The notes under the pieces are model-generated. The model had not been told where the DNA came from. It searched no databases and saw only the letters and a list, made by a program, of their open reading frames with translations. The translations under genes and the position numbers were made by a program. A DNA stretch of 64,000 bases, taken from the NCBI RefSeq assembly GCF_007990545.2, contig NZ_AP019829.2, forward strand, positions 1,550,001-1,614,000, written 5' to 3'. The stretch comes from Leptotrichia wadei. GTDB lineage: Bacteria > Fusobacteriota > Fusobacteriia > Fusobacteriales > Leptotrichiaceae. Each line of letters opens with the position of its first letter. The first letter of the stretch is position 1. Shown piece by piece: positions 1-64,000 of the stretch.

Positions 1-1790
1 GCATTGAAACGATTTAAAAATTCAGGACGGAAATAAGGTTTTAATCTTTCCATAATTTCTTGTTTATCTGCATCTTCAGTAAGTCCTTTTTCGTATCCAA
101 ATCCAGCATTTGAGGTAGCTATAATTACAGTATTTTTAAAGTTTACAGTATTTCCTTGACCATCAGTTAAACGTCCATCATCTAGTACTTGCAGAAGAAG
201 AGTAATAACTTGTGGATCAGCTTTTTCAATTTCATCTAAAAGAATAATCGAATAAGGATTACGACGTACTCTTTCTGTCAAAGTATTATTATTGTCATCG
301 TATCCTACATATCCAGCTGTTGTTCCAATAAGTTTTGAAACAGCAGTTCGATCAGAATATTCTGACATATCTAATCTAATAATCGCATCTTTTGTTCCAA
401 ACATATCAAGAGCAAGTTGTTTTGCAAGTTCAGTTTTTCCAACACCTGTAGGCCCTACAAAAAGAAAACTTCCAATTGGACGGTTTCCTTCATCAAATCC
501 AGCACGATTACGACGAATTGCACGTGCAACAGCTTCAACAGCTTTATCTTGCCCAATAACTTTCGATTTTAGACGATCATTCATACCTTTTAGACGTTCA
601 ATATCACTTGCTCCCATTTGAGAAACAGGAATTCCAGTCATTCTTTCTACAGATTCTGCCACATCATTTACTGTTGCTGTAACCTTCATATCTTCCGTAT
701 GATTTTTTATTTTATTTTCTAATTCTTCAATACGATTTTTTGCATTAAGTGCTGCTTCATAGTCTTCCGATTTTACAGCTTCAGCTTGTTTTTTCTTTTG
801 TTCTTCAATTTGATGTTCTACTGCATGTACATCTGTAACAGGATGTTGAGCGGCTAAATGTGCTGCTGTAACATCAACTAAATCAATAGCTTTATCAGGC
901 AAACTACGTTGTGGAATATATTGAATTGAAAAATCAACAGCTGCTTTTAAAACATTATCAGGTAAAATTACATTATGATGTTTTTCATATAAGTCACGGA
1001 TTCCTTGAAGTATTTTATAAGTATCTTCTGCTGAAGGTGCATTAACTTTTACTTCATTAAAACGACGTGCAAGTGCTGCATTTTTTAATATTGTATTTCG
1101 ATATTCATCTTGAGTAGTAGCTCCTATAACTGTAAGTTCACCACGTGAAAGAGCAGGTTTTAGAATATCAGCAAGTCCTTTAGAACCACTATCACCAGTA
1201 TTTCCAGCACCCAAAATTTGATGAATTTCATCAAAGAAAAGTATAACATTTCCAAGTTCTTTTACTTCTTTCACAAGATTTTGAACATTTTCTTCAAAAC
1301 TTCCTCGATATTGTGTACCTGCTTCAAGTCCTGAAATATCAATTGAAATAATTTCTTTATTTTTAATAGCTGCAGGAACATCTCCATTTACAATAGCTTG
1401 AGCTAACCCTTCTACAACTGCTGTTTTACCAACACCAGCATCACCTACAAGAACTGGATTATTTTTTGTACGACGTGAAAGAATCTCAGCTGTTTCCTGA
1501 ATTTCCTTATTACGTCCTATAACTGGATCTAACTTTCCTTCACGAGCTTCTTCTGTTAAATTACGTCCAAGTTTTGCAAGAATACCATCTTTCTTAACAC
1601 CTTGACCTTGTGACTGAACTTGTGCTTCATCATTTATTGGCAATTGTCCCGTTGCACGATATTGTGCAAATTCTTCAGGTGTAACTTCTCTTCCGTTTAT
1701 CAGATAACGGCGATTTTCAGAATTAAAACCTCTCATTCCTCCCATTAACTGATTAAAAAGATCATCCATACTGTTAAAATCTCTACTCAT
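1..1790 (-). CDS. clpL: ClpL-type ATP-dependent chaperone (3' end outside window)
   Basis: An open frame runs from an ATG at 1790, preceded by GAGGT, off the left edge, giving about 596 residues. Two AAA+ modules are visible, with Walker A motifs GDAGVGKT and GPTGVGKT and a coiled-coil middle region between them. The N-terminus ([15 protein letters not shown], then [20 protein letters not shown]) is the short N-domain typical of ClpL of lactobacilli and streptococci, not the long N-domain of ClpB or ClpC. ClpL is a hexameric disaggregase/heat-stress chaperone of the cytoplasm. It stands alone behind its own promoter. The similarity to lactic-acid-bacterial ClpL makes past transfer possible; that is inference. 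Confidence 0.92.
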
Positions 1791-1820
1791 AAATTACTAC
1801 CTCACTTTTTTATAAATTTT

Positions 1821-1837
1821 AAACAATTTTATTGTTT
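1821..1837 (-). promoter_or_regulatory. inverted repeat in clpL 5' leader, possible operator
   Basis: AAACAAT-TTT-ATTGTTT is a perfect 7-bp inverted repeat lying between the clpL -10 element and the start codon. It could be a repressor site or a leader hairpin. It does not match the CIRCE or CtsR consensus, so the binding protein is unknown. Confidence 0.35.
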
Positions 1838-1846
1838 GTTGCTTTA

Positions 1847-1875
1847 AGTTTACTCTTAATTATTATGTAAGTCAA
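1847..1875 (-). promoter_or_regulatory. clpL promoter
   Basis: On the minus strand TTGACT (1870-1875) is followed after 17 bp by TAAACT (1847-1852). This is a good -35 and a moderate -10 for the housekeeping sigma factor, about 57 bp before the clpL ATG. Confidence 0.6.
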
Positions 1876-1906
1876 GAACTAAAACCATAATTATGAGATT
1901 TCTAAA

Positions 1907-1923
1907 AATTTTATTATAAAATT
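1907..1923 (-). terminator. weak AT-only hairpin after oppA
   Basis: AATTTTAT/ATAAAATT forms an 8-bp hairpin, all A-T, just after the oppA stop, followed on the minus strand by a short T tract. It may be a weak end for the opp operon. Confidence 0.3.
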
Positions 1924-1930
1924 CAAAAAT

Positions 1931-3712
1931 CTATCTCATTGGAGCAACTGCTGTCAATTCCCATTTGTGAATACCTTCATCTTTTTTTGATGAATCATAT
2001 CCAATGTAAACATTTTTTAGCCTTTTGTTTACTGGATAAAGTTTATATCTGTACATTAACGGAACTTCTACCGCCTGTCCGATATAATATTTTTGCCAGT
2101 TTTTAAATGCTTCTGCTTTATAATTTGGAACTGTCAATGATTTTTCACCTAGTATTTCTGCCATTAGTCTATCGTTTTCTTCTGATACGAAACGTGAATA
2201 ATTAAGTTGAGATTTTCTTCCTGCTGAACTAGTTGGATCTAGAGTTGTCCCAACTCCCCATGCTCCAAAAAATACATCTATATCTTTAGAATCTCCTTCC
2301 ACTTTTTCATAAAAATTTTGGAAAGCCAGTAATCTTCCTGATGTAAGAACGGCTTTTATTCCTATTTTTTTCCAGCTTTGAATATAATTTTGCGCAAGCG
2401 GCTCTGCCACGTCGCCTCCTGCCATAAATGCCATCTTTATTTCAAAAGGTTTTCCATTTTTATCTTCACGGTATCCATCTCCATTTACATCCTTATATCC
2501 CGCTTCATCCAGTAATTGCTTTGCCTTTTCAGGATTATACGGATAACCCTTTAAATCCTTTGGAAAATATTTTTTAAAAACAGGCGGAATTGATGAAGTT
2601 GCCTCCTGCCTTAATCCAAAATAAAATGCCTGCGCTATTTCTTCAACATTTATACCATAAGCAAGAGCTTGCCGCAATCTCACATCTGCCATCTTGGCAT
2701 TTGGATCTGTTATATTTTCCCCTTTTGATTTGTCATAATGCCCTAATTTAAACGACAAATACGAATAATACAAATCCTGTTGCCCCAAAGTTTCAATATT
2801 TTTCAAATCCTTATAATTATTATACAGAGAATCAGGCATACTCATTACATAGTCATATTTCCCAGTCTTTAATGCCGCTACTATAGATTGTGAGTTTACC
2901 ACTTGCAATATTGCCTTGTTAATTTTAGGTTTTCCTCTGTAATAATATGGATTTGCCGTAAATTCTAGACTTTCTCCACGTGAAACTTTCGTAAGATTAT
3001 ATGGACCTAAAGTTACTGGTTTTACCCTAATTTTATCCGATGAAATCAAGTCTTTTATTGGAACATCCTTCAAATAATGCTTCGGTAATGCATTTCCAAT
3101 CAAACCATTTCCAACTGCATAGATACTTTGTCCTAACTGCGAGAATGAAATTTCCACTGTTTTATCATCTATTTTTTTTATTCCTGAAATACTTTTGGCG
3201 CTTCCGCTATGATATTCCTTCATTCCAACGATTTTTTGACTTTCCTCTGTATATCTCACACCTGGATAATCTTTATTTCCCACAACTTCATAGGCATAAA
3301 TCACATCATCGGCAGTCAAAGGCTGTCCATCTGACCATTTTATTCCATCTTTTATTTTTATTATAGCTTTTTTATTTTTTGCATCGACTTTAAGAATGGC
3401 AGCTCCAGTATCTGTTATTTCAAAATTTTCATCAACTTCAAATATGTTTGAACTTAAAAATGTTGAAATGATATTGCCATCATAACCATCTGTATAAAGC
3501 ACTTCATTAAAAACTCCAACAAGCGGGTCATCCTTTACTATTGCCACTTGTAAAGTTCCACCTTCTATTGCAGGCTCATTATTTGACGTTTTTATTGGAA
3601 ATAATGATAAATTCAGTTTTGCACCAGGCATTTCACTTCTCTTTTTACCTGGACTGCACGACATTGCGAATATTAACACTAAAAATATTATTGTCAACTT
3701 CCATTTTTTCAT
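1931..3712 (-). CDS. oppA: oligopeptide ABC transporter substrate-binding lipoprotein
   Basis: A 593-residue protein starting with a lipoprotein signal: a charged n-region, a hydrophobic core, then FAMSC with Cys19 as the lipidated residue. The rest fits the SBP_bac_5 family of extracytoplasmic peptide- or nickel-binding proteins, including the segment IKDGIKWSDGQPLTADDV typical of this fold. It should capture peptides outside the membrane and deliver them to OppBC. It is the last gene of oppD-oppF-oppB-oppC-oppA, and AAGGAG precedes the ATG. The substrate cannot be read from the sequence; peptide is the default for a five-gene Opp/Dpp arrangement. Confidence 0.9.
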   Translation of the reverse strand: MKKWKLTIIFLVLIFAMSCSPGKKRSEMPGAKLNLSLFPIKTSNNEPAIEGGTLQVAIVKDDPLVGVFNEVLYTDGYDGNIISTFLSSNIFEVDENFEITDTGAAILKVDAKNKKAIIKIKDGIKWSDGQPLTADDVIYAYEVVGNKDYPGVRYTEESQKIVGMKEYHSGSAKSISGIKKIDDKTVEISFSQLGQSIYAVGNGLIGNALPKHYLKDVPIKDLISSDKIRVKPVTLGPYNLTKVSRGESLEFTANPYYYRGKPKINKAILQVVNSQSIVAALKTGKYDYVMSMPDSLYNNYKDLKNIETLGQQDLYYSYLSFKLGHYDKSKGENITDPNAKMADVRLRQALAYGINVEEIAQAFYFGLRQEATSSIPPVFKKYFPKDLKGYPYNPEKAKQLLDEAGYKDVNGDGYREDKNGKPFEIKMAFMAGGDVAEPLAQNYIQSWKKIGIKAVLTSGRLLAFQNFYEKVEGDSKDIDVFFGAWGVGTTLDPTSSAGRKSQLNYSRFVSEENDRLMAEILGEKSLTVPNYKAEAFKNWQKYYIGQAVEVPLMYRYKLYPVNKRLKNVYIGYDSSKKDEGIHKWELTAVAPMR

Positions 3713-3738
3713 AGTTAACTCTCCTTTTCCTAAAATTA

Positions 3739-4674
3739 TTATCCTCTTCTTTGTTTTGCATCAGCTGCCCTATTTAAAGCCTGACCAACATAATTTATGC
3801 AAAGCATCATAATTAAAATCAATATTGAAGCTGGAAGCCATATCCACAATTTTGTCGACAGCACTTCGGGATCTGCTGCATAACCAACTAATGTCCCAAG
3901 ACTCGGTGTAGAAAGCGGCAACCCAAATCCTAGAAAGCTAAGCCCTGTTTCAATCCCAATATTCCCAGCAAATCCCAATGTCAATTCTACAATTATAATT
4001 GAACTTAAATTAGGCAATATTTCTCTGAAAATTATTGTCAAATCCTTTGTTCCCATAGTTTTTGAAGCTAAAACATAATCCTTTTTACTTTCAGAAAGTG
4101 CCTTGCTTCTAATAAGACGTGCTGATCCAACCCAGTAAAATGCACTCATTATAAGAACAAAAGTTGTAATTGTATATTTTGGGACAATTGTAACAAATAC
4201 AATAATTATCATAAGTGTTGGTAAAATTGTAATAAAGTCAATAATTCTCATTATTACATTATCCACCCATTTTCCATAATATCCTGCTATTAACCCTAAA
4301 AATATTCCAATTCCTGAAGTTAAAATAGTTATTGCAAAACCAATAATAATCGAATTTCTTGCTCCTAGTATAAGCTGTCCCAATATTGAACGTCCTCCAG
4401 AATCAGAGCCTAGCCAAAATCCCTCTTTCATTGGAATTGCATACTTATCAAGCAAACTTATTTTCATAATCTCATCCTGATTTGCAAAAAGCGATCCAAT
4501 AAAAATTATTCCAAAAAGGATTACAAGAATAATAAGCGAAGCAAGTGCCAGTTTATCCTTTAATATTTCCCTTGTAATAACACTAATTCCAGTTGGCTTG
4601 TTATCACTTTTCTTAATATTTTCAAAATCTTCTGTTTTTCTATTATTTTCCTTTAAAATTTCATTATTAGACAT
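3739..4674 (-). CDS. oppC: peptide ABC transporter permease OppC
   Basis: A 311-residue inner-membrane permease of the BPD_transp_1 family. It has a cytoplasmic N-terminal tail, one transmembrane segment near residues 45-65, and then the core with the loop typical of OppC (DLTIIFREILPNLSSIIIVE), which contacts the ATPase subunits. It pairs with OppB to form the membrane channel. The start is preceded by GGTGAAGGA. It lies 26 bp upstream of oppA and 11 bp after oppB. Confidence 0.9.
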   Translation of the reverse strand: MSNNEILKENNRKTEDFENIKKSDNKPTGISVITREILKDKLALASLIILVILFGIIFIGSLFANQDEIMKISLLDKYAIPMKEGFWLGSDSGGRSILGQLILGARNSIIIGFAITILTSGIGIFLGLIAGYYGKWVDNVIMRIIDFITILPTLMIIIVFVTIVPKYTITTFVLIMSAFYWVGSARLIRSKALSESKKDYVLASKTMGTKDLTIIFREILPNLSSIIIVELTLGFAGNIGIETGLSFLGFGLPLSTPSLGTLVGYAADPEVLSTKLWIWLPASILILIMMLCINYVGQALNRAADAKQRRG

Positions 4675-4685
4675 TCCTTCACCAC

Positions 4686-5648
4686 CTACTCTATTCTAAT
4701 TCTAGGATCAACAATGCTAAGAATAATATCTGAAAGCAAACTTCCAAGCAATGTCAAAAATCCAAAAAGCAATATTAATGCAGTAACAACGCTGTAATCC
4801 CTTGTTATTATAGAATTTACAAACAGTCCTCCCATTCCAGGGTAACTAAATATTTTTTCAATAAAAATCGAACCTCCCAGAAGCCCTGTTATCGAATAAC
4901 CAAAAAACGCTGCAATTGGTAAAATCGAATTTCTGAAAATATGTCTAGAATAAACCTTATTTTCAGGCACTCCCTTACTTTTCGCCGTTTTCACATAATC
5001 CAGATTCTTAGCATCAATTACTTCATTTCTCAAATACTGCACAATCCATGTTGTCCCAAGCAGTGCATACGTAATTGCAGGTAATATAATATGATAAAGT
5101 CTATCTAAAATATTCCCTAAAGTTCCAGTATGAAGCCCAGCCGTCACCGAACCAGTTGTCGGAAACCACCCAAGCGTGTATCCAAAAAACCAGATCATTA
5201 TAAGCGAAAGCACAAAAGTCGGAATCGCATAGCTCACATAATTATAAAATGTAACAAATTTGTCAAGCATTGAGTTCTGATAACGTCCAGCAAGCATTCC
5301 AAGTGGTATTGCAATACAATATGTCAGAACAAGGCTAAGTAGCGACAAAATAAAAGTATTTACTGCACGTTCCCCAATAAGTGTCTTTACAGGAACATTA
5401 TAAGTGTAGCTCATTCCCAGATTTCCAGAAACGGCATTTTTTAGCCATCTCACATACTGAATATGCCAAGGATCGAGTAATCCTGCCTTTCTTCGCAATT
5501 CTTCAAGTGCCGCAGGATCAGTTTGTGGTGTAATTAGCCCAGTAAACGGATCTCCTGGCATAAGTTTTGCCAAAATGAAGATTAATACACTAAGTATGAA
5601 TAATTGCGGTATCATAACAAGTATTCTTCTTAAAACTGTTTTCCACAT
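4686..5648 (-). CDS. oppB: peptide ABC transporter permease OppB
   Basis: A 320-residue permease with an N-terminal membrane helix (residues about 8-28), then the OppB-type signature PGDPFTGL and a six-helix BPD_transp_1 core. The coupling-loop region includes RHIFRNSILPIAAFFGY. It forms the heterodimeric channel with OppC. AAGGAGG precedes the ATG, and only 3 bp separate it from the end of oppF, so the two are co-translated. Confidence 0.9.
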   Translation of the reverse strand: MWKTVLRRILVMIPQLFILSVLIFILAKLMPGDPFTGLITPQTDPAALEELRRKAGLLDPWHIQYVRWLKNAVSGNLGMSYTYNVPVKTLIGERAVNTFILSLLSLVLTYCIAIPLGMLAGRYQNSMLDKFVTFYNYVSYAIPTFVLSLIMIWFFGYTLGWFPTTGSVTAGLHTGTLGNILDRLYHIILPAITYALLGTTWIVQYLRNEVIDAKNLDYVKTAKSKGVPENKVYSRHIFRNSILPIAAFFGYSITGLLGGSIFIEKIFSYPGMGGLFVNSIITRDYSVVTALILLFGFLTLLGSLLSDIILSIVDPRIRIE

Positions 5649-5651
5649 TGA

Positions 5652-6623
5652 TTATTTACCTCCTTTTTCACTATTTCCATTATTTCTCAAATTTTTATCT
5701 TTAAAAGCAACAAAATGTGTATCTGTCAATTTTTTTAGATCAAAGACACGTCCATTTTCATCATAATATTTTTTTTCATTTGCTAAATATTCCTTTTCGA
5801 TTTTTAACCGTCTTCTTTTGTTTTCTGCCCGTTTTTCTGGATGTATTTCTGGAATTGCCGCAATTAGCCGTTTTGTATAAAAATGTTCAGGATTTTTGTA
5901 AATATCATTTTTCTCTCCTGTTTCCACAAATCTTCCGTGATACATTATAAACATGTAGTCACACATATGCTTTACAACTCCCAAATCGTGAGAAATAAAA
6001 AGATAACTAAGTCCAAACTGCTCCTGAATGTCCTTCATATAATTCAAAACTTGTGCCTGAACTGACAAATCAAGTGCTGACACAGGCTCATCCGCAATAA
6101 TCAGCTTAGGCTTTGTTGCAACAGCCCGTGCAATTCCTAGCCTTTGTCTTTGTCCACCAGAAAATTCATGCGGATATTTAAAAATATCTTCCCTGTTCAT
6201 TCCTACAATTTCCAGCAGTTCCGATACTTTCATTTTTTCTTCATCTGGTGTCAAATTTTCAAAATTTCTCAAAGGTTCTGAAATTAAATCAATTACTCTT
6301 TTTTTAGGATTTAAGCTAGATAACGAATCTTGAAATATCATTTGTACATTTCTATTATATTCACTTCTTCTATTTCTAAATTTTCTATCAATTTCTCTTC
6401 CCTCATAGATAATTTTACCGCTTTTTATTTTTTCCAGCCCGATTATTGCCTTTCCAATTGTAGACTTTCCAGATCCCGATTCTCCCACAAGTCCATAAGT
6501 CTTTCCTTTTTCAATAGTAAAACTGACTCCATCTACAGCATAAACATAATCAATTATTTTATTAAAAAATCCTCCACGAATAGGATAATGAACTTTTAAG
6601 TCTTTTACTTCAATAAAACTCAT
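5652..6623 (-). CDS. oppF: peptide ABC transporter ATP-binding protein OppF
   Basis: A 323-residue ATPase with Walker A GESGSGKST (about residues 49-57), signature FSGGQRQR, Walker B LIIADEPVSALD and the H-loop ISHDLG. Upstream of the C-terminal end sits the oligopeptide-transporter C-terminal region (KNPEHFYTKRLIAAIPEIHP). It powers uptake together with OppD. The C-terminus is lysine-rich and longer than the minimal domain. It is second in the operon. Confidence 0.9.
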   Translation of the reverse strand: MSFIEVKDLKVHYPIRGGFFNKIIDYVYAVDGVSFTIEKGKTYGLVGESGSGKSTIGKAIIGLEKIKSGKIIYEGREIDRKFRNRRSEYNRNVQMIFQDSLSSLNPKKRVIDLISEPLRNFENLTPDEEKMKVSELLEIVGMNREDIFKYPHEFSGGQRQRLGIARAVATKPKLIIADEPVSALDLSVQAQVLNYMKDIQEQFGLSYLFISHDLGVVKHMCDYMFIMYHGRFVETGEKNDIYKNPEHFYTKRLIAAIPEIHPEKRAENKRRRLKIEKEYLANEKKYYDENGRVFDLKKLTDTHFVAFKDKNLRNNGNSEKGGK

Positions 6624-6673
6624 ATTTCTATTTTTTCCTCTCTGAATTTTTAAAATTTTTTTATTTTTAAAAT

Positions 6674-7666
6674 TTACTTTTCAAAATGAAAATTTTTCCA
6701 GCAAGTACATCTTACAAAATGTTCTGGCTCAATTTCATGCAGCTTTGGATTTTTTTCATGTTTATTTTCCTTTATCCAAGGGATTCTTTTAGAAAATCGG
6801 CAGCCTGTTCTCTCCATTTTAGTTATTGATGGAACAATTCCCTTAATTACATGCAGCTTTTCATTTTCACTGTCAAGCTGTGGAATCGAACTTAAAAGTG
6901 ATCTTGTATAAGGATGCTTTGGATTGTCAAACAATTCTTTCACATTGGCAATTTCTACAATTTCTCCAGCATACATAACTGCCACTCTGTCCGCCATTTC
7001 TGCAACTACACCCAAATCATGAGTAATTAATATAATCCCAGCATTTATCTCACTTTGCAAAGTTTTTAGTAAATCCAGTATTTGTGCCTGAATTGTAACA
7101 TCCAATGCCGTTGTTGGCTCATCAGCTATAATAACTTCAGGCTTACATGAAAGTGCTATTGCAATCATAACCCTTTGCCGCATTCCTCCCGACAATTCAT
7201 GTGGAAATTGTCTTGTTATACGTTCAGCATTTTTTATTCCAACGTGATTTAGCAGTTCAAGTACACGTTCTTCCCTTTCCTTTTTAGATAGTTTAGTATG
7301 ATAAATCATCCCCTCTTCAATCTGATCTCCAATTCTCATAAGCGGATTAAGAGCTGACAATGGATCCTGAAATATCATCCCAATTTTATTTCCACGGATT
7401 TTATTATATTCCTCCTCTCCAAGTTTTAAAAGATTCTTACCCTCAAAATTTATTTCTCCCTCTAGCTTTGTATTATTCGGATTATGAAGCCCAATAATGG
7501 AAGTAGCAAGCGTGCTTTTCCCACATCCCGATTCTCCCACTATTGCCAGTATTTCATTTCTTCCAAGTTTCAATGAAACATTGTCAACAGCTGGAAAATA
7601 TTCATCTTTTATCCGAAAACTTGTAACAAGATTGTTAATTTCTATTAACGTTTCTGCCTTTTCCAT
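6674..7666 (-). CDS. oppD: peptide ABC transporter ATP-binding protein OppD
   Basis: A 330-residue ATPase with Walker [10 protein letters not shown], signature LSGGMRQR, Walker [13 protein letters not shown] and H-loop ITHDLG. The C-terminal region holds three cysteines (CRFSKRIP, later RCTCW), as in OppD proteins that bind an iron-sulfur cluster in some species; cluster binding here is not shown. It is the first gene of the operon, with AAGGAG before the ATG and a promoter about 45 bp upstream. Confidence 0.9.
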
Positions 7667-7710
7667 GCTCTTCTCCTTAAAAAAACTTTTTTAATTTATT
7701 TTATACCCAT

Positions 7711-7719
7711 ATTGTAGCA
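7711..7719 (-). promoter_or_regulatory. extended -10 promoter of the opp operon
   Basis: The minus strand reads TGCTACAAT, an extended -10 (TGnTACAAT), 45 bp before the oppD start. The -35 region at the proper spacing (GAGTAA) is poor, as often seen with extended -10 promoters. Confidence 0.5.
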
Positions 7720-7927
7720 TAAAATTAAATTTTTTACTCTTTTTTTTTAAATTTATAATTTCTATTTTGAATTTCTTATACAGTAAAACTGATTTAAAAC
7801 CAAACTCAAAAACTATGAATATTTTACTCAAACCCTAAGTTTACATAATTTTTAATAATTCAATTTTAAACGGATTTGGGTATATTACTAATTTTCTTTT
7901 TTTAGCAGGGATACTTAGCTAGTCTAC

Positions 7928-7960
7928 GACATTTTTAAATATTAATTGACATTTTTAAAT
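7928..7960 (+). repeat. 13-bp direct repeat overlapping the tRNA-Leu promoter
   Basis: GACATTTTTAAAT occurs at 7928-7940 and again at 7948-7960, a 20-bp period. The second copy overlaps the -35 element and spacer of the tRNA promoter. It may be a chance AT-rich duplication or a binding site. Confidence 0.5.
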
Positions 7961-7974
7961 TTTGAATGTATAAT
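7946..7974 (+). promoter_or_regulatory. consensus promoter of the tRNA-Leu genes
   Basis: TTGACA (7946-7951), 17 bp, TATAAT (7969-7974): both hexamers match the consensus perfectly. Transcription should start near 7981, some 37 bp before the first tRNA. Confidence 0.85.
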
Positions 7975-8017
7975 ATTTTCAGGGTTCAATAATTTAAATT
8001 AAAAAAATTTTTAATAT

Positions 8018-8103
8018 GCGAGTGTGGTGGAATTGGTAGACACGCTATCTTGAGGGGGTAGTGGCTTTTAGCCGTACGAGTTCAAGTCTCGTCATTCGCA
8101 CCA
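8018..8103 (+). tRNA. tRNA-Leu (anticodon GAG)
   Basis: The acceptor stem GCGAGTG pairs with CATTCGC, followed by A and an encoded CCA. The D-loop has AATTGGTAGA. The anticodon stem CTATC/GGTAG encloses the loop TTGAGGG, giving anticodon GAG. A long variable arm (class II) and a T-arm with GTTCAAGTC complete the Leu-type fold. GAG reads CTY codons. It is the first of two tandem tRNA-Leu genes. Confidence 0.93.
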
Positions 8104-8154
8104 TTATAAAAAATTAATATCTTTTAGTATTTATAAGACATCCAATATTTTAAT

Positions 8155-8239
8155 GCGAGTGTGATGGAATTGGTAGACATGCTATTTTCAGAGGGTAGTG
8201 GCAGAAGCCGTACGGGTTCGACTCCCGTCACTCGCACCA
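8155..8239 (+). tRNA. tRNA-Leu (anticodon CAG)
   Basis: The acceptor GCGAGTG pairs with CACTCGC, then ACCA is encoded. The anticodon stem CTATT/GGTAG encloses TTCAGAG, giving anticodon CAG. A class II variable arm and GGTTCGACTC T-arm are present. The body is closely similar to the upstream tRNA-Leu(GAG), suggesting tandem duplication and anticodon divergence. CAG reads CTG codons, rare in such AT-rich DNA. Confidence 0.93.
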
Positions 8240-8271
8240 TTAATACTCTCATTAAAAATATACATATCTAA

Positions 8272-8546
8272 AAATTATTTATACTAATATCATTTTTACT
8301 ATTGATTGAAGAGAGCACTAATCAAGAAATTACAGTACTTCACTCAATACATAATCTAACTAAAAGTATACTTGAATTTAGAAAAGCTCTAACAGAAATG
8401 AGATATCTATTTTTTAATCAAAAAGATGAAATGATTGGAATCACATCTAAACCAAATAAAGTTACAAAAAAATAAAGTAATTTGAAGAAAGACTAGATAC
8501 TGAAAATCCAAAAGTTGATAATTTAACTTACGAAGAAAAAAATTAA
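8272..8546 (+). pseudogene. decayed gene remnant downstream of the tRNA genes
   Basis: A plus-strand frame without stop runs 8272-8475 and reads protein-like text (QEITVLHSIHNLTKSILEF) but has no clear start or ribosome site. After its stop, a second frame (8481-8546, FEERLDTENPKVDNLTYEEK) continues with the same polar, protein-like composition, as expected after a frameshift in an A-rich tract. I do not recognise the family. Its place 3' of tRNA genes suggests the residue of an integrated element; that is inference. The rest of 8240-8640 shows nothing else. Confidence 0.4.
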
Positions 8547-8643
8547 ATTCTAAATAGTTAAATATAAATATAAAATTAAACAATTATAAAACGAAAAAAG
8601 AAAATTAAGTACATAAAATTTTGTTATCTAATCAAAATATTTT

Positions 8644-8673
8644 TTGAGTGCCACGATGGCACTCAACTTTTTT
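8644..8673 (+). terminator. strong rho-independent terminator
   Basis: TTGAGTGCCA-CGA-TGGCACTCAA is a perfect 10-bp stem with a 3-nt loop, followed by C and six T on the plus strand. It ends transcripts from the tRNA-Leu promoter before the convergent methionine genes. Confidence 0.9.
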
Positions 8674-8746
8674 ATTTCTCTAAGAAAGATTCTAGTACAA
8701 TTATTTGGGATTTCCCACAAAATAGTTTTCGATTTTCTTTCAAGTT

Positions 8747-9892
8747 TTAATTCTTCCCCCATACTTCATCAGCAACTTCCTTAATGAATCTAAGTTTTGC
8801 CCATTGCTGTTCTTCTGTAAGGTGATTTCCCTCCTCTGTCGAAGCAAATCCACATTGTGGACTCAAATAAAGTCTGTCAAGCTGGACATATTTTGAAGCT
8901 TCTTTTATACGGGCAATCACAGCCTCTTTTTCCTCCAAAGTTGGATTTTTAGAAGTTATAAGCCCCAATACAACTTTTTTATCCCCAGAAACTTTTGCAA
9001 GTGATTCAAAAGTTCCTGCTCTTTCCGTATCAAATTCCAAATAATAAGCATTTACATCTTCTTTTCCAAAAAGTTCATCAGCAATTTTGTCATACCCACC
9101 TTGTCCAAACCAAGTTGACGCATAATTTCCACGGCAAACATGCGTATTAATTACCAAATCTTCTGGATTATTTTGAAATACTCTATTATTTATATTTAAA
9201 AATCTCTCTGCAAATTCACGCCTGATAACTTCCTTATCCCTGTCACTTTTTTCGATAAATGAAGCAATGAAATTGTCATCCACAAGACATCCCCAAGTGC
9301 AGTCATCAATCTGCAAAGTTCTAAGCCCTTCATTATACAATTCATTTATTACCGTTTTGTAAGCATTCACAATATCATCTTCCAATCCTTTGAAATCAGG
9401 ATAAACTTTAAGAAGTGCCTTGACATGCTTATCTTCCCTTACCAATTCCGCATAAAACTGTGCTGGAGCTGGTATTGTAAATCTAGCTTCCACACCTTTT
9501 TTATTTCTTACCAAATCTCGCAAAAATGTGAAATGCTTTACAAATGGATGATTTTCCCCGCTAATTTTTCCAGTAACAATCGCAGTATCATCACGAGTTA
9601 CAACTCCATTAAATTCATATCCCTTATCAGCATGAATATGCCCAATTCCATTAAATCCCCAGAAAAAGTCCAAATGCCAGTAACTACGTCTAAACTCTCC
9701 ATCAGTAACACTTGTATATCCTAGCTCAATTTGCTTATCCACAATTTTTTTAATTTCTTCATTCTCAATTTTTGTCAATTCTTCCCTGTCAATTTTCCCT
9801 TTTTCAAAATCATTTCTAGCTTTCTTCAATCTTTCAGGTCTTAAAAAACTTCCTACTACGTCATGTCTATGAGGCGCATTTATTGTACACAT
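8747..9892 (-). CDS. MetE-like methyltransferase, YxjG/YxjH type
   Basis: A 381-residue protein resembling the C-terminal catalytic barrel of cobalamin-independent methionine synthase, without the N-terminal half. Zinc-site motifs are present: HVC in NTHVCRGNY, and the distal cysteine in LSPQCGFAST. The N-terminus (HRHDVVGSFLRPERLKKA) is typical of the YxjG/YxjH group. It probably transfers methyl groups to homocysteine or a related thiol; the methyl donor is uncertain. It sits 80 bp downstream of metE in the same direction, with AAAGGAG before the ATG, and is likely co-transcribed. Confidence 0.85.
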   Translation of the reverse strand: MCTINAPHRHDVVGSFLRPERLKKARNDFEKGKIDREELTKIENEEIKKIVDKQIELGYTSVTDGEFRRSYWHLDFFWGFNGIGHIHADKGYEFNGVVTRDDTAIVTGKISGENHPFVKHFTFLRDLVRNKKGVEARFTIPAPAQFYAELVREDKHVKALLKVYPDFKGLEDDIVNAYKTVINELYNEGLRTLQIDDCTWGCLVDDNFIASFIEKSDRDKEVIRREFAERFLNINNRVFQNNPEDLVINTHVCRGNYASTWFGQGGYDKIADELFGKEDVNAYYLEFDTERAGTFESLAKVSGDKKVVLGLITSKNPTLEEKEAVIARIKEASKYVQLDRLYLSPQCGFASTEEGNHLTEEQQWAKLRFIKEVADEVWGKN

Positions 9893-9972
9893 ATTTATCA
9901 GCTCCTTTATTTATTATTTATTTATAAATTTATTATATTTTTTGCATTTTTTTATTTTTTTTAATAATATTT

Positions 9973-12261
9973 CTATAATCTACTTTTCACAATTTTTGTA
10001 GCTTCAACAAGATTTTCCAAACTTTTTACAGTTTCTGTAATTCCTCTTGTCTTTAATCCGCAATCAGGATTTACCCATAATTTTTCTTTTCCAATTTTTT
10101 CAACCATTATTTCTAAAGCTGCTACAATTTCTTCAACTGAAGGTACTCTAGGAGAATGAATATCATAAACTCCAGGACCTACCTCTGTTTCAAAGTTATT
10201 TTCTTTTAGGAAATCAAGAATTGTCAATTTTGATCTCGAAGCTTCAAATGTTATAACGTCGGCATCCATATTGTCAATGTCTTTTATTATATCTTCAAAC
10301 TGGCTGTAGCACATATGTGTATGAATCTGCGTATCCACTTTTACTCCGCTATGGCAAAGCCTAAATGCCTTCAATCCCCAATCAAGGTATTCTTTATGCC
10401 AATCTTCCTTTCTTAACGGCAATTTTTCCCTAAGTGCAGCTTCATCTATCTGAATTATTTTTATTCCTGCTTTTTCTAAATCCAATACTTCTTCTCGTAT
10501 GGCAAGTCCAATTTGAAATGCCATTTCGCTTAATGAAATATCTTCTCTTGGGAATGACCAGTTTAGTATTGTTACAGGTCCTGTAAGCATTCCTTTAACA
10601 GGTTTTTCAGTTAATTTTTGAGCATATTCAGAATATAGAACTGAAATTGGTTTTGTTCTTTTCACATCTCCAAAAATTATTGGCGGTTTTACACATCTTG
10701 TTCCATAAGACTGAACCCACGCTTTTTCTGTAAATATATATCCTGCCAGATTTTCTCCAAAAAATTCAACCATGTCATTTCTTTCATACTCTCCATGCAC
10801 AAGTACATCAAGTCCAATTTTTTCCTGCAATTCAATACATTCTTTTATGAAGTTAAATACATTTTTATCATATTCTTCTTTGCTAATTTCACCTTTTCTA
10901 AATTTGCTTCTATTTAGCTTCACTTCCTTTGTTTGCGGAAAAGAACCTATTGTAGTTGTTGCAAGTAAAGGAATATTCAACTCTTCCCTTTGAATTTTCT
11001 GTCTTTCCTTTCTTGCTCCCTCTCTTACAAAATCACTGTCTTTCAATTTTTTAACCGTATCTCTAACTTCCTTATCTTCCATTCCTTTTTCAGAAGTTAT
11101 AATTTTTTGGTTTTTTACATAAAATTTATTTTCCTGTACTTTTTCCAGCGAATTTTCCCAAAGAACTTGACTCAATTCTCCCAACTCTTTTAATTCTGAT
11201 AATTTTTCCTCAGCAAACGAGAAATGTCTTAATATATTTTCTGATAATTTTTTTTCATTTCTCAAAGTATAAGGCACATGAAGCAGTGAACAAGATGTCG
11301 TTATTACTACATTTTTAACCTTTTCCTTTAAATTATTCAATATATTTAAAACTTTTTTATAGTCACATTTCCAAATATTTTTCCCATTTACAACTCCTGC
11401 AAATAAGATTTTATCTTTTGGAAATCCCTTTTCAGTTATTAATTTCTCAGTTTGTCTTCCTTCAGCAAAATCAAGACCTATCCCATCAAAATTAAGCTCT
11501 GTTATTGTCTTGTAGCAATCTCTCACATCTCCAAAATATGTTTGAAGCAATACTTTTACATCTTTCTTATTCTTCAAAATTTCTGTATAAATTTCTTCAA
11601 ACAATTTTATATCTTCTTCTGTCTGATCTGTTACTAATTGTGGTTCTTCAATTTGAATCCAATTGATATTTTTTTCATTACATTTTTTCAGTAATTCTAC
11701 ATAAACATTTACAACATCAGTTAAATATTCTTTTTTCTCTTTATTTCCTATTGTTTTAGCTAATTTATAAAATGTAAATGGTCCAATTACTGACGGATGA
11801 GTGTTCACTCCTAATTTTTTAGCTTCCTCAAGTTCATTAAATATCTTATCTGCATTTAATTTAATCTCTGCATAATCATCTAGTTCAGGAACCATATAAT
11901 GATAATTGGTATTGTACCATTTTCTCATTGAAAGAGCTTTTACATCCCCTTTTTCCCCTTGATAACCTCTCGCAATTGCAAAATATGTATTCAGTTCATT
12001 CAATCCTAAATCTTTATAATGTTTTGGAATCGCATTCAATAAAATTATTGTATCCAGTATTCCATCATAAAATGAAAATGTATTTCCCGGAATAAATGAA
12101 ATTTTTTCTTCCTTCTGTTTTAACCACTGGTCTTTTCTAAGCTTTTCCGCTATTTCCAAAAGTTCATTCTCTGTAATTTCATTTCTCCAATATTTTTCTA
12201 TCGCAAATTTTAATTCTCTATTCTCCCCAATTCTAGGGTATCCAATAATCGCTGTTTTCAT
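9973..12261 (-). CDS. metE: cobalamin-independent methionine synthase
   Basis: A 762-residue protein of full MetE length. It catalyses methyl transfer from 5-methyltetrahydropteroyl-triglutamate to homocysteine, the last step of methionine synthesis, in the cytoplasm. The N-terminal barrel starts with IGYPRIGENRELK. The C-terminal barrel begins with TTIGSFPQTKEVK and carries the zinc ligands: His and Cys in IHTHMCYSQF, Glu in ITFEASRS and Cys in NPDCGLKTRG. GGAGATAAATT precedes the ATG. A promoter with a palindrome upstream suggests activation by a LysR-type regulator such as MetR. Confidence 0.96.
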   Translation of the reverse strand: MKTAIIGYPRIGENRELKFAIEKYWRNEITENELLEIAEKLRKDQWLKQKEEKISFIPGNTFSFYDGILDTIILLNAIPKHYKDLGLNELNTYFAIARGYQGEKGDVKALSMRKWYNTNYHYMVPELDDYAEIKLNADKIFNELEEAKKLGVNTHPSVIGPFTFYKLAKTIGNKEKKEYLTDVVNVYVELLKKCNEKNINWIQIEEPQLVTDQTEEDIKLFEEIYTEILKNKKDVKVLLQTYFGDVRDCYKTITELNFDGIGLDFAEGRQTEKLITEKGFPKDKILFAGVVNGKNIWKCDYKKVLNILNNLKEKVKNVVITTSCSLLHVPYTLRNEKKLSENILRHFSFAEEKLSELKELGELSQVLWENSLEKVQENKFYVKNQKIITSEKGMEDKEVRDTVKKLKDSDFVREGARKERQKIQREELNIPLLATTTIGSFPQTKEVKLNRSKFRKGEISKEEYDKNVFNFIKECIELQEKIGLDVLVHGEYERNDMVEFFGENLAGYIFTEKAWVQSYGTRCVKPPIIFGDVKRTKPISVLYSEYAQKLTEKPVKGMLTGPVTILNWSFPREDISLSEMAFQIGLAIREEVLDLEKAGIKIIQIDEAALREKLPLRKEDWHKEYLDWGLKAFRLCHSGVKVDTQIHTHMCYSQFEDIIKDIDNMDADVITFEASRSKLTILDFLKENNFETEVGPGVYDIHSPRVPSVEEIVAALEIMVEKIGKEKLWVNPDCGLKTRGITETVKSLENLVEATKIVKSRL

Positions 12262-12322
12262 AATTTATCTCCTTTATCTATTTGTTACACTAGTAATATT
12301 TCTAATTATTTTTGATAAAATT

Positions 12323-12351
12323 ATTATATACAAATATATTATTTCTGTAAA
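12323..12351 (-). promoter_or_regulatory. metE promoter
   Basis: The minus strand has TTTACA (12346-12351), 17 bp, TATAAT (12323-12328), giving a start near 12316 and a leader of about 55 nt. No S-box or T-box structure fits in so short a leader. Confidence 0.7.
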
Positions 12352-12373
12352 ATACATTTATTTTTTAGTTTGT

Positions 12374-12390
12374 TATAACTATTAGTTATA
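12374..12390 (-). promoter_or_regulatory. 17-bp palindrome upstream of metE promoter, likely LysR-type site
   Basis: TATAACTA-T-TAGTTATA is a perfect 8-1-8 palindrome containing the T-N11-A pattern of LysR-family sites. Its centre lies about 65 bp upstream of the predicted metE start, the classic position for a LysR activator. MetR/MtaR-type sites in Firmicutes are similar 17-bp palindromes. The actual regulator is not known. Confidence 0.5.
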
Positions 12391-12468
12391 GAATATTTCA
12401 TAATATATTTGAATAAATCTAAATTTACAAAAACGTCCCTAAAAATTCTATCAACAGAGATTGGAATA

Positions 12469-12519
12469 AAAAAATATCGACTCATTAGTAAATTTCAACT
12501 CAATAAATCGATATTTTTT
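12469..12519 (-). terminator. terminator of the PTS/transketolase operon
   Basis: AAAAAATATCGA (12469-12480) and TCGATATTTTTT (12508-12519) form a perfect 12-bp inverted repeat around a 27-nt loop, with T tracts on both strands. It sits 20 bp past the transketolase stop on the minus strand. Confidence 0.6.
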
Positions 12520-12538
12520 ATTTTAATTAAAATAAATT

Positions 12539-13501
12539 TTAATCTTTCAGTAATTCCATCGCAGCTCTATAAATATGCTCCACAGTCAATTTATACTCAT
12601 TCATTAGAAAGTCTAATGTTCCAACTTGCCCAAATCTTTCCTTTATTCCAATTCTTCTTAATTTTGCGTTTCCAGTTTCAGCAATTACTTCAGCAACTGC
12701 ACTTCCTAAACCATTGTGAATACTGTGGTTTTCACAAGTTACTATTTTCCCTGTTTTTTGTGCATATTTTTTGATTGATTCCCTATCTATTGGATTTAAA
12801 GTAAACATATCTATTACAGCGGCATTTATTCCTTCATTTTCCAATTTTTCTGCTGTCTTCAAGGCTTCTGCTACCATAATTCCATTAGCGATTAAAGTAA
12901 TATCCGAACCATCTTTTAATAAATTTCCTTTTCCAATTTCAAATGTTGAGCCTTTTTCATAAATTGTTGATGCATTTTTTCTGATTGTTCTAATCCAGTA
13001 GAAGCCATCTTTTGTGGCAACTTGTTCGAGGATATTTTCAAACATTGTGGCATCTGTCATTTCCATTACAACTGTATTGGCAAGTCCTCTCATTATTCCC
13101 ATATCTTCAAAAGACATGTGAGTCCCTCCATTATGGGCGGAAGTTACTCCAGCGTCAGAGGCAATTACTTTTATGTTGTTTTTTTGATATGCTCCAGACA
13201 TAAAGAGCTGATCAAAGCATCTTCGGCTTGCGAAAGCTGTAAAAGTGTGTGCAAATGGATATTTTCCAGCGATGGACATTCCAGCTGCAATACCTATCAT
13301 ATTTGCTTCCATTATTCCACAATTTATTACTCTTTCAGGATACTCTTTCTGTACTTTGTCCGTTGTAATTGCGTTCATTAAATCAGCTTCAAGAGCTACA
13401 ATTTCATTGTGTTTTCCCATTAATTCACCAAGTTTGGAAGAATAAACTTTTCTCATTTCGATTTCATCTTTTTTTGGAGTTCCGTTATAAATTTTTATCA
13501 T
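12539..13501 (-). CDS. transketolase C-terminal subunit
   Basis: A 320-residue protein matching the pyrimidine-binding and C-terminal domains of transketolase. The conserved glutamate region GIMEANMIGIAAGMS activates the thiamine diphosphate cofactor. The C-terminal domain follows (SDITLIANGIMVAEALKTAE). It joins with the N-terminal subunit encoded just upstream to form the two-chain enzyme of pentose-phosphate interconversion. The start codon directly follows the stop of the upstream gene. Presence in a PTS operon points to catabolism of the imported sugar or acid. The same fold occurs in 1-deoxyxylulose-5-phosphate synthase, but the split layout favours transketolase. Confidence 0.9.
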   Translation of the reverse strand: MIKIYNGTPKKDEIEMRKVYSSKLGELMGKHNEIVALEADLMNAITTDKVQKEYPERVINCGIMEANMIGIAAGMSIAGKYPFAHTFTAFASRRCFDQLFMSGAYQKNNIKVIASDAGVTSAHNGGTHMSFEDMGIMRGLANTVVMEMTDATMFENILEQVATKDGFYWIRTIRKNASTIYEKGSTFEIGKGNLLKDGSDITLIANGIMVAEALKTAEKLENEGINAAVIDMFTLNPIDRESIKKYAQKTGKIVTCENHSIHNGLGSAVAEVIAETGNAKLRRIGIKERFGQVGTLDFLMNEYKLTVEHIYRAAMELLKD

Positions 13502-14350
13502 TTATTCCACCTCGCTTTCCAAATCCTTTATCGCCTTTTCAATTTCCTGCTTTAGTTCATCAGTTAATCTTAGATGATGAGAATTTTTCATTTTTTCGAT
13601 GTATTTGACACCTTGCCCTTTTATAGTGTCAAGTATTACAAATAGTGGTTTTTCATTGCTTTTACGAGGCACTTTCAAAATATCGTACATTTTTTTAATA
13701 TCATTTCCTTTTACAGTAACAACATCAAAGCCGAATGATTTCATTTTTTCCTCAAAAGAGAATGGCTTTATTATTTCATCCAAAGCACCGTCCAGCTGTT
13801 TTTTGTTGTAATCGAGGAATACCGTTAAATTATTTAAGTTATGATGAGCGATAAACTGAAATGCTTCCCAGCACTGTCCTTCGTTTATTTCCCCATCTCC
13901 AACAATGCAGAATACCCTATTAGACTTTTTATCCATTTGCAAGGCTTTTGCAATTCCTGTGGCAATTGAGATTCCTTGTCCCAGAGAGCCTGTTGTGGCG
14001 TCAACTCCTTTTGTTTTGAGTCTATCTGGATGGCTTGGCAAATTTGTTCCATTCTGATTTAATGCGTAAATTTCTTCAAGCGGGAAAAATCCTTTTAAAG
14101 CTAAAGTTGCATATAGTGCAGGACCTGCATGCCCTTTTGACAGCACAAAGTAATCTCTTTCTTCCCAATGTGGGTTTTTGGGATTGATATTCATGATGCC
14201 ACCATACAGTACCGCCAATATTTCAACGATTGATAAACTTCCACCATAATGCCCAAAGCCTAGATTGGTAAGGGATTTTAATGTGTTTATTCTAATATTG
14301 GCAGCCAATTTTTTCATTTCTTTCACTTTTTCAATATAATCACTATTCAT
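13502..14350 (-). CDS. transketolase N-terminal subunit
   Basis: A 282-residue thiamine-diphosphate-binding domain. Motifs include GHYGGSLSIVEILAVLYGG, LSKGHAGPALY, and the diphosphate/Mg motif GDGEINEGQCWEA. The ATG at 14350 is chosen because AAGGAG lies 7 nt upstream; an in-frame TTG further 5' at 14377 lacks such a site. It ends exactly where the C-terminal subunit begins, favouring equimolar synthesis. It follows the PTS EIIC gene. Confidence 0.9.
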   Translation of the reverse strand: MNSDYIEKVKEMKKLAANIRINTLKSLTNLGFGHYGGSLSIVEILAVLYGGIMNINPKNPHWEERDYFVLSKGHAGPALYATLALKGFFPLEEIYALNQNGTNLPSHPDRLKTKGVDATTGSLGQGISIATGIAKALQMDKKSNRVFCIVGDGEINEGQCWEAFQFIAHHNLNNLTVFLDYNKKQLDGALDEIIKPFSFEEKMKSFGFDVVTVKGNDIKKMYDILKVPRKSNEKPLFVILDTIKGQGVKYIEKMKNSHHLRLTDELKQEIEKAIKDLESEVE

Positions 14351-14401
14351 TTCTGGCTCCTTCCAAATGATAGTCAATTGTTATTCAGTTTTAACAATGA
14401 T

Positions 14402-15751
14402 TTATTTTGATTTTTTTGAAGGTACAAATCCAAAGGCTACTAAAATAGCAGTTATTCCAACAATTATTCCAGAAATTACTACTGGAGATATATGTTTTGC
14501 CATATTTCCTAATACGATTCCTACTGTTACAAAATCTGCATCAGAGAATGTTGTATTTGCAAATCCTAGATTTCCTAATACTGGTAATAAAATTACAGGT
14601 AAGAATGTTAATAATAATCCATTTGCAAAGGCTCCGATTGAAGCTCCTCTTCTACCACCAGTGGCGTTTCCAAATACACCCGCTGTCGCTCCACAGAAGA
14701 AGTGAGGTACTACTCCTGGTAAGATAAGAGTCCATTTTAACATACCAAGCATAAATAATCCAACAATTCCTCCTAAAAAGCTGCATAAAAATCCAATTAA
14801 TACGGCATTTGGCGCATAAGGGAATACGATTGGGCAATCTAACGCAGGTTTTGCATTTGGTACAAGCTTTTCAGAAAATCCTACAAAGGCTGGAACTATT
14901 TCTGCAAGGACAAGTCTAACACCTGATAAAATAATGTAAACTCCAGCTGCAAATGTTATAGCTTGAATAACTGCAAATACCAAATAATTATCTCCGCCGC
15001 TTAGTTCCTTTTCAACATAGCCTTTTCCTGCAACTAATGCCAAAATTAAGTAAATCATCATCATAGTCAATGAGATTGAAATAGAGCTGTCTCTTAAAAA
15101 ACTCAAGTTTTTAGGCAATTTCATTTCTTCTGTTGATTTTGAACCTTTTCCAACTAGAGAACCGACAAATCCTGATAAAACATATCCTATTGTGCTGAAA
15201 TGCCCAAATCCAACATCATCACTTCCAGTAATTTTTCTAACATAAGGTTGTGCCAACGCAGGAAATATCGCCATTACAAGTCCTAAAGTAAGTGAGCCGA
15301 TGATTATTAATAAAGGTCCGTTAAATCCTCCAACTTTTAATATTATTCCAATCATACATGCCATATACAAAGTATGGTGCCCTGTAAGGAAAATATATTT
15401 TAATTTTGTAAATCTTGCAATAAATATGTTCCAGAACATTCCAAGAGCCATTATTAGTGCTGTTGCTGTACCATATTCTTTTAACGCCATTGACACAATT
15501 GCTTCGTTATTAGGAACGATTCCTTGAACGTGAAATCCTTGTTCAAACATACTACCCATAGGCCCTAATGAACTTACAACAAGTCCTGCTCCCCCACCTA
15601 ATACCAAAAATCCTAAAATAGTTTTAATTGTACCTTTTACTATGTCTGTAAATGGTTTTTTCTGAACTAATAACCCAATCATTGCTATTAATCCAACTAA
15701 AATTGACGGGACTTTTAAAATGTCCACAATAAGAGTTAATAAGCCTTTCAT
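14402..15751 (-). CDS. PTS EIIC component, ascorbate (UlaA/SgaT) family
   Basis: A 449-residue polytopic membrane protein, with about ten hydrophobic segments, matching the UlaA family of the L-ascorbate PTS (GLIAMIGLLVQKKPFTDIVK near the N-terminus; ILGFLVLGGGAGLVVSSLGP next). It would carry out uptake coupled to phosphorylation by EIIB. The substrate may be ascorbate, but ulaD-G-type catabolic genes are missing here, and a transketolase follows instead. A different pentose- or ascorbate-like compound is possible. Confidence 0.88.
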   Translation of the reverse strand: MKGLLTLIVDILKVPSILVGLIAMIGLLVQKKPFTDIVKGTIKTILGFLVLGGGAGLVVSSLGPMGSMFEQGFHVQGIVPNNEAIVSMALKEYGTATALIMALGMFWNIFIARFTKLKYIFLTGHHTLYMACMIGIILKVGGFNGPLLIIIGSLTLGLVMAIFPALAQPYVRKITGSDDVGFGHFSTIGYVLSGFVGSLVGKGSKSTEEMKLPKNLSFLRDSSISISLTMMMIYLILALVAGKGYVEKELSGGDNYLVFAVIQAITFAAGVYIILSGVRLVLAEIVPAFVGFSEKLVPNAKPALDCPIVFPYAPNAVLIGFLCSFLGGIVGLFMLGMLKWTLILPGVVPHFFCGATAGVFGNATGGRRGASIGAFANGLLLTFLPVILLPVLGNLGFANTTFSDADFVTVGIVLGNMAKHISPVVISGIIVGITAILVAFGFVPSKKSK

Positions 15752-15774
15752 TTTGCCCTCCTAAATTTTATATT

Positions 15775-16044
15775 TTATTTTTTGAAATAATCTGTTAATT
15801 TTTCTTCCAGTTCAGGCATACTTATAATGCTGTCTAAAACAATTAATTTATCAGCTGGAACTGTTGCGCTTTCTGCAATATCCTTTCCCATTACAAATAC
15901 ATCTGCCGCTCCAGGAAGTGCTGATGCCAAGTCAGAATGCTCAACTTCAGCTTCCACACCAATTTTTTTAAGAACCTTTTTAATGTTCATTTCCACCATA
16001 AAGCTGCTTCCTAATCCTGATCCACAAACTGCCATAATTTTCAT
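15775..16044 (-). CDS. PTS EIIB component, lactate/ascorbate type
   Basis: An 89-residue protein with the phosphocysteine loop MAVCGSGLGSSFMVEMN near the N-terminus; Cys7 is the expected phosphorylation site. It receives phosphate from EIIA and passes it to the substrate in EIIC. AGGAGGAG precedes the ATG. It lies 23 bp upstream of EIIC and 43 bp downstream of EIIA. Confidence 0.9.
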   Translation of the reverse strand: MKIMAVCGSGLGSSFMVEMNIKKVLKKIGVEAEVEHSDLASALPGAADVFVMGKDIAESATVPADKLIVLDSIISMPELEEKLTDYFKK

Positions 16045-16087
16045 AATAATCTCCTCCTAATTTTTTTATAAATTATTTTTATTTTTT

Positions 16088-16522
16088 TTAAGCAATATTT
16101 TTTATAATTTCTAATATTTCGTCATAATCTTTTGAATTTATTAATTTTTCAATACTTTCGTCATCTTGAAACAATTCCATTAATTGCATAAGTATTTCCA
16201 TATGACTATCAGCATCTTTAGTTGCCAGCACAAATACCAGCTGTACTTTAGAATCGCCATAATATACTGGATTATTGAGTTTTAAAAGGCTCACTCCAGT
16301 TCCCAATGTACCATCTTCGGGCCTTGCATGCGGCATTGCCAGGTTTTCCCTTAAAATGACGTAAAAACCTAGTTTTTCAATGCTTTCTATCATAGCTGTT
16401 ATATAATTTTCCGTTATTATATTTTTTTGTAGCAGAGGTTTTCCTGCGATTTTGATACTTTCTTTCCAGTCAGATACTGAATCTATTATTTGTATATTGC
16501 CATCAAGTATTTTTTCTAACAT
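16088..16522 (-). CDS. PTS EIIA component, mannitol/fructose-ascorbate type
   Basis: A 144-residue EIIA with the active histidine in LAMPHARPEDG. It takes phosphate from HPr and gives it to EIIB. The start overlaps the end of the upstream regulator by 7 bp, so translation is coupled. The fold is close to the EIIA-like domain at the end of that regulator. Confidence 0.9.
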   Translation of the reverse strand: MLEKILDGNIQIIDSVSDWKESIKIAGKPLLQKNIITENYITAMIESIEKLGFYVILRENLAMPHARPEDGTLGTGVSLLKLNNPVYYGDSKVQLVFVLATKDADSHMEILMQLMELFQDDESIEKLINSKDYDEILEIIKNIA

Positions 16523-18573
16523 ATGAGTTCCTTTCTGAAGTATTCTTCTAATTCTTCATATTTAGTTATTTTTGAGATTTTTTCAATAAAGTTATATTTT
16601 GTAATTAATTCAAATAAGTCATTTAAAATGCCTAGATGCTCTGTCTTGTTGGCAGTTGCAAAACTTAAAAATATGTTTGCGCCTTTTCCATTTGGAAATA
16701 GAACTTTTTCTTTTACAACTAATAATGAAATTCCCGTTTTTAATACATTTTCTGAAATTGGTGCGTGCGGAATTGCGATTCCTTCTTCAATAATGATATA
16801 AGCGCCGTGCTTTTCAATCATTTTTATCATTTCGCTTATATAGTCATGTCGTATAATTTCATTTTCTTCAAGTATATTTCCTGCCTTAGTTATCGCTTCT
16901 CTCCAATCTTTAACTTTATTTATAAACTGAAATTTGTTTTTGTTAAGCATTTTTTTTAAAATAATTCCAACTTCTAATAAATCATCATTAATTTTGTTTT
17001 CAAATTTGTTTTTTAGTTCATTCACAAGTTTATTTTTGTCTATTATAGTTGTATTATTTTTTATTATTTCCATCAGCTGTTTTAGTGAAATTTTTGTTAT
17101 ATTTTTTCGTATTCCGTATTTTGACAAAAGAATAAAATCTTCCTCTTTAAGCAATGGATTTATTTTTACAACAGGAATATCGTAGTTTTCTTCCAAGTCA
17201 ATAGTAGACAAGATTAAATCAATATTCGCATAATTAGGCATTGAAGTTTTTATCAAGTAGTATGGCAAAACATCCACAATATCCAAGTCATAATTTTCCT
17301 TGAGGCTCTGCTCAAGCACCTTTGAACTGCCATAACCCAGTCCACAAATTAAAATTACTTTTTTAGTTTTTTCAGAAGTGTTTCTTTCAATGGAAGCCTT
17401 TATATGAAAGCCCATAAGAGCAATTTCATCTTCCGGAAACTTTACTTCAAAAAGTCCTTCAATTTCCTTTATAGCTTTATTTACTACTTCCAAAATAGGA
17501 TCTTTTTCTAAAATTAATTCCTGAAAAACCGAATTTGTAATTTGAATATTATTTTTTATTCTATACATAGCAGGCTTTATATGGTATAAAAGCCCGTTAT
17601 ATAATATTTCATCACGTGTCAAGTCAGTTTTTACAATTTTGCTCACTTTAGAAATCATTTTTTTTATAATCAGTTCCTCATTTATCCAGTCTTCAAACGA
17701 ATTATTTTTTAAACTGTTTATATTTATCCCCATTATTAAATCTGTTATTTCAATCAATATCTCAGTCTTTATTTCATTTTTATTCAAAATATTTTTTAAA
17801 ATTTTTTCAATTTTTTTGTATTCTTCCGTATTAATTAAAAATTTCTTTGCGGTCAAATCATTGCTGTTTTCATAAATTTTCTCGAAATTTAATAAAATTA
17901 ACACATAAGAAAATATTTTATTATAGCTTTCCTCATTTATATTTAAAAACATCACTTTTTCAATTTCTACAATAAATTTTTTCGTATTTTCAATATTTTT
18001 TTGTTTGATATATTTGAAGAAATAACGATAAACCTGTGCTTTTGCTACTTTTGAAGAATTTTTATCATTAAGGGAGTCAAATATTTTCTCCAAAAGTTCA
18101 ATTTTTTTTATGAGAATGTCTCGAAAGTTACCATTAAGGCGATAACCATTAGCATTTTTATAAACTAGCTCAATTTTCTGCATTTTAAATTCTTTTGACA
18201 TTAATTTCAAATCTTTTTTTATTGTCGTTCTGGAAATTTCAAGTTCCTCACATATTTTCGTAATATTAAGTCCTTTTTCATCAAAAAATAATATTAGTTT
18301 TAAAATACTTATCCTATCTTCCATAGATAATTTACGAATTTTTTCCAAAATCTCAAATAAATTTTTAAAATCCTGATTAGTGTCAAGAGAAATGCTATTT
18401 TTAGCCTTTTTAGTAATTTTATAGTCAAGTAACCGCAAAATGCTGTCGATGTTATTAATATAATATCTGGCCGCCCTGTCTGAAACTCCATATTTCTCAG
18501 ATACTAATTTAAAATTATATTTTTTCCCTTTAATAAGGTTATTTAATATTTCAGTTTCCCTATAGTTTAACAT
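16516..18573 (-). CDS. PRD-containing transcriptional regulator (BglG/MtlR type)
   Basis: A 685-residue modular regulator. In order: N-terminal helix-turn-helix domains (residues about 5-150, with VSDRAARYYINNI and ISRTTIKKDLK), two PTS regulation domains, an EIIB-like domain (KVILICGLGYGSSKVLEQ), and a C-terminal EIIA-like domain with the histidine in GIAIPHAPIS. Such proteins sense PTS phosphorylation and activate their own PTS operon. The ATG at 18573 is chosen because AAAGGTG precedes it; a GTG 9 bp further 5' is in frame. It is the first gene of the operon with the three EII genes and transketolase. Confidence 0.9.
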   Translation of the reverse strand: MLNYRETEILNNLIKGKKYNFKLVSEKYGVSDRAARYYINNIDSILRLLDYKITKKAKNSISLDTNQDFKNLFEILEKIRKLSMEDRISILKLILFFDEKGLNITKICEELEISRTTIKKDLKLMSKEFKMQKIELVYKNANGYRLNGNFRDILIKKIELLEKIFDSLNDKNSSKVAKAQVYRYFFKYIKQKNIENTKKFIVEIEKVMFLNINEESYNKIFSYVLILLNFEKIYENSNDLTAKKFLINTEEYKKIEKILKNILNKNEIKTEILIEITDLIMGININSLKNNSFEDWINEELIIKKMISKVSKIVKTDLTRDEILYNGLLYHIKPAMYRIKNNIQITNSVFQELILEKDPILEVVNKAIKEIEGLFEVKFPEDEIALMGFHIKASIERNTSEKTKKVILICGLGYGSSKVLEQSLKENYDLDIVDVLPYYLIKTSMPNYANIDLILSTIDLEENYDIPVVKINPLLKEEDFILLSKYGIRKNITKISLKQLMEIIKNNTTIIDKNKLVNELKNKFENKINDDLLEVGIILKKMLNKNKFQFINKVKDWREAITKAGNILEENEIIRHDYISEMIKMIEKHGAYIIIEEGIAIPHAPISENVLKTGISLLVVKEKVLFPNGKGANIFLSFATANKTEHLGILNDLFELITKYNFIEKISKITKYEELEEYFRKELIC

Positions 18574-18635
18574 AATATTCACCTTTCTATAATAAGGATA
18601 CCTCTATAAATTAAAATAATCAATTTACATTACAC

Positions 18636-18651
18636 TTCAAATATATTTGAA
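18636..18651 (-). promoter_or_regulatory. 16-bp perfect palindrome upstream of the PRD regulator
   Basis: TTCAAATATATTTGAA is a perfect palindrome about 63 bp before the regulator start. It could be the operator bound by the PRD protein or another repressor. AT-rich context lowers its weight. No clear -35/-10 pair is obvious here. Confidence 0.35.
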
Positions 18652-18766
18652 AAAATGTTACCATCTATTTTTATTTATACTTTTTCTTTCATAAAAAAAT
18701 TACAAACTGTATAATATTTATACGTAAAATTACACAAATTAGTACGCATAATATTGTTTTCAAATT

Positions 18767-19018
18767 TTACAAAATTTCCGTATATTTCAAATGCTCCTTC
18801 AAAGCCTCAACATAAACTTTCCCATAAACACTAAGTTTGGTATTTTTCTGCATTATAATTCCAACTTTCATATACTCGTCAACTTCCAGCGGTCTTGCAA
18901 TAATATTTTCTCCATTTAATTCCTTACTGATTATCCCAGTACTCACAGTATATCCGTTAAGCCCGACTGCTAAATTAAACAAAGTCGCTCTATCTCTAAC
19001 TTTTATATTTTTATCCCT
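18767..19018 (-). CDS. LysR-family regulator, 3' exon
   Basis: The last 83 codons of a LysR regulator whose 5' exon is at 20811-21473. It holds the end of the effector-binding domain (VRDRATLFNLAVGLNGYTVS, ending KEHLKYTEIL). The exon starts AGG GAT AAA; joined to the upstream exon after GAT it gives ID-RDKNIKV in frame. Without splicing this part lacks its own start: the open frame extends back into the mobile element only by chance. Joined, the two exons give 304 residues, the normal LysR length. Confidence 0.85.
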   Translation of the reverse strand, partial: RDKNIKVRDRATLFNLAVGLNGYTVSTGIISKELNGENIIARPLEVDEYMKVGIIMQKNTKLSVYGKVYVEALKEHLKYTEIL

Positions 19019-19160
19019 CTGAACCTCCCACTTCTTGCGTCGCAGGGTTCTTGGGTAGTAGTTGCTTTTTTTAGCCAACTAAATTTACCAAGCTATCCCC
19101 ATAGTTCCTACGGTTCATATATTCTTATTTAAGCACTTATTTCTAATATCCTTAGTCCTT
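19019..19160 (-). ncRNA. predicted omega-RNA (reRNA) scaffold at element right end
   Basis: The stretch from the tnpB 3' end to the element boundary contains CCGTAG-GAA-CTATGG, then GGGATAGCTTGG and CAACTACTACCC, like the right ends that form TnpB guide-RNA scaffolds in IS605/IS1341 elements. The guide would be the flanking exon sequence starting AGGGATAAAAATATAAAAGT. The 5' limit is not determined. This is inferred from family knowledge. Confidence 0.6.
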
Positions 19161-20231
19161 CTTTTAATATGTTTTTTGCTGCATTTATATCCCTATTATG
19201 TACAGCTCCACAGAATGTACAAGTCCATTCTCTTACGCTTAAATTCTTTACTTTTTCGTTCTTATATCCACAACAGTTACATATTTGACTACTTGCAAAA
19301 AACTTATCTACTCTTACTATTGTTCTTCCATACCACTTCGCTTTATATTCCAGTATTCTACAAAATTCACTCCATGATACATCTAGTATATTTCTTGCTA
19401 ATTTATGGTTTCTACCATATTTTTTACTTGTAAATCTTCCATACAAATAATATCATATTTTCTTATTAGCTCTGTCGATAATTTCTGCAAAAAGTCTTTT
19501 CTTTGATTTGTTACTTTTTCATAGCATTTTGCCACTTTTATTCTAGCCTTATTTCTATTTGAACTGCCCTTTGGTTTTCGTGACAGTTCTCTTTGACATA
19601 AAGCTAATTTTTTCAAAGATTTCTGTAAATATTTTGGATTTTCTATTAAGGTTTCATCACTGGTAATCGCAAAGTCCTTTATACCTAAATCTATTCCAAC
19701 ATTCTTATTTGTGCTCTCTAGTTTTTTTACTTCTACATCTGTACAACATAGAGACACATAATATTTTCCACTAGGTGCTTGTGTTATTGTTGCATTTATT
19801 ATTCTTCCTTGTGGCTTCATCTTATCTCTTATTTTTAGTTTTCCTAACTTAGGTACTTTTATCCATTTACCTAAAAACTCTATATTATTATTAGTATAAC
19901 TAGTTCTGTATGATTTTCTATTATCTTTCTTAGATTTAAACTTTGGATAACCCTTTCCACTAAAAAAGTTCTTATAGGCTACATCTAAATCTTTTAAAGA
20001 ATTTTGTAAAGAAAATTTATCTACATCTTTTAACCATTTATTTTTTTCTTTTAAAACTGTTAGCGCTTTACTACACTCACTATATGACATAGATTTTTTC
20101 TCTTTGTTATATAAGTCTTGTTTTAAACCTAAAAAATGATTATAGACGTATCTTACACAACCAAAAGCACAATTTAACTTTTCTATTTGAGTTTTAGTTG
20201 GATAAAATCTGAACTTGTATGCTTTTTCCAT
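19129..20231 (-). pseudogene. tnpB: TnpB RNA-guided nuclease, frameshifted
   Basis: The reading starts at 20231 (GGAGGTG 9 nt upstream) and encodes a TnpB protein of the IS605/IS1341 family: N-terminal domain, then RuvC-I Asp181 in GIDLGIKD and RuvC-II Glu265 in [10 protein letters not shown]. At about 19411 one base seems missing, and the frame stops at 19398. The next frame continues with the normal sequence ([16 protein letters not shown]), a four-cysteine zinc finger (CNCCGYKN and CTFCG) and RuvC-III Asp in [10 protein letters not shown]. All catalytic residues remain but in two frames, so the nuclease is probably inactive. A sequencing error in this spot cannot be excluded. Confidence 0.88.
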
Positions 20232-20244
20232 TTGATTTCACCTC

Positions 20245-20291
20245 CATTTACTTATACCTAAGTATAATATTTTTTATACTGTAAGTAAATG
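20245..20291 (-). other. hairpin just before the tnpB ribosome-binding site
   Basis: CATTTACTTA and TAAGTAAATG form a perfect 10-bp stem, with an inner AGTATA/TATACT stem. It ends one base before the tnpB GGAGG. It could be a peripheral ribozyme helix, or could limit tnpB translation in read-through transcripts. Confidence 0.55.
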
Positions 20292-20309
20292 AAAAAGTAA
20301 AATTTTTCT

Positions 20310-20810
20310 AAATATATGAACCTAAAAACCGACTTAGTCGTTTTAGAGGTTGTCGTTCACATAAGTACGCTACCACTTATGCAGTTCTCTTATGAACTTC
20401 TTAATATTTCTATTAAGCACAGACTATATCTTATCCCACAGCTCTACCTGTTTGGGTCTACCCACTTCCACGAAGCTTTTCGTGTACTTCCCTCAGGAGG
20501 AATAGTCGTTGAACCTTACCTTGCGGTCTTGGCTGCTGATTGCCCATTATCTTAACACTTAGGGTTTAACCTTATGTCATCTAGTATATTTTTTCTGCTT
20601 TCGCAACGTTCACACTTGCCTCTCTCCTTAATTTGTTAAGGTGGAGTTGCTATGTTGTAGTTATACTAGCTTTAGGGGTTTCCAGCAATTCGAGCAGTAT
20701 TGGGTAACTTCTTTTAAGTTGCTACCTCTACATACATATTTCTATATATGCTGACTATACTTAATGGTCTAACTCACTTCTTACGTCACAAGTGTGCGAC
20801 CATATTTTTA
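20310..20810 (-). ncRNA. group I self-splicing intron ribozyme
   Basis: Conserved core elements occur in order on the minus strand: P (AATTGCTGGAAACCCC, 20675-20690), Q (AATCAGCAGCCAAG, 20528-20541), R (GTTCAACGACTA, 20503-20514), S (AAGATATAGTCTGTGC, 20417-20432). P4 pairs TTGCTGG with TCAGCAG, a covariation from the usual GCGG/CCGC. P7 pairs GACTA in R with TAGTC in S. A P5-like 8-bp helix joins 20662-20669 with 20581-20588. The 5' exon ends in U (TTGAT), and GTCG at intron positions 11-14 can pair as guide. The exact 3' limit of the folded core is uncertain. Confidence 0.88.
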
Positions 20811-21473
20811 ATCAATCGTACTAAGTATTTCTTCCGAAAAATAAAACGAATTGTAATCCCCTTGCTCAAACGATAAATATGGATATTCCTTCAAGTCTTC
20901 AAGGCTAATACTTTCCTTTTTTGCCAAAGGATGATTAAAACTAATAAAAACATGCGGCTTTGCAGTAAATAATTCAATAAATTTCAGATTATTTCTTTTT
21001 ATCATTTTCTCAATCACAGTTTTATTCGCTCCCGAAGTATACAAAATCCCAATTTCACTTTTTCTTTTGCTCACATCTTCAATAATTTCATTAGTCTGAG
21101 TTTCCCTAAGCGTAAAATCGTACTTATTTTCCCCAAACTTCTTAATCACATCCACAAAAGCATTTACTGCAAACGAATAATGCTGTGCAGACACTGAAAA
21201 ATGTCGAGTTATCTTATTTCCTTTCTTATACTCTTTCTCCAATAAATCTGTCTGTTCTAAAACCTGCCTTGCATACCCTAAAAATCTATCTCCCTCAAGA
21301 GAAACAATCACTCCCTTATTTGTTCTGTTAAAAATTGATATATTCATTTCATCTTCCAATTCTTTTATAGCCTTAGTCAGTGCTGGTTGAGAAACAAAAA
21401 GCTCTTTTGCAGCATCACTCAATGTCCCTTTTTCAGCGACTGTAACTACATACTTTAATTGTTGTAATGTCAT
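20811..21473 (-). CDS. LysR-family transcriptional regulator, 5' exon
   Basis: The first 221 codons of a LysR regulator: winged helix-turn-helix (residues about 1-60; FVSQPALTKAIKELEDEMN) and most of the effector domain. The ATG is preceded by AAAGGGG. Without intron removal, translation meets TAA, the first three bases of the intron, after residue 221. With splicing the product is 304 residues. The overall type resembles CysR/MetR-like sulfur regulators of Gram-positive bacteria, which would fit the metE palindrome, but this assignment is tentative. Confidence 0.87.
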
Positions 21474-21565
21474 TTTACCCCTTTCTTTTTTTATTAAAAT
21501 AATTGATAATTACTTTAAGCCCTGTTCTGTCGCCTTAGTCCGCATAACAAAAAAAGCTGATATTT

Positions 21566-23452
21566 CTACCAGCTTCCTCCACCTCCCCCGCCGGAACCTC
21601 CGCCAGAGAAACCTCCTCCACTAAAGAAGCCGCCTCCGCCTGAGCCACTCTTGGATGAACTAAATTTTTCACTCATAATTTTCGATTTTCCACTGCTATA
21701 ACTTCTTGAAAATGCGTTCGTAAAACTATGATTACTATAAGCGTACATATGAGTGTGGCTATTTATATAAGATTCATTTATGTCGAAGTTGTATAATTTT
21801 ATTGTTTTTTTCATTAATTTTATTGCCTCATTTTTTACTCCAAGCGCTACTGCAAAAGGCAAGATTCCATTAAAATATTCGATTAATTCCTTTACATTGT
21901 CAAATTTTCTTATCTGATTCTCTTCTGCCGTTTTTATATACATTTTCATACCTTTCAGGTATTCTTTTTTTCTCAAGCCTTCATTTGTATATTTCCCAAT
22001 TAACTTTGAATACGTAATAAATAGTATTACAAAATATGTTACAAAAACAAAAATCTCAATTCCCTGATAAAAAGATACACCTAAAATCGCTATAATTATT
22101 AGCCCTGTTAACAGTTTTTTACTAACAGTTATCCAAATTCTATGAAAAAATGAGCCTAATGTTATAAGTATATACAGTATTATAAAAGGATTGAAAATCT
22201 CAAAATTTGTCTGTGAAAATATAAAAATTATAAAAACAGGAGCTGCACAATAAAATGGAACTAAAAAACTTCCATTATTTTTATAAATTATTTTATTATA
22301 CTTATCCTTCAGGATTTCAATAATACTATTTGCCTTATTATAAATTCTTTTTTCACCACCAAAAATATTATTCTTTTCTGAAGAAAGAGCATCAAGCAGC
22401 ATTCTTTCCTCTTCAGCCAGTTCAGTTTCCTGTGTATACACAGTTTTGAATCCCTTATTATATTTAATTTCACCATTAACTCTATTTGCTACTATAAACC
22501 CTTTTGTAAGTAATGTAAATATTCCTGCATTTAATATTTCCACTGTGTCTCTTTCACCATTTATATATGCCGCAAACATTGGAGAAATGTCTTTTGGCAA
22601 ATTAAATTCTGGAATTACAGATTTTCCTTGCGGATCCCTTCCAAAAAAATTCCATGTTACGATTGAATAAATTGTAAGAAACAATAACAAAAATGGCAAA
22701 ATTATAGTTGCAGGATTGGAAAGATATACAATTCTCAGCTTATCTGCCAAAGTTGGACTTATTTTATCTGTTTTCAAATTTAGCATAAATGTAAGCCCAT
22801 TTTTGGGCTCCAGCTCTTTTGTTGCAATGTGTATTTCTACATCATTTTCTAAAATATCATAATTTTCACCTTTTTCTCCATAACTTCCAGTATAAACTTC
22901 CAATTTTTTAATTTCATTTTTTTTAATTTCCTGTCCATCAGAAAATCTTATAATGACGCTTGCCCGTTCAACAGGAACATTCCAGAACTGCCCAATCGCA
23001 TTGTAATATACTTGATAAATTCCATCTTTTTCAAATACTGCATTATATATCACATAGTTAAACTCATATCTGTTTACGCCATTTTCCACAAATCTGTCTG
23101 CAGAACCTACTCTGTATCTTACTCCTTCATTAAAATTTTTCGTTGAATACTCTTCTGAAAGCCCATTTCTCTTTATCGAATTCATTTTTATGTAAGATTT
23201 GTAGATATCCACCCCATTTTTCTTTGAACGTAACGGAATATCCCTATAAATCCCATGCTTTGCCGCATCATCAAATTCATAGTCAATTACTTCATTTACT
23301 GTCAAAGTCCCATTTTTATTTATCTGAACTGTAACGTCATAATTTGTTATTTTTTCAGCAATTAACGATTTTGTATTTAAGAAAAATAACGTGAAAAATA
23401 CAAAAATTATTGAAAAAATATTATTTAATTTTTGTTTGTTAAAACTTTTCAT
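21566..23452 (-). CDS. DUF2207 membrane protein with glycine-rich tail
   Basis: A 628-residue protein: signal peptide or first helix (IFSIIFVFFTLFFLNTKSL), an extracellular DUF2207 domain (NYDVTVQINKNGTLTVNEVI), membrane helices near the middle and in the second half, and a tail almost wholly of Gly, Ser and Phe. The ATG at 23452 is chosen because AAGGGGG lies upstream; the frame extends further 5' only as overlap with lemA. DUF2207 proteins often sit next to LemA. The function is unknown; a role in the cell envelope is likely. It is last in a four-gene operon. Confidence 0.85.
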   Translation of the reverse strand: MKSFNKQKLNNIFSIIFVFFTLFFLNTKSLIAEKITNYDVTVQINKNGTLTVNEVIDYEFDDAAKHGIYRDIPLRSKKNGVDIYKSYIKMNSIKRNGLSEEYSTKNFNEGVRYRVGSADRFVENGVNRYEFNYVIYNAVFEKDGIYQVYYNAIGQFWNVPVERASVIIRFSDGQEIKKNEIKKLEVYTGSYGEKGENYDILENDVEIHIATKELEPKNGLTFMLNLKTDKISPTLADKLRIVYLSNPATIILPFLLLFLTIYSIVTWNFFGRDPQGKSVIPEFNLPKDISPMFAAYINGERDTVEILNAGIFTLLTKGFIVANRVNGEIKYNKGFKTVYTQETELAEEERMLLDALSSEKNNIFGGEKRIYNKANSIIEILKDKYNKIIYKNNGSFLVPFYCAAPVFIIFIFSQTNFEIFNPFIILYILITLGSFFHRIWITVSKKLLTGLIIIAILGVSFYQGIEIFVFVTYFVILFITYSKLIGKYTNEGLRKKEYLKGMKMYIKTAEENQIRKFDNVKELIEYFNGILPFAVALGVKNEAIKLMKKTIKLYNFDINESYINSHTHMYAYSNHSFTNAFSRSYSSGKSKIMSEKFSSSKSGSGGGGFFSGGGFSGGGSGGGGGGSW

Positions 23453-23486
23453 AACAATCCCCCTTCTAAAAATCCATTTAAACAAA

Positions 23487-24053
23487 TTAAAATTTAACTT
23501 CTGGAACTTTTTCCGCCTCTTCCACAGCATTAAAGAACTCAGCCTTTTTGAATCCAAAAATTCCTCCAAAAATATTATTTGGAAAAGTTTCCACAAAAGT
23601 ATTTCTATCTCTCGCTGTTCCATTGTAATATTTTCTTGAACTTTGAATTTCTGTTTCTATTTGAGTTAATTGGGATTGTAAGTTCAAAAAGTTTTCATTT
23701 GCCTTCAAGTCTGGATAATTTTCCTGTAGCATCATTATCGATCTTAACGTTTTTGTCATTTCATTTTCAAGTTTTTGAATTTTTTCAATATTATCAATAT
23801 CCTTTGTATCAATTGACATCATCTGACTTCTCAATTTTACCACATTTTCCAGCGTTTCCTTTTCATGTGTTGCATAACCTTTAACAGTATTCACAAGATT
23901 TGGTATTAAATCCAGTCTTTTTTGCAAATATACGCCTATTCCGCTCCAACCTTCCTCATTCAAATTCTTCAATTTGATATATTTATTGTAAATCCCCATT
24001 GCCATCAGAACCAAAATTACCAAAATCCCTATCAAAACAAATACAATATTCAT
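23487..24053 (-). CDS. lemA: LemA family protein
   Basis: A 188-residue protein with one N-terminal membrane helix (VFVLIGILVILVLMAMGIY) and a helical cytoplasmic or external domain (NEEGWSGIGVYLQKRLDLIP). LemA proteins form small helical bundles of uncertain function, often paired with DUF2207 proteins as seen here. GAGGAG precedes the ATG. It is 34 bp upstream of the DUF2207 gene. Confidence 0.92.
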   Translation of the reverse strand: MNIVFVLIGILVILVLMAMGIYNKYIKLKNLNEEGWSGIGVYLQKRLDLIPNLVNTVKGYATHEKETLENVVKLRSQMMSIDTKDIDNIEKIQKLENEMTKTLRSIMMLQENYPDLKANENFLNLQSQLTQIETEIQSSRKYYNGTARDRNTFVETFPNNIFGGIFGFKKAEFFNAVEEAEKVPEVKF

Positions 24054-24069
24054 AATTCATTCTCCTCTT

Positions 24070-25242
24070 CTATTTTTTATTTTTATTTATTTTATTTAAC
24101 ATAAATCCAATTAATATTACCACAACAGCTCCTATAAAAACATTATAATAAACCGTGTAATCCCTTGGCTTTGAAACTTTCTTTCCATCTGCTTTTTCCA
24201 ATTTTCCTACAAAAACTTCATCCCGTTCCTTTATTGAATCGACAAATTCTGCAATATCGTATTCTGGCTTATCTAAACTTTCATCTCCAAAGGTTATTTT
24301 ATAATCTTCCCCTTCTGTAGCCCTAAACACAATTCTGTCTGGAACATAGTTTCCTGTTACTTCATTTATTTTGAGCGGTGAATTATCTCCATTCTGTATT
24401 TCAACGATTATTTCAGACAATTTTGGAACATTTTCTAAATTTATTATCAAATTTGACTTTTCCCCAACTTTAGAAATTATCCCTTCCGCATAAAAATTAT
24501 CTCCGCTTCTCACGGTATAATTTCTCTGAAACTCATCATTTACATCTAGAACAATATTTTTTAATGGCAAAAACTTGCTCTTGATTTTCAAAATTGTACT
24601 TTTTCCTTCCTGCTCAACTTTATAATCCAATTTTTTCCTTATAGTTCTAAATTTCCCAGCCTCACTACTTGACAATTTCAAAATTGCTTCACTAAAAATA
24701 TTCCCTTTATCTAACGGCGTTACAACTTTATAAAATTCATATCTTTTTTCCGAAAATTCTATTGTCAAGTTTGACTTATCAGGTGTCTTATAAATTTCTC
24801 CCGAAGCTATCTGTTCCCAATCTGTACCGTTATTACTTCCAAGCAAAGTATATTCGGTGTAAAAATTTTTGGAAGGAATCAGCGCAAGCCTATTTCCAAT
24901 TATATCCTTTAACGAACTATCAGAATTAAATTTTACAATGAATTCCATCTTATCCTTTTTCGTCAATACTTCATCTATTTTTGCCCTTGCCACAATTTTT
25001 TCGCTGTGCTTTTCCTGCTCTTTTCCAGATTCAATAACATAAGGAACTTCTTTCCCGTTTTTATCAATTATCCGTATATCTCCAAGATTATTTTTACTAT
25101 TCTCATAAATATCCTCTGTCAAAAAAAATTGCTTGTATGCAGACTTTCCTGTTATTTTTATAGTTTTAAAATACTGGCTGGAAAAAAGCTGAACAATTGC
25201 TATTAAAAATAAAAACAATATTATTTTATTTATTTTCTTCAT
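24070..25242 (-). CDS. DUF3999-type envelope protein
   Basis: About 390 residues: N-terminal signal (IILFLFLIAIVQLFSS), a long beta-rich region, and a single C-terminal helix (YNVFIGAVVVILIGFML) before a lysine-rich end, so it is probably anchored with its bulk outside. The ATG at 25242 has AAGGTGAG upstream and overlaps the end of the DUF2339 gene by 17 bp. DUF3999 and DUF2339 genes are frequent neighbours, which supports the family call. No catalytic motif is seen. Confidence 0.75.
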   Translation of the reverse strand: MKKINKIILFLFLIAIVQLFSSQYFKTIKITGKSAYKQFFLTEDIYENSKNNLGDIRIIDKNGKEVPYVIESGKEQEKHSEKIVARAKIDEVLTKKDKMEFIVKFNSDSSLKDIIGNRLALIPSKNFYTEYTLLGSNNGTDWEQIASGEIYKTPDKSNLTIEFSEKRYEFYKVVTPLDKGNIFSEAILKLSSSEAGKFRTIRKKLDYKVEQEGKSTILKIKSKFLPLKNIVLDVNDEFQRNYTVRSGDNFYAEGIISKVGEKSNLIINLENVPKLSEIIVEIQNGDNSPLKINEVTGNYVPDRIVFRATEGEDYKITFGDESLDKPEYDIAEFVDSIKERDEVFVGKLEKADGKKVSKPRDYTVYYNVFIGAVVVILIGFMLNKINKNKK

Positions 25243-27817
25243 TTTTCTCACCTTTTCCAAAATCCTTGTCACTCAAACTCTCTTTCACTTCCTGCTCCAA
25301 TTTCTTCAAAGCCGTCTGATAAATATAAGAAGTTCCAATCAAAATAGCCCCCATACTAAAGTAAGCAATCAACTTATAGGAATTATCAAATCGTAAGAAA
25401 TCCCATAAAAAACTTTTTGCCACAAAAAATATTCCTATTCCAAGCCCAATTCTTCTAACATTTCTATTTGGCACTCTAAATCCTTTCCAGACTAAATATC
25501 CACATAGTAGCAGCCCAACTATATCCAAAGCTAGTCCAGCTCCTAAAATTAATACACCTGAATGTTCATATATTCGTAAAATAATATTTGCTACACAAAG
25601 GAAATATATTGATTCTCCAAGTATCCACAATGGTTTTTTCTCATTTTTTCTGAAAAAGCATAAATGAATATCATTTTTAGCCACAATAAACAAATAAAGA
25701 TTTACAAAAATTAATAAAATTAAAGATAGTAGATAACTTATTGGTATTTTCTCTTCTTGTACATTCCAGCTCCAACCAGAAATATATAAGATAAAATTAA
25801 TCATATTTATGAATAGTAAATAAATTATTTCAATTATTACTAAAAATTTCAAGCTAAAACTATCCTGCAATTTCTTTATTTTATACGTTACCGTTCTTAA
25901 AATAAAAAGTGAAAATAATACGCCAAACAATACATCTTTACCATAATTTATCGCTTCAAATGAAGTGACTACATCAAAAACAACTTTATTTATAAAAAAT
26001 ATTGAATATGCAAAAATCAGATATTTAAATATTCCATTTAAAATCCTAACTTCTGTCTTATAACTTTTTTGTTTTATCAGGAAATAAAGCACAAATGAAA
26101 AAGATATAATCATCAAATCCTGAATATACACAAGCAAATATTTTTCTTCCCGCACAATTAAATTACTCACTAGCGAAACTAGATAAATCGCAATCGTTCC
26201 ATATCGCATTTCCTTATTTTTATATTTTCTATAAAAGAAATATAATAGTGCAGTTTCAGCACCCCATGCAATCACAACAAATTTTTCTGGCACAATTAAC
26301 GGGATAATCAGGATAAAACTTCCTAATGCCACGATATAAAAGATTTTTGCAACTTTGTTGTCCTTGAGCCTGTCGCCAAAAAATCCGTAAATTATTCCGA
26401 CTGTTCCGACTAATACCACTTTTAGCCAACTTGGCGTTGTCTTGTCAAACAGGCTGTAAATCAATGAAAATTTTATAATTAGATTTAAACTTAGAAATAT
26501 GTAGTCGATTATATTGCTTTGACGGTTTTCTTTCTTGTGTGAATTTAGGAAAATGAAACTGTATGCTGTTGTAAAAATTACGATGTAGAAAAATGCCGTG
26601 ATCTTATCATGAACACTGTAATTTAAGTAATAAATCAGCCCCATCATATTTACTATACCCGTAACAAATCCAAAAATCTTGCTGTATATCCAGTCCTTTT
26701 TCCAAGAAACTCCAAGCACAATTCCCTGCAAAATCAAAGAATATGCCAAAACATAATAAATCTGAACATTGCTCTTATTCACCCAAATATACGCTCCGTA
26801 AGGCAAATATCCACCAATCAGCGACAATACTCCAATTATCTGGCTATCATATCGCAATGAAAGAATCACAACCAGCCCTGTCAGTATTACCGATATAAAA
26901 AGTCCCGCTGTCATTGGATAAAGTTTGAGATAAAGCGTGGAAAGAAGTGTAGTCAAATAAAGAATCCCAATTCCACCACCAATCAGCCCAACTGCAAAAT
27001 GCTTCTTATTTTTCTGATAAAATTTTTCTCCAGCAAAAAGAAAAAACATCCCAAGCAAATACGAAGCCGAACTTTTCACATAATTATTTGCCAAAATTTT
27101 TGCAAACTGTGTCCGAAATACCAAAAAAACTCCCAAAAAGATTGATATTATCCCTAAAAAGTTAAAACCCTTCAAACCAATAAGTTTTTCAAATACAAAT
27201 CTTTTTTTCTCTCTTTCAAAAAGAAATTCTCCTTCCTTCAAAGTCACTTCTTCCTTTATCTTATTATGAAACACCGAAGATTCCTCTTGTAGAAATACCT
27301 TATTTTCAAAAGTTTTCCTATTACTTTTCTCTAAAAAATCACCAATTTTTTCATTAATTTTTTTTAGCTCATCTCTTAAAGAATCAGCTTCATCTGAAAA
27401 TTCGCCATCAAGATTTCTTTCCAGTATTTTGACTTTTCTCTTCATTTCCTCTGCATAATTAGAAAGTCTTCTAGTCACTCCACTTTCCAATTCCACATTT
27501 ATCTTTTCAGCCAAAATATTCTGAAACTTATCAATCTCACCATTTCTCCTAATCTTTTTAGCTTCCTTCAATTCCTCAATAAGCACTGCATTACTATTTT
27601 TAAGCCTTCCAATTTCCTCTTCCCTATCTTTCATCTTTTCATGAAATGCCTTTAAATCTTTTGATAGCCTTTCATTCTCTTCCAAAAGTTCCTTTTCCCT
27701 GCTTATTCCAGCCTCATTTTTTATATTTGCAATTATTGATTCTATCTCTGAATTTATTTTCCGAATTTCCTTATACTTATTCTCAAGATTTTCCAATTCT
27801 TTTAGTTTGTCAATCAT
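25226..27817 (-). CDS. DUF2339 polytopic membrane protein
   Basis: An 863-residue protein: residues 1-200 are a charged coiled coil (many Glu, Lys), followed by some 20 or more hydrophobic segments covering the rest. This layout, with FLFRTQFAKILANN-like transition and conserved short loops such as GLIGGGIGILYLTTLL, fits DUF2339. The biochemical role is unknown. It starts the operon DUF2339-DUF3999-lemA-DUF2207. Confidence 0.85.
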   Translation of the reverse strand: MIDKLKELENLENKYKEIRKINSEIESIIANIKNEAGISREKELLEENERLSKDLKAFHEKMKDREEEIGRLKNSNAVLIEELKEAKKIRRNGEIDKFQNILAEKINVELESGVTRRLSNYAEEMKRKVKILERNLDGEFSDEADSLRDELKKINEKIGDFLEKSNRKTFENKVFLQEESSVFHNKIKEEVTLKEGEFLFEREKKRFVFEKLIGLKGFNFLGIISIFLGVFLVFRTQFAKILANNYVKSSASYLLGMFFLFAGEKFYQKNKKHFAVGLIGGGIGILYLTTLLSTLYLKLYPMTAGLFISVILTGLVVILSLRYDSQIIGVLSLIGGYLPYGAYIWVNKSNVQIYYVLAYSLILQGIVLGVSWKKDWIYSKIFGFVTGIVNMMGLIYYLNYSVHDKITAFFYIVIFTTAYSFIFLNSHKKENRQSNIIDYIFLSLNLIIKFSLIYSLFDKTTPSWLKVVLVGTVGIIYGFFGDRLKDNKVAKIFYIVALGSFILIIPLIVPEKFVVIAWGAETALLYFFYRKYKNKEMRYGTIAIYLVSLVSNLIVREEKYLLVYIQDLMIISFSFVLYFLIKQKSYKTEVRILNGIFKYLIFAYSIFFINKVVFDVVTSFEAINYGKDVLFGVLFSLFILRTVTYKIKKLQDSFSLKFLVIIEIIYLLFINMINFILYISGWSWNVQEEKIPISYLLSLILLIFVNLYLFIVAKNDIHLCFFRKNEKKPLWILGESIYFLCVANIILRIYEHSGVLILGAGLALDIVGLLLCGYLVWKGFRVPNRNVRRIGLGIGIFFVAKSFLWDFLRFDNSYKLIAYFSMGAILIGTSYIYQTALKKLEQEVKESLSDKDFGKGEKNEENK

Positions 27818-27845
27818 TGTAAAACCACCTCAAAAGTTTCAAAAT

Positions 27846-27936
27846 AGAGAGTGTCCAAAATTTTGTATGAATCTCTGGACAAATCCAGTAACATAAGGAT
27901 TTTTTATTTTATTCATACAAAAAATTTACACTCTCT
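27846..27936 (-). repeat. 91-bp element with terminal inverted repeats (MITE-like)
   Basis: AGAGAGTGT at 27846-27854 and ACACTCTCT at 27928-27936 are perfect inverted ends. Inside, TTTTGTATGAAT and ATTCATACAAAA also pair, so each end is a TIR of about 40 bp with few mismatches. The ends resemble those of IS256-like transposons. It could be a MITE or two ends left by an excision. As RNA it folds into one long hairpin and may also stop transcription. No clear target duplication was found. Confidence 0.6.
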
Positions 27937-27984
27937 CCAAATTTAGTTAATGAAACTAACTTTATTAGAATTTTCAATATTTTT

Positions 27985-28821
27985 TTACAAGTTCTTCAAA
28001 TACTCAGAAAGCGAAGTAGCTTTACGCCCTAAAACCTTCTCAATGTCATTAGAAATCCCAGATTGTTCACCTTGAGCAATCGCAGTATAAGTCGAAACCC
28101 AAGAATCATATTCCCACTGTTCAGCTTTCCAAATTTTACGGCTTTCATAAGCTTCTTCCACAGTTTCATCAATATACTTAATTTCTTTACCAAAATGTTC
28201 ACTCACAATTTTTACAATTTTATTCATTGTAAGTTCCTCAGGCCCTGTCATATTCAAAGTCTGATTTTCCCATTTTGTTGGATTTTCCAAAATTTTTGCA
28301 ACAACTTCCGAAACATCTGAACGCACCACAACTGAAACTTTCCCGTTCCCAGCAGGTCCTTTTATTTCTCCGTATTCTCTGCACAAATTCACAAAAAAAT
28401 CTGCATAAAAATTGTCTCTCAAAAATGTATATTTGAATCCATTTTCCTTAATACACTCTTCAGTCGCATAATGATCTCTTCCTAGTGTAAATACAGAGTT
28501 TTTTGAAGCATTGTAAAACGAAAGATAAATAATGTGCGAAACTTTTGCCATTTTAGCCGCATCAATAAAATCCTTATGCTGTTGAACACGATTAGGATTT
28601 TCCGAACCTGACACCATAAAAAGCACATCAATTCCCTCTAGCGATTTCACAGTATCTTCTGATTTATCATAACTCGACTTAAAAACATTATAAAATCCCA
28701 TTTTTTTAGCTTTTTCCACATTTCTAGCCAAGTTTCTAACTTCTATTCCATTTTTCTTACACAATTTTGAAACAATTCCACCTAAGTGTCCTGTCACTCC
28801 AGTTACTGCTATTTTAGCCAT
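27985..28821 (-). CDS. NmrA-like NAD(P)-binding oxidoreductase
   Basis: A 278-residue Rossmann protein starting with the nucleotide-binding motif VTGVTGHLGGIVSKL. It resembles the QorB/NmrA group of atypical short-chain reductases, which bind NAD(P)H and either reduce quinones or act as redox sensors. The catalytic tyrosine of classic SDR enzymes is not in its usual place. GAGGT precedes the ATG. It stands alone between the TIR element and the restriction genes. Confidence 0.82.
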   Translation of the reverse strand: MAKIAVTGVTGHLGGIVSKLCKKNGIEVRNLARNVEKAKKMGFYNVFKSSYDKSEDTVKSLEGIDVLFMVSGSENPNRVQQHKDFIDAAKMAKVSHIIYLSFYNASKNSVFTLGRDHYATEECIKENGFKYTFLRDNFYADFFVNLCREYGEIKGPAGNGKVSVVVRSDVSEVVAKILENPTKWENQTLNMTGPEELTMNKIVKIVSEHFGKEIKYIDETVEEAYESRKIWKAEQWEYDSWVSTYTAIAQGEQSGISNDIEKVLGRKATSLSEYLKNL

Positions 28822-28865
28822 TTTAATATTACCTCTTATCTTTTTTTGTTTTTATTCTTTTTATT

Positions 28866-29822
28866 TTACATTTTCCATTTAGAATCTATTGAAATTATTG
28901 AAGTTGGCATTCCTACAATTTGAATATCAAATTTTAAACTTGTTTCCACTTTAGAAGAAGCATTATGTATTCTAAATGTAAATTGCCAACCATTATTTAA
29001 ATACAGTTCCAAAGTATTTAGACTACCTGGTTTAAAATCCAGACTAACTATTCTATTCGGTAAAAGAACAATCGGTATTTCTATTTTTCTTTTTTTATGT
29101 ACTCCTTCTTGATTTAATGTACCATATAAGTTATAACTTTGCACTCTTGTAATTCTTTTAGTATCGATACTAATAACTTTATAAAAATCAAACTTTCCTA
29201 ATAAGTATTTTAACATATTTTCTAATAATCCAATTTCTTCTTTATTTTGTTTTAAAATTTCTATTTTAAAAGCTTCCAACAATGGAAAATATACATCGTT
29301 ATCTTTATTTAGTATTTCTTTCCAAAGAGTTTTCTTTCTTTTTTCTTCTTCTAAAAAATCAAAAATTGGTTTCACTTTTTTCCAGTATTCTTCTGAACAA
29401 GAAATATTGTACCATTTTTTTCCAAAATCTAATTTTTTAGATAATCTGCTGTGCTTTACAGCAAAATGATTATGTTTTAAACTTAACCCTATTTCCCAAT
29501 TAATATTTTCTCTCATAATTATTATATCCCTTACATCCCCTTTTTTTCCGTTATCATCAGCTTGAATTTTTAGATTCAATGTATCATTATTTTTTTCAAG
29601 AATTAATGGTTCTAAATCTAAAACAGTATTTACTCCTGTTAAAGCACTTAACTTATATATTTCTTTTTCTTCTTCTGATAAAGTTTCCCAGGCTTTTTCA
29701 GAAGCTGAAAAACTACTATTCTTCTCAATCCAAACTTCCCTAATTTTAGATATTTCATCAAATAAAACATTTAAAAATATATATTCATATGCTCTTCCCT
29801 GATTATTGCTTTTACTACTCAT
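28866..29822 (-). CDS. type II restriction endonuclease, HaeIII family (GGCC)
   Basis: A 318-residue protein starting [20 protein letters not shown], with [20 protein letters not shown] (a PD-(D/E)XK-like core), then [13 protein letters not shown] and a C-terminal [16 protein letters not shown]. These match the HaeIII endonuclease family, which cuts GGCC. The start overlaps the methylase stop by 8 bp, so restriction follows methylation in translation order. The cut site is inferred from the methylase. Confidence 0.9.
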
Positions 29823-30822
29823 TAATTTTACTTCTCTCTTTCTTTTCCAATACTTCTCTTATCTTTTTAGCAATTTCATAAGCAAGATTAATAGGTACAG
29901 CATTTCCAATCATTTTATAACCATCATTTATATTATCATAATAAAATAAAAAATCATCTGGAAATCCTTGTATCCTAGCACACTCTCTAACTGTCAATCT
30001 TCTATACAAGTGTTCGTAGCCTTTAGCAAAAATATTTTTATCTTTCTCTATTTTAGGCATTACAGGTGCTTGTGGATGTAATTGACATTGTCTTCCGGAA
30101 GCTTGAACAGTAAAAGCTTGTTCATCCCATTGCCGCACCCTATTTCTACTCATAAAAATTGTAGAATATGATCCTAAATAATATTCATGATTAGGATAAA
30201 TACATTTTTCCTTATTCGCTTTATTTTTTTCCAAGGCTTTTATTGGCGTTTCTTTTAAATCATATATTACATCCTTTAAAGTCAATTTAAAATCATAAGG
30301 TTTCGGAAATTCAAAATTTACTTCTAATTCTTTTTTGAATCCAATATAAAAAACCCTTTTTCTATCCTGTGCCACCCCATAATCACTAGCATTTACTTGA
30401 AATATTTGAACATTATATCCTATTTTTTCAAATTTTCCTATTATTTCCTTAACTGCTTTATTATGCCTTTTTGCCATCATTCCACTTACATTTTCTGCTA
30501 AAAAAAATAATGGCTTTTTATCTTTTAAAATTCGTATATATTCGTAAAACAGTTTTCCTCTAGGGTCATCAATTCCTCTTAATGAACCTCCCACACTCCA
30601 AGATTGACAAGGCGGTCCTCCTATAATTCCTTCTATATTGTTAGGAAATTCATCTAAAGAAACTTTTGCAATATCTTTTTTTATCAAATGTGCTTTATGA
30701 TTTTTTTCGTATGTCTCCCATATTGTCTTATCATACTCATTAGCTGCTAAAATATCAAATCCTGCTTTTTCAAATCCTAAATCTAAACCTCCAGCTCCTG
30801 AAAAAAGGCTTATCAAATTCAT
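29815..30822 (-). CDS. DNA cytosine-5 methyltransferase, HaeIII type (GGCC)
   Basis: A 335-residue C5-cytosine methylase with motif [14 protein letters not shown], catalytic motif [10 protein letters not shown], motif VI FLAENV, motif [15 protein letters not shown], and motif X IGNAVP. The recognition region ([19 protein letters not shown], then [16 protein letters not shown]) is very like that of M.HaeIII, so it should methylate the inner C of GGCC. GGGAGG precedes the ATG. It protects the DNA from the endonuclease encoded downstream. Confidence 0.95.
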
Positions 30823-30914
30823 ATTTTATTTTCTTCCTCCCTTTTATTTTTCACTATAAAAAACCTTTAACCTCCCTAATATTTCAAACTCCCCCTTCTA
30901 TTTAAAAATATATT

Positions 30915-33593
30915 CTACCCTTTCACAACAACATTAACCAATTTATTAGGTACAACAATCACTTTCACAATTTCTTTCCCATCAATAAATTTCTTAGCCT
31001 TTTCTGATTCCAGCGCAAGTTTTTCAGCGTCATCTTTTGAAATTCCGATTTGAGCCGAAACCATATCTCTCACTTTTCCGTTTACTTGGATTACTAAATT
31101 GAAAGTATGGTCTTTTGTCAATTCTTCGTCATATTTTGGCCATTCTTCTTCAAAAGTAAATGTTTTATTTCCTAAATAAGCCCACAATTCATCAGCTACA
31201 TGCGGTGCAAACGGTGCGATTAACAAGATTGTTTTTTCCAATACTTCACGCCATATTTTTTTACTTTCTGAAGAAATATTTTCTTTGTCAATCACTTCTT
31301 GCTTGTAAGTCGTCATATCATTCAACAATTCCATAACAGCTGCAATTGCGGTATTGAAATGGAAATCATCTTCGATACTTTCTGTAACTTTTTTAACTGT
31401 TTGATGCAATTTCTTTTGAATTTCTTCATCTTTTTGATTTCTCTTTTTCAATTCAACTCCATAATGATTTTCTGATTTCGCATTATGGTCAGAAAATTCT
31501 GCAGTTCCAGAAACTAACAAATACAATCTATTTATAAATCTGTATGCTCCTGCAAGTCCATTCATATTCCATTCCAATTCTTTTTCAGGCGGTGCAGCAA
31601 ACAATGTAAACACTCTTGAAGAGTCAGCTCCGTATTCTTTCACGATTTCTTCAGGATCTACTCCATTATTTTTCGATTTACTCATTTTTTCTACTTTTGT
31701 AACTAATTCTTCCCCTGTTTCAATCGAAAACGCTTTCCCATCTTTAAATTCAGCTTCTCTTGGGAACAAATATCTTCTCTCATTTTGCGAATAGAATGAA
31801 GGTCCTAAAACCATTCCTTGCGTCAACAATTTTTTAAACGGCTCATTTGTATCAACATATCCCAAATCTCTAAGTGATTTATGGAAAAATCTAGCATAAA
31901 GCAAGTGCATTACCGCATGTTCAATTCCACCAATATATTGATTTACAGGTGTCCAAGCATCTGCATCCGCTTTTTCAAAAGGTTTTTCCACATTGTGAGA
32001 ATCCAAATATCTCAAATAGTACCAAGACGAGTCAACGAAAGTATCCATCGTATCAGTTTCTCTTCTACCTTTTTTCCCATTCGGCAAAATCACATTCTTA
32101 AACTCTTCCGAAGTTTCAAGCGGATTCCCTTTCCCATTAAATTCAATATCAGTAGGAAGTTTCACAGGCAAGTTTTCTTCTTCTTCCAAGTAAATATTCC
32201 CATCTTCATCATAAATCACAGGAATTGGAGTTCCCCAATATCTTTGTCTACTAATCAACCAATCATGAAGTCTATAATTTACAGTTTTCTTACCAAATCC
32301 AATTTTTTCCAATTTTTCAGTAATTTTTTCTTTTGCTTCATTACTATTTAATCCGTTAAATTCTTCTGAATTTACCAATACTCCTGGAACTGTTAAAGCA
32401 TTTTCCAATTTTTCAACAGAAACTTCTTCTAAATTTCCATTTTTATCAACAGGATTTACAACAATTTTCAAATCCAAGTTATATTTCTTAGCAAATTGAA
32501 AATCTCTTTCATCGTGTGCAGGCACCGCCATAACAGCTCCTGTCCCATAATCCATCAACACATAATTTGCAACCCACAATTGCACTTTTTCTCCATTTAC
32601 AGGATTAATCACATAAAGTCCAGAAAATACTCCTTCTTTTTCCTTATCTTCTGCTGTACGAGCGATTTTATCCTCATTTCTCATCGCTTCAATCTTTTCT
32701 CTAATGCTAGGATTTTCCTTTAAAATAACTTCCTCAACCAACGGATGTTCTGGTGCAACAGTTGCATAAGTAACTCCATAAAGCGTGTCAGGTCTTGTCG
32801 TAAATACAGAGATTACAACTTCTCCCTTGTCATTCAATTTCAAATGCGTATGTCCATTATTTTCAAATTTATAATCTAAAATAAAGTCAACTTCAGACCC
32901 AATTGATTTTCCAATCCAGTTTTTTTGCATAGTCAATACTTGTTCAGGCCAATGTCCTCTAAGTTCTTCATGCCCTTGCAGCAATTCTTCAGCATAATCA
33001 GTTATTTTAAAGTACCATTGCGACAATTCCTTTTGAATAACATCAGTTTTACTATGTCTCCAGCATTTCCCATCTTCGACTTGTTCATTCGCCAAAACCG
33101 TATTACACTCAGGACACCAGTTTACAAAAGATTTTTTCTTGTAAACCAATCCTTTTTTATACATTTCAATAAAGAATTTTTGATTCCATTTGTAATACTC
33201 TGGAGTGTAAGTGCTAAATTCTCTATCCCAATCATAAGAAAGACCCATAAGTTTCAACTGTCTTCTCATATTGTCAATGTTCGCTTTAGTCCATTTTCCA
33301 GGATGAGCCCCATGGTCAATCGCCGCATTTTCCGCAGGTAACCCAAAACTATCCCATCCAAACGGATGCAGCACATTAAACCCTTTCATCTTCTTGTATC
33401 TTGCAATCGCATCTCCAATCGCATAATTTCTCAAATGCCCAACATGCAATTTCCCTGACGGATACGCAAACATCTCAAGCACATAATAATTCTCTTTCCC
33501 ATCGGCTTTATTTTCAGACTTAAAAACATCTTTTTGGGCCCATTTGTCTTGCCATTTTTTCTCAATTTCATTAGGATTATATTCCTTAATCAT
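30915..33593 (-). CDS. leuS: leucyl-tRNA synthetase
   Basis: An 892-residue class I synthetase that charges tRNA-Leu. The HIGH-type motif is in KLHVGHLRNYAIGD, zinc-type cysteines in NWCPECNTVLANEQ, an editing domain lies in the middle, and KMSKSKNNGVDP is the KMSKS loop. The C-terminal end fits bacterial LeuS. AAGGAG precedes the ATG. A small 29-codon ORF with its own ribosome site lies between the promoter and leuS. Confidence 0.97.
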   Translation of the reverse strand: MIKEYNPNEIEKKWQDKWAQKDVFKSENKADGKENYYVLEMFAYPSGKLHVGHLRNYAIGDAIARYKKMKGFNVLHPFGWDSFGLPAENAAIDHGAHPGKWTKANIDNMRRQLKLMGLSYDWDREFSTYTPEYYKWNQKFFIEMYKKGLVYKKKSFVNWCPECNTVLANEQVEDGKCWRHSKTDVIQKELSQWYFKITDYAEELLQGHEELRGHWPEQVLTMQKNWIGKSIGSEVDFILDYKFENNGHTHLKLNDKGEVVISVFTTRPDTLYGVTYATVAPEHPLVEEVILKENPSIREKIEAMRNEDKIARTAEDKEKEGVFSGLYVINPVNGEKVQLWVANYVLMDYGTGAVMAVPAHDERDFQFAKKYNLDLKIVVNPVDKNGNLEEVSVEKLENALTVPGVLVNSEEFNGLNSNEAKEKITEKLEKIGFGKKTVNYRLHDWLISRQRYWGTPIPVIYDEDGNIYLEEEENLPVKLPTDIEFNGKGNPLETSEEFKNVILPNGKKGRRETDTMDTFVDSSWYYLRYLDSHNVEKPFEKADADAWTPVNQYIGGIEHAVMHLLYARFFHKSLRDLGYVDTNEPFKKLLTQGMVLGPSFYSQNERRYLFPREAEFKDGKAFSIETGEELVTKVEKMSKSKNNGVDPEEIVKEYGADSSRVFTLFAAPPEKELEWNMNGLAGAYRFINRLYLLVSGTAEFSDHNAKSENHYGVELKKRNQKDEEIQKKLHQTVKKVTESIEDDFHFNTAIAAVMELLNDMTTYKQEVIDKENISSESKKIWREVLEKTILLIAPFAPHVADELWAYLGNKTFTFEEEWPKYDEELTKDHTFNLVIQVNGKVRDMVSAQIGISKDDAEKLALESEKAKKFIDGKEIVKVIVVPNKLVNVVVKG

Positions 33594-33629
33594 TATTTTT
33601 TCTCCTTCATTTTTCAGTATTTATAAATT

Positions 33630-33719
33630 TTATTTTTTTATCCATTTTATAAATCTGTAGCTAAATTCTATTGTTTTAACAGTACATAATACAATTACTG
33701 CAATCTCAAGCCACTTCAT
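33630..33719 (-). CDS. 29-residue hydrophobic leader peptide or small membrane protein
   Basis: A short frame starting ATG at 33719, with AGAAGGAGAAATT upstream, a near-ideal ribosome site. The peptide begins MKWLEIAVIVLCTVKTIEF and ends RFIKWIKK: one short hydrophobic helix with a positively charged end. It has no leucine run, so leucine attenuation is unlikely. It ends 36 bp before leuS. It might be a small membrane protein, a toxin-like peptide, or a leader. I do not recognise a family. Confidence 0.5.
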   Translation of the reverse strand: MKWLEIAVIVLCTVKTIEFSYRFIKWIKK

Positions 33720-33745
33720 AATTTCTCCTTCTAGATTATTAATAA

Positions 33746-33779
33746 ATATAATGATTGTTTGAAATTTAAATCATTATAT
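33746..33779 (-). other. 11-bp inverted repeat in the leuS leader
   Basis: ATATAATGATT and AATCATTATAT form a perfect 11-bp stem with a 12-nt loop, starting about 8 nt after the predicted start of transcription. No T run follows, so it is not a terminator. It may stabilise the 5' end of the mRNA or be an operator. Confidence 0.5.
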
Positions 33780-33794
33780 ATTTTTTACTTAATA

Positions 33795-33823
33795 ATTGTA
33801 CTATATTTTGGAATTTTTGACAA
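33795..33823 (-). promoter_or_regulatory. promoter for the small ORF and leuS
   Basis: The minus strand has TTGTCA (33818-33823), 17 bp, TACAAT (33795-33800), five of six matches in each hexamer. The start is near 33787, about 68 bp before the small ORF. Confidence 0.7.
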
Positions 33824-33868
33824 TTATTTTTCAATTTATACTAAAATATATTTTATATTTCTGCCTAT

Positions 33869-35986
33869 TTACTTTTTAATATCTAAGAAATCCTCTATTC
33901 CTTCTATATCAAGTTTATTGTCTATAAAATATTTAATTTTTAAATTATTAGGTACTAAAAACATATATTTATTTGAACTTAAATAACCATCTACTATATT
34001 TATTTTTCCTAATTCTATAGATTTTTCTATATCTTTTTCAAGAAAATCTTCTATTTTTTCCCTATCTATTCCATTTATTGCAATTTCACTTATACTTTCT
34101 TCTATAACTTGACTATTTGATAAAATCATATCATTTAATTCTCTAAAATCTTTTAAATTTAAAAATATCAACAATAATATCATCAATGTTCTATCTATTT
34201 TCGTACTTCTAAATGTTTTTATTGATTTTTTATTTTTTTCTAAATAAAAATATATCTTTTGTTTTAAAATAATACTTTTAGAAATAACTTCTAGACCTTT
34301 TCTTATATCTTCAGAATAATTTCCCCATGTTTTACTATTAAATAAAATTTTTTTCATTTCTTTTCTTAATTCATCAGTAATTTCTCCAACTTCTCCCAAA
34401 AACATGGGAGGTTTTCCGTCTTTTGCTTTTTCTACAAATATTTTTTTTATTTCTTCTTCTACTTTTTTTATTTTCCAAATTCCAGCAGCTAAATATATAT
34501 TATCATTTACATTTAATCTTATATCTAATGGTAACTCACCTATTTTACTTTGATTATTATATACTGAATACATCTCTTCTACTTTAAATTGAGTATAAAA
34601 CTCTGCTTTTTTTAATAATTTTTCAAGATTAACTCCTGCAATGATGCTATTATCCAATATTTCAATATATTTCTCTTTTAAAAGATGATTACAAATATTT
34701 GAAAACTCTTCATATTCAATATTTTTCCAAGTTTGATATTTTTGAATAATTTTTTTAAACTCTGATAAATTTATTTCACTCTTTTCAACTATTAAAGATA
34801 ATATTTGATGAGCCATTACATCATAAGGCTTCTTCACAACATCTATTTTGTCAACTTTTCCTTTTTTATAAATTGAAATCGCTGATAATCCTTGTAATAA
34901 ATCCCATTTTTCATCTGAAATAAAATGTAAATTATTTATTCCTGTTCTTCTGCCACTTCTACCTAATCTTTGAGCTAAGGATGATACAGAATGAGGAGCA
35001 TTGTATTGAACTATGCTATCAACTGCTCCTATATCTATCCCTAATTCAAGTGTTGATGTACAACATATTGTAAATAAATTTTTATTAGATTCTTTAGCAA
35101 AATTTTCTACCATTGTCCTGATGTTTTTGCTTACTGAAGCATGGTGAGAAAAATAACTTATATATTTTTTTTCTTTTTGAGATTTTTTCTTTAGATTAGC
35201 TGCTATCATTTCAACTTTTTGTCTTGTATTTGGAAAAACTAACATTGTTTCAGTTTTAGAATATTCATAAATCTTATTTAATGCTGCAATTTCATTAGAA
35301 TAAAAATTACAATCTATTTTTAATTCATTTTTCCCTTTATCTCTAATAATTTTTGTTATTCTTTTATTTTGAAATATTTCTTTTAAATCTAAGTAATTTT
35401 CTTCTGATACCGTTGCAGACATTCCTATCATCCTAGGATTATTATTTTTTATATACAGGCTCATTCTTTCAAGTAAAGATTTAAGTTGAATTCCTCGATT
35501 AGAACCAATAAAACTATGAATCTCATCTACAATTATATTTTCAACATTGTAAAATAATTTCCTCACTCTATCTGATTTTGTTACAAATAATGCTTCCAGA
35601 CTTTCAGGAGTTATTAACAATATCCCCTTGGGATTCTTTAAGATATCTCTCTTTTTACTTTGAGAAGCTTCTCCATGCCATCTAGTAACAGTTATTTCCA
35701 TATATTTACATAATTCTGAAATCCGATTAAATTGATCATTAATTAATGCAATTAATGGTGAGATATAAACTATCTTAATACCTTCTTCCCAATTTTCAAT
35801 ACTATTAATTGCAGGTAAAAAAGCTGCTTCTGTTTTTCCTGAGGCCGTAGGTGCAATTAAAATTAAATTATCTTCGCTTTCACTATAAAGTTTTATAGAA
35901 TGATCTTGTATTTTAGTAAATTGCTGCCATTTTTGATCATAGATATATCTTCTGATTTCTTTTTTTAACATATTATAAGTGTCCAT
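33869..35986 (-). CDS. Lhr-like DEAD/DEAH-box helicase (BrxHI-like)
   Basis: A 705-residue superfamily II helicase. Motif I is LIAPTASGKTEAAFLP, motif II DEIH in NIIVDEIHSFIG, motif III MSATVSEENYL, motif IV LVFPNTRQKVE, and motif VI QRLGRSGRRTG. The layout is close to Lhr-type and BREX BrxHI helicases. The start overlaps the stop of the upstream ATPase by one base. It has no methylase or phosphatase neighbours as BREX has. A DNA-processing or defence role together with the ATPase is inferred. Confidence 0.85.
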   Translation of the reverse strand: MDTYNMLKKEIRRYIYDQKWQQFTKIQDHSIKLYSESEDNLILIAPTASGKTEAAFLPAINSIENWEEGIKIVYISPLIALINDQFNRISELCKYMEITVTRWHGEASQSKKRDILKNPKGILLITPESLEALFVTKSDRVRKLFYNVENIIVDEIHSFIGSNRGIQLKSLLERMSLYIKNNNPRMIGMSATVSEENYLDLKEIFQNKRITKIIRDKGKNELKIDCNFYSNEIAALNKIYEYSKTETMLVFPNTRQKVEMIAANLKKKSQKEKKYISYFSHHASVSKNIRTMVENFAKESNKNLFTICCTSTLELGIDIGAVDSIVQYNAPHSVSSLAQRLGRSGRRTGINNLHFISDEKWDLLQGLSAISIYKKGKVDKIDVVKKPYDVMAHQILSLIVEKSEINLSEFKKIIQKYQTWKNIEYEEFSNICNHLLKEKYIEILDNSIIAGVNLEKLLKKAEFYTQFKVEEMYSVYNNQSKIGELPLDIRLNVNDNIYLAAGIWKIKKVEEEIKKIFVEKAKDGKPPMFLGEVGEITDELRKEMKKILFNSKTWGNYSEDIRKGLEVISKSIILKQKIYFYLEKNKKSIKTFRSTKIDRTLMILLLIFLNLKDFRELNDMILSNSQVIEESISEIAINGIDREKIEDFLEKDIEKSIELGKINIVDGYLSSNKYMFLVPNNLKIKYFIDNKLDIEGIEDFLDIKK

Positions 35987-37302
35987 TAAAATACCTCTAT
36001 TTCATCATCAAGATTATTTTCATCCTTTTCCACTTTATTCATTTTTCCTAATTTTGCTTCTATTATTGCTATTATATTTTCATTTGGATTCTGTCTTATT
36101 AAATCTAAAATTTCAATATAATCCTTTATTACTGCTCTCGGTGTCAAAAATTCATCTGCTCCCGGAAGATTTAATTTTCCTTCCATGTATAATCTTATTT
36201 CATTTGCATCTAGTTCTATAGAAGTTTTATAATTTACATTGTAAATATCTCTCAGTCTTTCTAAAAGAATAAATATCTCTTCATTATTCAAAGGTTTTAA
36301 TAATAATACAGATTTCTTCGTATTAATTAAATTTGATAAATTATCATTCTCTGTCCCTAATCTCCCTTTTAATGCTTCATAACTTGACATTCCTCTGCCT
36401 TTGTCATATACTGTTTTTTTAGTTGCGCCAAAATTTATAAACATTCCTCTTGCCTTATTAGATTTACATTCATTAAAAATATTTAATATCTTTTCATAAT
36501 TTTTTTCTCTTGTTTGTGATTGAGGTATCTTATATAAATTAACTAATTCATCAAAATTAACTACAAAACCCGAGTATCCCATATCTAAAATTAATTCTCC
36601 AAATGTTTTCAAGGCCTCATACCAGTTATCATCATTGATTATTTTTCCAATTCCTAATTCCTTTTTTGCTTCAGTTTTAGTTTCAATATTTCCTCGTAAC
36701 CATCTTAAAGCTTTCTCTTTCTTATCATAATCTTCTTCTAATATTCCTATATAATATTGAATAATTGCTTGACCAAATTCATAGGAGATTGATGATGTCG
36801 TAAACGAAGAAGTTAAATTTAATATTTCTTTTTCAATAAATTGTGGATTTTTATCCAGTTCTTCTGCTTTTAAATTTTTATTATTTATGATTTGATTCTT
36901 GACTTTTTCTATCCAGATTTCTATTATTGTATTTATAGCTCTTCCATTTTGAGCAGTTTGAACTACTATATTATCTATTATTTCACTGTAAAGAGCTTTT
37001 GATTTTCCATCTGTTGAATAAAATCTTCTTGTAGGATTCAAGTCAACTGTAGAAACAGCAAAATTCTTTTGTAAGGCAATGGATTCTATTGTCCTCAACA
37101 TAAAACTTTTTCCTGAACCAAAATCTCCTACCCAAAATTTTATTTCACTATCTCCTTCAGTTATTTTATCTAATATTTTTACTATTTCCTGAACTTCATT
37201 GTTTCTTCCAACTAACAAATGCTGTATTCCTCTTCTGGGAGTTATCCCTCCCTCTATTGCTTTAATCACACTATCTGCTTCTTTGAGATTTATCTTAATC
37301 AT
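35986..37302 (-). CDS. BrxD-like ATPase (DUF2791)
   Basis: A 438-residue P-loop ATPase. The N-terminus RRGIQHLLVGRNNEVQEI precedes Walker A in GDFGSGKSFMLRTIES. A Walker B-like stretch is GYSGFVVNFDELVNLY. This matches the BrxD/DUF2791 family seen in type 2 BREX and in TerB-linked systems with an SF2 helicase. The gene overlaps its downstream partner by one base and the decayed TerB-C frame by 8 bp, so all three formed one translational unit. Confidence 0.85.
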   Translation of the reverse strand: MIKINLKEADSVIKAIEGGITPRRGIQHLLVGRNNEVQEIVKILDKITEGDSEIKFWVGDFGSGKSFMLRTIESIALQKNFAVSTVDLNPTRRFYSTDGKSKALYSEIIDNIVVQTAQNGRAINTIIEIWIEKVKNQIINNKNLKAEELDKNPQFIEKEILNLTSSFTTSSISYEFGQAIIQYYIGILEEDYDKKEKALRWLRGNIETKTEAKKELGIGKIINDDNWYEALKTFGELILDMGYSGFVVNFDELVNLYKIPQSQTREKNYEKILNIFNECKSNKARGMFINFGATKKTVYDKGRGMSSYEALKGRLGTENDNLSNLINTKKSVLLLKPLNNEEIFILLERLRDIYNVNYKTSIELDANEIRLYMEGKLNLPGADEFLTPRAVIKDYIEILDLIRQNPNENIIAIIEAKLGKMNKVEKDENNLDDEIEVF

Positions 37303-39221
37303 TTTCTTTCAGCCACTCCTTTATATCGTCAATATAAAATTCATCTATTTTTACAGTATTATTTTCAAGAATTATTACCTGATCATTTACAATATCATAT
37401 AACTCTTTATTTATAGAATCTATGTAAGCATTTAATGACATATTTTTTTCCTTAGCATAATTTTTCAAATCATTTTCGCCTATTTTTTGAGTTTCTATTA
37501 TTACTTTCAATACTTCTTTTATTTTATTATCCTGAAAATTTTCTATTTTTTCTTGTTCTTTATTCTCAACAACTACATCTTTTTGTTCTTCATTACAAAT
37601 TTTACTAATATCAGCTTCTTCATTTTCTTCTTTTAAATATTCTTCTAAAATATTAACTGTTTCAGCAAATTTCTCTTTTGTCACTTTCACTTTTTCTAAA
37701 TTCAAATCTATTTTTTTCATTTTCTGAAACTTTAATAATTTTAATTCCTCGTATATTTTTTGAGTTATTTCATTATCTTTGTCTAATAGTTTTTTATAAT
37801 CTTGAAATCTATTAGCAGATATTATTTTTTCTAACATTTTTACTTCAGTTTTTTTCAATTCTCTCTTTTTATTCAATAGAAATAAATAAAATAATTTATC
37901 GTCACTATTTTGTTCTTTTTTCAATAATTCTTTTATTATTTTTTCCAAATTCTCATCATTATTAAATCTTATTATTAAATTTATTTTTTCTCATTGAATA
38001 ATTCTATATATCCTAATTTTAGTTTCCAATCTTTAGGATAGTTTTTATCTCATAATCTAAAATTGATTCAATTTTTCTTTGGATATCTTAAAATTTTCAA
38101 TATTTTCTAATAATTCATTTGACATTGATTTAGGAAAAAATTTTTTATACTTTCTAATTCTTTTTCTGTTTCAAGTATTTTATAATTTGGTATAAAACTC
38201 CTAATTTTATTTTCAATCATTTTTAAAAGTGCATATATTCCCTCTATTTCATTATATTCAAAATAAACATGATCTTGTAAATTTAAAATAGCACTTATAA
38301 TTTTTTTGCTTTTCTTTTTTAGTTTTTCTTCTGTTTTTACTCTTTCTTCTATAATCTTCCATTCATCTAAATATAAAAGAATCATTTGCTTCTTAGCCTC
38401 ATAATTATTCCAAATTTTAGTTTGTCTAAAACTAGTTTTCTCCAATATTCTTTGTTCCAACTCTGAGAATTTATGTTCTTCTCTAAATTTCCCATTTTTA
38501 TCCCAATATCTATATGGCAATCCATTTGGTGTTAAATTATAATACACCATAATTTCATTATTTAACTTAGGCAATTTTTCTAAATATTTATTTATTTCAT
38601 CTATTACAACTTCACTCGCCTTTTTTTGTAAAATATTCCAAAAATCTTGAAAATAATAATAATTCCTTATGTTTTTTCTAATTCCATTGTACTTACTATT
38701 TATTATCCGTATTCCTCCATAAAAAATATTCTTAAAAGTTTCTCCTTTAAAAACATAATTTTCCTTTTCAAATTTTTCAATTTCTTTAATAAGTATTCTA
38801 TTTTTATTTTTTAACTCAGTATCTGAAATTTCAAATATTTTATTATAAAGTTCTAAAATTTTTTCTCTCAAAAATGGAACTTTTAGTTCACTAAAATAAT
38901 AATTATCTATATTGCCTAATTTAATTTCCCAATTATTAATAATTTTTGTATCATCTTCTTTAAATTTAGAATAGTCAATTTTTTCTTCTTTAAAGTTCGT
39001 AATATCTATTATATTATGTTCTTTATTATTATTTATCAAATTTTTTTGAAAATCTCTTTTTTCGACTCATGACTTTTATTTTCTAAAAGTTCTTTTTCTT
39101 TTATTTTTGATTTTTTTTGATTATTTTTACAATTTAAAATTTTAGTTATTTCCTTATTTACTTCTGCAAAAATTTCTCTTATCAACTCTGAAATATAATT
39201 TTTCATATTTTTACCTTTCAA
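37295..39221 (-). pseudogene. TerB-C-domain-like protein, broken by several frameshifts
   Basis: Three open pieces lie in series: 39221-39036, 39039-38107 (TTG start) and 37948-37295 (TTG start). Between them other frames continue the text: SNELLENIENFKISKEKLNQ, then KDWKLKLGYIELFNEKK, then INLIIRFNNDENLEKIIKEL. At least four shifts in A/T runs are needed to join them into one protein of about 640 residues. The C-terminal end (LNAYIDSINKELYDIVNDQ, DEFYIDDIKEWL) looks like the TerB-C domain linked to DUF2791 ATPases and helicases. The gene is probably dead, or the pieces are sequence errors. Confidence 0.6.
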
Positions 39222-39428
39222 GTAAAACTCTTCTTATAATTTTAATAATAAAACTGCCTTAAAAACAAACTTAAAAGTTACTACTACTTTACTCAAAAAT
39301 TTAATTTTATATAATTTTTATAATCCTATTTTCTTTAATCTCACAACTTTTTTCAATTTTATCCCAGTTTTTTTTCTAATTTTCTTCAATAAACAAACTT
39401 GTAGTTAAAAATAATCTATTTCAACCTA
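39222..39428. other. AT-rich gap, nothing clear
   Basis: The 207 bp between the TerB-like remnant and the next gene hold no clear ORF, repeat or strong hairpin. Confidence 0.4.
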
Positions 39429-40121
39429 CTAATACCCAAAATCAGGATTCTCAATCACCCATTTCCCATTCTTCTTATTAGCTTCCAAAATTTCTTTTCT
39501 TCCTACATATTTCCCATTTTTTGTAATTTGTTCTAATTCTTGGTCCATCATTTCTAATTGAATTTCACCCATTATTTTAAAATATTTTTTCATAGCTTTT
39601 TCATCATTTTGTGAAATTGATTTTTGATATTCTTCCATTGTTTTTCCTGTTTTTTTCTTAAAAGATTCATTCATTTTTTTAGTCATTTCTCCAGATTTTT
39701 CAAACATTTTGTCTATGCTCATTTCATCTGTATTTACAGGAAATCCCAATTTAACTTTTACATATGCTTTTTCTCCATTGATATAATCTATTTTTTCTAT
39801 ATCAATCTTGTAATATTTATACATTGTATCCACCATTTTAGAAAAATAATCCTCTCCAAAAAAAGAACCCATCATTTCTTTCATCTGATTCGACCCATCT
39901 TTTTGACTTCCAGCAAAAACTCCATTCATCATTTTATTCATCATTCCAAACATTTCCTCTTTTGAATAAATTCTACTCACTTCTTTTTCAATTTGAGAAT
40001 TGTAATCTGAAAGAATACTTTGATTAAGCTTTACTGCTGGTTCTACTTCCACTTGATATTTTTTTTCTGTAAAAGTTGATAAACTTAGTAATACAAATAA
40101 ACTTAAAACTATTTTTTTCAT
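39429..40121 (-). CDS. exported protein of unknown function
   Basis: A 230-residue protein with an N-terminal signal sequence (MKKIVLSLFVLLSLSTF) and no lipobox cysteine. The mature part is helical and charged, rich in Met, Lys and Glu (FGMMNKMMNGVFAGSQ; later KMFEKSGEMTKKMNESFKKK), ending in a small beta region (GKWVIENPDFGY). The ATG at 40121 follows GGAGG by 7 nt. I do not recognise a family. It is monocistronic. Confidence 0.75.
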   Translation of the reverse strand: MKKIVLSLFVLLSLSTFTEKKYQVEVEPAVKLNQSILSDYNSQIEKEVSRIYSKEEMFGMMNKMMNGVFAGSQKDGSNQMKEMMGSFFGEDYFSKMVDTMYKYYKIDIEKIDYINGEKAYVKVKLGFPVNTDEMSIDKMFEKSGEMTKKMNESFKKKTGKTMEEYQKSISQNDEKAMKKYFKIMGEIQLEMMDQELEQITKNGKYVGRKEILEANKKNGKWVIENPDFGY

Positions 40122-40173
40122 ATTTGCCTCCAAAAATAAATTTAAACTTCAAAGTTATAGTTATTCTACAGCT

Positions 40174-40202
40174 ATTATACCTTAATTGCTCTAAAAATTA
40201 AA
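40174..40202 (-). promoter_or_regulatory. promoter of the exported protein gene
   Basis: The minus strand has TTTAAT, 17 bp, then a perfect TATAAT (40174-40179), about 53 bp before the start codon. Confidence 0.45.
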
Positions 40203-40267
40203 GAAAAATAATTTTAACTCAAAATTTTTTTAATATTTTTTTATTTCTGAGTACCACCGTAACACTC

Positions 40268-40284
40268 TATAATTGAATTATAGT
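40268..40284. repeat. 17-bp palindrome
   Basis: CTATAATT-G-AATTATAG is a perfect 8-1-8 inverted repeat between two divergent transcription units. It may be an operator. The remainder of 40203-40590 shows only AT-rich sequence with no convincing ORF. Confidence 0.4.
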
Positions 40285-40591
40285 AAAATTGTTTTCTATA
40301 TTTGAAGTTTAGTTTTTACACACAAGAGTATTAAATAATATTTTTATTAGTAACTACAACTTTACTTAAAAATCCTCCATGTTGTTAATTTTTAAAGCAA
40401 AACTTAATCATGAATGCTGACATAAAAAGCTAGGTACATTTTATTTTATTTTAGTTTCTCTCAAATTTTTCTTTACATGAATATTTTCTTGATATACACT
40501 TTTTTTTCTATTATTTCAAAACTTCTCAAGAGATTATATTATGAAAAAAAATATTTTTTTAAATATATTTATAACAATTTTTGTTTCAAAA

Positions 40592-40606
40592 TTGTAATAA
40601 TTATAT
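40592..40606 (+). promoter_or_regulatory. PerR-box-like site upstream of dps
   Basis: TTGTAATAATTATAT matches the PerR consensus TTATAATNATTATAA at 12 of 14 fixed positions. It lies 26 bp upstream of the dps -35 element. A PerR gene is present in this window. The location upstream of -35 is not the most typical for repression. Confidence 0.4.
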
Positions 40607-40631
40607 TTATAAAATAATTATAAAATATTTG

Positions 40632-40660
40632 TTGACAATTTATCTTATTTTTGATATAAT
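40632..40660 (+). promoter_or_regulatory. dps promoter, perfect consensus
   Basis: TTGACA (40632-40637), 17 bp, TATAAT (40655-40660). Both hexamers are perfect, so dps should be strongly expressed unless repressed. Confidence 0.85.
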
Positions 40661-40711
40661 CAAAATGTATTTGAGATAGAAATACAAATTATAATTTAGG
40701 GAGTGATAAAT

Positions 40712-41149
40712 ATGTCAAAAACAATTGAAAAATTAAATCTTTATTTAGCAAATTTAAACGTATTATACAGAAAAGTTCAAAATTACCACTGGAATATTGT
40801 TGGTGCAGGTTTCTTTTCTGTTCATGCAAAATTGGAAGAATACTATGATGCATTAAATGAACAAATTGATGATGTAGCTGAAAGAATCCTTTCAATCGGT
40901 GGTCGTCCTTTAGGAACACTAAAAGATTACTTAGCAGTTACTACTATTAAAGAAGCTGAAAACAAAGAAATATCTATTGCTGATGCAGTTGCTGACGTTA
41001 AAAAAGAATTTGAAGCAATGTTAAAATTAGTAAAAGAAGTTAAAGAAACTGCAGATTCAGAAAATGATTATGGAACATCTGCAATGGTTGATGAATATAT
41101 CAGCACTTATGAAAAAGATTTATGGATGTTAAACGCATACTTAAAATAA
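40712..41149 (+). CDS. dps: Dps ferritin-like DNA-protection protein
   Basis: A 145-residue protein of the Dps family, a 12-subunit shell that oxidises and stores iron with hydrogen peroxide. The ferroxidase ligands are visible with the right spacing: His26 in NYHWN, His38 in FFSVHAK, Asp53 and Glu57 in QIDDVAERI. The ATG at 40712 is chosen for the GGGAG upstream; a GTG at 40703 is also in frame. A consensus promoter precedes and a terminator follows, so it is monocistronic. Confidence 0.95.
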   Translation: MSKTIEKLNLYLANLNVLYRKVQNYHWNIVGAGFFSVHAKLEEYYDALNEQIDDVAERILSIGGRPLGTLKDYLAVTTIKEAENKEISIADAVADVKKEFEAMLKLVKEVKETADSENDYGTSAMVDEYISTYEKDLWMLNAYLK

Positions 41150-41212
41150 ATCTTTAAACAATAGACAAAACTTTACAGAATTATTAAAATTGCCTATTAT
41201 ATATACTTTTGG

Positions 41213-41246
41213 GAGAAAGTCTTTTTATAGATTTTCTCTTTTTTAT
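41213..41246 (+). terminator. terminator after dps
   Basis: GAGAAAGTCT pairs with AGATTTTCTC (10 bp, one G-U) around a 6-nt loop, followed by TTTTTTATTTT. Confidence 0.8.
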
Positions 41247-41254
41247 TTTCATAG

Positions 41255-41283
41255 TTGCATTTTTTATTAAAAAATGTTATAAT
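41255..41283 (+). promoter_or_regulatory. comM promoter (extended -10)
   Basis: TTGCAT (41255-41260), 17 bp with TGT before TATAAT (41278-41283). The extended -10 makes up for the weak -35. Confidence 0.6.
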
Positions 41284-41316
41284 TAATTATTAACGAAAAA
41301 TTAAAGGGTGGGAGTT

Positions 41317-42840
41317 ATGGCAATAAGTTTATTTAGCTGCAGTTATTTGGGAGTCGATACCTATGTTGTAGAGGTGGAAGTTGACCTTTCCAGAGGACTG
41401 CCTGTTTTTAATATAGTTGGAATGGGAGATCAAGCCATTTCAGAAAGTAAGGAGCGAATTAGAAGCTGCTTTAAAAATGTGGGATTTGAGTTCCCAGTCA
41501 GGCGTGTGCTAGTAAATTTATCGCCTGCAAATATTAGAAAAAAAGGAAGCCATTTTGATTTAAGCATATTTTTAGGCATACTTGCCAACACAGGACATAT
41601 TTCAAATATAGAAATATTAAAAAAATACCTAATTTTGGGAGAAATTTCCCTAAATGGAAAAATAAAATCAATAAATGGAGCAATAAATGCCACAATCTTA
41701 GCAAAGGAAACCGACTTTAAAGGAGTTATCGTTCCAATGGAAAATTATAACGAAGCAAAGCTGATTTCAGGAGCAGAAATTATTCCAGTTGATGAAATTA
41801 GCGAACTTCTGGACTTTCTAGATGGAAAAATTGATGTGGAAACTTTATGCAAAAAAGCCGTTGAAATGGATACTTCAAAAATTGAAAAGGATAAGAAGCC
41901 AGAAGAAGCCATTGATTTTTCAGATGTAAAAGGGCAGCTTATGGCAAAAAGGGCTTTAGAAATCGCAGCAGCCGGTGGACACAACGTGTTTTTAATAGGC
42001 GACCCAGGTTCAGGTAAATCAATGCTTGCTAAAAGATTTAATACAATTTTGCCTGACATGCTAGAAGAAGAAATAATCGAAACAACCAAAATTTACAGCA
42101 TTTCAGGAATGCTTAGCCAAAAAGAACCAATAATCCGCAAAAGACCATTCAGAGCACCCCATTATTCAGCAACGCAAGTGGCACTTGTAGGCGGTGCAAA
42201 CAGAGTCGGAGAAATAACATTAGCACTAAACGGAGTATTTTTTCTAGATGAAATTGGAGAATTTGAGGGAAAAACACTAGAAGCGCTACGGCAGCCTCTG
42301 GAAGATGGAAAAATCGTTATTTCCAGAGCAAATTTCAGTGTAACTTATCCTGTAAAAAATATCACGATAACGGCTTCAAATCCGACTCCAAGCGGCTACT
42401 TTTCCGATAATCCGCTATGCAGCGACAGTCTGAAAGAAATAAAACGTTATCAAAAAAAATTTTCAGGACCTCTTCTTGACCGAATGGATCTTTACGTTGA
42501 AATGCATCAGCTAAAAAAAGATGAAATTTTTGACGAATCTCTTTCAGAAAAATCAAAAGACATCCAAAAAAGAGTAATAAAAGCCAGAGAGATCCAAAAA
42601 CAGCGATTTAATTCAAATACGCTAAACAGGGATATGAACAAAAAGCAATTAAACAAATATTGCAAAATTGACAAGGAAAGTCAAGAAATTATGAAAGCCG
42701 CCATCGACAATCTAAAATTGTCAGTCAGAATGTTCGACAAAATACTAAAAATTTCAAGAACAATAGCAGATTTAGATGGGCAGGAAAATATAAAAAAAGA
42801 GCATTTATTAGAAGCCCTAAATTATCGAAAAAAACAGTAA
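41317..42840 (+). CDS. comM: YifB/ComM family Mg-chelatase-like AAA+ ATPase
   Basis: A 507-residue protein. The N-terminal domain (YVVEVEVDLSRGLPVFNIVG) is the ChlI-like Lon-fold region, then Walker A GDPGSGKSMLAKRF, Walker B-like FFLDEIGEFE and arginine motifs. ComM is a helicase that drives branch migration during natural transformation in other bacteria. The ATG at 41317 lies after GGGTGGGAG; an in-frame GTG precedes it. Competence in this organism is unproven. Confidence 0.9.
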   Translation: MAISLFSCSYLGVDTYVVEVEVDLSRGLPVFNIVGMGDQAISESKERIRSCFKNVGFEFPVRRVLVNLSPANIRKKGSHFDLSIFLGILANTGHISNIEILKKYLILGEISLNGKIKSINGAINATILAKETDFKGVIVPMENYNEAKLISGAEIIPVDEISELLDFLDGKIDVETLCKKAVEMDTSKIEKDKKPEEAIDFSDVKGQLMAKRALEIAAAGGHNVFLIGDPGSGKSMLAKRFNTILPDMLEEEIIETTKIYSISGMLSQKEPIIRKRPFRAPHYSATQVALVGGANRVGEITLALNGVFFLDEIGEFEGKTLEALRQPLEDGKIVISRANFSVTYPVKNITITASNPTPSGYFSDNPLCSDSLKEIKRYQKKFSGPLLDRMDLYVEMHQLKKDEIFDESLSEKSKDIQKRVIKAREIQKQRFNSNTLNRDMNKKQLNKYCKIDKESQEIMKAAIDNLKLSVRMFDKILKISRTIADLDGQENIKKEHLLEALNYRKKQ

Positions 42841-43022
42841 TTTTTTATTTGGCAACAATTTATTAAAAAAATTGTAAAAAATTGTTATTCCTGATATTTT
42901 CCATTGATGTTACAGATTCATTATAAATCCTGCTTAATAAAAAACTAAATTCATATAATTTTTAGCAGTCTAATTTAAAATAGGTTTGAATATTTATGGA
43001 GATTACTTAATCATAATAAAAA

Positions 43023-43043
43023 TAAGGGACTTAAAATCCCTTA
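43023..43043. repeat. short palindrome, AAGGGA family, copy 1
   Basis: TAAGGGA-CTTAAAA-TCCCTTA, 7-bp stem. One of four similar intergenic hairpins in this window (also 43088, 47356, 55517). The rest of 42841-43160 is AT-rich with a possible weak hairpin after comM (AACAATTT/AAATTGTT). Confidence 0.4.
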
Positions 43044-43087
43044 TAAAGATACAGTTTAAAAAAACTATTTTATTTACTTATTTAATT

Positions 43088-43109
43088 ACAAGGGGCTTTG
43101 ACCCCTTGT
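43088..43109. repeat. short palindrome, AAGGGG family, copy 2
   Basis: ACAAGGGG-CTTTGA-CCCCTTGT, 8-bp perfect stem with 6-nt loop, between the convergent comM and engB genes. It may act as a bidirectional stop. Confidence 0.45.
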
Positions 43110-43160
43110 TAAAATAACTTTTGCTTTTTTGAAAATTAATTTGAAAATCAATAGAAATTT

Positions 43161-43751
43161 TTATTTTTTTTCATTAACTCTTTCTCCAATAAAATCAAGC
43201 AATTCTTTTCTTCCAGTATTTTTTAAGGAAGAATAAAAAAATACATCTTCATTTTTAAACACAAGTTTTTTCTTAATTTCCTTTAACTGCTTAAATTTTT
43301 CATTATTAGACAATTTATCAGCCTTTGTAAAAATTATATAATATTCAATTCCAAAATGTTCCAGCCACTTTAACATTTCCATATCCTCGCCTGTTGGGAT
43401 TCTACGCAAATCCAGCAAAAGGAATACAACTTTTTCACGATCTGACATAAGATAGCCTTCTATTGTTTTTCCCCAGTTTTTCCTTACTGAATCAGGTACT
43501 TTCGCAAATCCATATCCTGGCAAGTCTACAAAATGAATTGCATTATTTATCAAAAAATAATTTATAAGCTGTGTTCTTCCTGGAGTTTTACTTGTTCTTG
43601 CAAGATTTTTTCTCTTTGTAAGAGAATTTATAAGCGAAGACTTTCCAACATTTGATCTTCCGATAAATGAAAACTCCACAACGTTGTTAAATTTTGGATA
43701 ATCCTTTTCCATAACTGCCGATTTTACAAATTCTGACTTATTTATTTCCAT
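43161..43751 (-). CDS. engB: ribosome-biogenesis GTP-binding protein EngB/YsxC
   Basis: A 196-residue GTPase of the TrmE-Era-EngA-YihA group. G1 is GRSNVGKSS (31-39), G3 is DLPGYG, G4 is TKAD, and SRRSRTPGRTQ-like switch text appears as TSKTPGRTQLINYF. It assists assembly of the large ribosomal subunit. GAGGTG precedes the ATG. It follows the LCP gene by 16 bp in an apparent coaE-LCP-engB operon. Confidence 0.95.
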   Translation of the reverse strand: MEINKSEFVKSAVMEKDYPKFNNVVEFSFIGRSNVGKSSLINSLTKRKNLARTSKTPGRTQLINYFLINNAIHFVDLPGYGFAKVPDSVRKNWGKTIEGYLMSDREKVVFLLLDLRRIPTGEDMEMLKWLEHFGIEYYIIFTKADKLSNNEKFKQLKEIKKKLVFKNEDVFFYSSLKNTGRKELLDFIGERVNEKK

Positions 43752-43767
43752 ATTTCACCTCTTTGTT

Positions 43768-44568
43768 TTAATTTTTAAATTCTTCCCTTGCTTGTTCCAG
43801 CGATGCCTCATCAGGCATAAAATACCAAATTCCATTTATCATCTTTCCATCTCCAGTAATTTCATACTGATCAATATTTGACTGATGCATAAGAAATGCT
43901 GGCAATACTGACAATGCTTTAATTGGATTTACTGCAATATCCATATGCTGTTTTGAATAATTATATACTTGTGGCACATATTTCCATCCAGATGGTGCAA
44001 CTAATTTTTTGGCAATTCCTTGAATAACCTGTCTTTGTCGTTCATCACGTTTAAAAGCTGTGTCACTTTTTCTATGTCTTGTATATGCAAGCGCCATTCT
44101 TCCTTGTAAATTATAAACTTGCCCTTGATTAAAGTGAAATACTTCCTGATCGAAATAATCTTGATTAAATGTATGATTTGAAACAACGTCAACTCCACCA
44201 ATCAAAGTTGTTATATTCATAACATCTTCAAATCGAAATCTTACATGATAATTAATTTTAGTATCAAGTAAATTTTCCACAGCATCAATAGTACATTGAA
44301 CTCCTCCAAAATGGTGTGAATGTGTTATTTTATCCTGCTTATAATTTTCACAAGGAATTTCTGCATAAGTATCACGTGGAATCGAAATCATTTTCACCTG
44401 TGCCAAGTATGGAACAACCCTTATAACAATAAGTCCATCACTTCTAGATCCTTCTGTAGGCTGATTAGCATAAGCATCCACTCCTATTACAAGAATATTA
44501 AATGGTATAGAAAGCCATGCAATAAATGCTATCAGAAATACTCCCAATATTAAAAATATTTTTTTCAT
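43768..44568 (-). CDS. LytR-CpsA-Psr (LCP) family protein
   Basis: A 266-residue protein with one N-terminal membrane helix (IFLILGVFLIAFIAWLSI) and an extracytoplasmic LCP domain: LVIGVDAY, SRSDGLIVIRV, ISIPRDTYAEIP, GGVDVV, and AYTRHRKSDTAFKRDERQR, the arginine-rich lipid-phosphate site. LCP enzymes attach glycopolymers to peptidoglycan in Gram-positive bacteria; the acceptor in a diderm is uncertain. The ATG at 44568 has AGAGGT upstream, 4 bp after coaE ends. Confidence 0.9.
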   Translation of the reverse strand: MKKIFLILGVFLIAFIAWLSIPFNILVIGVDAYANQPTEGSRSDGLIVIRVVPYLAQVKMISIPRDTYAEIPCENYKQDKITHSHHFGGVQCTIDAVENLLDTKINYHVRFRFEDVMNITTLIGGVDVVSNHTFNQDYFDQEVFHFNQGQVYNLQGRMALAYTRHRKSDTAFKRDERQRQVIQGIAKKLVAPSGWKYVPQVYNYSKQHMDIAVNPIKALSVLPAFLMHQSNIDQYEITGDGKMINGIWYFMPDEASLEQAREEFKN

Positions 44569-44572
44569 TTTT

Positions 44573-45226
44573 TTACCTCTCATGTATTTTAATTTTTTGA
44601 AATTGCTGTTGTTCTAAAATTTTTAAAAATTTATCAACTTCCCTATTTAAATCATCTATATTTCCATCATTTTCAATGACAAAATCACTTTTTCCCCTTT
44701 TTTCATCCAAGGACATCTGTGAATTTATAATATCCCAAGCCTCTTTTTCACTCCGTTTATCCCTTCCCAAAATACGCTTAACTTGCATGTCCCTTTTCGC
44801 AGCAACTAGCAAAATATAATCAAATTCCTCTTCCCATTGAACTTCAAAAAGCAGCTGAATTTCTACAAAAATGATTTTATTTTTTCCCTTTTCGTCTTTT
44901 TCTTTTTTTAATTTACATTCTAAAATTTTTTTACGCATAACTCTCAAAATTTCAGGATGCATAATGGAATTTAAAGTAAACCTTTTTTCTTTATCGGAAA
45001 AAATAATTTTTCCAAGCTTTTTACGTGAAACAATATAATTTTCAGCTTCATTATCTACCAAAACTTCTCTTCCAAAATTTTTTATAATTTTTTCCACAAC
45101 TGACGGAAATTTAACAACTTCATGTGAAATCACATCCAAATCAATCACAGTAAATCCTCTATCCTTCAAAATTTGGCTAACAGTACTTTTCCCTGTTCCA
45201 ATCCCACCTGTAAGTCCAATAACCAT
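44573..45226 (-). CDS. coaE: dephospho-CoA kinase
   Basis: A 217-residue P-loop kinase with Walker A GLTGGIGTGKST at residues 4-15 and DLDVISHEVV for substrate binding. It phosphorylates dephospho-CoA, the last step in coenzyme A synthesis. The frame is followed closely by the LCP gene. It is the first gene of the coaE-LCP-engB unit, divergent from accB. Confidence 0.93.
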   Translation of the reverse strand: MVIGLTGGIGTGKSTVSQILKDRGFTVIDLDVISHEVVKFPSVVEKIIKNFGREVLVDNEAENYIVSRKKLGKIIFSDKEKRFTLNSIMHPEILRVMRKKILECKLKKEKDEKGKNKIIFVEIQLLFEVQWEEEFDYILLVAAKRDMQVKRILGRDKRSEKEAWDIINSQMSLDEKRGKSDFVIENDGNIDDLNREVDKFLKILEQQQFQKIKIHER

Positions 45227-45350
45227 TATTTATTTCCCTTTCCAAAACTTTAAAACATATAATTTATTTTTATAAAAAAGATTTGGATATATTTTATACC
45301 TTTTTTCATTTATTTGCAACAATTTTTATTTATTTTTAAAAAAGAAAAAA

Positions 45351-45379
45351 TTGAAAAAATGCTTATAATATGATAAAAT
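45351..45379 (+). promoter_or_regulatory. accB-accC promoter
   Basis: TTGAAA (45351-45356), 17 bp, TAAAAT (45374-45379), about 72 bp before the accB start. It lies in the 225-bp divergent gap with coaE. Confidence 0.6.
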
Positions 45380-45451
45380 TATATATGGAAATTTAAAAAA
45401 ATTATAAAAAATTTATTGAAATAAATATTTGATAAAAAATAAGGAGGACTT

Positions 45452-45859
45452 ATGGAACTTAAGGATATTCAAGAATTGATGAAAGTTCTGAAAAAAGAAG
45501 ATATAGCAGAACTAAAAGTAAGATATGGAAAAATAAAACTTACTTTAACAAATTCTGAAAATACAAAAATTGTAAATACTGCAGCAGCATCACCTAAAAT
45601 TATAAAAGAGAAAAAAAATATCAAAGCTGTATTGCCAGTTGAAGAAATTGTTAAATCAAGTAACGTGGGCAAAATAAAGCTAATAAGTTCAAAAAGTGGA
45701 ACTTCAGTAAAAAAGGGTCAAATTCTTGCAAAAATTAACACAATGGGAATTGACAATGATGTAAAATCTACTGTAAATGGAATTTTAAAGGAAGTGCTTG
45801 TGGCAGATGGTTCAGCAGTTGATTTTGCAAAAGAATTATTTAAAATTGAAGTCAATTAA
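45452..45859 (+). CDS. accB: AccB-like biotin/lipoyl-domain protein lacking the biotin lysine
   Basis: A 135-residue protein with the layout of acetyl-CoA carboxylase BCCP: N-terminal helix (KDIQELMKVLKKEDIAELKV), flexible linker, and a C-terminal biotinyl fold (SGTSVKKGQILAKI, then STVNGILKEVLVADGSAV). Where the canonical EAMKM stands, residues 96-100 read NTMGI; the codon for the modified lysine is GGA, glycine 99. The protein as read cannot be biotinylated at the standard site. AGGAGG precedes the ATG and accC follows by 85 bp. A separate true BCCP elsewhere, or a non-carboxylase role, is possible. Confidence 0.8.
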   Translation: MELKDIQELMKVLKKEDIAELKVRYGKIKLTLTNSENTKIVNTAAASPKIIKEKKNIKAVLPVEEIVKSSNVGKIKLISSKSGTSVKKGQILAKINTMGIDNDVKSTVNGILKEVLVADGSAVDFAKELFKIEVN

Positions 45860-45944
45860 GATTAATAAAAATTAATTTAAAAAAATTTAGAATAGTTAAT
45901 AATTTTTTTAGAAATAGAAAATCTTTTAGGAGGATAGAATATTA

Positions 45945-47300
45945 ATGTTTAAAAAAATATTAATAGCAAATAGAGGGGAAATTGCTGTTAGGATAATCAG
46001 AGCAGCAAGAGAATTGGGAGTTGCAACAGTTGCAGTTTATTCAGAAGCTGATAAGGATTCACTTCACGTAAGATTGGCTGATGAAGCTATTTGTATTGGA
46101 ACTGCCAACAGTGCAGATTCATATTTAAAAATACCAAATATTATTTCAGCGGCACAAATCACACAAAGTGAAGCAATCCATCCAGGATACGGTTTTCTAT
46201 CTGAAAATCAAAGATTTGCCGAAATATGTGACAAAAATGGAATTGTATTTATCGGTCCAAAACCTGAATTAATAAATATGATGGGGGATAAGGCAACTGC
46301 AAGGGAAACTGCCATCAAACATAAAGTTCCAATAACAAAAGGATCAGACGGAATTGTGCCAACTCTGGAAGAAGCAAAAAAAGTTGCAGAATGGATAACT
46401 TATCCTGTTATGATAAAAGCTACTGCCGGTGGTGGTGGAAAAGGAATGAGAATTGCACGTGATGAAAAGGAATTAGCCGAAAATTATATTGTTGCACAAA
46501 ACGAAGCAAAAGCAAATTTTGGAAATCCAGATGTTTATATTGAAAAATATGTTGAAGAACCAAGACATGTTGAAATTCAAATTATAGGAGATAAATTTGG
46601 AAATGTTGTCCATCTTGGTGAAAGAGATTGTACAATTCAAAGAAGACATCAAAAATTAATTGAAGAATCTCCATCAGCAGGAATTGATGCCAAAACACGT
46701 GAAAAAATGGGGAAATTTGCTGCAAAATTAGCAAAAGGTATCGGTTACGATAGTGTTGGAACATTAGAATTTCTTGTTGACAAAAGTATGAATTTCTATT
46801 TTATGGAAATGAATACAAGAATTCAAGTTGAACATACAGTAAGCGAAGAAATTACTGGAGTTGATCTAGTAAAAGAACAAATAAGAGTAGCTGCAGGAGA
46901 AAAATTAAGTATTTCTCAAAAAGATATACATATTAATGGACACGTAATTGAATGTAGAATAAATGCAGAAGATTCTGAAAATGGATTTTTACCATCTTCG
47001 GGAATTTTAGAAACATATATTCCATCTGGAGGAATTGGAGTAAGAATTGACTCACATTCCTATCAAAATTATGAAATTCCGCCCTATTATGATTCGATGA
47101 TAGCAAAACTTATCGTAAAGGGAAAAGATCGGGAAGAAGCTATTTCACGTATGAAACGTGCCTTGAAGGAATTTATCATAGAAGGTGTAGATACAACTAT
47201 TCCTTTCCATTTAAAAGTACTTGATAATGAAGACTTTAAAAAAGGAACTGTTTATACAAATTTTATTGAAACTCACTTTAAGGAAGCTCTTGGAAAGTAA
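45945..47300 (+). CDS. accC: biotin carboxylase subunit of acetyl-CoA carboxylase
   Basis: A 451-residue ATP-grasp enzyme. The N-terminus is ILIANRGEIAVRIIRAAREL; the ATP-binding glycine loop is KATAGGGGKGMRIARDE; the active-site region is MEMNTRIQVEHTVSE. It carboxylates biotin on BCCP using bicarbonate and ATP. TAGGAGGATAG precedes the ATG. It is intact, in contrast to the altered carrier protein encoded just upstream. accA and accD are not in the window. Confidence 0.96.
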   Translation: MFKKILIANRGEIAVRIIRAARELGVATVAVYSEADKDSLHVRLADEAICIGTANSADSYLKIPNIISAAQITQSEAIHPGYGFLSENQRFAEICDKNGIVFIGPKPELINMMGDKATARETAIKHKVPITKGSDGIVPTLEEAKKVAEWITYPVMIKATAGGGGKGMRIARDEKELAENYIVAQNEAKANFGNPDVYIEKYVEEPRHVEIQIIGDKFGNVVHLGERDCTIQRRHQKLIEESPSAGIDAKTREKMGKFAAKLAKGIGYDSVGTLEFLVDKSMNFYFMEMNTRIQVEHTVSEEITGVDLVKEQIRVAAGEKLSISQKDIHINGHVIECRINAEDSENGFLPSSGILETYIPSGGIGVRIDSHSYQNYEIPPYYDSMIAKLIVKGKDREEAISRMKRALKEFIIEGVDTTIPFHLKVLDNEDFKKGTVYTNFIETHFKEALGK

Positions 47301-47355
47301 CAAACTTATTCAAATTTCTATAAGTTTAAATTATATTTAAATAATGTTATTTAAT

Positions 47356-47372
47356 AAGGGACAAGGTCCCTT
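47356..47372. repeat. short palindrome, AAGGGA family, copy 3
   Basis: AAGGGAC-AAG-GTCCCTT, 7-bp perfect stem, between accC and the Asp23 gene. It lacks a T run, so it is not a standard terminator. Confidence 0.4.
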
Positions 47373-47415
47373 GCCATTAAATAAATAAATTAATTAAAAA
47401 TTAGGAGGAATCGAA

Positions 47416-47811
47416 ATGAACGAATTAGGAAATGTAAATATATCACAAGAAGTGGTAGCAACAATCGCAGAATCAGTAGTATCAGAAATCGAAGGAGTAA
47501 ACAGCCTTGTTGGTGGAACTTCAAAAAATGAAATTGTTAAATTTTTCCAAAATGTATCTTCAGGTGGTAAAGGAATTGAAGTAGAAGTTGGCGAAACTGA
47601 ATGTACATTAGATCTTTACATTGTAGCCAAAATGGGATATAAATTACCAGCATTAGCTGGAGAAATTCAAACAAAAGTAGTAAAAGCAATTACTGAAATG
47701 ACAGGACTAAAAGTTCAAGAAGTTAATGTGTATATTCAAAAGATTGTAAAAGATGAAAAGAAAGATGTAGCCCCAGTTACTGTAGCAGAAACAGCAGAAA
47801 TTGAAGAGTAA
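47416..47811 (+). CDS. Asp23/Gls24 family envelope stress protein
   Basis: A 131-residue protein of the Asp23/Gls24 family: GNVNISQEVVATIAESVVSE at the start, then VEVEVGETECTLDLYIVAKM. These small proteins are abundant at the membrane in Gram-positives and linked to alkaline and envelope stress. The next gene encodes a probable AmaP membrane anchor, supporting the call. AGGAGG precedes the ATG. Confidence 0.92.
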   Translation: MNELGNVNISQEVVATIAESVVSEIEGVNSLVGGTSKNEIVKFFQNVSSGGKGIEVEVGETECTLDLYIVAKMGYKLPALAGEIQTKVVKAITEMTGLKVQEVNVYIQKIVKDEKKDVAPVTVAETAEIEE

Positions 47812-47996
47812 GAATAAAAAAAGAAAGGAGAAACTGACAAAGATACACCGTAGTTTATTTTAAATCTAAATATTTGTTATTAAATTTTAAAATCAAGAAA
47901 AAATAAATTTACTTAGAAAGTATATAAAAAAATTATAATAAAACGAATATTATGAAACAAAATATGGTGTATTTTTACCAGTTTGTATTAGTTTAA

Positions 47997-48686
47997 ATGA
48001 TTGCAATATTGGGATTTTTAGCAAGGTTATCTGTGATACTTGGATTTATCGGTATTGCATTTTCAAGTATATCAGACACTTTGTTTAGAACCGATTATTT
48101 AGGACAGCTTGATAATTTTATAGATTTAAGCAGTTTAAATTTCAAAATTTTAATCGGACTGTTATCAATAATTTATTTAGTCATATTTTTACTTTCTTAC
48201 ATTAACAAACTTACAAAATATTCTCAAAATAGAAAAGTAAAAAATAAAAATGGAGAAATCGAAGTTTCAATTAAAACAATAAATGAAACATCAAAAAGTT
48301 TTTTAAATTCAGTGGAAATTATAAAAAATTCAAAAGTAAAGTCATATCCAAAAGGAAGATCAGTTGTTATTGAAGCTACTGTTGATACCTACAATGTTGA
48401 TAACTTAAATGAAAAATTAATAGAAATTCAAAACAAATTATCCGAATATATTTTCCATTCTACTGGAATTACTGTAAAAAAAAGTAAAGTTAAGTTAAAA
48501 AAAGTTTTAGGTGAAACAATTATTGAAAAAAAAATCATTGATTCTCCAGCTGTTCAAAAGGAAATTGAAAAAGGACAAGAAAAAGTAACGGAAAAATCAA
48601 AAGTTGAAATGAATAAAAACAATGATAAAACCGTAAAAAATGATAATACAAAAATTGAAACTTCCCCATCTGGAAAGGAAAATTAA
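47997..48686 (+). CDS. amaP: AmaP-like membrane anchor for Asp23
   Basis: A 229-residue protein with two N-terminal membrane helices (about residues 4-24 and 48-68) followed by an Asp23-like domain (KSYPKGRSVVIEATVDTYNV) and a lysine-rich tail. This fits AmaP, the membrane anchor of Asp23. An in-frame stop is directly before the ATG, and no Shine-Dalgarno is seen; a perfect TATAAT lies at 47934-47939, so an internal promoter is likely. Its last base overlaps the nusB start. Confidence 0.8.
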   Translation: MIAILGFLARLSVILGFIGIAFSSISDTLFRTDYLGQLDNFIDLSSLNFKILIGLLSIIYLVIFLLSYINKLTKYSQNRKVKNKNGEIEVSIKTINETSKSFLNSVEIIKNSKVKSYPKGRSVVIEATVDTYNVDNLNEKLIEIQNKLSEYIFHSTGITVKKSKVKLKKVLGETIIEKKIIDSPAVQKEIEKGQEKVTEKSKVEMNKNNDKTVKNDNTKIETSPSGKEN

Positions 48687-49105
48687 TGACACGAAGAGGA
48701 ATTAGAGAAGAAATATTTAAATTACTTTTTGAATATGAGCTAATTGACAATAATATTGAAAAAAGAATAAATGACGTGATTGAAAAAGAAAATTTAAAAA
48801 AAGAAGATGAAATTGATTTTTTAAGAAGTTATGTAACTGACATAATTGCAAATGAAGATATTTTAATTGGAAGGATAAAAGATGTGTTAGAAGGTTGGAC
48901 TTATGAACGTCTTGGAACGATCGAAAAGGTCTTGCTAAAAATATCTTTTTATGAAATCACTATAAAAAAAATTGGATATGAAATTGCGATTAACGAAGTT
49001 TTAGAAATTTCCAAAAAGTATTCCTACAACGATACAAAAGATTTTTTGAATGGAATTTTAGCAAAATTAATAAAAAATATTAAAGAAGGAAAAAGTAACT
49101 TCTAA
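48686..49105 (+). CDS. nusB: transcription antitermination factor NusB
   Basis: A 139-residue all-helical protein beginning TRRGIREEIFKLLFEYELID and including the NusB-type YEIAINEVLEISKKYS. NusB binds boxA RNA with S10 for rRNA antitermination. The start overlaps the amaP stop (TAATG), so the two are coupled; Asp23/AmaP-NusB neighbourhoods also occur in Firmicutes. Confidence 0.93.
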   Translation: MTRRGIREEIFKLLFEYELIDNNIEKRINDVIEKENLKKEDEIDFLRSYVTDIIANEDILIGRIKDVLEGWTYERLGTIEKVLLKISFYEITIKKIGYEIAINEVLEISKKYSYNDTKDFLNGILAKLIKNIKEGKSNF

Positions 49106-49239
49106 GTTCATTTTCAAAGCAAGTTTTATATAAAGAACTTCTGTATTTTTAAATATGGAGGTTTTTTTTAAATAATTTAGTGAAATTTTTATTTAAGACA
49201 ACTTCTCTAAAAAAATAAATCAGAAAGGAAAATAAACTA

Positions 49240-50352
49240 ATGAAAAAAATAGGAATAATTATTGGAAAATTTTTCCCGCTTCACATTGGACACGTAAATT
49301 TCATTCAGAGAGCCAGCGGTATTGTAGACAAATTATATATTGTCATCTCGTATTCTGACGATGCTGATGACCTACTTACATCCAATTCCCGTTTTGTAAA
49401 AGAAATCACTCCAAAGGATAGATTACGTTTTGTAAAACAAACATTTAAAAATCAGCCAAATATTTCATCTTTTTTACTTGATGAAAATCATTTTTCCCAA
49501 CAAGGCGAAAACTGGGAAGAATGGGCTGACACTTTAAAAAATGAAATTGAAAAAAGAGAAAAACTAGAAAACGAAATAAAAATAGACTGGAAAAACGATG
49601 TTATTTTCATAAGCAATCGTGATGAAGATAAGGAATACAATTTAAAACATTTTGGCTCAAAAACAAGATCCATAGACAAAAATTATATTGAATACAATGT
49701 CAATTCCAAACAAATACGTGAAAATCCAAGTAAATACTGGGATTTTTTGCCACGCGAAGTAAGAGAACATTTAATCCCAATTATTACAATTTGTGGCGGT
49801 GAAAGTAGTGGAAAAAGTGTAATGATTGATAAACTTGCAAACGTGTTTAATACGACTTCAGCTTGGGAATATGGACGTGAATATGTATTTGAAAAACTAG
49901 GTGGTGATGAAGAAGCACTTCAATATTCTGATTATGAAAAAATTGTCTTTGGACATCAGTCAAATGTACTCTATGCCGCAAGAAATGCCAATAAATTTGC
50001 CCTAATTGACACAGATTACATCACTACTCTAGCTTTTTGCCTAACCTACGAAAAAAAAGACAATCCAATTGTTCGTGAATTTGTTCAAAATTATAGATTT
50101 GACTTGACAATTTTACTGAAAAATAATGTAAAATGGGTAAATGACGGGCTTCGTTCGATCGGAGACAATGAAAGACGGGAAAAATTTCAAAATTTATTAA
50201 AACAGCTGTACAAAGAATATAATATTTCCTATATTACAGTAAAATCCGACAGTTATGAAAAAAGATATTTAGCTTGTAAACATATTATAAAGGCTTATTT
50301 AGATGGTGCTGACAATTCTCGCTTGCAAGAAATTGCAGACAGTTTTATATAG
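49240..50352 (+). CDS. nadR: bifunctional NMN adenylyltransferase/ribosylnicotinamide kinase, NadR-like
   Basis: A 370-residue protein. The N-terminal nucleotidyltransferase has GKFFPLHIGHVNFIQRA with His15 and His18 of the (H/T)xGH motif. The C-terminal kinase has a P-loop in ICGGESSGKSVMIDKL and DTDYITTLAFCLTY. It converts nicotinamide riboside to NAD. The helix-turn-helix of the enterobacterial repressor form is missing, so it is an enzyme only. AGAAAGGAAA precedes the ATG, and a strong terminator follows. Confidence 0.92.
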   Translation: MKKIGIIIGKFFPLHIGHVNFIQRASGIVDKLYIVISYSDDADDLLTSNSRFVKEITPKDRLRFVKQTFKNQPNISSFLLDENHFSQQGENWEEWADTLKNEIEKREKLENEIKIDWKNDVIFISNRDEDKEYNLKHFGSKTRSIDKNYIEYNVNSKQIRENPSKYWDFLPREVREHLIPIITICGGESSGKSVMIDKLANVFNTTSAWEYGREYVFEKLGGDEEALQYSDYEKIVFGHQSNVLYAARNANKFALIDTDYITTLAFCLTYEKKDNPIVREFVQNYRFDLTILLKNNVKWVNDGLRSIGDNERREKFQNLLKQLYKEYNISYITVKSDSYEKRYLACKHIIKAYLDGADNSRLQEIADSFI

Positions 50353-50524
50353 TTTGAAAATATTTATACTATTTTCTATTTAAACAGCGGACTGGTTAAA
50401 AATTTCTTTGCAAATAATATAGATATATCAAGACACCTTGCTAAATAAAATTTTTAATAAATCCATTACTCTAATGGAAAGTAGTATATAAGTTCTAATA
50501 ATTTTGATGAATAAAAAAAATAAA

Positions 50525-50570
50525 AACCTATTTACTAAATATAAAAAACTTTAGTAATAGGTTCTTTTTT
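50525..50570 (+). terminator. terminator after nadR
   Basis: AACCTATTTACTAAA pairs with TTTAGTAATAGGTT (14 bp with one bulged T), loop about 9 nt, followed by C and six T. The remainder of 50353-50702 shows nothing else. Confidence 0.85.
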
Positions 50571-50702
50571 AGAACTAAATTTTATGTGCTTTTTTTGGAA
50601 AACAGCTAAATACTTTTACCGTGCCCTCCCAAATCGTGCATACCTAGCCATTTCTAAAAAACCACTTTATTATCTTATTTAATTATATAAATATAAAATT
50701 AC

Positions 50703-51200
50703 TTATTCTCTCGTTCCCATTTCTTTATCTAACAGGTAAAGTGTTGCACTATTATTATCAACATCTAAAGAAACTATTTTGTCAATTATTTTTTGAACCT
50801 GTTCTTCTTCTTCCTCTTGTTCTGAAGCAAAATCATTTAAAAATACCTCAGCTCCATAATCTTCCAATTCTCTTGCAAGTTTATGAATATTTTCAATTGA
50901 TGCAGTTACTGCTTCTTCATGTGCAAGTGTAGCTTCAAATACTTCCTTTATTGAGTTAAAATTCATTTTAGGTTTATCTAATGCAAAAAACTCTATTTTT
51001 CCATTTCTTTTTAATACGTAGTTATAAAATTTATTTGAATGTTCAACTTCTTCTTTTGATTGTTCACTCATCCACTTTGAAAAACCTTCCAATGCTCTTT
51101 CATCAAAATATGCAGCCATAGCTTGATACTGATAAGAAGCAGCAAGTTCCATATTTATTTGTTTATTTAATAATATTTCTAATTCCTTATTTAATTTCAT
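50703..51200 (-). CDS. ftnA: ferritin
   Basis: A 165-residue bacterial ferritin, cytoplasmic iron store. Ligands of the iron centre are visible: Glu18 in QINMELAAS, Glu51 and His54 in SKEEVEHSNK, and the helix with LAHEEAVTASIE. The C-terminal helix is Glu-rich (SEQEEEEEQVQKI). It lies 20 bp downstream of perR in the same direction, so both are likely peroxide or iron responsive. Confidence 0.93.
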   Translation of the reverse strand: MKLNKELEILLNKQINMELAASYQYQAMAAYFDERALEGFSKWMSEQSKEEVEHSNKFYNYVLKRNGKIEFFALDKPKMNFNSIKEVFEATLAHEEAVTASIENIHKLARELEDYGAEVFLNDFASEQEEEEEQVQKIIDKIVSLDVDNNSATLYLLDKEMGTRE

Positions 51201-51220
51201 TTTTTCTCCAATCTATATTT

Positions 51221-51637
51221 TTAATTATGTTTTTCTAAACATTTTTCACAAACACCTTTTATATAAAAGTGTATCTCATCAATTTCAACATTACCCAGCT
51301 TCGATAAATCAAATTTTGATAAATCCACATCGAAGTCCATGATTTCTCCACAAGACTTACATTTGAAATGTCCGTGATTTTCCGTCACTACATCATATCT
51401 CACTTCATTTTCTTCGATTATTATCTCTTGAATAATGTTACTTCTGACGAATGTATTTAAGGTGTTATATACTGTAGTTTTGGACAAAGTAGGCATTTCA
51501 GGAGATAAATTCTGAAAAATATCATCGACTGTTGGATGTGTATGATTATCCATTAAATATTGAAATATTCTCATTCTTTGTATTGATGGCTTAATCCCAT
51601 TTTTTTTCAAATATTCACCAACGTTTTCTATATGCAT
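51221..51637 (-). CDS. perR: peroxide-sensing regulator PerR (Fur family)
   Basis: A 138-residue Fur-family regulator. Aligning with B. subtilis PerR at a 3-residue offset, all metal-sensing ligands are kept: His34, Asp82, His88, His90 and Asp101, the last being Asp as in PerR, not Glu as in Fur. Structural zinc cysteines are Cys93, Cys96, Cys130 and Cys133. It should repress genes until its bound iron reacts with peroxide. AGGAGG precedes the ATG. It is the first gene of perR-ferritin. Confidence 0.92.
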   Translation of the reverse strand: MHIENVGEYLKKNGIKPSIQRMRIFQYLMDNHTHPTVDDIFQNLSPEMPTLSKTTVYNTLNTFVRSNIIQEIIIEENEVRYDVVTENHGHFKCKSCGEIMDFDVDLSKFDLSKLGNVEIDEIHFYIKGVCEKCLEKHN

Positions 51638-51679
51638 TTTTCCTCCTATTCCTATTAAAATATTTATATTTGCTTTTCC

Positions 51680-51694
51680 TTGTATCCATTACAA
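51680..51694 (-). promoter_or_regulatory. PerR-box-like operator at the perR start point
   Basis: TTGTATCCATTACAA is a 15-bp imperfect palindrome with TTGTA/TACAA arms, abutting the perR -10 element and covering the start point. It resembles the site upstream of dps (TTGTAATAATTATAT). It fits autoregulation by PerR. Confidence 0.5.
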
Positions 51695-51722
51695 TTTTAT
51701 ACCTTTTTCTAGATTTTGTCAA
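51694..51722 (-). promoter_or_regulatory. perR-ferritin promoter
   Basis: The minus strand has TTGACA (51717-51722), 17 bp, TAAAAT (51694-51699). Confidence 0.75.
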
Positions 51723-52045
51723 TACTTTTATTTTATTTTTATTATCAAAGTTTATTTTTTCAATACAATACAGTAATAAATCTATTTTAAAATTAACACT
51801 AAAATTTCTTTTTCTAAAAATCCACTAATAGTAATTTACAAAAGTCTAAAAAACTAATAAATATAATATTTTCAGATTTTTATATTTTTAAATAAAGAAT
51901 GTTAAACATTTACGGGAAAAATTTATAATGACTTTATTTTTAGAATGAAAAATACTTAAAATAACAGCAATATTTTATTTGCTTATCAATTCCATCATCA
52001 AAAATCTTTTTCTCCTCTATTATTCTATTTAAATCAAAAATAATA
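51723..52045. other. AT-rich gap, nothing clear
   Basis: Between the perR promoter and the end of the histidine kinase gene I see no convincing ORF, strong hairpin or repeat. Confidence 0.4.
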
Positions 52046-53848
52046 TCATTCGCTAAAAGGAATCAAAAAAGTAAAAACCGTTTGCACATCTGGTTCGCTT
52101 TCCGCCAAAATTTCAATATTATGCCGTATCGCAATTTCCTTTGCAATTGCAAGACCTAGCCCCATTCCATTCTTATTTTCTTCTGTATTTGACTTATGAT
52201 AACGATTAAAAATTTCTCCAATATTTTTAGGATCTATTCCTTTTCCGTAATCACAAATTTTAAGTTCGTATTTTTTATTTACTTTTCTTAAATAAATGTC
52301 AATTTTCTGGTTTTCACTTGAAAATTTTATTGCATTATCCAAGATAATTATTATCATTTGCCTAATTCTCTGATAATCTCCAGTAAAAAGATAATTTTCC
52401 ATTTTCTGGTTGACTTTATTTCCAAAAAAATTAATTTTTATATTCTTTTTGGTTGAAATCTGCTTCATGCTTCTAACCGCATCATTCACAATTTCAGATA
52501 AATCAATTATACTTTTATCAATGGAAAAATCCGTGTTCTGAAGTTTTGTCAAATCGATCAGATCATTGACTAGCCTTTGTAAATGAATACTATCTGATAA
52601 AATCTGCCTATTATATTCTTTTAACTGCTCAGGATCACTAATAATCCCATCACAAATGGCTTCCATCGAACCTCGAATCACAGTAATCGGTGTCCGCAGC
52701 TCATGAGAAATATTCGCAATAAAATTTTGTCTCATTTTTTCAAACCGCTCACTTTCCTTAGAACTTTTATCAAGCTGAACTGCCAATTTATCAATACTTT
52801 CTGCAAGTTCTCCAATTTCATCCCCTTGATCCACATCTGTTGTCACCTCATAATCTCCCTGTGCCAATTTAAGCGTAGCATTTCTAATCTTGTTAAGTGG
52901 CCTTGTAAAACTTATAGAAAGCCATATTGCACTAATACTTGCTATTGCAAGAGCTGCTAAAATACTAAAAATAAGCGTATAGATTCCGCTTTTCAAGGCA
53001 GATGACATATATTTTACTGGAGAATGAAGCAAAACTGCTCCTTCGATGATTTTACCATTTTTTATTGGAACTGCCACAGTAATTGAATTTTCATTTAAAT
53101 ATTCATTAAAATTTTCTGTTGTAGTTGTCTCTCCAGCGAGTGCCCTTTTTATAGTATTTTCAGCATTTGGCGGCAACTTTAAATAAGACAGCGACTGGTT
53201 TCTCTCACTTCTTCCTTGGACAATATTTCCTGTTTTCGCATCAACTATCCAAACTTCTCCCATCGCAAGATTTTCAATCATTCTCATACTTCTAAAAATT
53301 TTAACATTGTTATCTTTTTCATCTACAATTCTATGCCTATGAAAACGTCTTTCTTCAGGTGGAATATTATCTTTTTCATCTTCTATATTTCTATTATCTT
53401 CTCTTTTTCTCAATTTGTTTTCTAAAATTTTATGTCTTTCTTCAGGCTTTCTTTCATCTTCATCTTTTCGTATATCTTCAATAATATTATTTTCAAAAAT
53501 TTTTCCCTTTATATTTCCTACAATTTTAGCATTTTCTCTATGCGGAAATTTATTTCTATCTTCTTCAGAATTTCCAGTTCTTCTTTTTCCATCCGCACGC
53601 AAATCCCTATCTAGACTTTTTTCATTCCTATTTTTATTCTCAAACCATACTTTAGACAAAGTTTCTGAAATTTTACAAGCCCTTTCTTCTAAATCTTTTT
53701 TATGCATTGCAACTGTATTCTGAATATAGATATACCCAAAAATACTTCCAATTACAATTGAAAATAAAAAAAGTGATACTCCAAAATACGACAGCAACTT
53801 TATAGCTATTTTATTCCTAAATCTAATATTTTTCGCTTTTTTAATCAA
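52046..53848 (-). CDS. sensor histidine kinase with charged extracytoplasmic domain
   Basis: About 600 residues: first membrane helix (LLSYFGVSLFLFSIVIGSIF), an external sensor with a very charged stretch (many Arg, Glu, Asp, Lys and several His), second helix near residue 300, HAMP, then HisKA with His in FIANISHELRTPI, and a HATPase with N and G boxes (IILDNAIKF, GKGIDPKNIGE, GMGLGLAIAK). No response regulator gene is next to it. Start is uncertain: TTG at 53848 has AAGG upstream, and a TTG at 53875 is also in frame. It follows the tannase gene by a few bases, probably in one mRNA. Confidence 0.88.
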   Translation of the reverse strand: MIKKAKNIRFRNKIAIKLLSYFGVSLFLFSIVIGSIFGYIYIQNTVAMHKKDLEERACKISETLSKVWFENKNRNEKSLDRDLRADGKRRTGNSEEDRNKFPHRENAKIVGNIKGKIFENNIIEDIRKDEDERKPEERHKILENKLRKREDNRNIEDEKDNIPPEERRFHRHRIVDEKDNNVKIFRSMRMIENLAMGEVWIVDAKTGNIVQGRSERNQSLSYLKLPPNAENTIKRALAGETTTTENFNEYLNENSITVAVPIKNGKIIEGAVLLHSPVKYMSSALKSGIYTLIFSILAALAIASISAIWLSISFTRPLNKIRNATLKLAQGDYEVTTDVDQGDEIGELAESIDKLAVQLDKSSKESERFEKMRQNFIANISHELRTPITVIRGSMEAICDGIISDPEQLKEYNRQILSDSIHLQRLVNDLIDLTKLQNTDFSIDKSIIDLSEIVNDAVRSMKQISTKKNIKINFFGNKVNQKMENYLFTGDYQRIRQMIIIILDNAIKFSSENQKIDIYLRKVNKKYELKICDYGKGIDPKNIGEIFNRYHKSNTEENKNGMGLGLAIAKEIAIRHNIEILAESEPDVQTVFTFLIPFSE

Positions 53849-53855
53849 TTTCGCC

Positions 53856-55454
53856 TTACTTTCCTTCTGCCACAACTTTATCTATCCATCCAAACAATTC
53901 TGTCAAATCATAATCCCCCGAATGTGGTGTTGCCCAAGGTGATGCAAAATCAACTTTTTTCCCAAGATTTTCCAATTTTATGGCAAGTATTGCAGGTATT
54001 GCAAGTGAAGTATCTTTATCAATTGCACCGTGTCTTATTCTCCAATATTTCACTTTTGAACTTCCAATATAATTCATCGGATTCATCATTTTTATTATCT
54101 TTTTATCAGCAATCGTTCCATTTACTGTCGAATGTTCCAGCATATATTCTGTAAAATGCTTATTATTTGTAGTTTCATCTCCAAATTCATTATTTTCTCC
54201 AGTCGACAAATCCACATTATCAAAGGCTCCTGGCGTTTTCTGTCTACCCATATAAGCGATATATTTATTATAATCTAAATCTACAACTTTTCCATTTTTT
54301 ATTGTTAAAAAGTCAAATTCTGATAAATCAGTTCCTTTTTTTAAAGCCGCATTTGCAGAATCAATATAATACTTCTTAATCTGATTTTTAAAGCTTCCAT
54401 TTCCATCTTTATCCAACGTTAAAAGTTTACCGTTTTTGTCCTTCAATTTTAAACTATTCACATAATCAGGAAACATTTTTTTCAAATCATTTGAACGTAA
54501 AATTTCATTATCAGTCAACGTACCCTCAGTGTATTTTCTTTCCACATTGTAATCTAGCATTGAAATTTCTATCTTTTTATATGTTTTCACATCGTTAAAC
54601 ATCCACTCGTAAGCCGTATTTGCATTTTCTAAATTAGTTATTGGACAATAAGCTGAAACTGCGTAAATATCATCTCTGGCCTTCAATGCTCCAATTTTCT
54701 TCAAATAAGGCTCGTAATCCTTGCTATTTCCAGTTGCACCTAACAGAGCTGAAACCGCTCCTCCAGCACTTGTCCCATTAGAAATAATTCTGTCAGCTCT
54801 ACCAGGCATTTTATTATCATTATAACGCAAATATCTGACAGCTGCTTTCAAATCTACAATTACAGCAGGTGCTTTTCCTGTATATTTCCCATCCTTTTCC
54901 AAAGTTCTACCTCTAGCTCCAGGACTTGCCACAACATATCCATTTGGCAATGCGACTAATGAAGCATCAGGTTTTTCATCTCTTCCATTTCCAGGCACTC
55001 CAGCCGCTCCAGGCATATATCCTCCAACTGTATTTGGAAAAAATATTGGTGCGCTTTTTGCATTGTATTTTCCAACTGATTTATTTTTAAAATATTCTTC
55101 TGGAATATAGATATTTATAGTTTGATAAGCAATGTCAACTGGTTTTGCTACATAAACTATATTTTCATAGGCACGATAAGTAATGGTTTTTCCATTAACA
55201 GTTGCTGTTTTTATCGTATAATTTTTATTTGCATCAAAATTTAAATTGTAACCATTTTCTGTTTTATTCGTTATCATATCTTCGGTTATTGCTTTTTTAT
55301 TCATAGGTGCTCCCATTTTTGGCTTTTTATCTTCATTCTTATTTACTTCAGCATTTTTCTGATATTTACTGGAATCTGCTAACCCTCTTTCATTGTCCGT
55401 AGCCATTGAAAAAGCTGAAATTAATAAACTCATTACAATCAATTTTTTATTCAT
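53856..55454 (-). CDS. subtype-B tannase-like secreted esterase
   Basis: A 532-residue protein with a signal peptide (MNKKLIVMSLLISAFSMA) and an alpha/beta-hydrolase fold. The nucleophile is Ser229 in NGTSAGGAVSALLGA, the same motif as bacterial subtype-B tannases. A likely acid residue lies in RHGAIDKDTS, and the histidine is in TPHSGDYDL near the end. Subtype-B tannases, known also in Fusobacterium, split gallate esters. The actual substrate may be another acylated compound. GGAG precedes the ATG. A histidine kinase gene follows directly. Confidence 0.82.
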   Translation of the reverse strand: MNKKLIVMSLLISAFSMATDNERGLADSSKYQKNAEVNKNEDKKPKMGAPMNKKAITEDMITNKTENGYNLNFDANKNYTIKTATVNGKTITYRAYENIVYVAKPVDIAYQTINIYIPEEYFKNKSVGKYNAKSAPIFFPNTVGGYMPGAAGVPGNGRDEKPDASLVALPNGYVVASPGARGRTLEKDGKYTGKAPAVIVDLKAAVRYLRYNDNKMPGRADRIISNGTSAGGAVSALLGATGNSKDYEPYLKKIGALKARDDIYAVSAYCPITNLENANTAYEWMFNDVKTYKKIEISMLDYNVERKYTEGTLTDNEILRSNDLKKMFPDYVNSLKLKDKNGKLLTLDKDGNGSFKNQIKKYYIDSANAALKKGTDLSEFDFLTIKNGKVVDLDYNKYIAYMGRQKTPGAFDNVDLSTGENNEFGDETTNNKHFTEYMLEHSTVNGTIADKKIIKMMNPMNYIGSSKVKYWRIRHGAIDKDTSLAIPAILAIKLENLGKKVDFASPWATPHSGDYDLTELFGWIDKVVAEGK

Positions 55455-55516
55455 AGTTGATCTCCTTTTATTTTTATGAAATAGATATGTTCGATAACCT
55501 AAGTTTTTTATCTCTA

Positions 55517-55536
55517 CAAGGAGTTAAGACCCCTTG
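55517..55536. repeat. short palindrome, AAGGGG family, copy 4
   Basis: CAAGGAG-TTAAGA-CCCCTTG, a 7-bp stem with one mismatch, upstream of the tannase gene. Confidence 0.35.
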
Positions 55537-55664
55537 CTTCAGGATATTTATTTTATTAAATTCTGAGTTTATATAATTATCGAACAGGTTTAATATTAAC
55601 AAAATCCTCTGAATCTATCACGATTGAAGTCGTAAATATTCTGATATAATTAATAAAAATTAGT

Positions 55665-55703
55665 ATAAAAAAAAGGACATAAGCAACAAAACCTATGCCT
55701 TTT
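55665..55703 (-). terminator. terminator of the alpha ribosomal operon
   Basis: On the minus strand AAAAGGCATA pairs with TATGTCCTTTT (one bulge) around a 12-nt loop and runs into eight T. It begins about 16 bp after the rplQ stop. Confidence 0.8.
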
Positions 55704-55718
55704 AGTTATTTATAAATA

Positions 55719-56093
55719 CTATACTAATTCAATAATTGCCAATTCAGCTGAATCTCCACGTCTTACAGCAGTTTTAATGATTCTTGTATATCCGCCATTT
55801 CTTTCTGTATATTTAGGTGCAATTTCATTAAAGATTTTAGCAACTGCTTCTTCATTTCTTAAAAATGCAAAAGCCTGTCTTCTTAAATGTATTCTTCTTG
55901 CTGTATCAGTTGAATTATTGTATTTTTTCCCTAAAGTAATTGCTTTTTCAGCAAATTTTCTTAATTCTTTAGCACGAGTTACAGTTGTTTCGATTTGCTC
56001 ATGTTTCACTAAAGAAATTGTCATATTTTTAAGCATAGCTAATCTATGGTCTGTTCTTCTACCTAATTTTCTGTATGATTTATTATGATTCAT
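55719..56093 (-). CDS. rplQ: 50S ribosomal protein L17
   Basis: A 124-residue protein with the L17 N-terminus [20 protein letters not shown] and central [20 protein letters not shown]. It is part of the large subunit near the exit tunnel. It is the last gene of infA-rpmJ-rpsM-rpsK-rpsD-rpoA-rplQ. GAGGAGGG precedes the ATG. Confidence 0.97.
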
Positions 56094-56146
56094 TTTCCCT
56101 CCTCGTTTAAGATTTTATTCTATATTCTAGTTTAATTTTTTTATGA

Positions 56147-57121
56147 TTACTCTTCACTGCCTACATTATCGCCTAAATCGTAACCAAGTTCTTTCATTTT
56201 ATCGATAATTTCATTTAGTGATTTTTTCCCTAAATTCTTAATTTTCAATAATTCATTATAAGTCATTGAAGTTAAGTCTGAAATTGTATTTACTCCTGCC
56301 TTCTTCAAGCAGTTATATGAACGTACTGTAAAGTCAAGTTCTTCAATTTTCATATCTTCAATGTTATTTTCGTTTTCTTCTTCAGTTTCTGTCAATTCTT
56401 CTTCACTATCTCTGTATTTACTCATACTGTTCCCAATATTTGTAAATGGTTCCAAATGCCAAGTTAGTAATTCTACCGCATAAGACAAGGCATCTTTAAT
56501 TTCGATACTTCCATCTGTTGCAATTTCCAAAATTAACTTGTCATAATTTGTAACACGTCCAACCATAGTATCTTCAACACTATAATTTACTCTTTTGATA
56601 GGCGTATAAATCGCATCAACTGCTAAATATCCTATTGGCCATCCATCAGTATTAATTTCATCAGAAATTACAAATCCTTCCCCTGAATCCACAAGAAATT
56701 CAATATCAACTTGTCTGTCAGTCGTAACTGTCATAATGACTTGTTCTGGATTTATAACTTTTAGTCCTGGTTCTACGTGAATATCTGCTGCTGTAATTAC
56801 AGCTGGTCCTTTTACTGAAAGTGTCATTTTCTTTTCACCAGGTTCATCAGCTTCAACTACTATTTCTTTAATATTCAAAATAATATCTGTAACTGCTTCT
56901 TTTACACCTTCAATTGTAGAAAATTCATTTAATACACCTTCAATTTTGATTCCCTTTATTGCAGTTCCTGGAATTGATGATAATAATATTCTTCTAAGTG
57001 AATTTCCAATAGTATTCCCATACCCTCTATATAAAGGCTCTAATGTATATTTTGCTGTATAATTATCTTCTTTTTCTTCAGTCAATCTTACATTTTTAGC
57101 TATTTTTTCAATATTTAACAA
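56147..57121 (-). CDS. rpoA: RNA polymerase alpha subunit
   Basis: A 324-residue alpha subunit. The N-terminal dimerisation domain has EPLYRGYGNTIGNSLRRILL and SSIPGTAIKGIKIEG. An acidic linker (ELTETEEENENNIED) leads to the C-terminal domain with DFTVRSYNCLKKAGVNTISD and LKIKNLGKKSLNEI, which contacts activators and UP elements. Confidence 0.97.
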   Translation of the reverse strand: MLNIEKIAKNVRLTEEKEDNYTAKYTLEPLYRGYGNTIGNSLRRILLSSIPGTAIKGIKIEGVLNEFSTIEGVKEAVTDIILNIKEIVVEADEPGEKKMTLSVKGPAVITAADIHVEPGLKVINPEQVIMTVTTDRQVDIEFLVDSGEGFVISDEINTDGWPIGYLAVDAIYTPIKRVNYSVEDTMVGRVTNYDKLILEIATDGSIEIKDALSYAVELLTWHLEPFTNIGNSMSKYRDSEEELTETEEENENNIEDMKIEELDFTVRSYNCLKKAGVNTISDLTSMTYNELLKIKNLGKKSLNEIIDKMKELGYDLGDNVGSEE

Positions 57122-57151
57122 GCTAATTCATCTCCTCTGATTAAAATATTA

Positions 57152-57739
57152 TTATCTAGAGTAGAACTCGATAATCATCGCTTCGTCAACCTCAAAGTCA
57201 ACTGCGTCTCTTCCTGGATTTTCAAGTACTTGAGCTTTTAAAGTGTTTTCTTCAAGTGACAACCACCCTGGAATTGCTTTTTGCCCGACAGATTCTTTAA
57301 TTAAAGCTAATTCTTTAGAATCTTCCTTAACTGTAATTACATCACCTTGTTTTACTCTATATGATGCAATGTTTACTCTTTTTCCATTTATTAAAATATG
57401 TCCATGACTTACGATTTGTCTTGCTTGTCTTCTAGTAGCTCCAAATCCTAATCTGTAAATTACGTTATCTAATCTTCTTTCAAGATATTGAAGTAAAAGT
57501 TCCCCTGTTACTCCTTCTTTTCTTGTTGCTTCTTCATATAGTTTATAGAATTGTTTTTCCATTACTCCATAAACAAATTTTACTTTTTGTTTTTCTCTTT
57601 GTTGTGTTCCATATTCAGTTAATTTTCTATTTGCGTTTGGTCTAATATTTCTGTTTGATTTTTTGTTTACCCCTAAAACAATAGGATCTAAACCAAGATT
57701 TCTACATCTTTTTAACACAGGCTGTCTATCTCTTGCCAT
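57152..57739 (-). CDS. rpsD: 30S ribosomal protein S4
   Basis: A 195-residue protein with a C-terminal S4 RNA-binding domain (LERRLDNVIYRLGFGATRRQ; QIVSHGHILINGKRVNIASY). The N-terminal part lacks the zinc cysteines except C12, so it is the C-minus form. S4 nucleates 30S assembly and in many bacteria controls its own operon. It lies between rpsK and rpoA. Confidence 0.97.
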   Translation of the reverse strand: MARDRQPVLKRCRNLGLDPIVLGVNKKSNRNIRPNANRKLTEYGTQQREKQKVKFVYGVMEKQFYKLYEEATRKEGVTGELLLQYLERRLDNVIYRLGFGATRRQARQIVSHGHILINGKRVNIASYRVKQGDVITVKEDSKELALIKESVGQKAIPGWLSLEENTLKAQVLENPGRDAVDFEVDEAMIIEFYSR

Positions 57740-57767
57740 TTATCTTTTTCCTCCTTAGTTTATAAAA

Positions 57768-58157
57768 TTACGGTCTTCTCTTTTTAGGTGGTCTTGCACC
57801 ATTATGAGGTACTGGAGTTATGTCAACTATTCTTGTTACTTCTAATCCAGTAGCCTGTATTGATCTTATAGAAGCTTCTCTTCCAGATCCAGGTCCTTTT
57901 ATTTTGATTTCGATTTGTTTCATACCATTTTCGATTGCAACTTGAGCTGCTTGTTCAGCTGCTATTTGAGCTGCGAATGGAGTTCCTTTTTTAGTTCCTT
58001 TGAACCCTGAAGTTCCTCCTGATTTCCAGATTACTACTTTACCTTCTGAATCTGTTATAGTAACAACAGTATTGTTAAAAGTAGAATGTATATATGCGAT
58101 TCCATTAGGAATATTTTTTAATTTTTTCTTTTTTGAAGTTGCTGGTCTTTTTGCCAC
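57768..58157 (-). CDS. rpsK: 30S ribosomal protein S11
   Basis: A 129-residue protein with the S11 core [20 protein letters not shown] and the C-terminal [21 protein letters not shown]11 is in the 30S platform. AAAGGAGG precedes the ATG. Confidence 0.97.
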
Positions 58158-58189
58158 TTACGGTTTCCTCCTTTAACTTATATAGTCTA

Positions 58190-58555
58190 TTATTTTTTCT
58201 TAGCGATTGCCATTCTAACTGGCCCTTTTCTGGTTCTTGCATTTGTTTTAGTTTTTTGTCCTCTTACAGGCAATCCATTTCTATGTCTTAATCCTCTGTA
58301 ACTCTTGATGTCAAGCAGACGTTTGATGTTAAGTCTGATTTCTTTTCTTAACTCTCCTTCAATTTTGTACTCTTCTACAGCAGCTCTTAATTGTGCTACT
58401 TGTTCTTCTGTTAAATCTTTTACTTTAGTATCCTTGTCGATACCAGTTACTCCTAAAATTTTGTTTGAAGTACTTCTACCGATTCCAAAAATATAAGTTA
58501 ATGAAATTTCTACTCTTTTATTTCTTGGAATATCTACTCCTGCTATTCTAGCCAA
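58190..58555 (-). CDS. rpsM: 30S ribosomal protein S13
   Basis: A 121-residue protein starting [20 protein letters not shown] and ending with the Arg/Lys-rich tail [18 protein letters not shown]13 contacts the P-site tRNA and bridges the subunits. GAGGAGG precedes the ATG. The 213-bp gap upstream to rpmJ is unusually long for this operon. Confidence 0.97.
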
Positions 58556-58593
58556 ATTGTTTCCTCCTCGTTATTTGATATTTTTAATCTTCT

Positions 58594-58674
58594 TCAATAT
58601 GCCCTCACATACATAATATAAGGAATAAGCTCTACAGCCAAACATACCTTTACAATCTTTATTTCAATATCCAT
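58594..58674 (-). other. 26-codon ORF in the rpmJ-rpsM gap
   Basis: ATG at 58674 to TGA at 58594 encodes 26 residues (MDIEIKIVKVCLAVELIPYI and six more). AAAGG lies about 16 nt upstream, too far for a good site. The gap may instead fold as an S4- or S13-responsive leader, as in the E. coli alpha operon. No T run or strong hairpin was found. Confidence 0.25.
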
Positions 58675-58768
58675 AGTAATCTTATATTTCCTTTAATCTA
58701 TATATATTTTAATAAAAATCTTTTTCAGGTTTATTAATCTGTTTTTTAAAATAAAAAATATTTTAAAA

Positions 58769-58882
58769 CTATCCTTGTATTTGTTTATGTTTAGGGTTTT
58801 CGCATATTACTCTTACTTTTCCGTGACGTTTAACGATTTTACATTTGTCACAAATAGGTTTTACTGAAGCTTTTACTTTCAC
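58769..58882 (-). CDS. rpmJ: 50S ribosomal protein L36
   Basis: A 37-residue protein from a GTG at 58882, with GGAGGG upstream. It reads [20 protein letters not shown] and continues to [11 protein letters not shown], with the zinc ligands Cys11, Cys14, Cys27 and His32. It is the zinc-binding (C+) form of L36. It lies 21 bp after infA. Confidence 0.95.
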
Positions 58883-58903
58883 TAAAAACCCTCCTTCCAA
58901 CTA

Positions 58904-59122
58904 TTATTTTTTTCTATATACAATTCTACCTCTTGACAAATCATACGGAGAAACTTCCACTGTAACTTTATCTCCTGGTAAAATTTTTATATAGTTCATT
59001 CTCATTTTTCCTGAGATATGCCCTAAAACTTCGTGTCCATTTTCAAGCCTTACTTGAAACATCGCATTAGGCAATGCCTCGATTATTTCACCTTCCAGCT
59101 CAAGAACATCCTGTTTTGCCAT
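58904..59122 (-). CDS. infA: translation initiation factor IF-1
   Basis: A 72-residue OB-fold protein: [20 protein letters not shown] and [22 protein letters not shown]-1 occupies the A site during initiation. GAGGTG precedes the ATG. It starts the alpha operon here; secY, adk and map are not upstream as in many bacteria. Confidence 0.97.
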
Positions 59123-59146
59123 AAATAATCACCTCGGATCCTTTTT

Positions 59147-59175
59147 ATTATAACAAAAAAATAAATAAATGTCCA
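59147..59175 (-). promoter_or_regulatory. alpha operon promoter P2
   Basis: The minus strand has TGGACA (59170-59175), 17 bp, TATAAT (59147-59152) with an upstream TG (extended -10). The start would be about 20 bp before the infA ATG, leaving a short leader with GAGGTG. Confidence 0.7.
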
Positions 59176-59241
59176 GTTTTTTTCAATATTTAATTTTTAT
59201 AAAATCTCAAAAAACAATTTACATTTTTTATTTACTCTATC

Positions 59242-59270
59242 ATAATACAGTATTTATCACATTTTGTCAA
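59242..59270 (-). promoter_or_regulatory. alpha operon promoter P1
   Basis: The minus strand has a perfect TTGACA (59265-59270), 17 bp, TATTAT (59242-59247). Tandem promoters P1 and P2 suit the high expression of ribosomal genes. Confidence 0.75.
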
Positions 59271-59295
59271 TTATTTTTATTTTACAGCAAATCTT

Positions 59296-59946
59296 TTATT
59301 TTTTAACACTTCTAAAAATCCTGTACCCAGCATCAATTTCCAGCGTTTCACAATTCCCAAAAATCTCCTCCAGTTTTTTCTGTGTACTTTTTGCCCCATG
59401 TTTCGTCTGAATCACACAATAAAATTCCCCATTTTCATTCAAATGTAAAAAACTCTTTTCATAAATCTGAAAAATAGTCTGCTTTCCAGCTCGAATAGGC
59501 GGATTGGACAAAATCACATCAAACTTTTCAAAAATATTATCAAATACAAAAGATTTTATCACTCTAAAGTCACCATTTTTAAAATCGCCATTTTCAGAAT
59601 TATTATTTTTTACAACTCCATTTTTAAAAAGATTTTCCCTCGTAAGCTCCAAAGCCCGCTGGTTCACATCTGATGAAACAGTTCTCGAATTTTTAAAAAA
59701 AGATTTTACAACAACCGATACAACTCCATATCCACAGCCAATATCCAGCACATCAAATTTTTGATTTTTTTTATTTGAATTTTCCCGTAAAAACACCTTC
59801 AACATAACATCTGTCCCAAAATCCACCTTTGCCTTTGAAAATATCCCATTATCTGTTATAAATTCAAAATTTCTATTTTCTATCTCGTATCTTATTATTT
59901 TTCTGTCTGATTTCACTTCCTGCTTTTCTGAAAAATAATGACTCAT
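59296..59946 (-). CDS. rsmC: class I methyltransferase, RsmC/YbxB-like
   Basis: A 216-residue SAM-dependent methylase: motif I VLDIGCGYGVVS (about residues 66-77), acidic motif II VNQRALEL, and catalytic motif IV SNPPIRAGK (NPPI). It fits the small RsmC-like group that methylates G1207 of 16S rRNA on N2, or the YbxB type of Firmicutes. It lacks the N-terminal pseudo-domain of E. coli RsmC. It is monocistronic. The repeated GDFKNGDFR, KNGVVKNNNSENGDFKNG region is an Asn/Gly-rich insert. Confidence 0.85.
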   Translation of the reverse strand: MSHYFSEKQEVKSDRKIIRYEIENRNFEFITDNGIFSKAKVDFGTDVMLKVFLRENSNKKNQKFDVLDIGCGYGVVSVVVKSFFKNSRTVSSDVNQRALELTRENLFKNGVVKNNNSENGDFKNGDFRVIKSFVFDNIFEKFDVILSNPPIRAGKQTIFQIYEKSFLHLNENGEFYCVIQTKHGAKSTQKKLEEIFGNCETLEIDAGYRIFRSVKK

Positions 59947-60146
59947 TCTATTTCACCTCTTAAATTTTTGTTTTCTATAATTTTTTAATTTCATACCATT
60001 ATACCATATTTTACCGCTCATACCACATATTTATTTTTTTGCACATACAAAATTCCTTGCATTTTATCCAATTTTTTTATATAATATTTTTGACACAAAA
60101 TAATTTTGTGCCCTAATAAAAATAAATTTTTATGGAGGTCTTTAAA

Positions 60147-60371
60147 ATGATTAAAAAACTTATTGAAATAGAAGGACTGCATTGTGAAAACTGTGCAAAA
60201 AAAGTGAAAAATGCTTTATTCGGACTGCCAGAAGTGGAAGATGTGGAAGTAAATCTTTCTGATAAAAATGCAAAAGTTACTTTAAATGAAGAAGTTGACG
60301 ATTTACTGATAGCAGATGTGGTAAATGCGGCTGGACATTATAAAGTGAAGGATGTTACAGAAATTTCTTGA
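60147..60371 (+). CDS. HMA-domain metal-binding protein, CopZ-like
   Basis: A 74-residue heavy-metal-associated domain with the metal motif GLHCENCAKKVKNAL (Cys-x-x-Cys) near the N-terminus and a ferredoxin-like beta-alpha-beta-beta-alpha-beta pattern. It likely hands copper(I) to an ATPase or regulator. The ATG at 60147 follows GGAGGT; an ATG at 60132 overlaps that site and is less likely. No copper ATPase gene is adjacent. Confidence 0.88.
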   Translation: MIKKLIEIEGLHCENCAKKVKNALFGLPEVEDVEVNLSDKNAKVTLNEEVDDLLIADVVNAAGHYKVKDVTEIS

Positions 60372-60425
60372 TTTTTTTATTAACTATTTATTTATAAAAA
60401 ATTAAAAAAATTATTTTGAATTGAG

Positions 60426-60454
60426 TTGTTTTTTTTATTATAAAATGTTATAAT
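60426..60454 (+). promoter_or_regulatory. promoter of a small RNA
   Basis: TTGTTT (60426-60431), 17 bp, TATAAT (60449-60454) with TG one base upstream (extended -10). Predicted start about 60461. Confidence 0.6.
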
Positions 60455-60460
60455 AAGAAT

Positions 60461-60536
60461 GTAAAAGAATAAAAATTCTCGTTGTAGTGTTACAAATCAA
60501 AAGAGAGCTAACCCCCAAAGTAAGCTCTCTTTTTTA
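60461..60536 (+). ncRNA. predicted small RNA, antisense to a 40-codon ORF
   Basis: A promoter and a strong terminator bound a segment of about 76 nt without a start codon with a ribosome site. It is antisense to the last third and 3' region of the minus-strand 40-codon ORF at 60497-60619. This convergent arrangement is like type I toxin-antitoxin loci. Ends are predictions. Confidence 0.5.
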
Positions 60537-60619
60537 GTTATTTCCAAAATTCTTGAATTAAAATTATTACTATTTGTAATAAAATTACAACTAAGATTTT
60601 TTATCAATAACACTCTCAT
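60497..60619 (-). CDS. 40-residue small protein, possible type I toxin
   Basis: An ATG at 60619 follows AAAGGAGGTAATACTATA, a very strong ribosome site, and its own extended -10 promoter. The peptide begins MRVLLIKNLSCNFITNS and ends ESLLWGLALF. It is not a clear membrane helix, unlike most type I toxins, so the toxin role is doubtful. The 3' end overlaps a convergent small RNA. No family recognised. Confidence 0.4.
   Translation of the reverse strand: MRVLLIKNLSCNFITNSNNFNSRILEITKKESLLWGLALF
60500..60536 (+). terminator. terminator of the small RNA
   Basis: AAGAGAGCT pairs with AGCTCTCTT around a 13-nt loop containing CCCCC, followed by TTTTT on the plus strand. The minus strand has a shorter T stretch, so it may work both ways. 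Confidence 0.8.
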
Positions 60620-60653
60620 TATAGTATTACCTCCTTTCTCAAGAATTGCTAAA

Positions 60654-60682
60654 ATTATAACATTTTTTATTATATTTGTATA
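60654..60682 (-). promoter_or_regulatory. promoter of the 40-codon ORF
   Basis: The minus strand has TATACA (60677-60682), 17 bp, TATAAT (60654-60659) with TGT directly upstream, an extended -10. The predicted start is about 28 bp before the ATG. Confidence 0.6.
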
Positions 60683-60722
60683 TCATTTTTTTATTTTTTT
60701 AATGAATATAAAATTTTTTTAC

Positions 60723-60769
60723 AAAAAAAAGACGATATTGAACAATTTTACTGCTCTTTATCATCTCTT
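60723..60769 (-). terminator. terminator of the 43-residue protein gene
   Basis: On the minus strand GATGATA pairs with TATCGTC (one G-U), extended by A-T pairs, and runs into eight T. Confidence 0.65.
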
Positions 60770-60816
60770 CTAAAAATAACTCTTTATTATAAATACCTTA
60801 ATTGTAATACATATTT

Positions 60817-60948
60817 TTATTGTACCCTGTAATTTGGAAAATCTCTCATTGCAATTTGTTTAGCTTCTTGAGAATTTTTTGCTTCAATCCAAACAACTCT
60901 TTTCTCATTAGTTTGTCTATCTCTTAGTGTAACTTGAAACTTAGCCAT
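60817..60948 (-). CDS. 43-residue small protein of unknown function
   Basis: ATG at 60948 preceded by GGAGGAGAGATAAATT. The product begins MAKFQVTLRDRQTNEKRVVW and includes IEAKNSQEAKQIAMRDFP. It is polar with a likely beta-beta-alpha pattern, soluble and not a membrane peptide. A terminator lies downstream and a possible promoter (TTTACA-18-TACATT) upstream, so it is a free-standing gene. I do not recognise a family. Confidence 0.65.
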   Translation of the reverse strand: MAKFQVTLRDRQTNEKRVVWIEAKNSQEAKQIAMRDFPNYRVQ

Positions 60949-61185
60949 AATTTATCTCTCCTCCTTCCCACATTGTTAATAATGTACTTAATAACTTTAG
61001 AAATTGTAAAATCAAATAAAATTAATATCTTAAAAACTTCTAATTTAAGGTATAATTATAATAAAATATTTATTAATTTTATTTCAATAAATTTTACAAT
61101 TATTCGTTGCTTCCAAAATTTTAATTACTTGTTCAGTATAACAAAAAATACTATTATTAAACCTTTAAATTTCCCTTATTCTATC

Positions 61186-61203
61186 TTTTTTTTTTTTTTT
61201 TTT
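61186..61203 (+). repeat. run of 18 T
   Basis: A homopolymer of 18 T in a 390-bp intergenic gap (60949-61336). It is prone to slippage. Nothing else but AT-rich sequence is visible in this gap apart from the proA terminator. Confidence 0.9.
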
Positions 61204-61277
61204 ATTAGAGTTAATATTTTCTGTAAAAAATATGAATTTGATTTCCTTATAAACAAGAAAGTCTATATTTAAAATAA

Positions 61278-61313
61278 AAAAGCCCAATAGATTTTTTTCT
61301 ATCAGACTTTTTC
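61278..61313 (-). terminator. terminator after proA
   Basis: On the minus strand AAAGTCTGATAGA pairs with TCTATTGGGCTTT (13 bp with three G-U), loop A-rich, followed by TTTTATTTT. Confidence 0.75.
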
Positions 61314-61336
61314 ATAAATTTATATTATTTTTCTTA

Positions 61337-62593
61337 CTATTCCCTTATTTGCCCTTCCCCTCTAATCACATACTTCGTCGTAGTCAATTCCCTAATTCCC
61401 ATAGGCCCACGAGCGTGAAGTTTTTGTGTGGAAATTCCAATTTCTCCACCAAAGCCAAATTCCTCTCCGTCAGAAAATCTTGTTGAAGCGTTTAAATAAA
61501 CGTTGGCTGAATCTACTTCGTTTAGGAATTTTTCTGCATTTTCTATAGATTTTGTCAAGATTGAGTCGGAATGGTGCGTTCCATGATTATTTATGTATTC
61601 TATTGCTTCATCTATGTTTTTAACTAATTTTAGAGACATTATCAAATCCAAATATTCTGCTCCAAAATCTTCTTCTGTTGCCAATTTTACATCCGATCTA
61701 TTTCCTACTATTTCCAATGCTTCCTTACTATATCTTAACTCTACTCCGTCCTTCAAAAGCATTTCTGTCAATTCAGGCAAAATTTCTTTTGCAATATTTT
61801 CATGAATCAATGTTGTTTCGATGGCATTACAAACGCTTGGACGTTGAACTTTAGCATTTTCAATAATTGGCAGTGCTTGTTTTATATCAGCTGTTTCATC
61901 TACAAAAATATGACAAATTCCCGCACCAGTTTCTATCATTGGAATTGTTGCATTTTCAATGATAAATCTTTTTAGCCCTTTTCCACCTCTCGGGATAATT
62001 ACATCAATATACTTGTCTGCACGAATTAAATCCTTTACCAATTCTCTATCTGGCTTTTCCACAAGCTGAACTGTATTTTTTGGCAATCCATGAGCATCTG
62101 CAACTCTATTTAATAAATTATTTAAATAAATATTTGAATTTAAGGCATCTTCTGAACCACGTAAAATTATCGCATTTGAAGATTTTATTGCAAGTCCTGC
62201 CGCATCGACTGTAACATTTGGACGTGATTCGTAAATCATTCCGATTACTCCAAGAGGAACTCTCTTTTTAGCAATGCTCATTCCATTTTTATGATTCCAT
62301 CCTGTAACGACTTCTCCAATCGGATCTGGGAACGCAGCCATTTCTCGTAAACTCTGGGCCATCCCTTCAATTCTGCTATCAGTCAATGTCATTCTATCTA
62401 GCAAAGCAAAAGAAATTCCATTTTTTTCCCCTTTTTCCAAATCTATTTTATTCGCAGCTTTTATTCCTTCTTTTTTATTTATAAGCTCATCTGCAATTGC
62501 AAGCAAAACATCATTTTTAGTTTTAGTTCCAATTTTCAAAAGTTCTCTTGACGCAATTTTTGCTTTTTCTCCAAGTTCTTCTATATAATTCAT
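61337..62593 (-). CDS. proA: gamma-glutamyl phosphate reductase
   Basis: A 418-residue enzyme of the aldehyde dehydrogenase fold; it reduces glutamyl 5-phosphate to the semialdehyde using NADPH, the second step in proline synthesis. The catalytic cysteine lies in VQRPSVCNAIETTLIH. The C-terminal region has FGGEIGISTQKLHARGPMG. The ATG at 62593 has GAGGG upstream; an ATG at 62605 overlaps that site. It follows proB by 42 bp. Confidence 0.95.
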   Translation of the reverse strand: MNYIEELGEKAKIASRELLKIGTKTKNDVLLAIADELINKKEGIKAANKIDLEKGEKNGISFALLDRMTLTDSRIEGMAQSLREMAAFPDPIGEVVTGWNHKNGMSIAKKRVPLGVIGMIYESRPNVTVDAAGLAIKSSNAIILRGSEDALNSNIYLNNLLNRVADAHGLPKNTVQLVEKPDRELVKDLIRADKYIDVIIPRGGKGLKRFIIENATIPMIETGAGICHIFVDETADIKQALPIIENAKVQRPSVCNAIETTLIHENIAKEILPELTEMLLKDGVELRYSKEALEIVGNRSDVKLATEEDFGAEYLDLIMSLKLVKNIDEAIEYINNHGTHHSDSILTKSIENAEKFLNEVDSANVYLNASTRFSDGEEFGFGGEIGISTQKLHARGPMGIRELTTTKYVIRGEGQIRE

Positions 62594-62635
62594 ATTTTCC
62601 CTCATTTCTCATTTTTTACTTTATATATAAATATT

Positions 62636-63778
62636 TTATTTTTTTACTACAACATTGTCAATATGAATCACCGCATCATCATATTTATAACCTAAAATTT
62701 CTTCAATATTTTCACTTTTAACACCTTTTATAAGATTAATTTCCTCTGCCGAATAATTTGAAATTCCTGTTGCAATTACTTTTCCTTCCAAATTTTCAAT
62801 TTCGATAACCGCTCCTTTGTCAAAACTTCCTTCTACAGATTTTATTCCAACAGACAATAAACTTTTACCATTTTTCAATGCTGTTTTTGCACCATCATCA
62901 ATTGTCAATGCACCTTCTTTGTTAGGTCCGTATGCAAGCCAGTATTTTTTCAAGCTAATTTTTTTATTTTTCTTCACAAAAAGTGTTCCAATATTTTCTT
63001 TTTCAACAATTCTAGTTATATTTCTAGGGTCGTCTCCACTTGCAATAACTAAACTTGTTCCGATTTTTGTTACCATTTCCGCAGCAATAATTTTTGTAAT
63101 CATTCCACCAGTTCCAAATTTTGAACCTTCTGAACCTGCCATATTTTTTATATCCTCGTTGATATCTCCAACAATATGGATTAAATTAGCATCCTCATAT
63201 TTTCTAGGATTTTTGTTATAAAGCCCATCAATATCTGACAAAATAATTAATAAATCAGCATCAATCAATCCTGAAACGAGTGCAGACATAGTATCATTAT
63301 CGCCAACCTTTATTTTTAGAGCATTTGATACAATTGCATCATTTTCATTTATAATTGGAATAATTTTTCTTTTCAAAAAGGCATTACAGACGTTTCTCAT
63401 GTTCAAATATCTTTTTCTATTTGAAAATTCCTCTTTTGTCAATAAAAGTTGCCCAATTATTTTATTGTGCTCTTTAAAAAGTGTCTGATAAATCTGCATA
63501 AGCGAAACTTGTCCAACAGCTGATAACATCTGTTTTTCAGCCAAAGTTTTAGGTTTTTCATTTATGTTAAGAAGCCCCATTCCAGCACCAACCGCTCCGG
63601 AACTCACAAGAATCACATCATACCCCTTATTCTGTAAATTACTTAATTCCATTACAATTTTTTTTATCTTATCAATATTTAAACGTCCATCTTCAGTTGT
63701 AAGTGTTGATGTTCCTACTTTTACAACAATTCTTTGGACATTTCCTAATATTTCTTCTCTATTATTAATAGTTTTCAT
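62636..63778 (-). CDS. proB: glutamate 5-kinase
   Basis: A 380-residue kinase of the amino-acid kinase fold (QRIVVKVGTSTLTTEDGRL; VSSGAVGAGMGLL; INENDAIVSN; GTGGMITKIIAAEM) with a C-terminal PUA domain (from about residue 290). It makes glutamyl 5-phosphate for proline. The PUA form is usually feedback-inhibited by proline. AAAGGGAAAT precedes the ATG. Confidence 0.96.
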   Translation of the reverse strand: MKTINNREEILGNVQRIVVKVGTSTLTTEDGRLNIDKIKKIVMELSNLQNKGYDVILVSSGAVGAGMGLLNINEKPKTLAEKQMLSAVGQVSLMQIYQTLFKEHNKIIGQLLLTKEEFSNRKRYLNMRNVCNAFLKRKIIPIINENDAIVSNALKIKVGDNDTMSALVSGLIDADLLIILSDIDGLYNKNPRKYEDANLIHIVGDINEDIKNMAGSEGSKFGTGGMITKIIAAEMVTKIGTSLVIASGDDPRNITRIVEKENIGTLFVKKNKKISLKKYWLAYGPNKEGALTIDDGAKTALKNGKSLLSVGIKSVEGSFDKGAVIEIENLEGKVIATGISNYSAEEINLIKGVKSENIEEILGYKYDDAVIHIDNVVVKK

Positions 63779-63908
63779 CTCTTTTATTTCCCTTTTCTCT
63801 AATAATTTGTAGAATTTTTTTATTACTAAACTTCAATAAAAAGATGAAGCGATATTTTTAGCAATAATTTCCAACTCTAAAAGTAAATAATGTTTTAAGA
63901 CAATATTT

Positions 63909-64000
63909 CTATTTTTTCAATCTATTACAAAGACTTGTATTTACACAAGTATATCCTCCTGCAACAGCTCCAGCTCCCAATGCTAATGCTGTACAAGAAC
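63909..64000 (-). CDS. C-terminal end of a small lipoprotein-like protein (partial)
   Basis: A minus-strand frame from the right edge to TAG at 63909. The visible text is SCTALALGAGAVAGGY followed by TCVNTSLCNRLKK. The first Ser-Cys could be a lipobox, followed by a glycine-zipper stretch, as in small lipoproteins. The start and most of the signal are outside the window, so the call is tentative. 63779-63908 shows nothing more. Confidence 0.5.
   Translation of the reverse strand, partial: SCTALALGAGAVAGGYTCVNTSLCNRLKK

What the first reader, a model, noticed from the sequence alone, without database searches (positions are those of the whole stretch)
19019..20810. IStron (group I intron plus TnpB element) inside a LysR gene of a probable Leptotrichia
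Seen: P, Q, R, S elements in order on the minus strand, P4 with compensatory changes (TTGCTGG with TCAGCAG), P7 (GACTA/TAGTC), an 8-bp P5-like helix, a tnpB gene downstream, and TTGAT at the 5' boundary. Known: IStrons such as CdISt1 insert after TTGAT in clostridia and splice out of mRNA. Inferred: this is a working RNA-level rescue of a regulator gene in a fusobacterium, outside the best-described hosts.
Basis: partly seen in the sequence, partly recalled or inferred. Interest (0 to 1): 0.92.

Follow-up and report, generated by a model that had tools for sequence, protein, structure and literature searches.

The report
Self-splicing transposon in a regulator gene
A small jumping gene that carries a self-splicing RNA intron sits inside a bacterial regulator gene and very probably removes itself from the messenger RNA; the kind is already known in this group of bacteria, but relatives carry it in dozens of genes, including single copies of genes thought to be vital.

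Summary
Window 20810-19019 (minus) is a full-length IStron: a group I ribozyme (RF00028, 72.3 bits), tnpB and an IS200/IS605-type right end, inserted after TTGAT in a LysR gene. Eight copies in three genomes share both ends. Of 13 genus genomes 11 carry the LysR gene uninterrupted; in one the site equals the joined flanks over 80 bases.

Corrections: (1) the kind is published; Tourasse et al. 2014 list LbISt1 in Leptotrichia buccalis. (2) tnpB is frameshifted and no other copy of this type was found in the genome, so the element is probably immobile but still spliceable. (3) P4 hardly varies; six other helices covary.

Survey: 80 related introns in 9 of 33 family genomes, 34 in one. 67 of 77 resolved copies lie in sense in a frame of 100 codons or more that stays open once the flanks are joined; the same measure gives 0 of 18 for intron-free IS605-type elements of the window's genome. 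The only topA found in G006 (same element type) and the only dnaB in G002 are split. Splicing is inferred; no RNA data were available.

The parts
20811..21473 (-). LysR gene, 5' exon (ATG at 21473; 221 codons, ends ...ATT GAT)
   Evidence: relatives uninterrupted
20811..20815 (-). Target TTGAT: insertion site and predicted 5' splice site
   Evidence: Same in 8 of 8 copies of this type
19019..20810 (-). The IStron, 1792 bases, from TAAAAAT to GGTTCAG
   Evidence: Ends from 8 copies and an empty site in L218
20751..20757 (-). Internal guide sequence TAGTCAG, pairs with TTGAT|TA (U.G pair at the splice site) to make P1
   Evidence: Fold; goes with the target
20400..20755 (-). Group I ribozyme core (RF00028 match)
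   Evidence: 72.3 bits, E 6.5e-18
20682..20687 (-). P4 5' strand TGCTGG (partner 20539-20534 TCAGCA)
20503..20507 (-). P7 5' strand GACTA (partner 20426-20422 TAGTC)
19398..20231 (-). tnpB, first 277 codons up to the frameshift (Pfam HTH_OrfB_IS605, OrfB_IS605)
19129..19446 (-). tnpB, C-terminal part (zinc ribbon and last RuvC aspartate by my reading) in another frame
19048..19094 (-). Probable core of the right-end (omega) RNA region; 45-72 bases 81-87% alike at 20 intron-free IS605-type places of the same genome
19019..19050 (-). Right-end hairpin GAACC...GGTTC and terminal TTCAG with the last G (omegaG)
18767..19018 (-). LysR gene, 3' exon (83 codons and stop); its first bases would be the TnpB guide (inference)

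Best explanation
A group A IStron of the LbISt1 type (IS200/IS605) inserted after TTGAT in a LysR gene on the coding strand. In the transcript the intron's guide sequence UAGUCAG pairs with the 5' exon UUGAU; guanosine attacks after that U, the freed exon attacks after the terminal G of GGTTCAG, and the exons are joined to give the same mRNA as an uninserted gene (304-aa LysR). Unspliced mRNA stops at the first intron codon (TAA) and gives a 221-aa LysR without the end of its effector domain. The DNA part is probably dead in this copy: no tnpA is in the element and tnpB is frameshifted, so it persists because the host gene depends on its ribozyme. Shown: ends, empty site, ribozyme fold and covariation, guide-target match, exon conservation, broken tnpB. 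Inferred: splicing in cells, immobility, the truncated product, the reason for persistence.
For: RF00028 72.3 bits. Same ends in 8 of 8 copies. Empty site identical to the joined flanks, 80 of 80 bases, in L218. Helix covariation in 28 rows. Guide and target go together: 8 of 8 copies of this type and 6 of 6 tnpB-less introns at TTGAT carry TAGTC; 62 of 62 of the second type and the one tnpB-less intron at TTTAT carry TAGTA (two of the 6 read by eye, because the script's search range missed them). The other seven copies of this type (six 92-93% identical in G006, one 83% in G001) each lie sense in a frame that stays open when the flanks are joined; one of them splits the only topA found in G006, model positions 1-224 and 231-623. 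LysR exons differ from relatives mostly at synonymous codons, e.g. G006 25 synonymous against 4 not, G003 90 against 10.
Against: No RNA data. The fast-filter Rfam scan missed the intron. tnpB is shortened in 5 of 8 copies of this type, so decay is under way. The insertion appears young (occupied in the window's genome only, of 12 with the gene), and a dead insertion of recent date would look alike at the exon level.
Confidence: 0.88

Rival explanations
1. A dead insertion: the IStron has lost splicing and the LysR gene is a recent pseudogene giving a truncated 221-aa protein.
For: tnpB is frameshifted; 5 of 8 copies of this type have a shortened tnpB; a LysR gene may be dispensable; the F. 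nucleatum genome paper predicts only one of its five copies to be fully functional (passage of PMC1924603).
Against: The scored helices, the guide sequence and the terminal G are intact. The 3' exon shows 1 synonymous and no other codon change against G004, and 4 and none against G012. A 92.5% identical copy splits the only topA found in G006. By a test of 32 pairs in five helices only 1 of 80 introns is damaged, and it lies where its failure costs the last two residues of a gene.
Confidence: 0.08
2. The element leaves at the DNA level (TnpA acting in trans) and so restores the gene in some cells, without RNA splicing.
For: TnpA genes exist elsewhere in the genome (5 matches over the cut-off in G000, one of them a broken fragment), and precise excision would restore the empty site.
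Against: It would not explain the conserved, covarying ribozyme, the matched guide, or assembled genomes whose only topA or dnaB carries the insertion. Intron-free IS605-type elements in the same genome do not sit in started sense frames of 100 codons or more.
Confidence: 0.02
3. The intron acts as a regulated switch for LysR, splicing only under certain conditions, so that the full regulator and a truncated form are both made.
For: The insertion puts a stop directly at the boundary; other copies divide an apparent start codon or lie between a ribosome-binding site and an ATG (read).
Against: No riboswitch family was matched in the Rfam scans (a novel ligand domain was not looked for). TTGAT falls in this phase in 102 of 129 coding occurrences in the window anyway, so the in-frame stop is no proof of selection.
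Confidence: 0.1

Closest known systems
LbISt1 of Leptotrichia buccalis (Tourasse et al. 2014, PMC4227781, Table 1 in section 14 seen)
   Different: Another host gene (a lipoyl-domain enzyme gene in G001); 17% divergence; tnpB frame shortened there too (311 against 369 open codons). The published LbISt1 sequence itself was not compared
CdISt1 of Clostridioides difficile
   Same: TTGAT target, TCAG end, group IA2 intron, ORF B of IS605 type (PMC4227781, sections seen); C. difficile contigs share the 21-base P7-P9 sequence
   Different: CdISt1 can carry ORF A; its splicing is reported (stated in PMC1924603, passage), that of this element is not
FnISt1 and FnISt2 of Fusobacterium nucleatum
   Same: Phylum, group A; the second IStron type found here (TTTAT target, TnpB of about 415 aa) may correspond to FnISt2 (not tested)
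   Different: The FnISt sequences were not compared here
ISDra2 / IS8301 (no intron)
   Same: TTGAT target, right-end RNA, TnpB nuclease (PMC8612924, abstract and passages seen)
   Different: No group I intron, so no means of leaving an mRNA

Membership tests
Group A IStron | Group I intron with catalytic core | tested here: met
   RF00028 72.3 bits, cut-off 50; covariation
Group A IStron | Inserted after TTGAT, ATTAT or TTTAT | tested here: met
   TTGAT in 8 of 8 copies
Group A IStron | 3' end TCAG, no target duplication | tested here: met
   GGTTCAG in 8 of 8; empty site without duplication
Group A IStron | IS200/IS605 ORF B downstream of the intron, after a GAACGA-like motif | tested here: met
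   Pfam OrfB_IS605 and HTH_OrfB_IS605; GTGAACGA from 20360; the frame is broken
Group A IStron | Splices in vivo | not testable with these tools
   No RNA data
Group A IStron | Able to transpose | tested here: inconclusive
   No tnpA ORF in the element, tnpB frameshifted, no second copy of this type found in the genome; TnpA genes elsewhere in the genome
Group I intron class IA2 | P7.1/P7.2 and extended P9 | tested here: inconclusive
   Complementary stretches between the P7 strands and after P9 are visible but were not scored
Homing-endonuclease group I intron | Homing endonuclease gene in the intron | tested here: not met
   Minus-strand ORFs of 100 aa or more inside the element are parts of TnpB (Pfam run on the first part only)

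The most novel reading that the evidence does not exclude
In this genus splicing is so dependable that IStrons have become near-neutral passengers of genes at large: 34 introns in one genome, in the only topA found there and (in another species) the only dnaB, three apparent start codons divided as AT^G so that translation can start only after splicing, and one gene (cobK) with three introns. The fit rests on one shared word: the base that differs between the two target pentamers is matched in the ribozyme's guide, so the site chosen for the DNA jump is also the splice site. Once in a gene, the intron is locked in by the host's need for it, while tnpB may decay; intergenic copies are rare among those found.
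Probability: 0.5. Interest if true: 0.6.

Novelty: new member of a known kind. Interest (0 to 1): 0.4.

Why it matters
The element itself adds a clean case to a known family. What matters more is the natural experiment around it: in one genome, elements with and without the intron can be compared, and only those with the intron are found inside started sense frames. Insertions in single topA and dnaB genes would, if those genes are essential there, imply efficient splicing in living cells and make it directly testable. The guide and target that change together show how a ribozyme and a transposon can come to share one site.

Tried and rejected
Whole-window Rfam at gathering threshold gave no intron hit, nor did the same setting on 11 loci; small stretches in E-value mode did. 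Idea that orientation follows the lagging-strand template: 70 of 74 copies are co-oriented with replication (origin taken as the dnaA place, terminus assumed opposite; the 3 resolved G022 copies left out), but this is not clearly more than expected from sense insertion plus gene orientation (p = 0.056 against 87% leading coding bases in the window). The intron-free IS605-type places are 19 of 20 co-oriented, which agrees with the known mechanism (PMC8612924, passages) but may also reflect their asymmetric target. Not claimed. Idea that an in-frame stop at the boundary is selected (discussed in PMC4227781): for TTGAT the observed 13 of 14 in phase 0 does not differ from the background 102 of 129 (p = 0.33), because TGA in one frame excludes that phase. 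For TTTAT the phases are 33/18/7 (phase 2/0/1) in 58 copies against a background of 67/102/54 (p = 4e-5), which I cannot explain. First counts of genes hit used unequal measures for introns and intron-free elements; recounted alike. Phage and plasmid searches (top 10 of 184 phage records seen) gave one near full-length relative, in a Clostridioides phage at 71%, and an intron-free F. vincentii relative. The other five families are below their cut-offs and dismissed. Paper searches: IStron (40 of 43 listed), TnpB with group I intron, group I intron with lagging strand template, Leptotrichia with group I intron, TnpB/intron/splicing/transposon (20 of 31 listed), IS605 strand terms, start codon (8 of 15 listed). 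A 2024 study of splicing against guide-RNA making in clostridial IStrons is known to me from recall only; it is not in the listings.

Full report
WHAT IS THERE. On the minus strand the window holds a LysR gene cut in two: 21473-20811 (221 codons) and 19018-18767 (83 codons and a stop). Between them lie 1792 bases. Compared with seven other full-length copies (six in G006, 92-93% identical; one in G001, 83%), both ends agree: TTGAT|TAAAAAT at the 5' side and GGTTCAG| at the 3' side, with unrelated flanks.

EMPTY SITE. The joined flanks code for 304 aa without a stop. A search of 13 genus genomes finds an uninterrupted relative in 11, at 95-99% identity over at least 303 residues, none in G008 at that threshold, and the two halves in the window's genome. 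In L218 (G006) the 40 bases on either side of the junction are identical to the joined flanks. In three others the pentamer reads TTGAC (L215, L221, L223); not all 11 sites were printed. Codon differences to six relatives are mostly synonymous in both exons. The LysR substrate domain (PF03466) matches across the junction.

THE RIBOZYME. RF00028 matches 20755-20400 minus with 72.3 bits. I collected 128 intron cores (the window, 80 family copies and 47 of 54 contig stretches, mostly Firmicutes, that share a 21-base P7-P9 sequence), reduced them to 32 representatives and used 28 (dropped: L066 and L109 with an unaligned 5' part, L098 with Ns, G002_477497 with a deletion). Over 44 pairs in eight helices 96% of 1231 cells pair; shuffles give 78% on average and 81% at most; 23 pairs change on both sides. 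P3, P5, the 8-bp P5 extension, P6, P8 and P9 exceed each of 500 shuffles; P4 and P7 hardly vary and say nothing. P8 is the weakest (81% paired). The shuffles do not correct for relatedness.

GUIDE AND TARGET. The fold of the 5' end pairs the exon TTGAT and the first two intron bases with TAGTCAG at 20757-20751, with a U.G pair at the splice site. In the family the third target base and its partner go together: TTGAT with TAGTC in 8 of 8 copies of this type and 6 of 6 tnpB-less introns at TTGAT; TTTAT with TAGTA in 62 of 62 copies of a second type and in 1 tnpB-less intron (two of the 6 read by eye; one of the 62 reads TTTATT at the boundary). Among 49 contig rows, 32 show TTGAT with TAGTCAG and 3 TTTAT with TAGTAAG; the other 14 were not resolved by the script.

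THE TRANSPOSON PART. tnpB follows the intron but is split into two frames; three siblings show 369 open codons. It is intact by that measure in 3 of 8 copies of this type, while 53 of 62 copies of the second type have at least 416 open codons. No tnpA ORF lies in the element; TnpA genes occur elsewhere in the genome. No second copy of this type was found in the genome (40 of 201 first-look candidates were scored). The right end shares 45-72 bases at 81-87% identity with 20 intron-free IS605-type places of the same genome, which fits the core of a TnpB guide RNA (inference). The bases after the 3' boundary would be the guide, and the empty LysR site behind TTGAT its target, as shown for ISDra2 (PMC8612924, passages).

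SURVEY OF THE FAMILY. A 21-base pattern with up to 2 mismatches finds 80 introns in 9 of 33 family genomes: 34 in G006, 17 in G002, 8 in the window's genome, 6 in G012, 5 each in G003 and G022, 3 in G004, 1 each in G001 and G008; more diverged introns would be missed. The highest number per strain in the 2014 survey was 24, in C. difficile (PMC4227781, section 14). Ends were set for 77 of 80 (two reset by hand): 8 of the present type, 62 of a second type (TTTAT target, about 1.9 kb, TnpB of about 415 aa) and 7 tnpB-less introns of 0.52-0.65 kb. With flanks joined, 67 of 77 lie in sense in a frame with a start codon before the junction and at least 100 codons; counted from stop to stop it is 70. 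The ten others lie between genes, just before a start codon, or in short frames. In none of the 77 is there an antisense frame of 100 codons or more that is longer than the sense frame. Background in the window, same stop-to-stop measure: of leading-strand TTTAT sites 187 of 293 sense and 40 antisense, of lagging-strand ones 32 of 423 sense and 287 antisense; TTGAT 99 of 129 and 17, and 19 of 103 and 72. So sense insertion is expected to be common if only the leading orientation is used; the lack of antisense cases is still unlikely (about 1e-5). Of 19 joined stretches tested with Pfam each matched a domain and in 14 the match runs across the junction, among them LysR, topoisomerase, DnaB, RuvB, MutL, DprA, QueA and MTHFR.

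SINGLE GENES. TIGR01051 finds in G006 only the two halves of one topA (positions 1-224 and 231-623, plus a C-terminal piece in the same frame), split by the present element type. TIGR00665 finds in G002 one dnaB split at 310/311 by the second type, and otherwise one weak partial match. The only gmk match over the cut-off in G006 has its apparent start codon divided AT^G by an insertion; the same reading holds for G002 674217 and G022 1535932, and in G002 2185215 the insertion lies between a GGAGG and the ATG (read). That topA, dnaB and gmk are essential is general knowledge, not tested here.

CONTROL. Of 20 intron-free IS605-type places in the window's genome, 18 had both ends. None lies in a started sense frame of 100 codons or more; one lies antisense in a 267-codon frame. 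From stop to stop two (L199, L210) do lie in long sense frames, but with no start codon before the junction, that is, upstream of a gene. Of 8 introns in that genome 7 lie in started sense frames (Fisher p = 1.2e-5; from stop to stop 7 of 8 against 2 of 18, p = 4e-4). The two groups have different targets (TTTAAC or TTTTAAC-like for most intron-free ones), so the control is not perfect. Of the 80 introns one (G002 477497) fails a test of 32 pairs in five helices; it sits two residues before the end of its gene.

WHAT IS KNOWN. IStrons in Firmicutes and Fusobacteria, the group A marks (TTGAT, ATTAT or TTTAT; TCAG; IS200/IS605), and LbISt1 in L. buccalis are in Tourasse et al. 2014 (PMC4227781: abstract, sections 14-16 and passages seen). 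F. nucleatum IStrons are in PMC1924603 (passages seen). So the kind, and probably a near sibling, are published. That paper states that no separate intron or IS parts of IStrons were found. Here a F. vincentii record carries the tnpB and right-end part (query 446-1765, 90.3% identical) without the intron (no RF00028 match) and with other ends; it is nearer to ours than the G001 copy (81% over that part). Whether it is loss, gain or exchange is open.

VERDICT. A real, correctly placed IStron, probably spliced, with a broken tnpB; a new member of a known kind. The surroundings raise the interest somewhat. Names for G-handle genomes were not given by the tools; 'Leptotrichia' rests on recall and on a phylum mark.

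Noticed in passing
L049:1494-3002 (G000), L161 (G002), L187 (G003): A CbiJ/CobK gene (PF02571 across both junctions, G000) carries two tnpB-less group I introns, each after TTGAT, in three genomes; in G002 a third insertion (second IStron type) splits its last part. RF00028 scores for the G000 pair are 45.8 and 44.7 bits, below the cut-off of 50.
   Followed up: partly
L228:2501-3818: Fusobacterium vincentii SB055: the IStron's tnpB and right-end part, 90% identical, without the intron and with different ends.
   Followed up: partly
L119-L194, 77 copies: The first base of the 3' exon is never C (A 36, T 21, G 20), and position -6 of second-type insertions is mostly T (43 of 62).
   Followed up: no
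L127 (G006 449551), L167 (G002 674217), L178 (G022 1535932): Insertions that divide an apparent start codon AT^G, so that it exists only after splicing.
   Followed up: partly
window 19060-19119 minus; L228:3745-3853: Weak matches of the Enterococcus sRNA family Ref70 (RF02841; 21.4 and 25 bits, cut-off 115) on the right end of the elements; Ref70 may itself be a TnpB guide RNA (guess).
   Followed up: no
window 58590-58655 minus: S4-Fusobacteriales ribosomal protein leader (RF03133, 64.8 bits).
   Followed up: no
L201 (G000:1217291): The only intron-free IS605-type copy of the 18 lying antisense in a long frame (267 codons), near the expected replication terminus.
   Followed up: no

Follow-up and report, generated by a model that had tools for sequence, protein, structure and literature searches.

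What can a homologue of the biotin carboxyl carrier protein (BCCP, AccB) do next to the gene of a biotin carboxylase when it has no lysine to which biotin could be attached? The question is raised by a gene in a stretch of 64,000 nucleotides from Leptotrichia wadei (contig NZ_AP019829.2, positions 1,550,001 to 1,614,000; hereafter the window), which lies directly upstream of accC. The initial annotation of this locus had considered a scaffold, a regulator of AccC, or a relic left after another BCCP took over. Here, the protein is compared with its relatives within and outside the phylum Fusobacteriota, and its possible roles are weighed.

A BCCP Homologue without the Biotinyl Lysine

The gene (positions 45,452–45,859, forward strand) encodes a protein of 135 aa, here called AccB-G. 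Its Biotin_lipoyl domain (PF00364) covers residues 69–132 with an E value of 3.4e-10, and the family profile aligns with E. coli AccB (4hr7_B) over the full length (positions 1–136, E 3e-17), placing the E. coli motif EAMKM opposite the family consensus ETIGV. In AccB-G, residues 96–100 read NTMGI, preceded by GQILAKI and followed by DNDVKSTVNG, and are encoded by AAC (45,737–45,739), ACA (45,740–45,742), ATG (45,743–45,745), GGA (45,746–45,748) and ATT (45,749–45,751). The codon GGA, for Gly99, stands at the position of the biotinyl lysine. The replacement and its residue numbers had been read correctly in the initial annotation, while the start given there, 45,740, falls one codon late.

The AlphaFold model of the single chain (mean pLDDT 74.8, pTM 0.45) consists of an N-terminal helix, a disordered linker and a beta domain. 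The N-terminal module (45,452–45,550) comprises helix 3–15 and strands 20–25 and 28–33 and aligns with 4hr7_B from profile position 1; we take it to be the counterpart of the AccB N-terminal region. It is followed by a variable linker (45,551–45,634), which is predicted to be disordered, with pLDDT below 50 at residues 37–49 and 52–57. The biotinyl-like domain (residues 62–135; 45,635–45,856) has pLDDT values of 78–89 by block, and residues 98–99 form the turn linking strands 91–97 and 100–105. Its PDB neighbours in a Foldseek search are BCCP and other biotinyl domains. In the window's family, however, alignment with the lysine-type paralogues shows a thumb shortened by 7 columns relative to lysine-type BCCPs; the view that the rest of the fold and the N-terminal helix are intact is thus correct for the core and for the N-terminal module, though not for the thumb.

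AccB-G shares with bacterial AccB/BCCP (TIGR00531; E. coli 4hr7, 1bdo) the N-terminal module, the linker, the biotinyl/lipoyl-type fold and the place before accC. Unlike these proteins, it has no lysine in an EAMKM turn, has an altered or shortened thumb and scores 49.6 bits against the AccB equivalog profile, below the curated cut-off of 115.2. Judged from its sequence, AccB-G should be unable to carry biotin at the canonical site.

The next gene, accC (45,945–47,300, forward), encodes a biotin carboxylase of 451 aa, the sole AccC of the genome. It had been described as intact, which agrees with its active-site motifs and its TIGR00514 score (736.7 bits; cut-off 626.5). It is followed on the same strand by an asp23-family gene in a YqhY-like position (47,416–47,811; PF03780, E 4.9e-25), by amaP, encoding a protein like the Asp23 membrane anchor (47,997–48,686; NF033218, 77 bits with a cut-off of 55), and by nusB, which ends the conserved cluster (48,686–49,105; PF01029, E 2.7e-20). 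A scan for promoters and terminators gave signals at chance level only.

The Carrier and the Other Subunits of Acetyl-CoA Carboxylase

Four proteins of the L. wadei genome match Biotin_lipoyl above the cut-off, AccB-G being one of them. The second is an AccB of 159 aa with the motif EAMKL, encoded downstream of folD (L115:4902-5381; at or near C1:207901-208380 of the genome) and scoring 137.9 bits against TIGR00531 (cut-off 115.2). The third, a carrier of 127 aa with EAMKM, belongs to a cluster of the oxaloacetate decarboxylase type, after which comes a biotin ligase (TIGR00121); the fourth is a frame of 590 aa. The genome further encodes one stand-alone AccC, one AccD and one AccA, so that the second BCCP, accA, accD and biotin ligase gene for which the initial annotation had advised a search are all present. 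Because the folD-linked AccB, the single AccC, AccD and AccA are found together, the cell appears, by gene content, to have a complete acetyl-CoA carboxylase (ACCase) with another gene providing the carrier. The real carrier would be the folD-linked AccB, which supports the earlier suggestion that another BCCP took over this role.

Of the 81 AccC-bearing species of the phylum (see below), 79 have a second AccB with a TIGR00531 score of 87 bits or more, the two others being assemblies of 82% completeness; all the second AccBs that were read, a subset of the 79, have EAMKL or EAMKM. In three genomes, G095 (L113:1942-3771), G096 (L114:590-2428) and G225 (L194), a full-length AccB with EAMKL or EAMKV forms the C-terminus of a pyruvate carboxylase B/oxaloacetate decarboxylase-type protein. 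Since an ACT-type (PheB-like) gene precedes the fusion in G095 and G096 and also precedes the separate AccB in several relatives, the fused and separate forms may be related by fusion or fission.

Additional copies were also observed. G007, G008, G013 and G015, which belong to one genus, and G076 carry an additional accC as well as a third AccB, which has the lysine (e.g., L112:3286-3702, L110, L111, L109). In that genus the extra copies adjoin genes resembling those of KipI/KipA-type (5-oxoprolinase or allophanate hydrolase-like) proteins and a transporter, and in G076 the second accB adjoins the second accC. These copies were possibly acquired.

Conservation of AccB-G in Fusobacteriota

In a sample of 98 species genomes of the phylum, AccC was counted when it was stand-alone and above the TIGR00514 cut-off, which applied to 81 species. 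AccB-G is present in the same 81 species, always directly upstream of accC and with an open reading frame, and is absent from all 17 genomes without AccC. The lysine position holds Gly in every one of the 81, as the initial annotation had anticipated for a real role; the opposite outcome that it had named, AMKM in all relatives, is clearly not what the alignment holds. With 81 species in agreement, a sequencing error as the source of Gly99 was rejected.

Only G73, G99 and G110 are fully invariant. Most other columns vary, the mean column identity being 38% and the identity to distant relatives 21–36%. Gly99 is flanked by hydrophobic residues in the 81 sequences (I, M, V or L before; I, V, L or, once, T after), and in the N-terminal module E20 is kept in 77 species and K29 in 75. 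Among close relatives dN/dS of AccB-G is mostly 0.11–0.21, with one pair at 0.44 at a very low dS of 0.08, compared with 0.01–0.05 for AccC. AccB-G is under purifying selection, and its constraint is looser than that of AccC.

The surroundings are conserved as well. At 57 loci outside the window's family, AccB-G stands directly before accC in all, mostly with a gap of 0–40 bp, and asp23, amaP (where recognisable; it is unrecognised in some species) and nusB come after accC as far as the contigs reach, giving the order accB(G)-accC-asp23-amaP-nusB.

Two groups of genomes differ in their set of subunits. Nine genomes of the window's family (G001, G018, G019, G027-G032) have no AccA, AccC, AccD or AccB-G, which suggests the loss of the initiation of fatty acid synthesis by the ACCase route. 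Three genomes of genus g14 (G048, G049 and G050, of which two reach 99% completeness) contain accA and accD above the cut-off; AccC and AccB were not found above it, the BCCP matches being weak (52–59 bits).

Lysine-Less AccB in Other Phyla

Of the 388 genomes covered by the outside survey, about 300 came from other phyla, and the best 40 outside matches were read. Among these, AccB next to accC mostly has EAMK or EALK. In G306, of another phylum, an AccB adjoining accC has Gly at the lysine position (DCMGM), and the same holds for G287 (DSLGI); G225 has Asn (EAMNI), and accC was not seen on the stretch examined. AccD was not found in the G306 genome, for which reason the lysine-less AccB may there be the partner of another carboxylase. 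G287 and G161 belong to a group of the Elusimicrobia lineage. The AccB linked to accC differs between families there, one having Gly and others Asn or Lys (ESMK), and many of these genomes have a second AccB with EAMK elsewhere. The idea that lysine-less AccB is limited to Fusobacteriota was thus rejected.

Loci of the Elusimicrobia-type phylum (L218, L219, L220, L221, L228) include possible intermediates in the loss of the biotin site: the AccB linked to accC reads ESMK in some genomes, but ESMN or ETMN in others closely related to them. A further protein, L203 (G206:C5:6851-7273), is a second AccB-like protein with KAMN for EAMK; it lies away from accC and on a very long branch.

In the tree, the Gly type and the Lys type of Fusobacteriota each form one supported group (SH-aLRT 99 and 97). 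Both groups include the class-level outlier G097, and the pair is therefore older than the radiation of the phylum. Parsimony on a quick tree, which is short of columns, requires at least 7 changes at the lysine position. AU tests on the column-poor tree rejected neither a clade of the Fusobacteriota Gly and Lys types nor a clade of the Fusobacteriota and Elusimicrobia Gly types, nor a grouping of almost all lysine-less sequences into one clade (p 0.086).

Possible Roles of AccB-G

Of the roles considered, that of an AccC-bound, non-catalytic subunit which assembles or tunes ACCase is preferred, at a probability of roughly 0.6. AccB-G would be made together with AccC and would remain attached to it as a non-biotinylated subunit; the conserved AccB surfaces would let it bind AccC and probably the biotinylated AccB as well. 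AccB-G may either stabilise the AccC-AccB subcomplex or compete with charged AccB for AccC, and would in this way set ACCase activity. The same complex is probably the target of Asp23 and AmaP, which the cluster also encodes. Support for this role comes from the absent lysine, the EAMKL carrier elsewhere, the one-to-one co-occurrence and adjacency with accC, the invariance of Gly99, purifying selection, and the retained fold and N-terminal module. Against it stand the higher dN/dS compared with AccC, the failure to find AccD in G306 and the shortened thumb in the window's family, since the thumb is implicated in BADC contact on BCCP (PMC11926652).

Plant BADCs are BCCP homologues without the biotinylation motif, which bind both BC and BCCP and either help ACCase assemble or inhibit it (PMC11926652; PMC7712654); they have been called unique to plants (PMC11926652, a 2025 paper). 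Like a BADC, AccB-G is a BCCP homologue without the biotinylation lysine, found in a genome that also has a lysine BCCP and a heteromeric ACCase with separate BC, BCCP and CT subunits. Unlike the plant proteins, AccB-G is bacterial and fixed directly upstream of accC. Another comparison is offered by the AccE/epsilon subunits, which are not known to be BCCP homologues. These are the small non-catalytic "glue" of the biotin carboxylase complex in actinobacterial acyl-CoA carboxylases (PMC11926652), a property shared with the role proposed for AccB-G. The accB-accC-yqhY operon of B. subtilis has the same order as the Fusobacteriota cluster, accB-accC-asp23, but its AccB is a normal carrier, whereas the AccB at the same place in the phylum is not. 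In B. subtilis YqhY restrains ACCase, and its loss selects mutations in ACCase subunits, which suggests a hyperactive enzyme (PMC5437119); the action suggested above for Asp23 and AmaP would resemble that of YqhY.

The same neighbours allow a spatial reading, in which AccB-G, with Asp23 and the AmaP membrane anchor, localises AccC and placement matters more than the tuning of activity. Both genes belong to the conserved cluster, and plants use other small proteins to dock their ACCase to the envelope (PMC7712654). However, Firmicutes with a normal AccB also have asp23 after accBC (PMC5437119), so that AccB-G is not singled out, and AmaP is not recognised in some species; we regard this reading as unlikely. 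It is similarly doubtful, and if anything a little more so, that AccB-G is a constant docking partner for carriers acting in trans, by which the single AccC would serve both AccB, for acetyl-CoA carboxylase, and the AccB fused to PycB, for pyruvate carboxylase. G095 and G096, which both possess accA, accD and just one AccC, indeed have their sole strong lysine AccB fused to the pyruvate carboxylase B-type protein, and G225 has the same fusion with a lysine-less AccB, but the fusion occurs in few genomes and most have an ordinary separate AccB.

A decaying relic, that is, an ancestral AccB which has been drifting ever since the takeover by the folD-linked AccB cost it its function, is very improbable. 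The lysine carrier elsewhere in the genome, the eroded thumb and linker of the window's family and the low identity to distant relatives would fit it, but relaxed selection or broken frames in relatives, by which a relic would be known, are not what was found: the gene occurs in exactly those genomes that have accC, its frame is open and Gly99 invariant throughout, dN/dS is low, and the state predates the radiation of the phylum, as both paralogue groups include G097. Biotin ligases need a lysine located in the hairpin turn, and although many members have lysines near the site (+2 in 37/81, +6 in 53/81), a shifted biotin lysine was rejected and a carrier modified at another residue is scarcely credible, for the hairpin has no conserved lysine position, 26/81 have no lysine within 5 residues and 10/81 have none from -5 to +8. 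Among the explanations first offered for the locus, a scaffold or regulator thus appears, from sequence comparison, to be the best remaining reading of AccB-G.

Implications for Fusobacteriota and Beyond

Beyond the window, the balance leans modestly toward a wider pattern: throughout the phylum, and in certain members of at least two or three other lineages, AccC may have an obligate partner in a dedicated non-biotinylated AccB, a BADC-type subunit that arose from AccB, has a fixed Gly or Asn at the lysine position and assembles or restrains ACCase together with Asp23/AmaP. A lysine-less AccB in Fusobacteria was not found reported in the open-licence literature, and an earlier report elsewhere is possible.

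In bacteria, where deletions are feasible, AccB-G would then provide a counterpart to the plant BADCs, which have been reported both as glue and as inhibitors. Moreover, the transition from a carrier to a non-catalytic subunit may be open to view in the Elusimicrobia-type relatives, in which this position is Lys, Asn or Gly. Within the phylum itself, it would be a mistake for annotation, metabolic models or drug-target work to take the gene next to accC for the carrier, which is instead the folD-linked copy.
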